Virus record (IMG/VR): IMGVR_UViG_3300044627_005797
Coordinates: 1 to 23,178 of that record
From: a virus
Direction: 5' to 3' (one strand)
Length of the DNA stretch: 23,178 bases
Part shown: one piece after another, positions 1-23,178 of the stretch
Position numbering within the stretch: the stretch's first letter is position 1
Layout of the letters: each line of letters begins with the position of its first letter
Position numbers and translations under genes: made by a program
Notes under the pieces: model-generated
Told to the model about the DNA's origin: nothing
What the model saw: only the letters and a program-made list of their open reading frames with translations
The model's database searches: none

Positions 1-1
1 C

Positions 2-745
2 CACGTCGGGCAGACCGGGATCGACTCGCTCGTCCGGGCGGCGACCGCCGACCGCGACTGGCCGTCGTTCCGGGCCGGGATCGAGGCCCTGTTTGCGGCC
101 GACGAGGGCCGGTGGGCGCTCGTGACCTTGCACCGGGCGGCGTTGACCGACGACCCGGGCCTGCTCAGTGCGACCGTCGTGTCCATCGCCGAGGCGTGCG
201 CCGAGAGCGGCTACCGTCCGGTGTGGGCGACCCACCCGAGGGTGACTCGGAACCCCGGCCACGGGGCGGCCCTGACGGCGTTTCAGGCGGCCGGTGGGGC
301 GGTGATCGACCCGCTCGGCTATCGGTCAATCGCCGCCCTGCTGCTCGCGCGCGACGGCCGAACTGATGTGTCGGGGTTCGCCGACCGTGCGATCGTCGTG
401 ACCGACTCCGGCGGGCTCGTCGAGGACGCGGTGTTCGCGAAGGTGCCGACTGTGATCGTGCGGCCGACGACCGAGCGGCAGGAACTGCTCGCGGCGTTTC
501 CGCACCGGGTCGGGATCGTCGCGCCCGGTTGGGGCGAAGGCTCGATCCGATGCGCGGTCGGCGAGGCTGTGGCGGCGACGCGGGGCTACGCGCCGACGTG
601 GCCGAGTTCCTACAGCGTGGGCCAGCCGCCCTACCCCTACGCGCCGCCGTCGGGCGCAAACGTGACCGGCGAGTTGTCGGCTTCGGCAACCGCGGCCCTT
701 GCGATCTCATACTACCTGACCGCCGGTTACGAGGCCCTTCCATGA
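2..745 (+). CDS. UDP-N-acetylglucosamine 2-epimerase (WecB-like), 3' part
   Basis: The reading frame is open from the first bases of the window, so the start lies outside; 247 C-terminal residues are visible. The family interconverts UDP-GlcNAc and UDP-ManNAc in the cytosol, supplying sugar donors for glycans. Family marks are HVGQTGIDSL at the visible start, VTLHR (the position of the LVTxHRREN motif, though the residues after HR differ), the UDP-binding TDSGGLVEDA, and RPTTERQE. The last 50 or so residues are a Pro/Tyr-rich and then hydrophobic tail that I do not recognise from the family. The stop overlaps the next start (ATGA). In a phage the product could feed glycosylation of DNA bases or virion proteins, or alter host surface glycans; the choice is inference. 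The family call is firm, the exact substrate is not. Confidence 0.85.
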   Translation, partial: HVGQTGIDSLVRAATADRDWPSFRAGIEALFAADEGRWALVTLHRAALTDDPGLLSATVVSIAEACAESGYRPVWATHPRVTRNPGHGAALTAFQAAGGAVIDPLGYRSIAALLLARDGRTDVSGFADRAIVVTDSGGLVEDAVFAKVPTVIVRPTTERQELLAAFPHRVGIVAPGWGEGSIRCAVGEAVAATRGYAPTWPSSYSVGQPPYPYAPPSGANVTGELSASATAALAISYYLTAGYEALP

Positions 746-1056
746 AACGAGAACCGAACCCCGTCGCCAACTTCGACCCGTCCTGCGTGATCCTCGTCGA
801 GACGTCGCCGGACCCCGACGCCGGGGCCTCGACCGCCCTGACCGTCGCCGTCTGCGACGGGTACACGGTCGGCTCGTCGTGGCTCGTGACCGGCAAGGAC
901 GGCGAGCAGTCGATCGTCGTGCTGCTCACCCGGCCGAGCCGGGTCGGCGTGGCCGCGCCACACCCGGCCGCTTGGCAGGGGCGGGCCTCGCTCGCGGCGC
1001 TCGCCGCCGTATCGGTCGTTGGATGGTGCTTGGCGTTCGCGAGTGTGCTACGCTGA
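742..1056 (+). CDS. Small protein with C-terminal membrane segment, unknown function
   Basis: 104 residues. The start is the ATG overlapping the epimerase stop (ATGA), which implies translational coupling. I do not recognise the family. The N-terminal two thirds is soluble-looking with beta-type patterns (CVILVET, ALTVAVCDGYTVGSSWLV). The C-terminus, from about residue 80, is a hydrophobic Ala/Val/Leu stretch ending in Arg, consistent with one membrane helix and a short tail. Its last codons (CTA CGC TGA) overlap the -10-like hexamer of the following ParB unit, so it probably ends one transcription unit. A membrane-anchored accessory protein is all that can be inferred. Confidence 0.6.
   Translation: MKREPNPVANFDPSCVILVETSPDPDAGASTALTVAVCDGYTVGSSWLVTGKDGEQSIVVLLTRPSRVGVAAPHPAAWQGRASLAALAAVSVVGWCLAFASVLR
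1045..1054 (+). promoter_or_regulatory. Extended -10-like promoter of the ParB/oxygenase/FkbM unit
   Basis: GTGCTACGCT lies 27 nt before the ParB-like ATG. TACGCT fits a TAnnnT -10, and the preceding TG fits an extended -10. Closely similar elements occur at 13313, 21671 and 22256. No convincing -35 is seen at 16-18 nt. Confidence 0.5.
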
Positions 1057-1081
1057 ACGGCAGACACCCTACGAGGTCGAA

Positions 1082-1759
1082 ATGGTTACCAAGAGCAACG
1101 CGCTGACGGTTCGGACCGTACCGTTGAGCGAGCTGGTCGCGGACGAGTCGAACCCACGCCTGCACGACGAGCGCGACCTTTCAGAAACGGCGGCGTCGCT
1201 CGCAGAGCACGGGCAGGTCGACCCCTTGGTGGTGCAGGCGGGGACCATGCGCATCGTGTCCGGCAACGGCCGGCTCGAAGCGATGCGCCGGCTCGGGTGG
1301 GTCGAGGCGCAGGTGGTCGAGATCGAATGCGACGACGTTGCGTTCCGGAAGATCTCGGTCCGGCTGAACCGGACGGGCGAGCTTGCCGGGTGGGACGCGA
1401 ACGCGATCATGGCGCTGGCCGAGGAATGGCCGGAACTCGCGGCGGGCCTGTGGTCGGACGACGAGTTGAGCGGGCTTCTCGCGGCGATGCCGGCCCCGGA
1501 GGCGTTGCCGCCGTTGGCGGCCGAGCCGGAAGCCGAGGAGCGCGTGGCGTTGGGCACGACGAAGGAAGGGACGCCAACGCACAACAGCACCGAGGACTAC
1601 CTCGCGTCGAACACCAAGAAGTTTGAGTTCTACTGCGAACAAGCGCAATACGAGGATGTGGTCCGCCGGCTGAACGTAGCGAAGAAGGGGCTCGGGGTGG
1701 AGACCAACAGCGAGGCGGTCTTGGGGCTGCTGGCTGACTACGAGGGGCGGTGCGGGTAG
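1082..1759 (+). CDS. ParB-like nuclease-domain protein
   Basis: 225 residues. The start is the ATG after a short CGAGGT Shine-Dalgarno-like stretch; a longer in-frame reading from 1019 would begin inside the upstream gene and lacks a ribosome-binding site. Residues about 10-90 form a ParB N-terminal domain: VPLSELVADESNPR, a helical ETAASLAEHGQVDPLVV, and the signature SGNGRLEAMRRLG, equivalent to the GERRxRA box. The next section (RLNRTGELAGWD) and the C-terminal VETNSEAVLGLLADYE pattern resemble phage ParB-type proteins found beside DNA modification enzymes rather than chromosome-partition ParB. There is no ParA partner and no obvious parS site. It overlaps the oxygenase gene by 10 nt, so it is likely part of the same DNA-modifying unit, perhaps as the DNA-binding or nicking component. 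That role is inference. Confidence 0.87.
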   Translation: MVTKSNALTVRTVPLSELVADESNPRLHDERDLSETAASLAEHGQVDPLVVQAGTMRIVSGNGRLEAMRRLGWVEAQVVEIECDDVAFRKISVRLNRTGELAGWDANAIMALAEEWPELAAGLWSDDELSGLLAAMPAPEALPPLAAEPEAEERVALGTTKEGTPTHNSTEDYLASNTKKFEFYCEQAQYEDVVRRLNVAKKGLGVETNSEAVLGLLADYEGRCG

Positions 1760-2565
1760 TTTCGCCGGCCGTTGGCGACGACGAGGTTCGGTCGCTCGTT
1801 GGCGTGAAGCCGCGCGGTGTGCCGGCTGGTTGGGAAAGGCTTGCGCCCCCACTCCGGTTGGTAGACGACGCGGGGGCGACCGTGGGGGTCTACTTACGGT
1901 GCGAGGGGGCGGCTACTTCGGTGCGGCGCATTCTGGCGCAAGCGACGCCGGAAGTGGCCCTGCGCACGAACGGGATGCCCGGCTGCCGACTCATCTTTGG
2001 GTCGTTGCCTCGGGCCACGTTGAGGAACGACTACTGCCGTTTTTCAGCGCATACGGCGCGCTATCCAGAACTCTACCCGGAGGCGCGGCGCGCTGTTGAG
2101 TCGGTGTCGGGGGCCTATGCGGAGGGCATGCCGGAGGCGTATGCCGCGCATTTGGCGGCTACGGGTAAGGTCTTGCCCCACTGGCGATTCGGCGACACGC
2201 CGTTCACGACGTTGAACGTCAATATCAACTTCGCCATTCCGTACCATTACGACGCGGGAAACCAGCGGGCGCACCCGAGTAATGTTCTGGTGGTGAAGCG
2301 GGGAACGCTCGGCGCAGAGTTGTTGCTCCCGCAGTACCGGGTGGCGCTTCGCATGGCCGATGGGGACTTGGTCGTGTTTCAGGGTGGCCGAGTGCTGCAC
2401 GGCGTCACGCCGTTGCGGAAGATCGCGCCGGACGCCTACAGGGCGAGCGTCGTAGCTTACACGATGCAGGGAATGGAACACTGCCTTTGCGCGGCCGACG
2501 AGTTGGTGCGCGCGAGGTCCAAACGAAGCGAGAAGGAGGCTGTATGGCGGAGCCCGAAGCACTGA
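1750..2565 (+). CDS. TET/JBP-like 2-oxoglutarate/Fe(II) dioxygenase
   Basis: 271 residues, starting at a GTG that overlaps the ParB-like stop. The core, residues about 155-250, shows an iron facial triad: YHYDAG gives H166 and D168, and LHGVTP gives H217. YRASVV follows with R231, the expected 2-oxoglutarate-binding Arg. The run from NVLVVKRG through LLLPQYRVALRMADGDLVVFQGG to the distal His is the pattern of phage and protist TET/JBP-type enzymes, which hydroxylate 5-methylcytosine or thymine in DNA. The N-terminal 150 residues are less recognisable. The gene has many A/T third positions (gta, gtt, ggt, ctt), unlike its GC3-saturated neighbours, which suggests recent acquisition. No cytosine-C5 methylase is in the window, so the substrate is open. 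Other 2OG oxygenases (protein or small-molecule) cannot be excluded. Confidence 0.75.
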   Translation: MRVVSPAVGDDEVRSLVGVKPRGVPAGWERLAPPLRLVDDAGATVGVYLRCEGAATSVRRILAQATPEVALRTNGMPGCRLIFGSLPRATLRNDYCRFSAHTARYPELYPEARRAVESVSGAYAEGMPEAYAAHLAATGKVLPHWRFGDTPFTTLNVNINFAIPYHYDAGNQRAHPSNVLVVKRGTLGAELLLPQYRVALRMADGDLVVFQGGRVLHGVTPLRKIAPDAYRASVVAYTMQGMEHCLCAADELVRARSKRSEKEAVWRSPKH

Positions 2566-3269
2566 AGTTCGAGCGTATCGAGGTGAAGCCGCCGGGCGGG
2601 ATGCCGCTTTCGTTCCTTGTCCGGCCGGGCACGAGCGACGAGAAGGCGATCGGCGAAACGGTCCAGCGCAACACCTACCTCCGGCGCGGCTGCGAGGTGG
2701 AGCCCGGCGAGCGTTGGCTCGACTTGGGGTCCAACGTCGGCGGGTTCGCGCGGCTGGCCCTCGCGCGAGGCGCTTCGTTCGTTGAGGCTTACGAGGCGGC
2801 CCCGAGCAACCTCCCCGTCCTCCGCGCCAACCTGTTCGGCAAGGCGGCGAAGGTCGTTCACGCGGCGGTGATGCCCGACAGCTACGCGGGCGACACGATC
2901 ACTCTCCACCTCGGCGCGAAGCCGCTCCAGCAGAGGCGGCATTCGGTGATGAAGCAGCGGCGCGGCGGCTCCGACGTGGTCGTGCCGGCGGTTCGGTTCT
3001 CGTCCATCGCGCAGGACGCGAACGTGAAGCTCAACGTCGAGGGGTGCGAGATCGGCATTCTTTCCGAGCTTCGCGCCCCCGTGTTCCGGAAGCTGGCGTG
3101 TGAGTGGTCGTTCGACATCGACCCGCGGATCGCCACCCTGAACGCCGTGGTCGAGAAGCTGCGCGGGTGGTACTCGCGGGTGGAGTTGTCGCGGAAGATT
3201 CCGCCGGGCGTCGAGCGATGGGAGTGGTATCCGCCCAACCTGTTCATCTACGCAAGCGGGCGACGGTAG
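2544..3269 (+). CDS. FkbM-family SAM-dependent methyltransferase
   Basis: 241 residues. The ATG at 2544 is preceded by a strong AGAAGGAGG, so I prefer it to the upstream GTG; it overlaps the oxygenase end by 22 nt. Motif I is WLDLGSNVGG with D60, followed by VEAYEAAPSNLPVLRANL, the pattern that binds the adenosine end of SAM. KLNVEGCE near residue 162 matches the KxDxEGxE signature of the FkbM (Methyltransf_21) family. Known members methylate hydroxyl groups, mostly on sugars or macrolides. Next to a base-hydroxylating oxygenase, an attractive inference is O-methylation of an oxidised base or of a sugar attached to it. The final codons and stop lie inside the terminator hairpin, marking the end of the unit. 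Confidence 0.85.
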   Translation: MAEPEALKFERIEVKPPGGMPLSFLVRPGTSDEKAIGETVQRNTYLRRGCEVEPGERWLDLGSNVGGFARLALARGASFVEAYEAAPSNLPVLRANLFGKAAKVVHAAVMPDSYAGDTITLHLGAKPLQQRRHSVMKQRRGGSDVVVPAVRFSSIAQDANVKLNVEGCEIGILSELRAPVFRKLACEWSFDIDPRIATLNAVVEKLRGWYSRVELSRKIPPGVERWEWYPPNLFIYASGRR

Positions 3270-3284
3270 GCCGTCGCCCGCTTG
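3253..3284. terminator. Bidirectional terminator hairpin between convergent genes
   Basis: A perfect 14-bp inverted repeat (3253-3266 with 3271-3284) has a 4-nt TAGG loop. The stop codon of the FkbM gene is at the loop. The next bases are TT then G-rich, so the T-tract is weak. It sits between convergent genes and can serve both strands. Confidence 0.75.
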
Positions 3285-3302
3285 TTGGCGCCTTCGCTCG
3301 CG

Positions 3303-4130
3303 CTACTCGGGCTGGATGCGGAGGTAGAAGCCGCCAGCGTTCTTGCGGACGCCGGCGTAGCAGCCGGCCTCGGCGCGGGCGGCGCGGGCGGCGGGGGTGA
3401 TCCAGTAGGGGGGCTTGCAGGCGCTCGCGCAGAGGCCGGCCGCCTTGATCGCTTCGAGCGGGACGTTGAAGCCGCCGGCAGAGGCGTACTCGGCCGCCTG
3501 CCAACCCAGCAAGAGCGCCGCAAGGCTCTTGGCCTTGTCGCCGGAGCCGGCCGTCGCCGTGGCGGCCTTCGGGGCCTTCTCGACCCCGAGCGCGATCTCC
3601 CCGGCCCGCACCCGCAAGGCGCGCAGGACGCTGGCGCGGCAGGACCCGCGGACCTCGGCCTCGTGGGCGGCCCGGACCTCGTCGAGCGTCGCGTAGGTGG
3701 GCTCGGCGGCGACCACGGGGGCCGGAAGGACCGCGAGGCCTTCGACGACGTCCTCGGCCGGGGACGGCGCGACGAAGTCGGTGAGGGGAACGCTGGCCAT
3801 CCCGCCCGCGCCCTTCGGCTCGTCGGCGACGATCCCGAAGCTCTCCGGCTCGACCACCGCGGCCGGGGCCTCGACCTCGTCGAAGCCGCTGCGGAGCGCC
3901 TCGATCGCCCGCACGCCGCCGAACGCGGTGTCGTGGTCGACCTCCCACGCGCCCTCGCCGCCGACTTCGAGGGCGGCGTATTTGGTGCCGTACAGGGCGA
4001 TGCGGGCCGGGACCCCGCCGACCGTGCCCTCCTGCGCCACGACCGCGTCGTACATGGCGCGGGCCGTCTTGTCCGACGGGTTGCGGGCGATCTTCGCGGC
4101 GGGGGCTTCGGTGTTCTTCTTGCTGGGCAT
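3303..4130 (-). CDS. Leftward protein of unknown function (275 aa)
   Basis: The start is the ATG at 4130 on the minus strand, preceded by CACGGAGAACAAG with a GGAG Shine-Dalgarno. The longer frame from 4175 would run through the control region shared with the other leftward gene, so I reject it. The N-terminus is Lys/Ala-rich (MPSKKNTEAPAAKIAR), then comes a compact domain with GGVPARIALYGTKYAALEVGG to about residue 80. An acidic Ala/Val/Pro-rich linker (about 95-150) leads to a helical C-terminal part with Cys residues (GLCASACKPPYW, GCYAGVRKNAGGFYLRI). I do not recognise the family. Its leader matches that of the gene at 20088-20405, so the two are probably co-regulated, perhaps at a different time from the rightward genes. 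Confidence 0.75.
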   Translation of the reverse strand: MPSKKNTEAPAAKIARNPSDKTARAMYDAVVAQEGTVGGVPARIALYGTKYAALEVGGEGAWEVDHDTAFGGVRAIEALRSGFDEVEAPAAVVEPESFGIVADEPKGAGGMASVPLTDFVAPSPAEDVVEGLAVLPAPVVAAEPTYATLDEVRAAHEAEVRGSCRASVLRALRVRAGEIALGVEKAPKAATATAGSGDKAKSLAALLLGWQAAEYASAGGFNVPLEAIKAAGLCASACKPPYWITPAARAARAEAGCYAGVRKNAGGFYLRIQPE

Positions 4131-4235
4131 CTTGTTCTCCGTGGGTTGTTGAGCGCGGGGTCCTTCCCGCCCCAATCATGTAACCGCCTATCGGATAGCG
4201 TAAAGGAAGCGGAGCGCAGATAGTCGAAAAAAGTT
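4128..4235. promoter_or_regulatory. Divergent control region, copy 1
   Basis: This 166-nt intergenic area separates the leftward gene from the rightward operon. It shares ordered blocks with 20403-20505: a 16-nt start-site block (4128-4143), TCCTTCCCGCCCCAATCA and following bases (4161-4187), CTATCGG (4188-4194), a 30-nt variable spacer, and CGAAAAAAGTT (4225-4235). CTATCGGATAG here is an inverted repeat with 5-bp arms. The spacing from block two to the A-tract is identical in both copies, which argues for a bound protein or a special promoter. Confidence 0.65.
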
Positions 4236-4272
4236 CGCGGCTCGCTCCAGCCGGCGGCGCCGCGGCTCGCTC
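4236..4272 (+). repeat. 12-bp direct repeats upstream of the rightward operon
   Basis: CGCGGCTCGCTC occurs at 4236-4247 and again at 4261-4272, with a 25-nt period. The second copy ends two bases before the -10-like TACCGT element. This position fits an operator or activator site, but short GC-rich repeats arise easily by chance here. Confidence 0.4.
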
Positions 4273-4274
4273 GT

Positions 4275-4294
4275 TACCGTGGGCGGGAGGTGAT
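4275..4294 (+). promoter_or_regulatory. -10-like element and near-perfect ribosome-binding site of the rightward operon
   Basis: TACCGT (4275-4280) is followed 16 nt later by the ATG at 4297. GGAGGTGAT (4286-4294) is an uninterrupted match to the 3' end of 16S rRNA, the strongest Shine-Dalgarno in the window, and fits the head of a long, translationally coupled operon. Confidence 0.5.
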
Positions 4295-4296
4295 CG

Positions 4297-4920
4297 ATGG
4301 ACGAAACGAGCGGTGCGGAGAGGGCGGTGCGGGCGGTGCTCGGCTACCCGGCGAGCGGTGAGATCAAGACGACGGCGGGCTTCCCCGACGCGATGCCGGC
4401 CGACCGGCAGCGCCGCTGCGTTCGGGTCGCGCACGTCGTCGTACCGGACGAGAGCGAGGAGTCTGACGACACCCGCACCTTCCACGTCCTCGTCGGCCGC
4501 GCGTGGATGCACATGCTCGCCCGGACCGGCCGACCGGTCGGCGGGCCGTCGAGCTTGATCCGATGCGTCTGCGTCGAGGCCGTGCTCCGCGACTACGTCG
4601 CCCGCGAACTGGCCGAGGGGCTCGGCACCGAGGGGCGGGAACGGTTCGGCGAGCGAGATGCCGACTGCGTCGCGCTTCACCGGCGGCTGGAGATCGACCC
4701 GCTGACCCTGCTGACCCGCTTCGAGCGCCCGCTGTACGCCGACGCCCGGATTCACCTCCCGCTCGGCGCCGTCGTCGAGGCGTCCGGGCTCCGGGTCGAC
4801 TTCGGCGACGAGACGGTGCCCGAGCGGCTCGTCGCCCACGCCGAAGGGTGCTCGATGCCGTACCCTGCGAAGCTCGTGGCGACGAAGGCGTCTGAGGAGG
4901 TCGTCGGCGATGTCTCGTGA
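4297..4920 (+). CDS. First protein of the rightward operon, unknown function (207 aa)
   Basis: The start is set by the near-perfect GGAGGTGAT ribosome-binding site 2 nt upstream of the ATG. I do not recognise the family. The sequence is soluble, acidic and mixed alpha/beta, with a middle helix VLRDYVARELAEGLG and a hydrophobic HVLVGRAWMHML strand/helix. The C-terminal third (ARIHLPLGAVVEASGLRVDFGDE) looks beta-rich. There are no membrane segments or metal motifs. It overlaps the ASCH gene by 11 nt. Being first in an operon under a duplicated control region suggests an early or regulated function, but no more can be said. Confidence 0.7.
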   Translation: MDETSGAERAVRAVLGYPASGEIKTTAGFPDAMPADRQRRCVRVAHVVVPDESEESDDTRTFHVLVGRAWMHMLARTGRPVGGPSSLIRCVCVEAVLRDYVARELAEGLGTEGRERFGERDADCVALHRRLEIDPLTLLTRFERPLYADARIHLPLGAVVEASGLRVDFGDETVPERLVAHAEGCSMPYPAKLVATKASEEVVGDVS

Positions 4921-5455
4921 ACTCTACGCGCTGACCGTCCTGCAGCCGTTCGCGACGGGCATCGCGTCGTGGGGGAAGGACGTCGAGAACCGGACGTGGC
5001 TTCCGGGGCGCCGGCTTCCCGTCGGCGCGTGGCTCGCGATCCACGCCGGAAAGCAGAACTACCCCGACGCGGACTCGCCGGAGTTCCGCGACTGGCTCGC
5101 CGTGACCGCCGGGCCGTTCCTCCCGGCCGACCTGACCGACGTGCGCGTGGAGCGACACGTCGGCAACAGGGAGTCGCGGTGGCGCACCGTCCGCGCCGGC
5201 TACCTCGCCGCCCTGCCCCGCAGCGCGGTCGTCGCCGTCGTCCGGGTCGCCGCGTTATCGGACCCTGCCGCCAAGGCGAGCCCGTGGGCCGTTCCCGGCC
5301 ACGAGCAGTGGCGGTTCGATCGTGTCCACGCCCTCGCCGTCCCGGTGCCGTGCAAGGGCGCGCAGGGCCTGTGGCGCGTTCCCGACGACGTCGTTGCCGC
5401 GGTCAGGGCCGGTCCCGCCGGCGCGACGCTTGCCGTCTACCCGGTGTGCCCGTGA
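4910..5455 (+). CDS. ASCH-domain (PUA-like) protein
   Basis: 181 residues; GAGGAGG at 4894-4900 precedes the ATG at 4910. The N-terminus carries the ASCH signature: ALTVLQPFATGI, then GKDVENRTW, then GAWLAIHAGK, corresponding to the SxxQPWAxxIxxGxKxxENRxW...LxIHA pattern. The C-terminal part has WAVPGHEQWRF and a PVPCKGAQGLWRVP segment typical of phage ASCH proteins. ASCH domains have a PUA-like beta barrel and bind RNA or modified nucleotides; some members are amidohydrolases acting on N4-acetylcytidine. With the oxygenase cassette close by, a reader or editor of a modified base is possible but inferred. It overlaps the next gene by GTGA. Confidence 0.75.
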   Translation: MSRELYALTVLQPFATGIASWGKDVENRTWLPGRRLPVGAWLAIHAGKQNYPDADSPEFRDWLAVTAGPFLPADLTDVRVERHVGNRESRWRTVRAGYLAALPRSAVVAVVRVAALSDPAAKASPWAVPGHEQWRFDRVHALAVPVPCKGAQGLWRVPDDVVAAVRAGPAGATLAVYPVCP

Positions 5456-5817
5456 AGCCGCTCCCGAGGCTATCCGAGCGGCCCGACATGCCCGCCGTGT
5501 GGGTGAGCGGTCACGCCCGCGAGCGGGTGGCCGAGCACCACGACGTTCGGTCCGCGTGGGCCGTCTGCGAGTTGATCGACGAGGCGACCGAGATCGAATC
5601 CGACCTCGCGTGTACGATCTTGCAGCGCCGCCAGCCGCGAGGGCCGGGGCGCGACCGTTACCTCCTCGCCGCCGACCGCCGCGGTATGTTCGTGGTCGCG
5701 CCGAGTTGGGTCGAGGGGTCCGCGTTCGTCTACACCCTCGTCACCTACCTGCGATTCAGCGAGGGCCAGACCGCGGCGCTCGCCAACCTGTTCCCGACGG
5801 AGAAGAAGGACCGATGA
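5452..5817 (+). CDS. Small protein of unknown function, possibly DUF4258/RelE-like fold
   Basis: 121 residues from the GTG in a GTGA overlap; a later ATG at 5488 would give a shorter form, and the sequence does not decide between them. The segment VSGHARERVAEHHDV resembles the HAxxRxxER opening of DUF4258-type proteins, a RelE-like fold. DRYLLAADRRGMFVVAPS and FVYTLVTYLRF follow as beta strands, in the order expected of such a fold. The resemblance is weak and no antitoxin-like partner is obvious. It ends with FPTEKKDR and overlaps the next start by ATGA. Confidence 0.6.
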   Translation: MKPLPRLSERPDMPAVWVSGHARERVAEHHDVRSAWAVCELIDEATEIESDLACTILQRRQPRGPGRDRYLLAADRRGMFVVAPSWVEGSAFVYTLVTYLRFSEGQTAALANLFPTEKKDR

Positions 5818-7019
5818 TGCTGCTATGCGAAGTCACGAAGCACGAGGCCACCGGCAAGCCGTGTCCGGGCGAGGGGACCGCCACGGTGTCCATGCTCTAC
5901 CGCTCCGGCGTGAGCGAGCAGAAGCGCGTCTGCCCGCACCACGCGGTCCAGATCGCAGAGTCGAACGCGCTGGTCGCCGCCGAGCGGCGGGAGCGGTTCG
6001 GCGAGCGAGCGGCCGAGTCGGACGACCGGGCGAGCCTGCTCGTTGCCGAGCGACCGGCCAAGCCGAAGGCGCCACGGCCGTTCGAGCACGACGGCCGCAA
6101 GCCCTACCGGTCGTGCCGATGGGGCGACTGCATGAAGCTCGGCCGGGTGCCGCTGTGCAACCAGCACACGGCGCGGGCCAAGACCATGAGGGAGGACGGC
6201 GACATTCCGGCCGACTTCGATGCGGCGACGGCGCCGCACGAGGCGTTCGAGACGCTGTGGGCCGCCCGGCAGAGGCGGATCGCCGAGCGAACGAACAAGA
6301 CGCCGACCGTCGCCGACCTCGCCGCCGGCGCCGAGGGGCCGCCTGCCGTCGCCGACCTATCCCCCGAGGGGCCGCCTGCCGTCGAGGCGCAGGCCGCGCC
6401 GTGCCTCCCGACCGCGGGGGAGCCGGGCGAGCCGCCGACGCCGCCGACCGAGATCGAAGCCGTCCGGGCATGGGCCGAGCGGGCAGAGGCGACCATCGGC
6501 AAGATGGAGATCGAACGGGACGCGGCGCACCTCGTCCTCGACGCGGCGCAGGTTCCGTCGGGGCTCGCGCTCGAACATCGGATCGCGCGGCTCGCCGACA
6601 AGCTGCGCGTCGAGCGCAACCGCGGCGACGACCTGTCGAAGTCCGCCCTGATCTTCTCGGCCGAACGCAACGAGGCCGTCGCCACGTTGGCCGCCGTCCG
6701 CGCCGACGCGGCAGAGCACGCCGCCCTGCTCGCCTTCATGCACGACGGGAACGACGTCGCCGGCCTATCGGTCCCGACGCACCAAGCCCTCGACGCCTAT
6801 GACGACCGTCGTGGGATCGGAAGCAAGCCGAACGCCGACCTCGCCGCCGAGTCGAGCCGAGAGCGGTGGATGCTGTCGGTCCTGAAGTACGTCGCGGGGC
6901 AGATGCTCGACGACCTCGAAGGCGCCGTCGAGGACGGGCGGTCGCCGTCCGCCGTCACCGTCCGAGCCCTGCGCGCGATCGTCGAGGGCCGGACGCCCGA
7001 GCCTGAAGGCGGCCGGTGA
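5814..7019 (+). CDS. Zinc-binding-like and coiled-coil protein of unknown function (401 aa)
   Basis: The ATG lies in an ATGA overlap after AAGAAGGA; the product begins with two Met residues. Two Cys/His clusters are visible: an N-terminal one (C5, later C17, then CPHH near residue 42) and CRWGDC...LCNQH around residues 100-120, which could each bind zinc. A Pro/Ala-rich linker with a repeated EGPPAV unit (about 174-190) is followed by a long helical, coiled-coil-like region rich in Glu, Arg and Ala (about 205-330). The C-terminus is helical and acidic. I do not recognise the family. The layout of nucleic-acid-binding-like fingers plus coiled coil could suit a scaffold or DNA-binding phage protein; this is inference. 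Confidence 0.7.
   Translation: MMLLCEVTKHEATGKPCPGEGTATVSMLYRSGVSEQKRVCPHHAVQIAESNALVAAERRERFGERAAESDDRASLLVAERPAKPKAPRPFEHDGRKPYRSCRWGDCMKLGRVPLCNQHTARAKTMREDGDIPADFDAATAPHEAFETLWAARQRRIAERTNKTPTVADLAAGAEGPPAVADLSPEGPPAVEAQAAPCLPTAGEPGEPPTPPTEIEAVRAWAERAEATIGKMEIERDAAHLVLDAAQVPSGLALEHRIARLADKLRVERNRGDDLSKSALIFSAERNEAVATLAAVRADAAEHAALLAFMHDGNDVAGLSVPTHQALDAYDDRRGIGSKPNADLAAESSRERWMLSVLKYVAGQMLDDLEGAVEDGRSPSAVTVRALRAIVEGRTPEPEGGR
6331..6384 (+). repeat. 21-nt in-frame direct repeat
   Basis: A perfect 21-nt unit (6331-6351 and 6364-6384), offset by 33 nt (11 codons), encodes the duplicated EGPPAV in the Pro/Ala linker of the surrounding gene. It is probably a slippage or local duplication product. 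Confidence 0.7.
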
Positions 7020-7041
7020 GCCGCGCCGCCGGCCCGGACCG

Positions 7042-7422
7042 ATGATCGGGGCCGTCGACACGAAGGCCGCTCGCGGGTGGGTCGTCGTGGTCGACGGCGT
7101 GCGCTGTCGCGTGCTCGGGACCGTGGGCGCCGACCGCTGGCGACTGCTGCGGCCGGACCGCTCCACCTTCCTCCTCGCCGCCGGCTCGCCGCCCATCGCG
7201 GCCGTCGAAGCGACGCTCGCCCGGCTCGGGCGGCTACCCGAGAACAGGCCGTCGGCGCGATTGGAGGCACGCGTTCCGGCGTTCGCCGCCGCCGATACTG
7301 CCGGCGTTCAAGCCGTCGAACCCGAGCGGCGAGCCGTGCCCGCTACCGCCTCCGAGGCTACCCCGCGGTCGTCGACGGCCGAGGCCACGTCGCGGACATG
7401 CGCCAGCGACGAGAAAACGTAG
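7042..7422 (+). CDS. Small protein of unknown function (126 aa)
   Basis: The start is the ATG at 7042, 22 nt after the previous stop, with no clear Shine-Dalgarno, so the start is uncertain. The N-terminal half is a compact beta-rich domain (GWVVVVDGVRCRVLGTVGADRWRLLRPDRSTFLL) followed by a helix (IAAVEATLARLG). The C-terminal 45 residues are Ala/Glu/Ser/Thr-rich and look disordered. The family is not recognised. Its GC-rich codon use resembles the flanking genes. Confidence 0.6.
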   Translation: MIGAVDTKAARGWVVVVDGVRCRVLGTVGADRWRLLRPDRSTFLLAAGSPPIAAVEATLARLGRLPENRPSARLEARVPAFAAADTAGVQAVEPERRAVPATASEATPRSSTAEATSRTCASDEKT

Positions 7423-7458
7423 GCTGCGGGCGCGCTCTCGGCGCGCTAAAGGATGACC

Positions 7459-8814
7459 GTGGCCGACAAGAACACGAAGGCGCAGACGGCGACCGACAAG
7501 CGGACGGCCAAGAGGTTGTCGGGCGCCGCCCTCGCGTCTGCGATCCGGGTTCGGGCTCGGGTCGAGTTGCCGCGGGTGAGGGGCGAGACAGCCCCGGAGC
7601 ACCGGGCGTTCCTGATGTGGGCGATGGCGGGCGGGACGTCGTACCCGAACCAGATGGCGTTGCTCGCGGCCTGCGCCGCCGCGACGTCCACCTCGAAGTA
7701 CCTGATGCGGCTCGCCCACAAGAACCGCAAGTTCGCGGCTCGGATCGAAGGGTTCGCCCGGCCGGACGAGGTCGCATACGTGACGTACCGGCGGCTGTAC
7801 CTGCTCGAAATGAGCGGGCGCGAGATTCTCGGGATCGCCGCCGTCCTCGACCCGCCGGCCGACTCCATCCCGGAACTCTGGCTTTGCTCGGCCGCCCGGC
7901 TCGCGGAGGACATCGAGGCGCGGCAGAACGAGCGCCGGTCGAGCCGGCACGACCATTTCGCGGCCGCGATCGCCGATGCCGAGCCCGTAAGCGTGCAGAA
8001 CGGGATGAAGGCCGGCACGCCGAGAGGGGGGCGGACGGTCGACCTCGAAGCGGTCAAGCCGGCACCGTCGGACGGGTCGGTCGTGGCGAAGCTGATCGGC
8101 GACGACGTGGGCTCGGCGATCGCGGACGCCGTCGGGCGCAAGCCGCGGACAAGGGGCGCGGCCCTCGAAGCGCGGGCGAAGGCGGCCGAGGCCGTGGCGC
8201 GGACCGCGGATCGGATCGCCGACCGGGAGCGCAAGGGCGGCGAGAAGGTCGTGCTGACGGCGCAGGACGCCCGGAACGTGCTGCGCTCGATCATGGGCTC
8301 GCCCATCGACGAGCGGTCGCTGCGGGAGGTCGACCGCGAACTGCTGGCCGCCGCACGGGCCGCGAGCCCGGACGCCGAGGTTCGGCTCCTGTCGCTGCTC
8401 GCGACCCAGCGGGCCGAGGCCGAGGCCGCCGCCGCGGACCCGACCGACCGGCTCGTGAAGCTGGTCGACGCGGCGTTCGGGTACTTCGCCCGCGAACTCG
8501 GGGCGGGCAAGGTCAAGGTCACGATGTCCTCGCTGCCGATGCTGATCAAGGCGCGGGCGCTCCTGACCGGGGGCGCGACGTCCCGCACGGAGCACACCGG
8601 CCTGCTCGACGCCCGCGGGGCCGGGTGGCGCGACTCGGCGCGGGTCGCCGACGCTCGCCAGTCCACCGACAAGGGCGCGCTCGTCCGGGCCATGCGCGAC
8701 GACGTCGCGGAGTTGGCCGTGATCCTCGACGCGCTCGGCGAGGTCGGGGATGAAGGCGACGCCGTTACGATCGGCGTCGAGTCGTCGCCCGTTACCGAAG
8801 CGGTGGGAGAATAG
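7459..8814 (+). CDS. Protein of unknown function upstream of the packaging genes (451 aa)
   Basis: I chose the GTG at 7459 because AAAGGA (7448-7453) sits 5 nt upstream; the ATG at 7453 would overlap that ribosome-binding site. The N-terminus is basic and disordered-looking, then comes a helical domain (EHRAFLMWAMAGG, QMALLAACAAATSTSKYLMRLA). A Lys/Arg/Ala-rich middle precedes a helical region (LLSLLATQRAEAEAAAADPTDRLVKLVDAAFGYFARE) with KVTMSSLPMLIKARALLTGG. The last fragment resembles segments of small terminase proteins, and the gene precedes the large terminase, but 451 residues is much longer than usual for TerS and nine genes lie between. A TerS-like role is only a weak inference. It has no membrane segments. 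Confidence 0.65.
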   Translation: MADKNTKAQTATDKRTAKRLSGAALASAIRVRARVELPRVRGETAPEHRAFLMWAMAGGTSYPNQMALLAACAAATSTSKYLMRLAHKNRKFAARIEGFARPDEVAYVTYRRLYLLEMSGREILGIAAVLDPPADSIPELWLCSAARLAEDIEARQNERRSSRHDHFAAAIADAEPVSVQNGMKAGTPRGGRTVDLEAVKPAPSDGSVVAKLIGDDVGSAIADAVGRKPRTRGAALEARAKAAEAVARTADRIADRERKGGEKVVLTAQDARNVLRSIMGSPIDERSLREVDRELLAAARAASPDAEVRLLSLLATQRAEAEAAAADPTDRLVKLVDAAFGYFARELGAGKVKVTMSSLPMLIKARALLTGGATSRTEHTGLLDARGAGWRDSARVADARQSTDKGALVRAMRDDVAELAVILDALGEVGDEGDAVTIGVESSPVTEAVGE

Positions 8815-8817
8815 GCG

Positions 8818-8865
8818 ATGGCGATCTACGATGCGCTCGTGGACTGCGGGGGGGTGGCGTCGTGA
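8818..8865 (+). CDS. 15-residue micro-ORF, possible coupling leader
   Basis: This ATG-initiated frame has GGGAG at 8805-8809, 8 nt upstream, and ends in TGA overlapping the GTG of the next gene (GTGA). Its product would be MAIYDALVDCGGVAS. It may only serve to deliver ribosomes to the next start. Short length makes chance occurrence possible. Confidence 0.35.
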   Translation: MAIYDALVDCGGVAS

Positions 8866-9155
8866 GCGGCGACGTGCGGTGGCTGCGCTGCCCTGAGTCG
8901 CTGGGGGTGGCGCTGTGGCGCACCCTGCGCGATTTGCTCGGCCAGCCGGATTCGGGCGTAGGCGTTGGAGCCTCGTATACCAGCGATGACCACGTCATTA
9001 CGGAAGTGTGGTGCCTCGACGTGCCCATCCTGAAGTGTGAGACGTGGTATCGGGACGTTCGGATGGACGAGGAGGGGATCACGCGGCGCGGCGTCGGCGA
9101 ACATGCCTACTACCTGCCCGCGCGAGAGGAGTGCGACCATGCCGACCACGCTTAG
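8862..9155 (+). CDS. Small protein of unknown function (97 aa)
   Basis: The GTG start overlaps the micro-ORF stop (GTGA). The N-terminus GDVRWLRCPESLGVALWRTLRDLL is helical, and the middle DHVITEVWCLDVPILKCETWYRDVRMDEEGI is beta-like. Three Cys residues occur before the end and the C-terminus has EECDHADHA, but there is no clear metal motif. Several codons end in A or T, a mild departure from neighbours. The family is not recognised. It lies in a run of tiny overlapping genes before the terminase. Confidence 0.6.
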   Translation: MSGDVRWLRCPESLGVALWRTLRDLLGQPDSGVGVGASYTSDDHVITEVWCLDVPILKCETWYRDVRMDEEGITRRGVGEHAYYLPAREECDHADHA

Positions 9156-9210
9156 CGACGTGGAAGCCGAAGCCCTCGTCGCCGCTCTGGAGGCCCGCCA
9201 TGCTCTTTGA
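9139..9210 (+). CDS. 23-residue micro-ORF
   Basis: The ATG is preceded by AGGAG (9127-9131) at 7-nt spacing, a good ribosome-binding site. The product begins MPTTLSDVEAEALVAALEAR, a predicted amphipathic helix. It overlaps the genes on both sides, and its body carries the GGAGG used by the next start. It may be a real micro-protein or a translational-coupling device. Confidence 0.45.
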   Translation: MPTTLSDVEAEALVAALEARHAL

Positions 9211-9517
9211 CCTTCGCCCCCTGGACCTCCCGCCCGAAACGGCGCCGTTCCGCTTCACGGGCGACACCTGCCGCCACCCCACCGCGCAGGACGGCGTGCT
9301 CAGCGCCGACCTGACGTGCGACAGCCACGGCTATTGGCGGTGGGGTGCGACTCACCACGTCGCATGGCCGCTCACCGCCGAGGATGTGACGTGGCAGGAG
9401 GCCAGCGCCGAGGGCATCGAGCCGGAGCACGCCGATGCGCTCGCGGCGCTGCCCGACGAGGAGCAGGCGCGCGTTCGCCGGCTCGTTCAACGCGCGGAGG
9501 GCTCCGATGGCTATTGA
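9200..9517 (+). CDS. Small protein of unknown function (105 aa)
   Basis: GGAGG at 9189-9193 lies 6 nt before this ATG, fixing the start. The product has a Pro-rich N-terminus (LRPLDLPPETAPFRFTGDTCRHPT), a central aromatic DSHGYWRWGATHHVAWPL segment, and a helical acidic C-terminus (ALAALPDEEQARVRRLVQRAE). No family is recognised, and the Cys/His residues do not form an evident finger. It overlaps the next gene by 11 nt. Confidence 0.65.
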   Translation: MLFDLRPLDLPPETAPFRFTGDTCRHPTAQDGVLSADLTCDSHGYWRWGATHHVAWPLTAEDVTWQEASAEGIEPEHADALAALPDEEQARVRRLVQRAEGSDGY

Positions 9518-9773
9518 CCTCGACGCCGTTCGGGCTCTCCTTGCCTCGCTGCCGCGCGAGTCGCGCAACATCCCGCGCCGACGGAAGGCGGTCGTGATCG
9601 ACCAGCTACGCGCGGCCTTGGCGCCGCTCCTCGCAGAGAGCGAGGCGAGCGCCGACGGGTGCGATGGTGCGCCCATCCGAGAGCCGGGAGACGGCGGCAA
9701 GGCGTGGGTCGACGAGTGGATCGGCCCTGACCGAGAACAACTGCGCCTGCTCGGCGCGAAGGGGGGAGGGTGA
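9507..9773 (+). CDS. Small helical protein of unknown function (88 aa)
   Basis: GGAGG at 9496-9500 with 6-nt spacing supports the ATG at 9507; a longer frame upstream would overlap the previous gene completely. The N-terminal half is helical (DLDAVRALLASLPRESRNIPRRRKAVVIDQLRAAL in two pieces) with a basic turn RRRK. The C-terminus has Gly/Asp-rich and WVDEWIGPDREQLRLLG segments. The family is unknown. Its stop overlaps the next start as TGATG. Confidence 0.65.
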   Translation: MAIDLDAVRALLASLPRESRNIPRRRKAVVIDQLRAALAPLLAESEASADGCDGAPIREPGDGGKAWVDEWIGPDREQLRLLGAKGGG

Positions 9774-9892
9774 TGGGAACGGCAAGTCCGGGCGCGCCGC
9801 CGCCGATCTGGCTCGTGTACGGCGTTCTCGCCGCGATCCTCGGCGGCCCGATCTTCATCGCGTGGACGTTCGTGCTCGCGAGGTGGCCGTGA
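9773..9892 (+). CDS. 39-residue single-pass membrane protein
   Basis: Start and previous stop overlap (TGATG), with GGGAGGG just upstream. A Pro-rich N-terminus is followed by about 25 hydrophobic residues (IWLVYGVLAAILGGPIFI and onward) and ends in ARWP. This suits one membrane helix. Holin-like or membrane-anchor roles are possible, but size and position before the terminase give no proof. Confidence 0.6.
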   Translation: MGTASPGAPPPIWLVYGVLAAILGGPIFIAWTFVLARWP

Positions 9893-10593
9893 CCGCGGGT
9901 GACGTCGTCTCACCCCGCCCGTCGCCGTCGCCCGGCTCGCCGCTCGTCGAGCATCGCTCGCACGGTGCGCTGATGCAGCGGGCCGGCTACCCGGCTCACC
10001 TTGCGCGGTTCACCTACGGCGGCCCGGTAGCCGGGAAGGACGTCCGGCTCGTCCTCGACCGTCGCGGGCTCGCCGCCCTTACCGAAGCGTCGAGTCAGTC
10101 GACGACCGCTCGCGCCCGCTGCGACGGGGCGGCCCTGTTCGTCGAGGTCTACCGGGGCGGCGACGGCAACGTGGTCGAGTTCTGGTCGCCGCTCGCCGCT
10201 CGGGTCGCGCCGGAGCCGGTCGGGCTGATGGGCGACGCCGACCTGCCCGACCTCGACCTCGACGCCGAGCTTCGGGAGTTCGGCGGCCACCCTCCGGTCG
10301 TCTCGCCGCCGCTCGGCGACGTCGGTAAGCGAGGCGCGCGGGCGCTCGTCCTGCTCGGCCGGTCCGTGTGGGTTCCGCACCCGGCGCTCCGGCCGCGCTG
10401 GCTGATCGAAGCCGGGCCGCTCAGGGCCGCCCGCCTCGCCGCCGAGGCCTCGATCACGGGCCGGGCGGTCATGCACGGGGTCGGCGTTCAGGTCGACGTG
10501 TACGCGCCGACCGACGGCCGGTCGCCCCCTTACGAGGTCTGGACCCTGCTCGCGAACGGCGCGCCGACGGCCGAGTCGGTGGGGGTTGGGTGA
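9889..10593 (+). CDS. Protein of unknown function preceding the terminase (234 aa)
   Basis: The GTG at 9889 overlaps the previous stop (GTGA), and the 3' end overlaps the terminase start the same way. After a Ser/Pro-rich start the protein is mixed alpha/beta, with strands such as DVRLVLDRRGLAALTEA, AALFVEVYRGGDGNVVEFWSP and GVGVQVDVYAPTDG, and an acidic Leu/Asp stretch (GDADLPDLDLDAELREFGG). No family is recognised. Its position is where small terminase subunits often sit, but I see no helix-turn-helix that would support this. Confidence 0.65.
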   Translation: MTAGDVVSPRPSPSPGSPLVEHRSHGALMQRAGYPAHLARFTYGGPVAGKDVRLVLDRRGLAALTEASSQSTTARARCDGAALFVEVYRGGDGNVVEFWSPLAARVAPEPVGLMGDADLPDLDLDAELREFGGHPPVVSPPLGDVGKRGARALVLLGRSVWVPHPALRPRWLIEAGPLRAARLAAEASITGRAVMHGVGVQVDVYAPTDGRSPPYEVWTLLANGAPTAESVGVG

Positions 10594-12320
10594 CCACCCC
10601 GCCCCCCTACGCGGGGCTCGACGCCCGCCTCGCCGCCGAGTTCCCGCTGCTCGGGCTCGGCCGGGGCGTTCACCGGAACACGCGCGGCCAGCCGCTCTCG
10701 TTCGCGTCGATGCCGTACCTCGTCGAGTTGTGGCGCGACTTCCCGAACCTCGAAGGCGCCGACGCGGTCAAGGCGGTGCAGACCGGGTGGTCGGAGTTGA
10801 TGGTCGCGTTCACGCAGGAGCGGAGCGGTTGGGCCGCTCGGTCGGTCACCTACGTCCTGCCGAAAGGCCGGGGCCGCGACGACTTCGTGAAGACGCGGGT
10901 CGACCCGCTCCATCGGATCGTGCCGGAGTACCGCGTCCTGCTCGGCGGCGAGATCGCCGAGGGCTCGACCGAGGCCGAGGGCTCGTCGAACATCCGTGTG
11001 AAGCACTTCGGGAAGGGGTCGCAGCGATACCTCGGCGCGGGCGTGTCGGACGAGTTCGTCGAGTTCTCGACCGACGTCCTGATCGTCGACGAGTACGACG
11101 AGTGCGTGAACGCCGGCGGCGAGAAGAACCTCGCGCTGGCCGAGAACCGGCTCCGGGCGTCGCCGCACCCGCAGATGTTCCGGCTCGGGAACCCGACCCG
11201 GCCCGGCTGGGGAATCTCGAAGCTCTACGACGAGGGCGACGGCCGCCGGTGGTTCTGGCGCTGCTCCTGCTGCGGACACCGACAGGTGCTCGCGTGGGAC
11301 GTCCACATCGTCGAGCGAACCGACACGGGCGGCTGGATCGCACGGGACGCCGAGCGGAGCGACGACCCGTCGAGGGGTGACGTTCGGCCCGTCTGCGTGT
11401 CCTGCCGCCGGCCGTTCGACCGGCTGGCGAAGGGCGCGGCGTGGGTCGCGGCGAGGCCAGACGCGGGGCGCCGGAGCTACACGATGTCGCGGCTCGACGT
11501 CCTGTCGCAGAGCCTCCGGGCGTTGATCGTCGAGTGGAACAAGAAGCAGGGCTCGGTCGAGGGTGTGATCCAGTTCCGGCGCGGCGTGCTCGGCGAAGCG
11601 GTGGACGCCGAAGGGTTCAGCGTGTCGGGGACCATGCTGTCGCGCTGCGCCGTCGGCCCGGCGAACGACGCCGTCGGCGGCGAGGGCTACGGCTCTCGAA
11701 CGGTCGTCGCCGGCGTGGACGTCGGCAAGGTGCTCAACGTGTTCGTCGACGTGATCGAGAAGTTGCCGGGCGGCAAGGTGACGCGGCGCGCCGCCCTCGT
11801 CGCAGCCGTTGGCTCGTTCGACGCGGCGTGGGACATCCTCGAACGCTACCGGGTGCAGGTCGCCGTGTTCGACGCTGGACCCGAGCGGACGAAGTGTCAG
11901 GAGATACGGGACAAGGCGCGCAACAAGGGCGGCCGGCTCGCCGTGTGGCTGTGCCAGTTCCATCCGGGCGCGAAGTCGGGGGACGAGAAGTATGCGATGA
12001 AGCTCGACCGGTCGTCGCGGATCGTGACGGTCGACCGGACGCAACTGCTCGACACGGTGTTCGAGGAGATCGCAGCCGGCCCGGCCGAGCGCGTGTTCCC
12101 CGGCGACGTCGAGGCGGTCGAAGGGTTCGTGCGGCAGATGAAGGCGCCGGTGCGGACGCTGTCCGAGAAGCGCGACCGGTACGTCTGGACCGAGGGGTCG
12201 GCGCCCGACCACTACTTCCTCGCCAACGGATACGCGCGGGTCGCCTACGACCTGCTCAACCGGGGCGCTCGCTTCGTGGTGGTCGGAGATCGAGAAGCCG
12301 AGGACGGCGGGGACGGGTGA
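10590..12320 (+). CDS. Phage terminase large subunit (GpA/TerL-like)
   Basis: 576 residues from a GTG in a GTGA overlap. TerL pumps DNA into the prohead with an ATPase and cuts concatemers with a C-terminal nuclease. An adenine/Walker-A-like segment AVKAVQTGWSELM lies near residues 59-72, and the Walker B DVLIVDEYDE near 161-170. A Cys-rich insert (CSCCGH around 226, CVSC around 270) is typical of GpA-type terminases and could bind zinc. The nuclease part has VVAGVDVGK with D377 and VAVFDAGPE with D428, candidate metal-binding acids. The length is near the family norm of 500-650. It stands upstream of the portal after four small genes, a standard packaging arrangement. Confidence 0.93.
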   Translation: MTTPPPYAGLDARLAAEFPLLGLGRGVHRNTRGQPLSFASMPYLVELWRDFPNLEGADAVKAVQTGWSELMVAFTQERSGWAARSVTYVLPKGRGRDDFVKTRVDPLHRIVPEYRVLLGGEIAEGSTEAEGSSNIRVKHFGKGSQRYLGAGVSDEFVEFSTDVLIVDEYDECVNAGGEKNLALAENRLRASPHPQMFRLGNPTRPGWGISKLYDEGDGRRWFWRCSCCGHRQVLAWDVHIVERTDTGGWIARDAERSDDPSRGDVRPVCVSCRRPFDRLAKGAAWVAARPDAGRRSYTMSRLDVLSQSLRALIVEWNKKQGSVEGVIQFRRGVLGEAVDAEGFSVSGTMLSRCAVGPANDAVGGEGYGSRTVVAGVDVGKVLNVFVDVIEKLPGGKVTRRAALVAAVGSFDAAWDILERYRVQVAVFDAGPERTKCQEIRDKARNKGGRLAVWLCQFHPGAKSGDEKYAMKLDRSSRIVTVDRTQLLDTVFEEIAAGPAERVFPGDVEAVEGFVRQMKAPVRTLSEKRDRYVWTEGSAPDHYFLANGYARVAYDLLNRGARFVVVGDREAEDGGDG

Positions 12321-12351
12321 CGCCCGTTACCTCGGTGTCGAGGGCGACAAG

Positions 12352-12525
12352 ATGAACGGGTACGGAAGCGACAACTACCCGCCGGGCTGCGACGGCCCGC
12401 CGGCCGAGTGGGACGAGGAGGACGACGACGTGGTCGGCGCCTCAACGCTGCGCGACGAGATCGAATGTGGCGAGGACTTCAACTGCGCGTGCGCCGCGTG
12501 CGCGGCCGAGGCGGTGTCGCCGTGA
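12352..12525 (+). CDS. Acidic Cys-containing small protein (57 aa)
   Basis: ATG start with only a weak GAGG-like sequence about 10 nt upstream. The product is strongly acidic (WDEEDDDVV) and ends with a Cys cluster CGEDFNCACAACAAE (spacing C-x5-C-x-C-x2-C) that could bind metal. Its stop overlaps the next gene by GTGA. The family is not known. Confidence 0.55.
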   Translation: MNGYGSDNYPPGCDGPPAEWDEEDDDVVGASTLRDEIECGEDFNCACAACAAEAVSP

Positions 12526-12728
12526 CGCCGCTCACCCGCGAGCCGTTCGCGTCGTGGTCGGCCGCCTACGACCGCGCGAAGGCGATGTGCGAGACGGCCG
12601 CCTACATCGGGCGCGAGCCTGACTGGCCGGACATCGACAAGGCCGGCGCGCTCAACGCGACGGAGCGCAGCGAGATTCGGCGGGCCGCGGTTGCCCGAGT
12701 GGCGGCCAAGGCCGCGGGGGCGCCGTGA
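12522..12728 (+). CDS. Small helical protein (68 aa)
   Basis: The GTG in a GTGA overlap is the likely start; longer upstream frames lie inside the previous gene. The sequence is helical with WSAAYDRAKAMCETAAYIG and ERSEIRRAAVARVAAKAAG. It ends with another GTGA overlap. The family is not recognised; it may be a small head or packaging accessory given its position between terminase and portal. Confidence 0.55.
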   Translation: MTPLTREPFASWSAAYDRAKAMCETAAYIGREPDWPDIDKAGALNATERSEIRRAAVARVAAKAAGAP

Positions 12729-12922
12729 GCGACCCGACGAAGGCGCAGGTCGAGGCGCTCGGCCGCAGGGCTCCGGATGCCCGGCCGGACGAGATCGGGT
12801 TCGCTGCGCGCAACCTCCTGCTCGCCGCCCGCGAGGAACTCGACGACCTCGGCGGGAGCCTGCCGCACGTCACCGAGTTGATCTGGAAGATCGACGCCCT
12901 GCTCGCCGGGCACAAGCCGTGA
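12725..12922 (+). CDS. Small helical protein (65 aa)
   Basis: Starts at the GTG of a GTGA overlap and ends with another. It is almost entirely helical, with acidic and basic faces (TKAQVEALGRRAPDARPDE, LLLAAREELDDLG, ELIWKIDALLAG). No domain is recognised. It belongs to a tandem set of four tiny coupled genes between terminase and portal. Confidence 0.6.
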   Translation: MSDPTKAQVEALGRRAPDARPDEIGFAARNLLLAAREELDDLGGSLPHVTELIWKIDALLAGHKP

Positions 12923-13299
12923 GCGGCGACTACGGGTTCACCGTGACCGCGGCTGGGTCGCCCAAGGACTGCAACAGTGGGCACCGAAAGGACAAGCCGG
13001 TAATCCTGCTGTCCGGCGGCTCGCGCGCGCACTACGGCGTCGTGATCGGCGTCGAGTGCCGGCTCGTCGCCGACCCTGCCTCGCCGCTGAAGTTCTCGGG
13101 GATCGGCGAACTGCTCCCGATGCCGCGGCGCGACGTCAACGAGGCCGAGCGCGAGGGCGACCGCTGGGTCGTGCTCGAACCCGTCGACAAGGCGACGCCG
13201 TGGCCGAAGGAGTTGTTCGCCGAGCAGGTTCGGCTCGAATACGACCCGGTCGTGCTTGCGGCGGCGCAGGCGCGCCACGCGAGGCCGCGGAGCGGGTAG
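12919..13299 (+). CDS. Protein of unknown function upstream of the portal (126 aa)
   Basis: The GTG overlaps the previous stop (GTGA). The product looks beta-rich: YGFTVTAAGSP, KPVILLSGGSRAHYGVVIGVECRLV, and DRWVVLEPVDKATPW. Two Cys residues occur early. The C-terminus is basic (RHARPRSG). The family is unknown. It is the last gene of the overlapping chain; a fresh promoter-like element follows before the portal. Confidence 0.6.
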   Translation: MSGDYGFTVTAAGSPKDCNSGHRKDKPVILLSGGSRAHYGVVIGVECRLVADPASPLKFSGIGELLPMPRRDVNEAEREGDRWVVLEPVDKATPWPKELFAEQVRLEYDPVVLAAAQARHARPRSG

Positions 13300-13312
13300 T
13301 TCGGCCGCCGCC

Positions 13313-13322
13313 GTGCTACCGT
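13313..13322 (+). promoter_or_regulatory. Extended -10-like promoter of the portal gene
   Basis: GTGCTACCGT (TACCGT at 13317-13322) lies 22 nt before the portal ATG, in a GCCGCCGTGCTAC context shared almost exactly with 21671 and 22256. This position rules against the GTG at 13321 as the portal start. Confidence 0.5.
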
Positions 13323-13344
13323 GGCCGAACGCCACGGAGCCGCG

Positions 13345-16300
13345 ATGTCCCGAGCCGCCATGACCAGCCCGACCGTCAACCTCGCGAAGCGGGGCGGCGA
13401 CGTCGTTCCGTTCCCCGCGTCGAACGGCGCCCGCCTCTCGCAGTGGGGGGCGTGGGGCGACGCCGGCGAGGCGCTCGAACGCGCCCGGCGCGGGCACGCT
13501 CCCGGCTTCGTCGGGATGTCCGCGGCCGGGCGAATCTTCCCGGTCAGCACGATCCTCTCGCAGCGGCTGCTCACGCCGATGCAGGCGTGGCGAATCTACA
13601 CCACGAGCCCCGACGTTCGGTTCTGCGTCGACTCGATCGTGCGCCGGGTGGCGACGTGGGACTGGCGGATCGTGCCGACGGTCGACCCGCGAGACAAGCG
13701 ATACGAGACGCTCGCCAGCGTCGCGGCCGACACGACCGCGTGGCTCGCCGCGCCGAACCTCGACGGGCTGACGTGGCAGGAGGTCTGGACCGAGGTCGGC
13801 ATCGACCTGCTCGTCCACGACGCGGGCGCGCTCGAACTGGTCGCCGGCAAGGGCGGGGTTCTGGAGGAGGTCGCGCCGCTCCCCGGCCGCGAGGTCTACC
13901 CGCGCGTCAACGAATACAACCGCACGATCGAGTACGTCCAAGACCCGATGGGCTACGCGACCGCCGGCTCCGGGTACGCGGGCGGGAGCGACACGGCGGG
14001 CACGCCGGTCGTCCGGTTCGACCCGCAGGAAGTGCTCTACCTCCGGCTGTTCCCGAACACGACCGGGCCGCTCGGCCTGCCGCTGATCGAATCGTGCTTG
14101 AACGAGGTCGTGTCGGTCCTGCTTGCGTCCGAGCAGGCGATGTCGCTCCTCGACGCGAACGAGATTCCGCCCGGCCTGCTCGTGCTTGGCGGCATCGCCG
14201 GGGACGCGCTGGAGGTGGCGAAGTCGGACCTGCAGCGCATGAAGGGGCGCGAGGGGAAGCTCCGCGTGATCGGCGGCGAGCACGGGGCGGTCGACGCGAA
14301 GTGGCTCGAACTGCGCCGGGCGATCCTCGGCGTGGAGATGAAGTCGATCGTCGACGAGGCGCGCCGTGCGATCTGGCGCACGTTCGGGATCATGCCGATC
14401 GAGGCCGGCGTGACCGACAACACGCCGCGCGCGGTGGGCGAGGTCATGGCCGAAATGTCGAACTCGCACCTCCTGCGGCCGATCCTCGAACTGCTCGCGG
14501 GCAAGGTGAACGCGCGCCTGCTGCCGAGGGTCGTCGCGCCGCGGTTCGCCAAGCTCCTGCGGTTCGAGTTCGACTTCGACCAGAAGCTGAAGCCGGACGA
14601 GGCCGCCAAGCAGCGCGACTCCAAGCTCGGCGCGGTCAAGGTCGGCGCCATGACCCTGAACGAGTGGCGCGCGTCCGAGCGCCTGCCGCTCTACGGCGCC
14701 GAGGGCGACGTCCCGATGATCTTCGGCTCCGACGGCACGCTCCGGCGGCTGGTCGACGCGGTCGTGGAGCCGGTCAAGGCCGAGGTGCCGCCAGCCGAAG
14801 GGTCGGGCGAGGCCGGCGGCGGGAACGGTGGGCCGGGCGACGTCGAGGACGAGCCGGACCCCGAACCGCCGAAGGGCGGCAAGGGGAAGGGCGACGGTGG
14901 CGGGGTCAAGGACACCGACGGCGAGACGGGCGAGGACGGCGAGGCCGCGGCGCCCGGCAAGAGGTCGAGCCGGGCCGAGGCGCACGTCCACGGGCTCGGT
15001 TGCCGACACGACCACGCGCCCGACGTCCGGACGTGGCCGAACCCGGAGAACGACCTGCCGAGCGACTGGCAACCCGAGGGCCGGTTCAAGGGGCTGCGGA
15101 CGATCGACCTTCCCGAAGCCGCGCGCCAGATCGTAGCCTACCGGGACGCGGTGCTCCCGCGCTACCGGGACGCCTCCGCTGCGATCGCCGAGGCGGTCGC
15201 CCGCCACCACGAGCCGGGCAGCGAGGCGCGCGACGACGCCGATGCCTCCCGCAAGGCGGTGGACGGCGCGCTCGCCAAGCTGCGGTCGACGTGGTCCGCG
15301 TCGACCGAGTCGATCTACGTCGATGCGGCGAAGGCCGGACGGACGGCCGCCGCGACGTGGACGGAGGGCTCGTCGCCCGACCTCGCCGCCGCCGCTGTGG
15401 CCGGGCGGGAGTACCACGAGAAGGCGGTCGGCTACCTGACCGCGCAGGGCGGGCTCCTCGAAACGATGGGCGCGCTCGCCGAGATCGCAATCGCCCGGCT
15501 CGACGGCGCCGCCATGCCGGCGCGCTCGGCGATCGCCCGCGCCGAGGGCGAGGCCGAGTCGTCCCTGTTCGACGACCTGCTCGCCTCCATCGGAACTGCC
15601 ATCGGGGCCGAACTGCTCGCGTCGCTCGTGTCCGCCCTCACCGCCTCGAAGAAGCCGACCAGCGCCGCCGCCATGCTCGCGGCGCTCGGGCCGGCCAGCA
15701 CGAAGGCCGAGGCCGAGGCCGCGCTTGCCGCCGTGCTCGGCGCGCAGGCCAATCGGATCGACAACTGGTCGGGCAAGGTGGTCGACCTGACCACGAAGCA
15801 GGCGTCGGCGCAGGCAACCGAGGACGCCAACCGGCGCAACGCCGACCCGAACCGGAACCCGGAGGACCCGGCCGAGTCGTGGTTCATCGAGAACGTGGAC
15901 GCCGGCGGCCGTGACGAGTGCGACGAGTGCTTAGACGAGTCGCGCAAGGGGTTCGTCGCGGTTGCGTCGGTGACGTCGTGGCCGGGCGAGCGCGTTTGCG
16001 AGGGCCGGTGCCGTTGCGTGGCCGTCTGGCACACGGCGGCCGAGGTCGCGGCCGGGACCGCCGTGTCGCTCGCCGCCAACGGCAGGGCCGGCGACGCCGC
16101 GCCGAACACGCGGGCGGACAAGTATGCCGACATCGACTTCTCGCCGCCGGCCGGCGTTCGAGCCGAGTGCCGCAAGGGCGTGGACTGGTACGAGGCCGGC
16201 GAGGGCGGCGACGGGCTGAAGCCTGAGACGGTTCGCTGGGCGCGCAAGTTGCGCGACGGTGACGACATCACGCCCGCGAAGGCCCGCAAGATGCGGGCGT

Positions 16301-16473
16301 GGCTCGCTCGCCACGAGGTCGACAAGGACGGAACCGGGTTCTCGCCGGGCGAGGACGGATACCCGTCGCCCGGCCGTGTGGCGTGGGCGTTGTGGGGCGG
16401 CGACCCCGCGGTCGGCTGGTCCTCGAAGCTCGTCGACCGAATGGACGCGGCCGACGACGGAGGGGCCGAATAG
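13345..16473 (+). CDS. Portal protein fused to head-morphogenesis-like and C-terminal accessory domains
   Basis: 1042 residues, about twice a normal portal. GGAG (13336-13339) lies 5 nt before the ATG. Residues about 30-480 are a phage portal: TSPDVRFCVDSIVRRVATWDWRI, PREVYPRVNEYNRTIEY-type wing strands, GLPLIESCLNEVVSVLLASEQAM, and the helical WRTFGIMPIEAGVTDN segment. Portals form the ring at the capsid vertex through which DNA passes. A Gly/Glu/Lys-rich linker (about 482-560) ends in a His/Cys-rich HVHGLGCRHDHAPD. Residues about 570-900 are helical and close with CDEC and CEGRCRC, the Cys pattern of SPP1 gp7/MuF-type minor head proteins. From about 927 a separate domain (DIDFSPPAGVRAEC, ITPAKARKMRAWLARHEVDK, GRVAWALWGGDPA) is one I have seen in phage structural proteins but cannot assign a function. 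No separate MuF-like gene is present, which supports a true fusion. Confidence 0.9.
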   Translation: MSRAAMTSPTVNLAKRGGDVVPFPASNGARLSQWGAWGDAGEALERARRGHAPGFVGMSAAGRIFPVSTILSQRLLTPMQAWRIYTTSPDVRFCVDSIVRRVATWDWRIVPTVDPRDKRYETLASVAADTTAWLAAPNLDGLTWQEVWTEVGIDLLVHDAGALELVAGKGGVLEEVAPLPGREVYPRVNEYNRTIEYVQDPMGYATAGSGYAGGSDTAGTPVVRFDPQEVLYLRLFPNTTGPLGLPLIESCLNEVVSVLLASEQAMSLLDANEIPPGLLVLGGIAGDALEVAKSDLQRMKGREGKLRVIGGEHGAVDAKWLELRRAILGVEMKSIVDEARRAIWRTFGIMPIEAGVTDNTPRAVGEVMAEMSNSHLLRPILELLAGKVNARLLPRVVAPRFAKLLRFEFDFDQKLKPDEAAKQRDSKLGAVKVGAMTLNEWRASERLPLYGAEGDVPMIFGSDGTLRRLVDAVVEPVKAEVPPAEGSGEAGGGNGGPGDVEDEPDPEPPKGGKGKGDGGGVKDTDGETGEDGEAAAPGKRSSRAEAHVHGLGCRHDHAPDVRTWPNPENDLPSDWQPEGRFKGLRTIDLPEAARQIVAYRDAVLPRYRDASAAIAEAVARHHEPGSEARDDADASRKAVDGALAKLRSTWSASTESIYVDAAKAGRTAAATWTEGSSPDLAAAAVAGREYHEKAVGYLTAQGGLLETMGALAEIAIARLDGAAMPARSAIARAEGEAESSLFDDLLASIGTAIGAELLASLVSALTASKKPTSAAAMLAALGPASTKAEAEAALAAVLGAQANRIDNWSGKVVDLTTKQASAQATEDANRRNADPNRNPEDPAESWFIENVDAGGRDECDECLDESRKGFVAVASVTSWPGERVCEGRCRCVAVWHTAAEVAAGTAVSLAANGRAGDAAPNTRADKYADIDFSPPAGVRAECRKGVDWYEAGEGGDGLKPETVRWARKLRDGDDITPAKARKMRAWLARHEVDKDGTGFSPGEDGYPSPGRVAWALWGGDPAVGWSSKLVDRMDAADDGGAE

Positions 16474-16482
16474 CCGCCGGGC

Positions 16483-16511
16483 TTGCGCCGCAGCGCCTCC
16501 GCTGCTACCCT
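16483..16511 (+). promoter_or_regulatory. Promoter-like element of the protease gene
   Basis: TTGCGC (16483-16488), a 17-nt spacer, and TACCCT (16506-16511) form the best -35/-10 pair of the window. The protease ATG follows 73 nt later behind AGGAG (16575-16579). Confidence 0.5.
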
Positions 16512-16584
16512 TCGGGAAACCAGCGGAACGACCGCCCATCGAGGCGCCCGCGAACCACCAGACCGGCAACGGTCAGGAGTCGCC

Positions 16585-18120
16585 ATGTCGCTTTCCCTCG
16601 CATCCGTCGCCGCGCCCGACCTCACGCAGCCGGCCGAGATCGTCGACGGGCGCCGCACCTACCTCGTGCGCGCTCGTGTCCCGTTCGCGTTCTCCGCGCT
16701 CCTGACCGACGCTCGGGTCGAGGCCGCGGTCCGCGCGCCGCTGCCGACGATCGACGACGAGGGCGAGGGGCCGACCGACCCGACGAACCCCGGCGAGCAG
16801 AAGATCGTGACGAAGGCCGACGGCGAGGGCATGGCCGCCGAGGAGGACGACACCGATCCCGCGACCGGCGAGGGCGGCGAGATGATGCTGTACGGCGTCG
16901 CGTCCTCGACCGGCGTCGACACCTACGGCACCGAAATGTCGAAGCGCGCGCTCGACGGCATGGCCGAGCAGTTCTCGTCCGGCGAGGTCTGCTACCTGCC
17001 CGCGCACCCGTCGTGGAGCGGCAACGGCGGCGAGTGGGACTCCGTGATCGGCTACGTCACGAAGGGCGAGGTCGTGTCGTCCGCGGTCGAGAACGCGGCT
17101 GCTGCCACCGAGCCCGGCTTCGCCCTGCGCGTCGCGGTCGCCCTCGACGCCGACGCGCCGATGGCCGAGCGGCTGGCGAAGATGATCGGCCGCAAGAAGA
17201 AGGTCGGCCAGTCGATCGGAGGCTGGTTCACCGAGCTTCGGTACATCTACGCCGCCGACGCCGGCGAGTGGGACCCTCCGGAGCGCGTGATCATCGAGGG
17301 CGTGGAACTCGACCACCTTGCCGCCACGCGCCGCCCGTCGAACGGGGACTCGTGGATCGACGGGATGCGCTCTGCGATCTCCGCGTCGCACGACTCCGCG
17401 GTGGCCCGCGCCAAGGCCGCCGCGCCGAAGGTCGTCGCCGCCGAGGTCGAGCCGACCCCTGAACCCGTCGCGGCCGAGCCCGCTGACGAACGAAACAATG
17501 CCGTACCCCTTGACACCGAGAACGCGCCGCGTCACGATTCGGATGACGACGCGGGAAGCGAAGGCCAGCGAGCCTCTCCCGGTGCCACGGACGGCGACGT
17601 GCCTTCCACCAACACCGAGGAACTCAACATGACCCCCGAAGCTCTCCGCGCCCTCCTGACCGAGTCGCTCGCCCCCATCGCCGCCCGTCTCGACGCCGTC
17701 GAGGCCCGGACCGCCGTCGCCACGCCTCCGGGCGCCCGCGTCGCCGACCCGGTTGCCTCCCCGGTCGCCGATCCCAACGCCACCGAGGTCGCCGCGCTCC
17801 GCGCCCGCCTCGCGGCCTCCGAGGCCCGGACCGCCGAGCGGTACTTCGGCCGCAAGGGCCACGCTGGCGCCGGCTCCTTCGACCGCGCCGTGATCGAGGG
17901 CGTCGCCGAGCAGGTGGTCGAGCAGGCTCCCGCCCTCGCCGCCGTGGTCCGCTCCAAGGGCTTCGTCGACCGTCGGTCGGTGTCGCACTACGGCGCCACC
18001 ATCGAGGAGCAGGTGTCGATGCGCGCTGCGCTCGAATCCGACCTGCACGCGCTGATCAACAGCGCCGTCGACGAGGGCGTGATCCGCGAGCCCGACTCCG
18101 ACGTCGGCTCGTGGTCCTGA
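16585..18120 (+). CDS. Prohead protease fused to scaffold region
   Basis: 511 residues. AGGAG 5 nt upstream fixes the ATG. The N-terminal 80 residues are poorly conserved and acidic. The protease domain follows (about 98-270): MMLYGVASSTGVDTYGTEM, YLPAHPSWSGNGG with candidate catalytic H141, and GQSIGGWF with candidate S210, the His...Ser layout of HK97-type prohead proteases. These enzymes cleave scaffold and capsid N-termini during head maturation. A lower-GC Asp/Glu/Ser-rich linker (about 295-348) leads to a helical scaffold-like part (MTPEALRALLTESLAPIAARLDAVE, then a Leu/Ala coiled coil) running to the end. Protease-scaffold fusion is common upstream of capsid genes. A possible internal start lies at 17629. 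Confidence 0.87.
   Translation: MSLSLASVAAPDLTQPAEIVDGRRTYLVRARVPFAFSALLTDARVEAAVRAPLPTIDDEGEGPTDPTNPGEQKIVTKADGEGMAAEEDDTDPATGEGGEMMLYGVASSTGVDTYGTEMSKRALDGMAEQFSSGEVCYLPAHPSWSGNGGEWDSVIGYVTKGEVVSSAVENAAAATEPGFALRVAVALDADAPMAERLAKMIGRKKKVGQSIGGWFTELRYIYAADAGEWDPPERVIIEGVELDHLAATRRPSNGDSWIDGMRSAISASHDSAVARAKAAAPKVVAAEVEPTPEPVAAEPADERNNAVPLDTENAPRHDSDDDAGSEGQRASPGATDGDVPSTNTEELNMTPEALRALLTESLAPIAARLDAVEARTAVATPPGARVADPVASPVADPNATEVAALRARLAASEARTAERYFGRKGHAGAGSFDRAVIEGVAEQVVEQAPALAAVVRSKGFVDRRSVSHYGATIEEQVSMRAALESDLHALINSAVDEGVIREPDSDVGSWS
17510..17538 (+). promoter_or_regulatory. Possible internal promoter upstream of the nested scaffold start
   Basis: TTGACA (17510-17515), a perfect -35, is followed by a 17-nt spacer and CACGAT (17533-17538), a weak -10. 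It lies in the compositionally distinct linker of the protease gene, about 90 nt before the nested ATG. It could be the relic of a separate scaffold gene promoter. Confidence 0.35.
17629..18120 (+). other. Possible nested scaffold protein start within the protease gene
   Basis: An in-frame ATG at codon 349 is preceded by GAGG at 8-nt spacing and would yield a 163-residue coiled-coil scaffold protein identical to the protease C-terminus. Nested scaffold products from a protease gene are known in lambda-like phages (C and Nu3). The evidence here is the ribosome-binding site, the sharp domain boundary and the linker. Confidence 0.45.
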
Positions 18121-18153
18121 TCCAAACCAACTTCCACACTTCAGGAGCCTGCC

Positions 18154-19134
18154 ATGTCCCTCGATCAAATCTGGGCCGATCTCGACCCCCGCCGTCGCGC
18201 CGCCCTTCAGCGCACCCTCAACTCGTCCGGCGCCGGCTCCGTCCTGCTCCAGCCGAACGTCAACAAGATCGTCCAGCAGCTTTCGCTTCGGATGCTCGGC
18301 GTCCAGTCCACGCTCGACCGCAAGCCGGGCAGCGGACAGGCCGCGCTGATCAACCGTCGCACGCCCGGCACGACCGGCGGCGCTTGGGTCGCTGACACCG
18401 ACTCGGGGACGGAGGAGACGGGCACCTACGCACAGGCGACCTTCACCTACCGCACCCTGCTCACCAAGGGCACCGTCACCCGCAAGCTGCAGGCCACCGG
18501 CCGCACCTACGGCGACGTGCTCGCGACCGAGATGGTGAACAAGGCCGAGGACTTCGCGAACCTCCTCGAAAGCGCGCTCCTGATCGGCGACAACGCGGCG
18601 AGCGCGAACCAGATCAGCGGCCTGCTGACCCTGATCAACGCCGTCGCCGGGCAGGTCGTCGCGAACAGCACGCTCTCGGCGGGCTCCGCGCTCGTCCTGA
18701 GCAAGCTCGACGAGGCGATCGACGTGGTGCGCGGCGCGGGCAACCGTTCCGACCTCCGCATCTACGGCTCGCAGGCCGGGCTTCGGAAGCTGAACGCGGC
18801 CCTGCAGGCGCAGCAGCAGTTCGTCAACATGACCGAGATCGCCGGCGGCTTCCGCGTGAAGACCTACGACGGCATCCCGCTCGTGCCGACGACCTCGATG
18901 CCCGACAACCTGACGTGGAGCGGCTCCAGCCAGACCGCGTTCTCGGGCGGCACCACGACCTCGCTCGTGATCGTGAACACCCGGTACTGCTGGATCGAGG
19001 AACTCACCCCGATGTCGGTGCTCCCGCTCGCCAAGACCACGAGCCAGAACGACGCCTTCGAAATGTTCGTCGATCTGGCCTTGGTTTTGGCAAACTCCAA
19101 GGGAGCTTCCATCTTGGGCGGTATCTCGGTCTAA
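18154..19134 (+). CDS. Major capsid protein (HK97 fold)
   Basis: 326 residues. AGGAG (18143-18147) precedes the ATG at proper spacing. The sequence has the expected order for an HK97-fold capsid protein: a helical N-terminus, an E-loop-like region with GGAWVADTDSGTEETGTYAQATFTYRTLLTKGTVTRKL, the spine helix (LATEMVNKAEDFANLLESALLIGD), a central domain with LDEAIDVVRGAGNRSDLRIYGSQAGLRKLNAALQA split by turns, YDGIPLVPTTSMP, and the C-terminal P-domain strands (MFVDLALVLANSKGASILGGI). It builds the icosahedral shell. Placement directly after the protease-scaffold gene agrees. No signal of a separate decoration protein is seen beside it. Confidence 0.9.
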   Translation: MSLDQIWADLDPRRRAALQRTLNSSGAGSVLLQPNVNKIVQQLSLRMLGVQSTLDRKPGSGQAALINRRTPGTTGGAWVADTDSGTEETGTYAQATFTYRTLLTKGTVTRKLQATGRTYGDVLATEMVNKAEDFANLLESALLIGDNAASANQISGLLTLINAVAGQVVANSTLSAGSALVLSKLDEAIDVVRGAGNRSDLRIYGSQAGLRKLNAALQAQQQFVNMTEIAGGFRVKTYDGIPLVPTTSMPDNLTWSGSSQTAFSGGTTTSLVIVNTRYCWIEELTPMSVLPLAKTTSQNDAFEMFVDLALVLANSKGASILGGISV

Positions 19135-19170
19135 ACCGCGCCGAACCGCTCGACGTTCGACAGTGGCCGG

Positions 19171-19176
19171 TATACA
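19171..19176 (+). promoter_or_regulatory. -10-like hexamer of the HNH gene
   Basis: TATACA, the closest match to TATAAT among the intergenic regions, ends 19 nt before the HNH ATG. Transcription would begin near 19183, inside the loop of the hairpin that follows. A matching -35 is not clear. Confidence 0.5.
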
Positions 19177-19192
19177 ACCTCTCTCGGAGGTT
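19176..19192 (+). promoter_or_regulatory. Hairpin sequestering the HNH ribosome-binding site
   Basis: AACCTC (19176-19181) pairs perfectly with GAGGTT (19187-19192) around a TCTCG loop. The Shine-Dalgarno GGAGG (19186-19190) is almost entirely inside the 3' arm. Read-through RNA from the capsid gene would fold this way; RNA started at the local promoter would lack the 5' arm. Confidence 0.55.
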
Positions 19193-19195
19193 CGT

Positions 19196-20023
19196 ATGCC
19201 GGCCACTCGCTCGTTGGAGGAACGGTTCTGGTCGAAGGTCAACAAGGACGGGCCGATCCCGACCGGCCACCCCGAATACGACGGGCTCGGACCGTGCTGG
19301 ACGTTCAATGGCGGGACGGGGAACTCGTCGATCGCGCTGCCGATGGCGCACAAGCGCGGCCCCGACGAGCCGAAACGTCAACTCGCGTGGCGTTACCTAT
19401 GGGAGTCGATTCACGGGCCGATCCCGACCGGGCTGGTGATCCGGCACAAGTGCGACGGTGGAAAGCCGCCCGTCCTCTGCGTCAACCCCGATCACCTCGA
19501 ACTCGGAACGCAGGCGGACAACTGTGACGACCGGTATCGCCGCCGGACGGCGCCGAACCGTCCGATCCTTTCGTCGATGGCCGAGGCGATGATCGAGCTT
19601 CACGCGCTCGGCGCGCCGGTCGAAACCATCGCCAAAGCCGCCAACGTCGAGCCCGCTGCGGTCAACCATGCGATCTACTCCGGCCGCTCCGGCGTCGCGC
19701 CGAAGGCCGTCCGCCGTGTGCCGCCGATCACGCCGGAGCAACTCGCCGACGTGGACGCCCGCCTCATGGCCGGGGCGACGCTCCGTCAGGCGTCGATCGC
19801 GACCGGGATCAACTACACGCGCCTCGCGCGCGCCCTCGCGGCCCGCGGGACGCCCTACACCCGGAGGCCGTTTCTAAACGATCAGGAGCTTCTCGTCGCC
19901 CACGCGATGGCCGCCGAGGGGAAGTCCACGAACGCGATCGCGGTCGCGCTCGGGAAGTCGTGGCCGCAGGTCCGAAAGACCCTCGCCGAACACGGGATCG
20001 GGCCGATCTTCACCCCGACCTAA
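19196..20023 (+). CDS. HNH homing endonuclease with three helix-turn-helix-like repeats
   Basis: 275 residues; GGAGG at 19186-19190 sets the ATG. The N-terminal 120 residues match free-standing HNH endonucleases: CWTF near the start, WRYLWESIHGPIPTGLVIRHKCD with H84 as candidate catalytic His, then CVNPDHLELGTQADN, the classical CxNPxHLxxGTxxDN ending. Three helix-turn-helix-like segments follow: GAPVETIAKAANVEPAAVNHAI, cut short here as VETIAKAANVEPAAVNHAI, GATLRQASIATGINYTRLAR, and KSTNAIAVALGKSWPQVRKT, likely for DNA target recognition. Such genes nick or cut DNA at a cognate site and spread by recombination. It sits just after the capsid gene, a common landing place, with its own promoter and terminator. 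Confidence 0.88.
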   Translation: MPATRSLEERFWSKVNKDGPIPTGHPEYDGLGPCWTFNGGTGNSSIALPMAHKRGPDEPKRQLAWRYLWESIHGPIPTGLVIRHKCDGGKPPVLCVNPDHLELGTQADNCDDRYRRRTAPNRPILSSMAEAMIELHALGAPVETIAKAANVEPAAVNHAIYSGRSGVAPKAVRRVPPITPEQLADVDARLMAGATLRQASIATGINYTRLARALAARGTPYTRRPFLNDQELLVAHAMAAEGKSTNAIAVALGKSWPQVRKTLAEHGIGPIFTPT

Positions 20024-20043
20024 GCCCTCGGGCCGGTCGGAAG

Positions 20044-20085
20044 GAAGGGGCTCGGCGGGCGACCGTCGAGCCCCTTCGGCGTTTT
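20044..20085. terminator. Rho-independent terminator after the HNH gene
   Basis: An 11-bp perfect stem, GAAGGGGCTCG (20044-20054) with CGAGCCCCTTC (20067-20077), encloses a 12-nt loop and is followed by GGCGTTTT. It lies between convergent genes and probably also stops leftward transcription. Confidence 0.8.
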
Positions 20086-20087
20086 GG

Positions 20088-20405
20088 CTACGCCGGCATG
20101 ACGTTGACGCGGGCGTAGGTCAGTTCGTTGCCGACCTCGTCGGCCTTCCACCCGCTGCCCGCGCCGCGCGAGACGGGGACGGCGCGGAGGCGGATCACCT
20201 TGACGCGGTCGGCGGCGGTGGCACTGGTCCCGCGACCGGCGCGCCAGCTACCGACGTCGCTTCCGATCGCGAGCACCCGGTAGGTGCCGGGGCGGTTGCG
20301 AATCCCGACCGTGTCGCCGACCGCGAAGGCGGCGCGGAACGCGACGACGGCGGCGACTTGGATCTTGATCTCGGCGAGGCGGGCGGCGAAGGTCGGGGTG
20401 GTCAT
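20088..20405 (-). CDS. Leftward small protein of unknown function, SH3/KOW-like strand pattern (105 aa)
   Basis: The start is the minus-strand ATG at 20405 behind CACGGAGAACAAG, the same start-site block as the other leftward gene; the longer frame to 20495 would be translated control DNA. An N-terminal helix (FAARLAEIKIQVAAVVAFRAAF) is followed by a beta-rich domain, FAVGDTVGIRNRPGTYRVLAIGSD, reminiscent of small SH3-like or KOW folds, and RVKVIRLRAVPVSRG. No family is assigned. It is unrelated in sequence to the 275-residue leftward protein, so only the control region was duplicated or shared. Confidence 0.75.
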   Translation of the reverse strand: MTTPTFAARLAEIKIQVAAVVAFRAAFAVGDTVGIRNRPGTYRVLAIGSDVGSWRAGRGTSATAADRVKVIRLRAVPVSRGAGSGWKADEVGNELTYARVNVMPA

Positions 20406-20505
20406 CTTGTTCTCCGTGCGGGCTTGTTGTTCCTCCCCGCCCCATTCACCTATCCGGCTATCGGTTACGCGGTAGGGTGACGGGTGAAGAAACACGAAAA
20501 AAGTT
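20403..20505. promoter_or_regulatory. Divergent control region, copy 2
   Basis: The same blocks as copy 1 occur in the same order: the 16-nt start-site block (20403-20418), TCCTCCCCGCCCCATTCA and following bases (20431-20457), CTATCGG (20458-20464), 30 variable nt, and CGAAAAAAGTT (20495-20505). The distance between the start-site block and the G/C-rich block is 5 nt shorter than in copy 1. It drives the leftward gene, and on the other side faces the methyltransferase gene. Confidence 0.65.
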
Positions 20506-20517
20506 TCGACGGCGGGC

Positions 20518-20523
20518 TACGCT
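20518..20523 (+). promoter_or_regulatory. -10-like hexamer giving a leaderless methyltransferase transcript
   Basis: TACGCT in the context GGGCTACGCT is separated from the ATG at 20530 by only 6 nt, and no Shine-Dalgarno is present, so transcription would start at or next to the A of ATG. Confidence 0.5.
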
Positions 20524-20529
20524 CGGCCG

Positions 20530-21054
20530 ATGCACGCTGAGCCCCTGCACTTCGTTCGCCACGCCTTCGGCTGGTTCGACTCCCGCGGCGAGGCCGTGAT
20601 CCGCGTCCTCGAAATCGGGTCGCAGGACATCAACGGCTCGCCTCGGTCGGCGTCGCCCGGCACGGTCGCCAAGTGGATCGGGGTCGACGTGTTCGACCGG
20701 CCCGGCGCCGATTGGGTCGGGCTCGCCCACGAGTTCCCGGCGAAGGGCTGGGACGGCGAGCCGTTCGACGCGCTGGTGTCGTGCGAGTGCTTCGAGCACG
20801 ATCCGTTCTGGCGCGAATCCCTCACCGCCTGCGTTCCGCTCCTGCGGCCCGGCGGGCTGATCGCGATCACGGTGGCGACCGGCGACCGACCGCCGCACGG
20901 GCAGGAGGCGGACACGCCGACGCCGGGGCACTACGCGAACGTGAGCAAGGCCGAACTCGTCGCCCACCTCGCCGCCCTCGGTTGCGTGGAGATCGCAGCG
21001 CAGGTCGAGCGGCAGAATCAGGACCTCTACGCTCGCGCCGTTCGCGGGGGCTGA
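20530..21054 (+). CDS. Class I SAM-dependent methyltransferase
   Basis: 174 residues. The ATG directly follows a -10-like hexamer; no ribosome-binding site is seen. Motif I is VLEIGSQDINGSPR, then WIGVDVFDRPGADWVG (the acidic residue binding the SAM ribose), FDALVSCECFEHDPFWRESLTACVPLL (motif post-II with the helix) and RPGGLIAITVATGDRPPHG, as in Methyltransf_11-type enzymes. No target-recognition or DNA-MTase catalytic motif (such as DPPY or PCQ) is visible, so the substrate may be a small molecule, sugar or protein. It may belong with the sugar-nucleotide genes. A second methyltransferase, of the FkbM type, lies at 2544. Confidence 0.85.
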   Translation: MHAEPLHFVRHAFGWFDSRGEAVIRVLEIGSQDINGSPRSASPGTVAKWIGVDVFDRPGADWVGLAHEFPAKGWDGEPFDALVSCECFEHDPFWRESLTACVPLLRPGGLIAITVATGDRPPHGQEADTPTPGHYANVSKAELVAHLAALGCVEIAAQVERQNQDLYARAVRGG

Positions 21055-21057
21055 GCC

Positions 21058-21228
21058 GTGCTCGACCTCGTCCCTCGCCGCCCGCGCTTCGAAGGCCCGG
21101 TCGTCGTGTTCGTGGTCGCCGCCCTGACGGTCTACGCTCTCGGGTTCTGGCTCGCGTGGTCCGGTTTCGCGGCGCAGGAGCTTCTCGGCGACGAGGCCGC
21201 GGTCGAGGACACCGGGTTCGGCTGCTGA
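21058..21228 (+). CDS. 56-residue single-pass membrane protein
   Basis: GTG start 3 nt after the methyltransferase stop; the ribosome-binding site is only a G-run, so coupling is likely. A basic N-terminus (LVPRRPRF) is followed by about 20 hydrophobic residues (VVVFVVAALTVYALGFWLAW) and an acidic tail ending in Cys. The N-in, C-out topology follows the positive-inside rule. Function is unknown; a holin accessory or membrane anchor cannot be separated on this evidence. Confidence 0.6.
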   Translation: MLDLVPRRPRFEGPVVVFVVAALTVYALGFWLAWSGFAAQELLGDEAAVEDTGFGC

Positions 21229-21241
21229 CCGGGGCGGCCGT

Positions 21242-21247
21242 TACCCC
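21242..21247 (+). promoter_or_regulatory. -10-like hexamer 6 nt before a start codon
   Basis: TACCCC in GTTACCCC, with exactly 6 nt to the ATG at 21254 and no Shine-Dalgarno. It lacks the final T, so it is the weakest of the three leaderless-type sites. Confidence 0.35.
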
Positions 21248-21253
21248 GTCGGC

Positions 21254-21661
21254 ATGGCTACCCCGATCGAGTTCCCCTGCCCTCGCTGTGGCGCCCGCGA
21301 GGGCGAACCGTGCTGGACGCTGACCGACGGCGCGATGCGGACGACGCCGCACGACGCCCGGCGGCGCAAGGCCGGCGAGCGCGTCGAGCGTCCCGAGCAG
21401 ACCCGGAAGCAGGTCGACGCGCGGGAGGACGGGGCGCGGCACTTCATGGTCGCAGGCGCGCTGTCGAACCTTCGAGGCGTCATCGCGTGTCGGTGGGTCG
21501 ACGGGTTCGACGAGGACGACCGGCGTGACCTCGTCACCGCGGTCGAGGCGCTTTCCCGGATCGACCAGCGGCGACGTGAGCGAAGGTTGATCCGCCAGAG
21601 CAACCGGCGGTTCAGGAAGGAGCAGGCGGTGGCGGCCGACCACGACGACCTGAACAGGTAG
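21254..21661 (+). CDS. Phage zinc-finger protein (135 aa)
   Basis: The ATG is preceded by no ribosome-binding site, only a -10-like hexamer. The N-terminal 35 residues have FPCPRCGAREGEPCWT...PHDARR, the CPxCGAxxGxPC...HxxR finger common in small phage proteins and thought to bind zinc. The rest is strongly helical and charged (RRRKAGERVERPEQTRKQ and ALSRIDQRRRERRLIRQ) with a basic C-terminus, consistent with nucleic-acid binding. Its specific role is not known. Confidence 0.7.
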   Translation: MATPIEFPCPRCGAREGEPCWTLTDGAMRTTPHDARRRKAGERVERPEQTRKQVDAREDGARHFMVAGALSNLRGVIACRWVDGFDEDDRRDLVTAVEALSRIDQRRRERRLIRQSNRRFRKEQAVAADHDDLNR

Positions 21662-21670
21662 CCGGCCGCC

Positions 21671-21680
21671 GTGCTACGCT
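21671..21680 (+). promoter_or_regulatory. Extended -10-like promoter
   Basis: GTGCTACGCT, identical over 10 nt to the elements at 1045 and 22256, lies 19 nt before the ATG at 21700. AGAGG lies between, so this is a short-leader rather than leaderless unit. Confidence 0.5.
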
Positions 21681-21699
21681 TCGGGCGAGAGGTAGTCCC

Positions 21700-22227
21700 A
21701 TGCCCGAAGCCCAGCCGTCCGCAGCCGAGATCGTGAAGTCGTGGCCCACCGCGCCCGCGTGGAACCATGCCGTCGTCCACCCGACCGTCTCGCCCGACGA
21801 CACCCATTCGATCGCGGTGCCCTGCTACGACGAGTGCGTCGATTCCGTCGTCGCCATCCTCCCCGACGGCTCGCGCCGCCACGTCGCGTTCGTGCGCGAG
21901 GAGACGACCCGCACGTTCCTCTGGCGGCGAGGGTGGGTCGACCAGACCGAGGCGTTCAAGGCCCTGCTCGACGCCGAGGCTGCACGGGTCGAGGACGCGG
22001 CGAAGGCCGACGGCACCAACGCCGTGCTCGACGACGCGCTCCTGCTTGCGATCCGCGGCTCCGACGCTCCGCGCGGCGTCACGTCCCTGTTCCTGACCCG
22101 CGCGACGAAGCTCGGCGCGGCCGTGGTCGACGCGCGCCTCGCGGCCCTCGCCGCCGACGGTCGGATCGAGAAGGTCGGCGAGGGCGGCCCGGTCGTCCTG
22201 TTCCGCGAGCCGAAGCGCGCGGCGTGA
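21700..22227 (+). CDS. Unknown protein with possible C-terminal winged helix (175 aa)
   Basis: ATG with GAGAGG about 8 nt upstream. The N-terminal part (about 1-75) is mixed, with SIAVPCYDECVDSVVAILPDGSRRHVAFV as a beta unit. After a helical middle, the C-terminal 70 residues (DDALLLAIRGSDAPRGVT, LTRATKLGAAVVDARLAALAADGRIEKV split by a turn, GGPVVLFREP) read like a winged helix-turn-helix: three helices then a two-strand wing. This would suit a transcription regulator, but it lies within the head genes and may be structural. The family is not recognised. Confidence 0.65.
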   Translation: MPEAQPSAAEIVKSWPTAPAWNHAVVHPTVSPDDTHSIAVPCYDECVDSVVAILPDGSRRHVAFVREETTRTFLWRRGWVDQTEAFKALLDAEAARVEDAAKADGTNAVLDDALLLAIRGSDAPRGVTSLFLTRATKLGAAVVDARLAALAADGRIEKVGEGGPVVLFREPKRAA

Positions 22228-22255
22228 CCGGGTAGGCAACTGGCGGCGGCCCGCC

Positions 22256-22265
22256 GTGCTACGCT
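22256..22265 (+). promoter_or_regulatory. Extended -10-like element giving a leaderless connector transcript
   Basis: GTGCTACGCT with TACGCT at 22260-22265 and exactly 6 nt to the ATG at 22272. No Shine-Dalgarno is present. Confidence 0.5.
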
Positions 22266-22271
22266 CCGGGC

Positions 22272-22868
22272 ATGGCAAGCCAGTTCACCACCTCCGCGCG
22301 GGTCAAGGCGCACCTTTCGATCCCTGCCGGCGTCACCCAGCACGACGCCCGAATCGGGTACGCGGTCGACTCGGTCGACTCGATCCTCCTGCCGCTGCTC
22401 GGGCTCGATCCGATCTCAGGGTCGGTCACGCAACAGTGGTATTCGGACTATGTCGACGTCGGCGAGCCCAACGAGGACCGGGTGGCGCTCTCGCACTACC
22501 CGGTCGTAGCCGGCTCGGTTGCCGGCGTCACGAACGACGGAACGCTGCTCGGCGCAACCGAGTGGTACTCGCGCGACAAGGTCGGCGAGATCGTGCTGAC
22601 CGGCGACGGCGCGTTCTTCGCCGAGGGGAAGCGGAAGGTCGTCGTGACGTATCAGGCCGGGTACGCCAGCGTTCCGGGGGCGCTGTCCCTCGCCGGGGAC
22701 GCGATCGGTGCGTGGGTGTTCAACCAGCTACCGAAGGGCGGGTTCGAGTCGGAGAAGGTCGGCGAGTACGCCTACACGGCGAAGGGCTCCGCGTCGGCGA
22801 GCGACGGCGACCTGCCGCCGTTGATCCGTCGGCTGATCGCCGGCTACCGCCGGACGGGCACGCGGTAG
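22272..22868 (+). CDS. Head-tail connector protein (gp6-like)
   Basis: 198 residues. Opening with FTTSARVKAHLSIPAGVTQHDARIGYAVDSVDSILLPLLG, it matches the helical start of gp6-like connectors, in which the N-terminus mentions a short helix pair with a D-x-x-I pattern. A beta-rich middle (TQQWYSDYVDVGEPNEDRVALSHYPVV, read as two strands, then VTYQAGYASVPGALSLA) and an amphipathic C-terminal helix (PPLIRRLIAGYRR) follow the family order. Such proteins ring the portal and join head to tail. The position after capsid and before the expected tail genes agrees. Confidence 0.75.
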   Translation: MASQFTTSARVKAHLSIPAGVTQHDARIGYAVDSVDSILLPLLGLDPISGSVTQQWYSDYVDVGEPNEDRVALSHYPVVAGSVAGVTNDGTLLGATEWYSRDKVGEIVLTGDGAFFAEGKRKVVVTYQAGYASVPGALSLAGDAIGAWVFNQLPKGGFESEKVGEYAYTAKGSASASDGDLPPLIRRLIAGYRRTGTR

Positions 22869-22872
22869 TCGT

Positions 22873-22890
22873 TACCCGGCGGGGGAGGTG
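22873..22890 (+). promoter_or_regulatory. -10-like hexamer and ribosome-binding site of the reductase gene
   Basis: TACCCG (22873-22878) is a poor -10, followed by GGGGGAGGTGA, a strong Shine-Dalgarno ending just before the ATG at 22894. The ribosome-binding site is certain, the promoter is not. Confidence 0.35.
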
Positions 22891-22893
22891 ACA

Positions 22894-23178
22894 ATGAACG
22901 TTCTCGTCCTCGGTGGCTCAGGCCGGCTCGGGCGTCGGTTGGTTCCCGCGCTGCACGCGGCCGGGCACACCGTCGCCGCGCCGACCCGAACCGAGTGCGA
23001 CGTAGCCGAGCCCGGCGACGTCGGCCGCCAGTTTCGCCGAGGGCGGCGCGGACCCGCGATCGACCTCGTCGTGTGCCTCGCCGCTTACGCCGACGTGGTT
23101 GGCTGCGACTCGAACCCGGCGAAGGCGAAGGCCGGCAACATCGACACGGTGAGGACCGTCGGGACCGCTTGCGCCGAC
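22894..23178 (+). CDS. dTDP-4-dehydrorhamnose reductase-like SDR (RmlD-like), 5' part
   Basis: 95 residues to the window end; the 3' part is missing. The N-terminus has the Rossmann GGSGRLG (residues 7-13) and a further PTRTECDV segment. IDLVVCLAAYADVVGCDSNPAKAKAGN matches the conserved DxVxNxAAYTxVDxxExxPxxAxxxN of RmlD-type extended SDRs, with the start of the next helix. These enzymes make dTDP-L-rhamnose. With the 2-epimerase at the other end of the window, it points to nucleotide-sugar metabolism carried by the phage. Related NAD-dependent epimerases are possible. Confidence 0.78.
   Translation, partial: MNVLVLGGSGRLGRRLVPALHAAGHTVAAPTRTECDVAEPGDVGRQFRRGRRGPAIDLVVCLAAYADVVGCDSNPAKAKAGNIDTVRTVGTACAD

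Follow-up and report, generated by a model that had tools for sequence, protein, structure and literature searches.

Phage systems that combine TET, a C5-methyltransferase and a TET-associated glycosyltransferase reportedly act on 5-methylcytosine. The actinophages Tonitrus, Wooper and CaiB carry a ParB-TET-ADDT-5hmU kinase cassette, and PMC11955845 assigns the Tonitrus ParB-TET with ADDT and kinase to thymidine hypermodification. Here we analyzed the entire IMG/VR virus record IMGVR_UViG_3300044627_005797, which is 23,178 bases in length and may be a fragment; it is referred to as the window. The window encodes a ParB-like protein, a TET/JBP-like oxygenase and an FkbM-like methyltransferase. 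The trio probably constitutes a phage DNA hypermodification cassette, in which the TET would hydroxylate the 5-methyl group of a pyrimidine, thymine being the most likely one. The methyltransferase would then cap the product to give a 5-methoxymethyl base.

Organization and products of the locus

As originally predicted, the three genes are real and overlapping (Table 1); the overlaps are 10 nt (ParB/TET) and 22 nt (TET/FkbM), and GGAGG precedes the FkbM start codon (2544). The G+C content of the trio is 66.7%, compared to 71.8% elsewhere in the window; at such high G+C, long antisense ORFs were disregarded. The trio had also been described as a self-contained cassette, bounded by its own −10-like element and a terminator hairpin. 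The hairpin is indeed perfect, and its region folds with a z-score of −4.94; however, neither a sigma-70 promoter-like nor a terminator-like site came up in a consensus scan of positions 700–3700. Another ORF upstream stops at 1056, leaving 25 nt to ParB, and the hairpin sits between FkbM and a convergent minus-strand ORF (3303–4175). For these reasons, the promoter of its own and the self-contained nature of the cassette are unproven. Lying between convergent genes, the hairpin is possibly a bidirectional terminator, although the scan does not score it as terminator-like.

Table 1. Features of the trio locus (window coordinates)
Feature	Position	Strand	Support or remark
ParB/Srx-fold protein, 225 aa	1082..1759	+	ParB_N 1.3e-5, phrog_620 9.5e-28; TET partner
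TET/JBP 2-oxoglutarate dioxygenase, 271 aa, GTG start	1750..2565	+	Tet_JBP 2.2e-17; pLDDT 94.1; TET2 Z 19.1
Iron motif H166-x-D168	2245..2253	+	59/59 aligned TETs
Distal iron ligand H217	2398..2400	+	59/59 aligned TETs
R231 (2-oxoglutarate), Y237 (~TET2 Y1902), M239 (~TET2 H1904)	2440..2466	+	Alignment with TET2; last position not His in 59/59
FkbM-like SAM methyltransferase, 241 aa	2544..3269	+	NCBIfam fkbM_fam; phrog_28597 4.4e-27; pLDDT 92.7
SAM-binding motif D60-LGSNVGG	2721..2744	+	D60, G62, N64, G66: 62/62 viral, 32/32 genomic rows
FkbM motif KLNVEGCE	3027..3050	+	K162, E166, G167, E169: 62/62 viral, 32/32 genomic rows
Subfamily signature EWSFD, Ser189 vs generic His	3102..3116	+	Ser in 62/62 viral rows; His in 30/32 genomic rows
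Perfect 14-bp hairpin, arms 3253-3266 and 3271-3284	3253..3284		FkbM stop codon in 4-nt loop

The oxygenase matches Tet_JBP with 63.2 bits (cut-off 34.9), and its structure model superimposes on TET2 with an rmsd of 3.7 over 248 aligned residues. The first 26 Foldseek rows and the first 16 VIA rows are all TET/JBP; AlkB, the next fold, reaches a Z of only 13.4. Both sequence and fold thus bear out the assignment to TET/JBP, rather than to a 2-oxoglutarate family acting on other substrates than nucleic acids, and the expected iron triad and R231 are present and invariant in all 59 aligned TET proteins. Its family and fold, together with the preserved catalytic residues, lead us to predict that the protein oxidises a methyl group on a nucleic-acid base. 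When the 59 TET rows were taken singly in an independent Pfam check, 57 matched Tet_JBP with an E-value of 0.001 or below; in several relatives the score is under the Pfam cut-off yet significant (26.8 in MED4-184 and 19.6 in Wooper, for example). When the window TET was the sole query, scanning gave no confirmed viral relative; the TET-based scan was built from a four-row alignment, six rows being too diverse. We discarded the first TET tree, in which two long branches joined the window and L072, and built another from which L072 and L148 were omitted. There too the window branch is long (3.87), which makes the precise position of the window uncertain.

The methyltransferase scores 39.1 against the NCBIfam FkbM model (TIGR01444, cut-off 37.7). 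With the Pfam model PF05050 it remains below the cut-off (14.6 vs 22.7), which is passed by its relatives in L006, L072, L073, L081, L172, L173, L182, L250 and HTVC112P. Both FkbM motifs that had been predicted are present and follow the DxGxNxG and KxDxEGxE patterns, with Asn164 for Asp in the window. The FkbM-family His after the K-D-E-G-E motif is absent; Ser189 takes its place in all 62 viral rows of the alignment (the window and 61 representatives at 90% identity, L148 left out and two fusion proteins reduced to their last 245 residues). By sequence, the viral methyltransferases are a divergent FkbM subfamily, and because of this Ser their acceptor or mechanism may differ from FkbM precedent. 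Fold comparison within the families of the VIA list ties many methyltransferases of other acceptors, Trm5 being the best (Z 13.2) and FkbM 2py6 reaching 11.6; apart from one spermine synthase, the 50 Foldseek rows listed are SAM-methyltransferase folds of a generic kind. The Ser substitution and the presence of TYW2/Trm5 among the nearest folds are consistent with an enzyme that moves another group (carboxymethyl from carboxy-SAM, or aminocarboxypropyl) onto the hydroxymethyl base, or that targets another atom of the modified base; PMC12783734 describes CmoX as a phage DNA enzyme transferring carboxymethyl. However, the FkbM motifs are kept and the fkbM_fam score is above its cut-off, and we regard a different transferred group or atom as quite unlikely. 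O-methylation of a hydroxyl is the predicted reaction.

The ParB-like protein contains the predicted GNGRLEA signature and matches PHROG ParB families. Its ParB_N score is 25.5 bits for the whole protein (Pfam cut-off 26.3) and 27.5 in the genome search, just above; against the ParB/RepB/Spo0J partition model TIGR00180 it is far below the cut-off (24.8 vs 58.45). It is possibly the DNA-locating subunit of the system.

Association of the oxygenase and the methyltransferase in viral contigs

Two FkbM-based scans of viral contigs, covering the best 80 of 219 and the best 80 of 116 relatives, gave 158 distinct contigs, nearly all of them fragments, and TET is present in the locus of 156. With L148 added from the TET-based scan (best 80 of 186 relatives), TET and FkbM share a locus in 157 of 159 distinct contigs from these best-80 scans. 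Contigs present twice (L175, L177, L178 and L187) were removed before the tally; the 163 loci that include them fall into 62 clusters at 90% identity. L148 holds a kinase, an ADDT below cut-off and a very distant FkbM, all in one contig, and L195 has a kinase match below cut-off. The original prediction had suggested a survey of homologous neighbourhoods for conservation of the three-gene order: the families do recur together, but the order varies. ParB-FkbM-TET is the commonest arrangement (128 of the 159 contigs from the best-80 scans), followed by ParB-TET-FkbM (21) and TET-FkbM (4); two contigs show FkbM-TET at the contig edge, two ParB followed by TET and FkbM in a single ORF, and two FkbM only. 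On the TET tree, the four rows with FkbM after TET require at least three separate changes. Pfam detects both domains in the fused proteins, which are encoded by L172 (523 aa) and L173 (535 aa); these came from the later scan, and no ORF joining two of the three families was found in the loci of the first FkbM scan or the TET scan. Near generic genomic FkbM genes, neither TET nor ParB occurs in any of 32 fetched stretches. Chance is a very poor explanation for the pairing of TET and the methyltransferase.

The two FkbM-only contigs (L182 and L250) have no PF12851. Both encode a PF00303 protein whose nearest match in the PDB is CMP 5-hydroxymethylase (1.9e-25 and 5.4e-25), whereas the best thymidylate synthase reaches 3.1e-14 and 4.8e-10; the two proteins are also under the cut-offs of every matching NCBIfam thymidylate-synthase model. 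PF00303 was found in none of 44 TET-bearing records (26 and 18). Since the TET-less contigs carry a hydroxymethylase-like protein and the TET-bearing records do not, the methyltransferase seems to accompany any enzyme that makes the 5-hydroxymethyl base, as judged from two related contigs; a further scan for TET-less relatives returned the same two only. Taken together, the neighbourhood, the fusion and the presence of a hydroxymethylase-like gene in place of TET show computationally that TET and methyltransferase are functionally coupled.

The same replacement bears on the order of the reactions. If the methyltransferase added a methyl group that TET then oxidised, the two genes could abut either way round, as they do, and uracil-C5 RNA methyltransferases are among the PDB profile matches. 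Against this reversal, which we consider very improbable, a hydroxymethylase-like protein stands in for TET in both TET-less contigs; no invariant or near-invariant column of the methyltransferase is Cys, and at the four Cys-richest columns (84, 81, 68 and 66%) the window has another residue; and inspection by eye found no DPPY-like motif at the usual place.

Of the 80 loci of the TET scan (best 80 of 186 relatives), 76 have ParB upstream of TET; in the remaining four, TET starts at the contig edge. In 74 loci ParB is within 50 nt of TET or overlaps it. The few cases at hand indicate that the partner of ParB is TET and not the methyltransferase: L182 and L250 have no ParB in their 12.7-kb loci by our own profile either, and, to judge by these two contigs, ParB may serve the oxygenase. 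Four TET-FkbM loci also have no recognisable ParB. In an independent Pfam check, ParB_N is above cut-off in 20 of 22 records; Wooper and Tonitrus are the exceptions, and as their annotated ParBs escape PF02195, this model misses some ParBs. Because MED4-184 proteins served as seeds for our own ParB and TET profiles, these are partly circular for marine loci.

Target base and proposed modification

Based on family, fold and catalytic residues, the TET/JBP enzyme with its ParB-like partner would first hydroxylate a pyrimidine 5-methyl group, that of thymine most likely, to yield 5-hydroxymethyluracil. The FkbM-like enzyme would then methylate the new hydroxyl from SAM, and the resulting 5-methoxymethyl pyrimidine would presumably protect the phage DNA against host nucleases. 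The original proposal of hydroxylation followed by capping holds insofar as oxygenase and methyltransferase act as one unit (neighbourhood, fusion and substitution); that the methyl goes onto the new hydroxyl, we infer.

The evidence leans towards thymine as the target, a choice that the original proposal had not made. An ADDT-like gene lies downstream in 38 of the 80 TET-scan loci (best 80 of 186 relatives), and related TETs sit with ADDT and a P-loop kinase, which we count for thymine. So do we count the residue aligned with TET2 H1904, which is Leu in 48, Met in 5, Lys in 5 and Arg in 1 of the 59 TETs (Met239 in the window) and His in none; His1904 and its NgTET1 equivalent are presumably the 5mC contact. 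Alternatively, a host or phage C5-methyltransferase could make 5mC, TET could oxidise it to 5hmC, and the methyltransferase would yield 5-methoxymethylcytosine. The TET family has precedent on 5-methylcytosine; in Prairie, a TAGT-like glycosyltransferase match follows ParB-TET (24.4 bits, below the cut-off of 27.5); and PF00145 is encoded by 6 of 35 FkbM-bearing records (4/21 and 2/14), so that a cytosine target is possible in some phages. However, among the phage records, PF00145 is absent from all three trio-bearing isolates tested, from the window record and from Prairie, and the 5mC-contacting His is missing throughout; the cytosine route is on the whole unlikely.

A target other than phage DNA (RNA, a host metabolite or a surface polymer) is hardly credible. 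Polyketides and sugars are frequent substrates of FkbM enzymes, but by fold the oxygenase is closest to DNA dioxygenases, related cassettes hold the DNA hypermodification enzymes ADDT, kinase and Mom, and the trio genes of the isolates sit within a few genes of terminase.

The trio would extend phage DNA hypermodification of the TET-based type by a new form of tailoring. Our literature searches found neither FkbM with phage JBP nor a phage FkbM methyltransferase with a dioxygenase, although the trio may have been predicted before, and methoxymethyl does not occur in the papers listed. More broadly, we see an even chance that many marine and other environmental phages carry undescribed 5-(methoxymethyl)uracil or -cytosine, made by TET and a dedicated divergent FkbM, sometimes fused, with a nucleotide hydroxymethylase as the second feeding route. 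Because such a hydroxymethylase would feed the same methyltransferase, capping may end two routes to 5-hydroxymethyl pyrimidines. If true, a small methyl ether would join the known phage DNA disguises, with a complete two-enzyme pathway and a natural fusion enzyme. The trio is present in many uncultured viruses and in the cultured MED4-184, MED4-117 and HTVC112P, which makes the predicted base directly testable.

Comparison with related and known cassettes

Prochlorococcus phages MED4-184 and MED4-117 carry the same three families, abutting and adjoining terminase. Their FkbM is 38% identical to that of the window, and P-HS2, examined for FkbM only, gives the same match; different from the window, their order is ParB-FkbM-TET, and their TET is just 22% identical. 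The MED4 locus scores 23.4 (ParB_N) and 26.8 bits (Tet_JBP), significant though under the Pfam cut-offs, and is annotated as 'DNA methylase', hypothetical protein and 'queuine tRNA-ribosyltransferase'. We rejected the last label: five proteins so or similarly labelled match Tet_JBP when scanned. In Pelagibacter phage HTVC112P, gp17-gp18-gp19 follow the window's order, ParB-TET-FkbM, with all three above Pfam cut-offs; this phage is more distant, with EYSFT in FkbM for the window's EWSFD and gp18 annotated as DnaJ/SNF2. Our analysis corrects these annotations: queuine tRNA-ribosyltransferase, DnaJ/SNF2 and hypothetical protein had stood for TET/JBP genes, and DNA methylase for a ParB-like gene.

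The 5mC TET-glycosyltransferase systems are likewise said to place a tailoring enzyme after TET; different from them, the window record, a fragment, has no C5-methyltransferase, and no TAGT was found among its 20 Pfam-scanned ORFs. With the actinophage cassette, the window shares the ParB-TET core and a position at the left end before terminase, and the TETs of Tonitrus and Wooper are 33 and 32% identical to its own. The window record, which may be a fragment, has neither 5hmU DNA kinase nor amino acid:DNA transferase; an FkbM-like methyltransferase is found where the actinophage cassette has kinase and ADDT. Only 1 of 28 FkbM-bearing records has a kinase (the same record has a weak ADDT), compared to 6/7 and 5/7 comparison records, five of the seven having been chosen for kinase/ADDT annotation or clustering. 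These comparisons show computationally that the methyltransferase fills the tailoring place held in related phages by kinase and amino-acid:DNA transferase, glycosyltransferase or Mom, and in this view ParB-TET is a core to which exchangeable tailoring enzymes are added.

The locus in the window

The window spans an entire IMG/VR virus record of 23,178 bases, which encodes terminase, portal and major capsid genes; the trio lies near its left end as three overlapping genes (see table). All ParB, iron-triad and FkbM motifs named in the original prediction were found in them. The trio had also been given its own promoter element and a terminator hairpin. A scan of positions 700–3700 gave zero sigma-70-like sites; the hairpin exists, and its predicted folding is far stronger than that of shuffled sequence, but it was not terminator-like in that scan. 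The G+C content of the trio is 66.7%, versus 71.8% for the remainder of the record, and the lowest value among 89 same-length windows to its right is 67.9%. This composition would fit arrival as a module, short of proof.

Features of the window and of related viral contigs (L-numbers)
Feature	Location	Strand	Length	Remark
UDP-GlcNAc 2-epimerase-like protein	window 122–745	+		C-terminal portion, at contig left edge; PF02350 9.2e-12
ParB-like protein	window 1082–1759	+	225 aa	first gene of trio
TET/JBP dioxygenase	window 1750–2565	+	271 aa	second gene
FkbM-like methyltransferase	window 2544–3269	+	241 aa	third gene
Hairpin	window 3253–3284			around FkbM stop codon
Portal protein	window 13321–16473	+	1050 aa	very long; C-terminal extension matches phrog_2859
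HNH endonuclease with helix-turn-helix	window 19163–20023	+		
Second, SAM-methyltransferase-like ORF	window 20530–21054	+		weak match
TET/JBP proteins	including L006:8669–9454, L003:776–1744, L285:4094–5002			labelled queuine tRNA-ribosyltransferase (also PHROG 6059) or DnaJ/SNF2
ParB-like protein	L006:7330–7971			publicly labelled DNA methylase
P-loop 5hmU-kinase-like protein (phage Nigel gp3)	L003:1786–2382			PF18751 1.2e-73; PHROG 800; annotated terminase small subunit
ParB-TET, then Mom protein	L131:5890–7958			Mom ~0.4 kb on; PF25680 9.6e-58
ParB-TET-ADDT(weak)-FkbM-unknown-kinase	L148:4965–9296			single run; this phage combines the two tailoring branches; FkbM very divergent
Genes downstream of ParB-TET	L116:6687–7643 (cluster also L104, L112, L115), L162:6224–7282			representatives without Pfam match

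The predicted structure of the oxygenase (pLDDT 94.1) matched TET/JBP enzymes best, as the original prediction had supposed, and not another 2-oxoglutarate family. The first 26 Foldseek rows are TET/JBP enzymes only; by VIA-align the first 16 rows are TET/JBP, with TET2 foremost (Z 19.1, rmsd 3.7, 248 residues), followed by AlkB (Z 13.4). A profile of 59 relatives retrieves TET2 (2.3e-5) and NgTET1 (2.3e-4) from the PDB, and 57 of the 59 match Tet_JBP singly (E <= 0.001). The iron residues, the 2-oxoglutarate residue and Tyr237 are unchanged in all 59 proteins. At the position of TET2 His1904, which we take to contact 5-methylcytosine, the same proteins carry Leu (48), Met (5), Lys (5) or Arg (1), never His. 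If that contact is as assumed, base recognition in the phage family would differ from that in TET2, in keeping with thymine.

The FkbM-like protein retains both the SAM motif and the KxDxEGxE motif. Ser189 is present in 62/62 viral FkbM rows, whereas 30/32 genomic rows have His at that site; Trp131 and Arg132 occur in 61 and 62 of the 62 viral rows, the window protein having Arg-Arg. The distant member from HTVC112P likewise carries Ser and Trp-Arg. These differences mark the viral FkbMs as a dedicated subfamily, and they are likewise the main ground for caution over the exact reaction. Fold comparison of the model (pLDDT 92.7) does not single out one methyltransferase type.

Pairing of TET with FkbM

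Viral contigs were searched twice with the FkbM family, taking the best 80 of 219 and the best 80 of 116 relatives. TET was found in the fetched locus of 156 of the 158 distinct FkbM contigs so obtained. Together with L148, a contig retrieved solely by the TET-based search, these 159 contigs comprise ParB-FkbM-TET (128), ParB-TET-FkbM (21), TET-FkbM (4), FkbM-TET (2, each at the edge of its contig), ParB with one fused TET+FkbM ORF behind it (2) and FkbM alone (2). The pairing is conserved in two gene orders, and that of the window is the less common. TET and FkbM share a strand in every locus, with a gap above 100 nt in 13/155 unfused loci. At 90% identity the FkbMs of 163 loci (four contigs counted twice) fall into 62 clusters, and at 70% into 37, so the contig count does not come from one clone. 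As a control, neither TET nor ParB was found in the fetched stretch beside any of 32 generic bacterial or archaeal genomic FkbM genes. The trio is present in three isolate records, MED4-184, MED4-117 and HTVC112P. Phages that infect Prochlorococcus or Pelagibacter, bacteria poor in restriction systems, are thus among its carriers (L006, L007, L285).

In the fusion contigs L172 (523 aa) and L173 (535 aa), TET is N-terminal and FkbM C-terminal in a single protein directly after ParB. They are the top two scores of the window-type FkbM scan (best 80 of 116 relatives), and the same layout in two different contigs makes assembly error unlikely.

Contigs without TET and the modified base

TET would oxidise a phage DNA base first, and the FkbM-like methyltransferase would then cap it; its substrate would be a 5-hydroxymethyl base, made by TET or, in TET-less phages, another way. 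We tested this reasoning on the two TET-less contigs, which are related, L283 and L284 (72.9 and 74.3 kb; FkbMs 47% identical), in which PF12851 was not found. Both encode a protein of PF00303, a family that includes pyrimidine hydroxymethylases beside thymidylate synthases, versus 0/26 TET-bearing records in the same search and 0/18 further ones in a second. The closest PDB match of both is CMP 5-hydroxymethylase, outscoring the best thymidylate synthase by 37 (L283) and 49 (L284) bits; both fall under the cut-offs of every matching NCBIfam thymidylate-synthase model, and a thymidylate-kinase-like gene adjoins each. PHROGs labels both as thymidylate synthase, so their identity as hydroxymethylases is only a prediction. 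No 5hmU kinase was found in either contig.

Neighbourhood, fusion and substitution together support well a coupled pathway in which TET acts before the methyltransferase; the chemistry originally proposed, O-methylation of the new hydroxyl, we infer. Thymine is the favoured base, because no C5-methyltransferase was found in the three trio-bearing isolate genomes tested, thymidine-hypermodification enzymes occur in related cassettes and the TET2 His is lost. Cytosine is possible, as 6/35 FkbM-bearing records have a C5-methyltransferase, although the isolates and the lost His speak against it.

The ParB-TET core

In the TET-based scan (best 80 of 186 relatives), ParB lies upstream of TET in 76/80 loci, overlapping it or within 50 nt in 74; in the other four, TET begins at the contig edge. 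ParB_N scored above the Pfam cut-off in all 19 trio-bearing records tested, window included, and in neither of the actinophages Wooper and Tonitrus. Since ParB precedes nearly all TETs and none was detected in the two TET-less contigs, it appears to partner the oxygenase, for which it may locate DNA. Four TET-FkbM loci among the 159 contigs have no recognisable ParB, contrary to a strict rule. Nothing in the analysis pointed to nicking by ParB. Seven loci (L102, L108, L115, L116, L126, L128, L129) have a tandem pair of ParB genes before TET.

An ADDT-like gene follows ParB-TET in 38 of these best 80 of 186; elsewhere a kinase, FAD-type protein, glycosyltransferase, Mom or genes of no assigned type follow. 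In a 35-record search, kinase and ADDT occurred in 6/7 and 5/7 comparison records, a set partly picked as positive controls, and each in 1/28 FkbM-bearing records, both in L148. Ten additional trio-bearing records had no kinase above cut-off and one weak match (L195). On the TET tree, FkbM-before-TET forms a single clade, FkbM-after-TET requires at least three changes, and the ParB-TET-FkbM contigs L092/L093 are sister to the Mom-bearing L131. ParB-TET forms a core with an exchangeable place for tailoring genes. The L116-cluster and L162 genes are candidate tailoring enzymes of a new type, going by position and sequence. The public annotations of the TET/JBP and ParB-like proteins in the table are wrong or uninformative.

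Among TET-based systems for hypermodifying phage DNA, the trio represents a new tailoring variant; a narrow literature search, with the most relevant papers outside its reach, returned no printed account of it. The actinophage version is named a thymidine hypermodification system in PMC11955845 and nucleotide modification enzymes in PMC9302106. For ParB domains alongside DNA methyltransferases, PMC12783734 states the function as unknown. One of the nearest printed parallels to ParB-TET is DpdB with DpdA, as described in PMC12839542.
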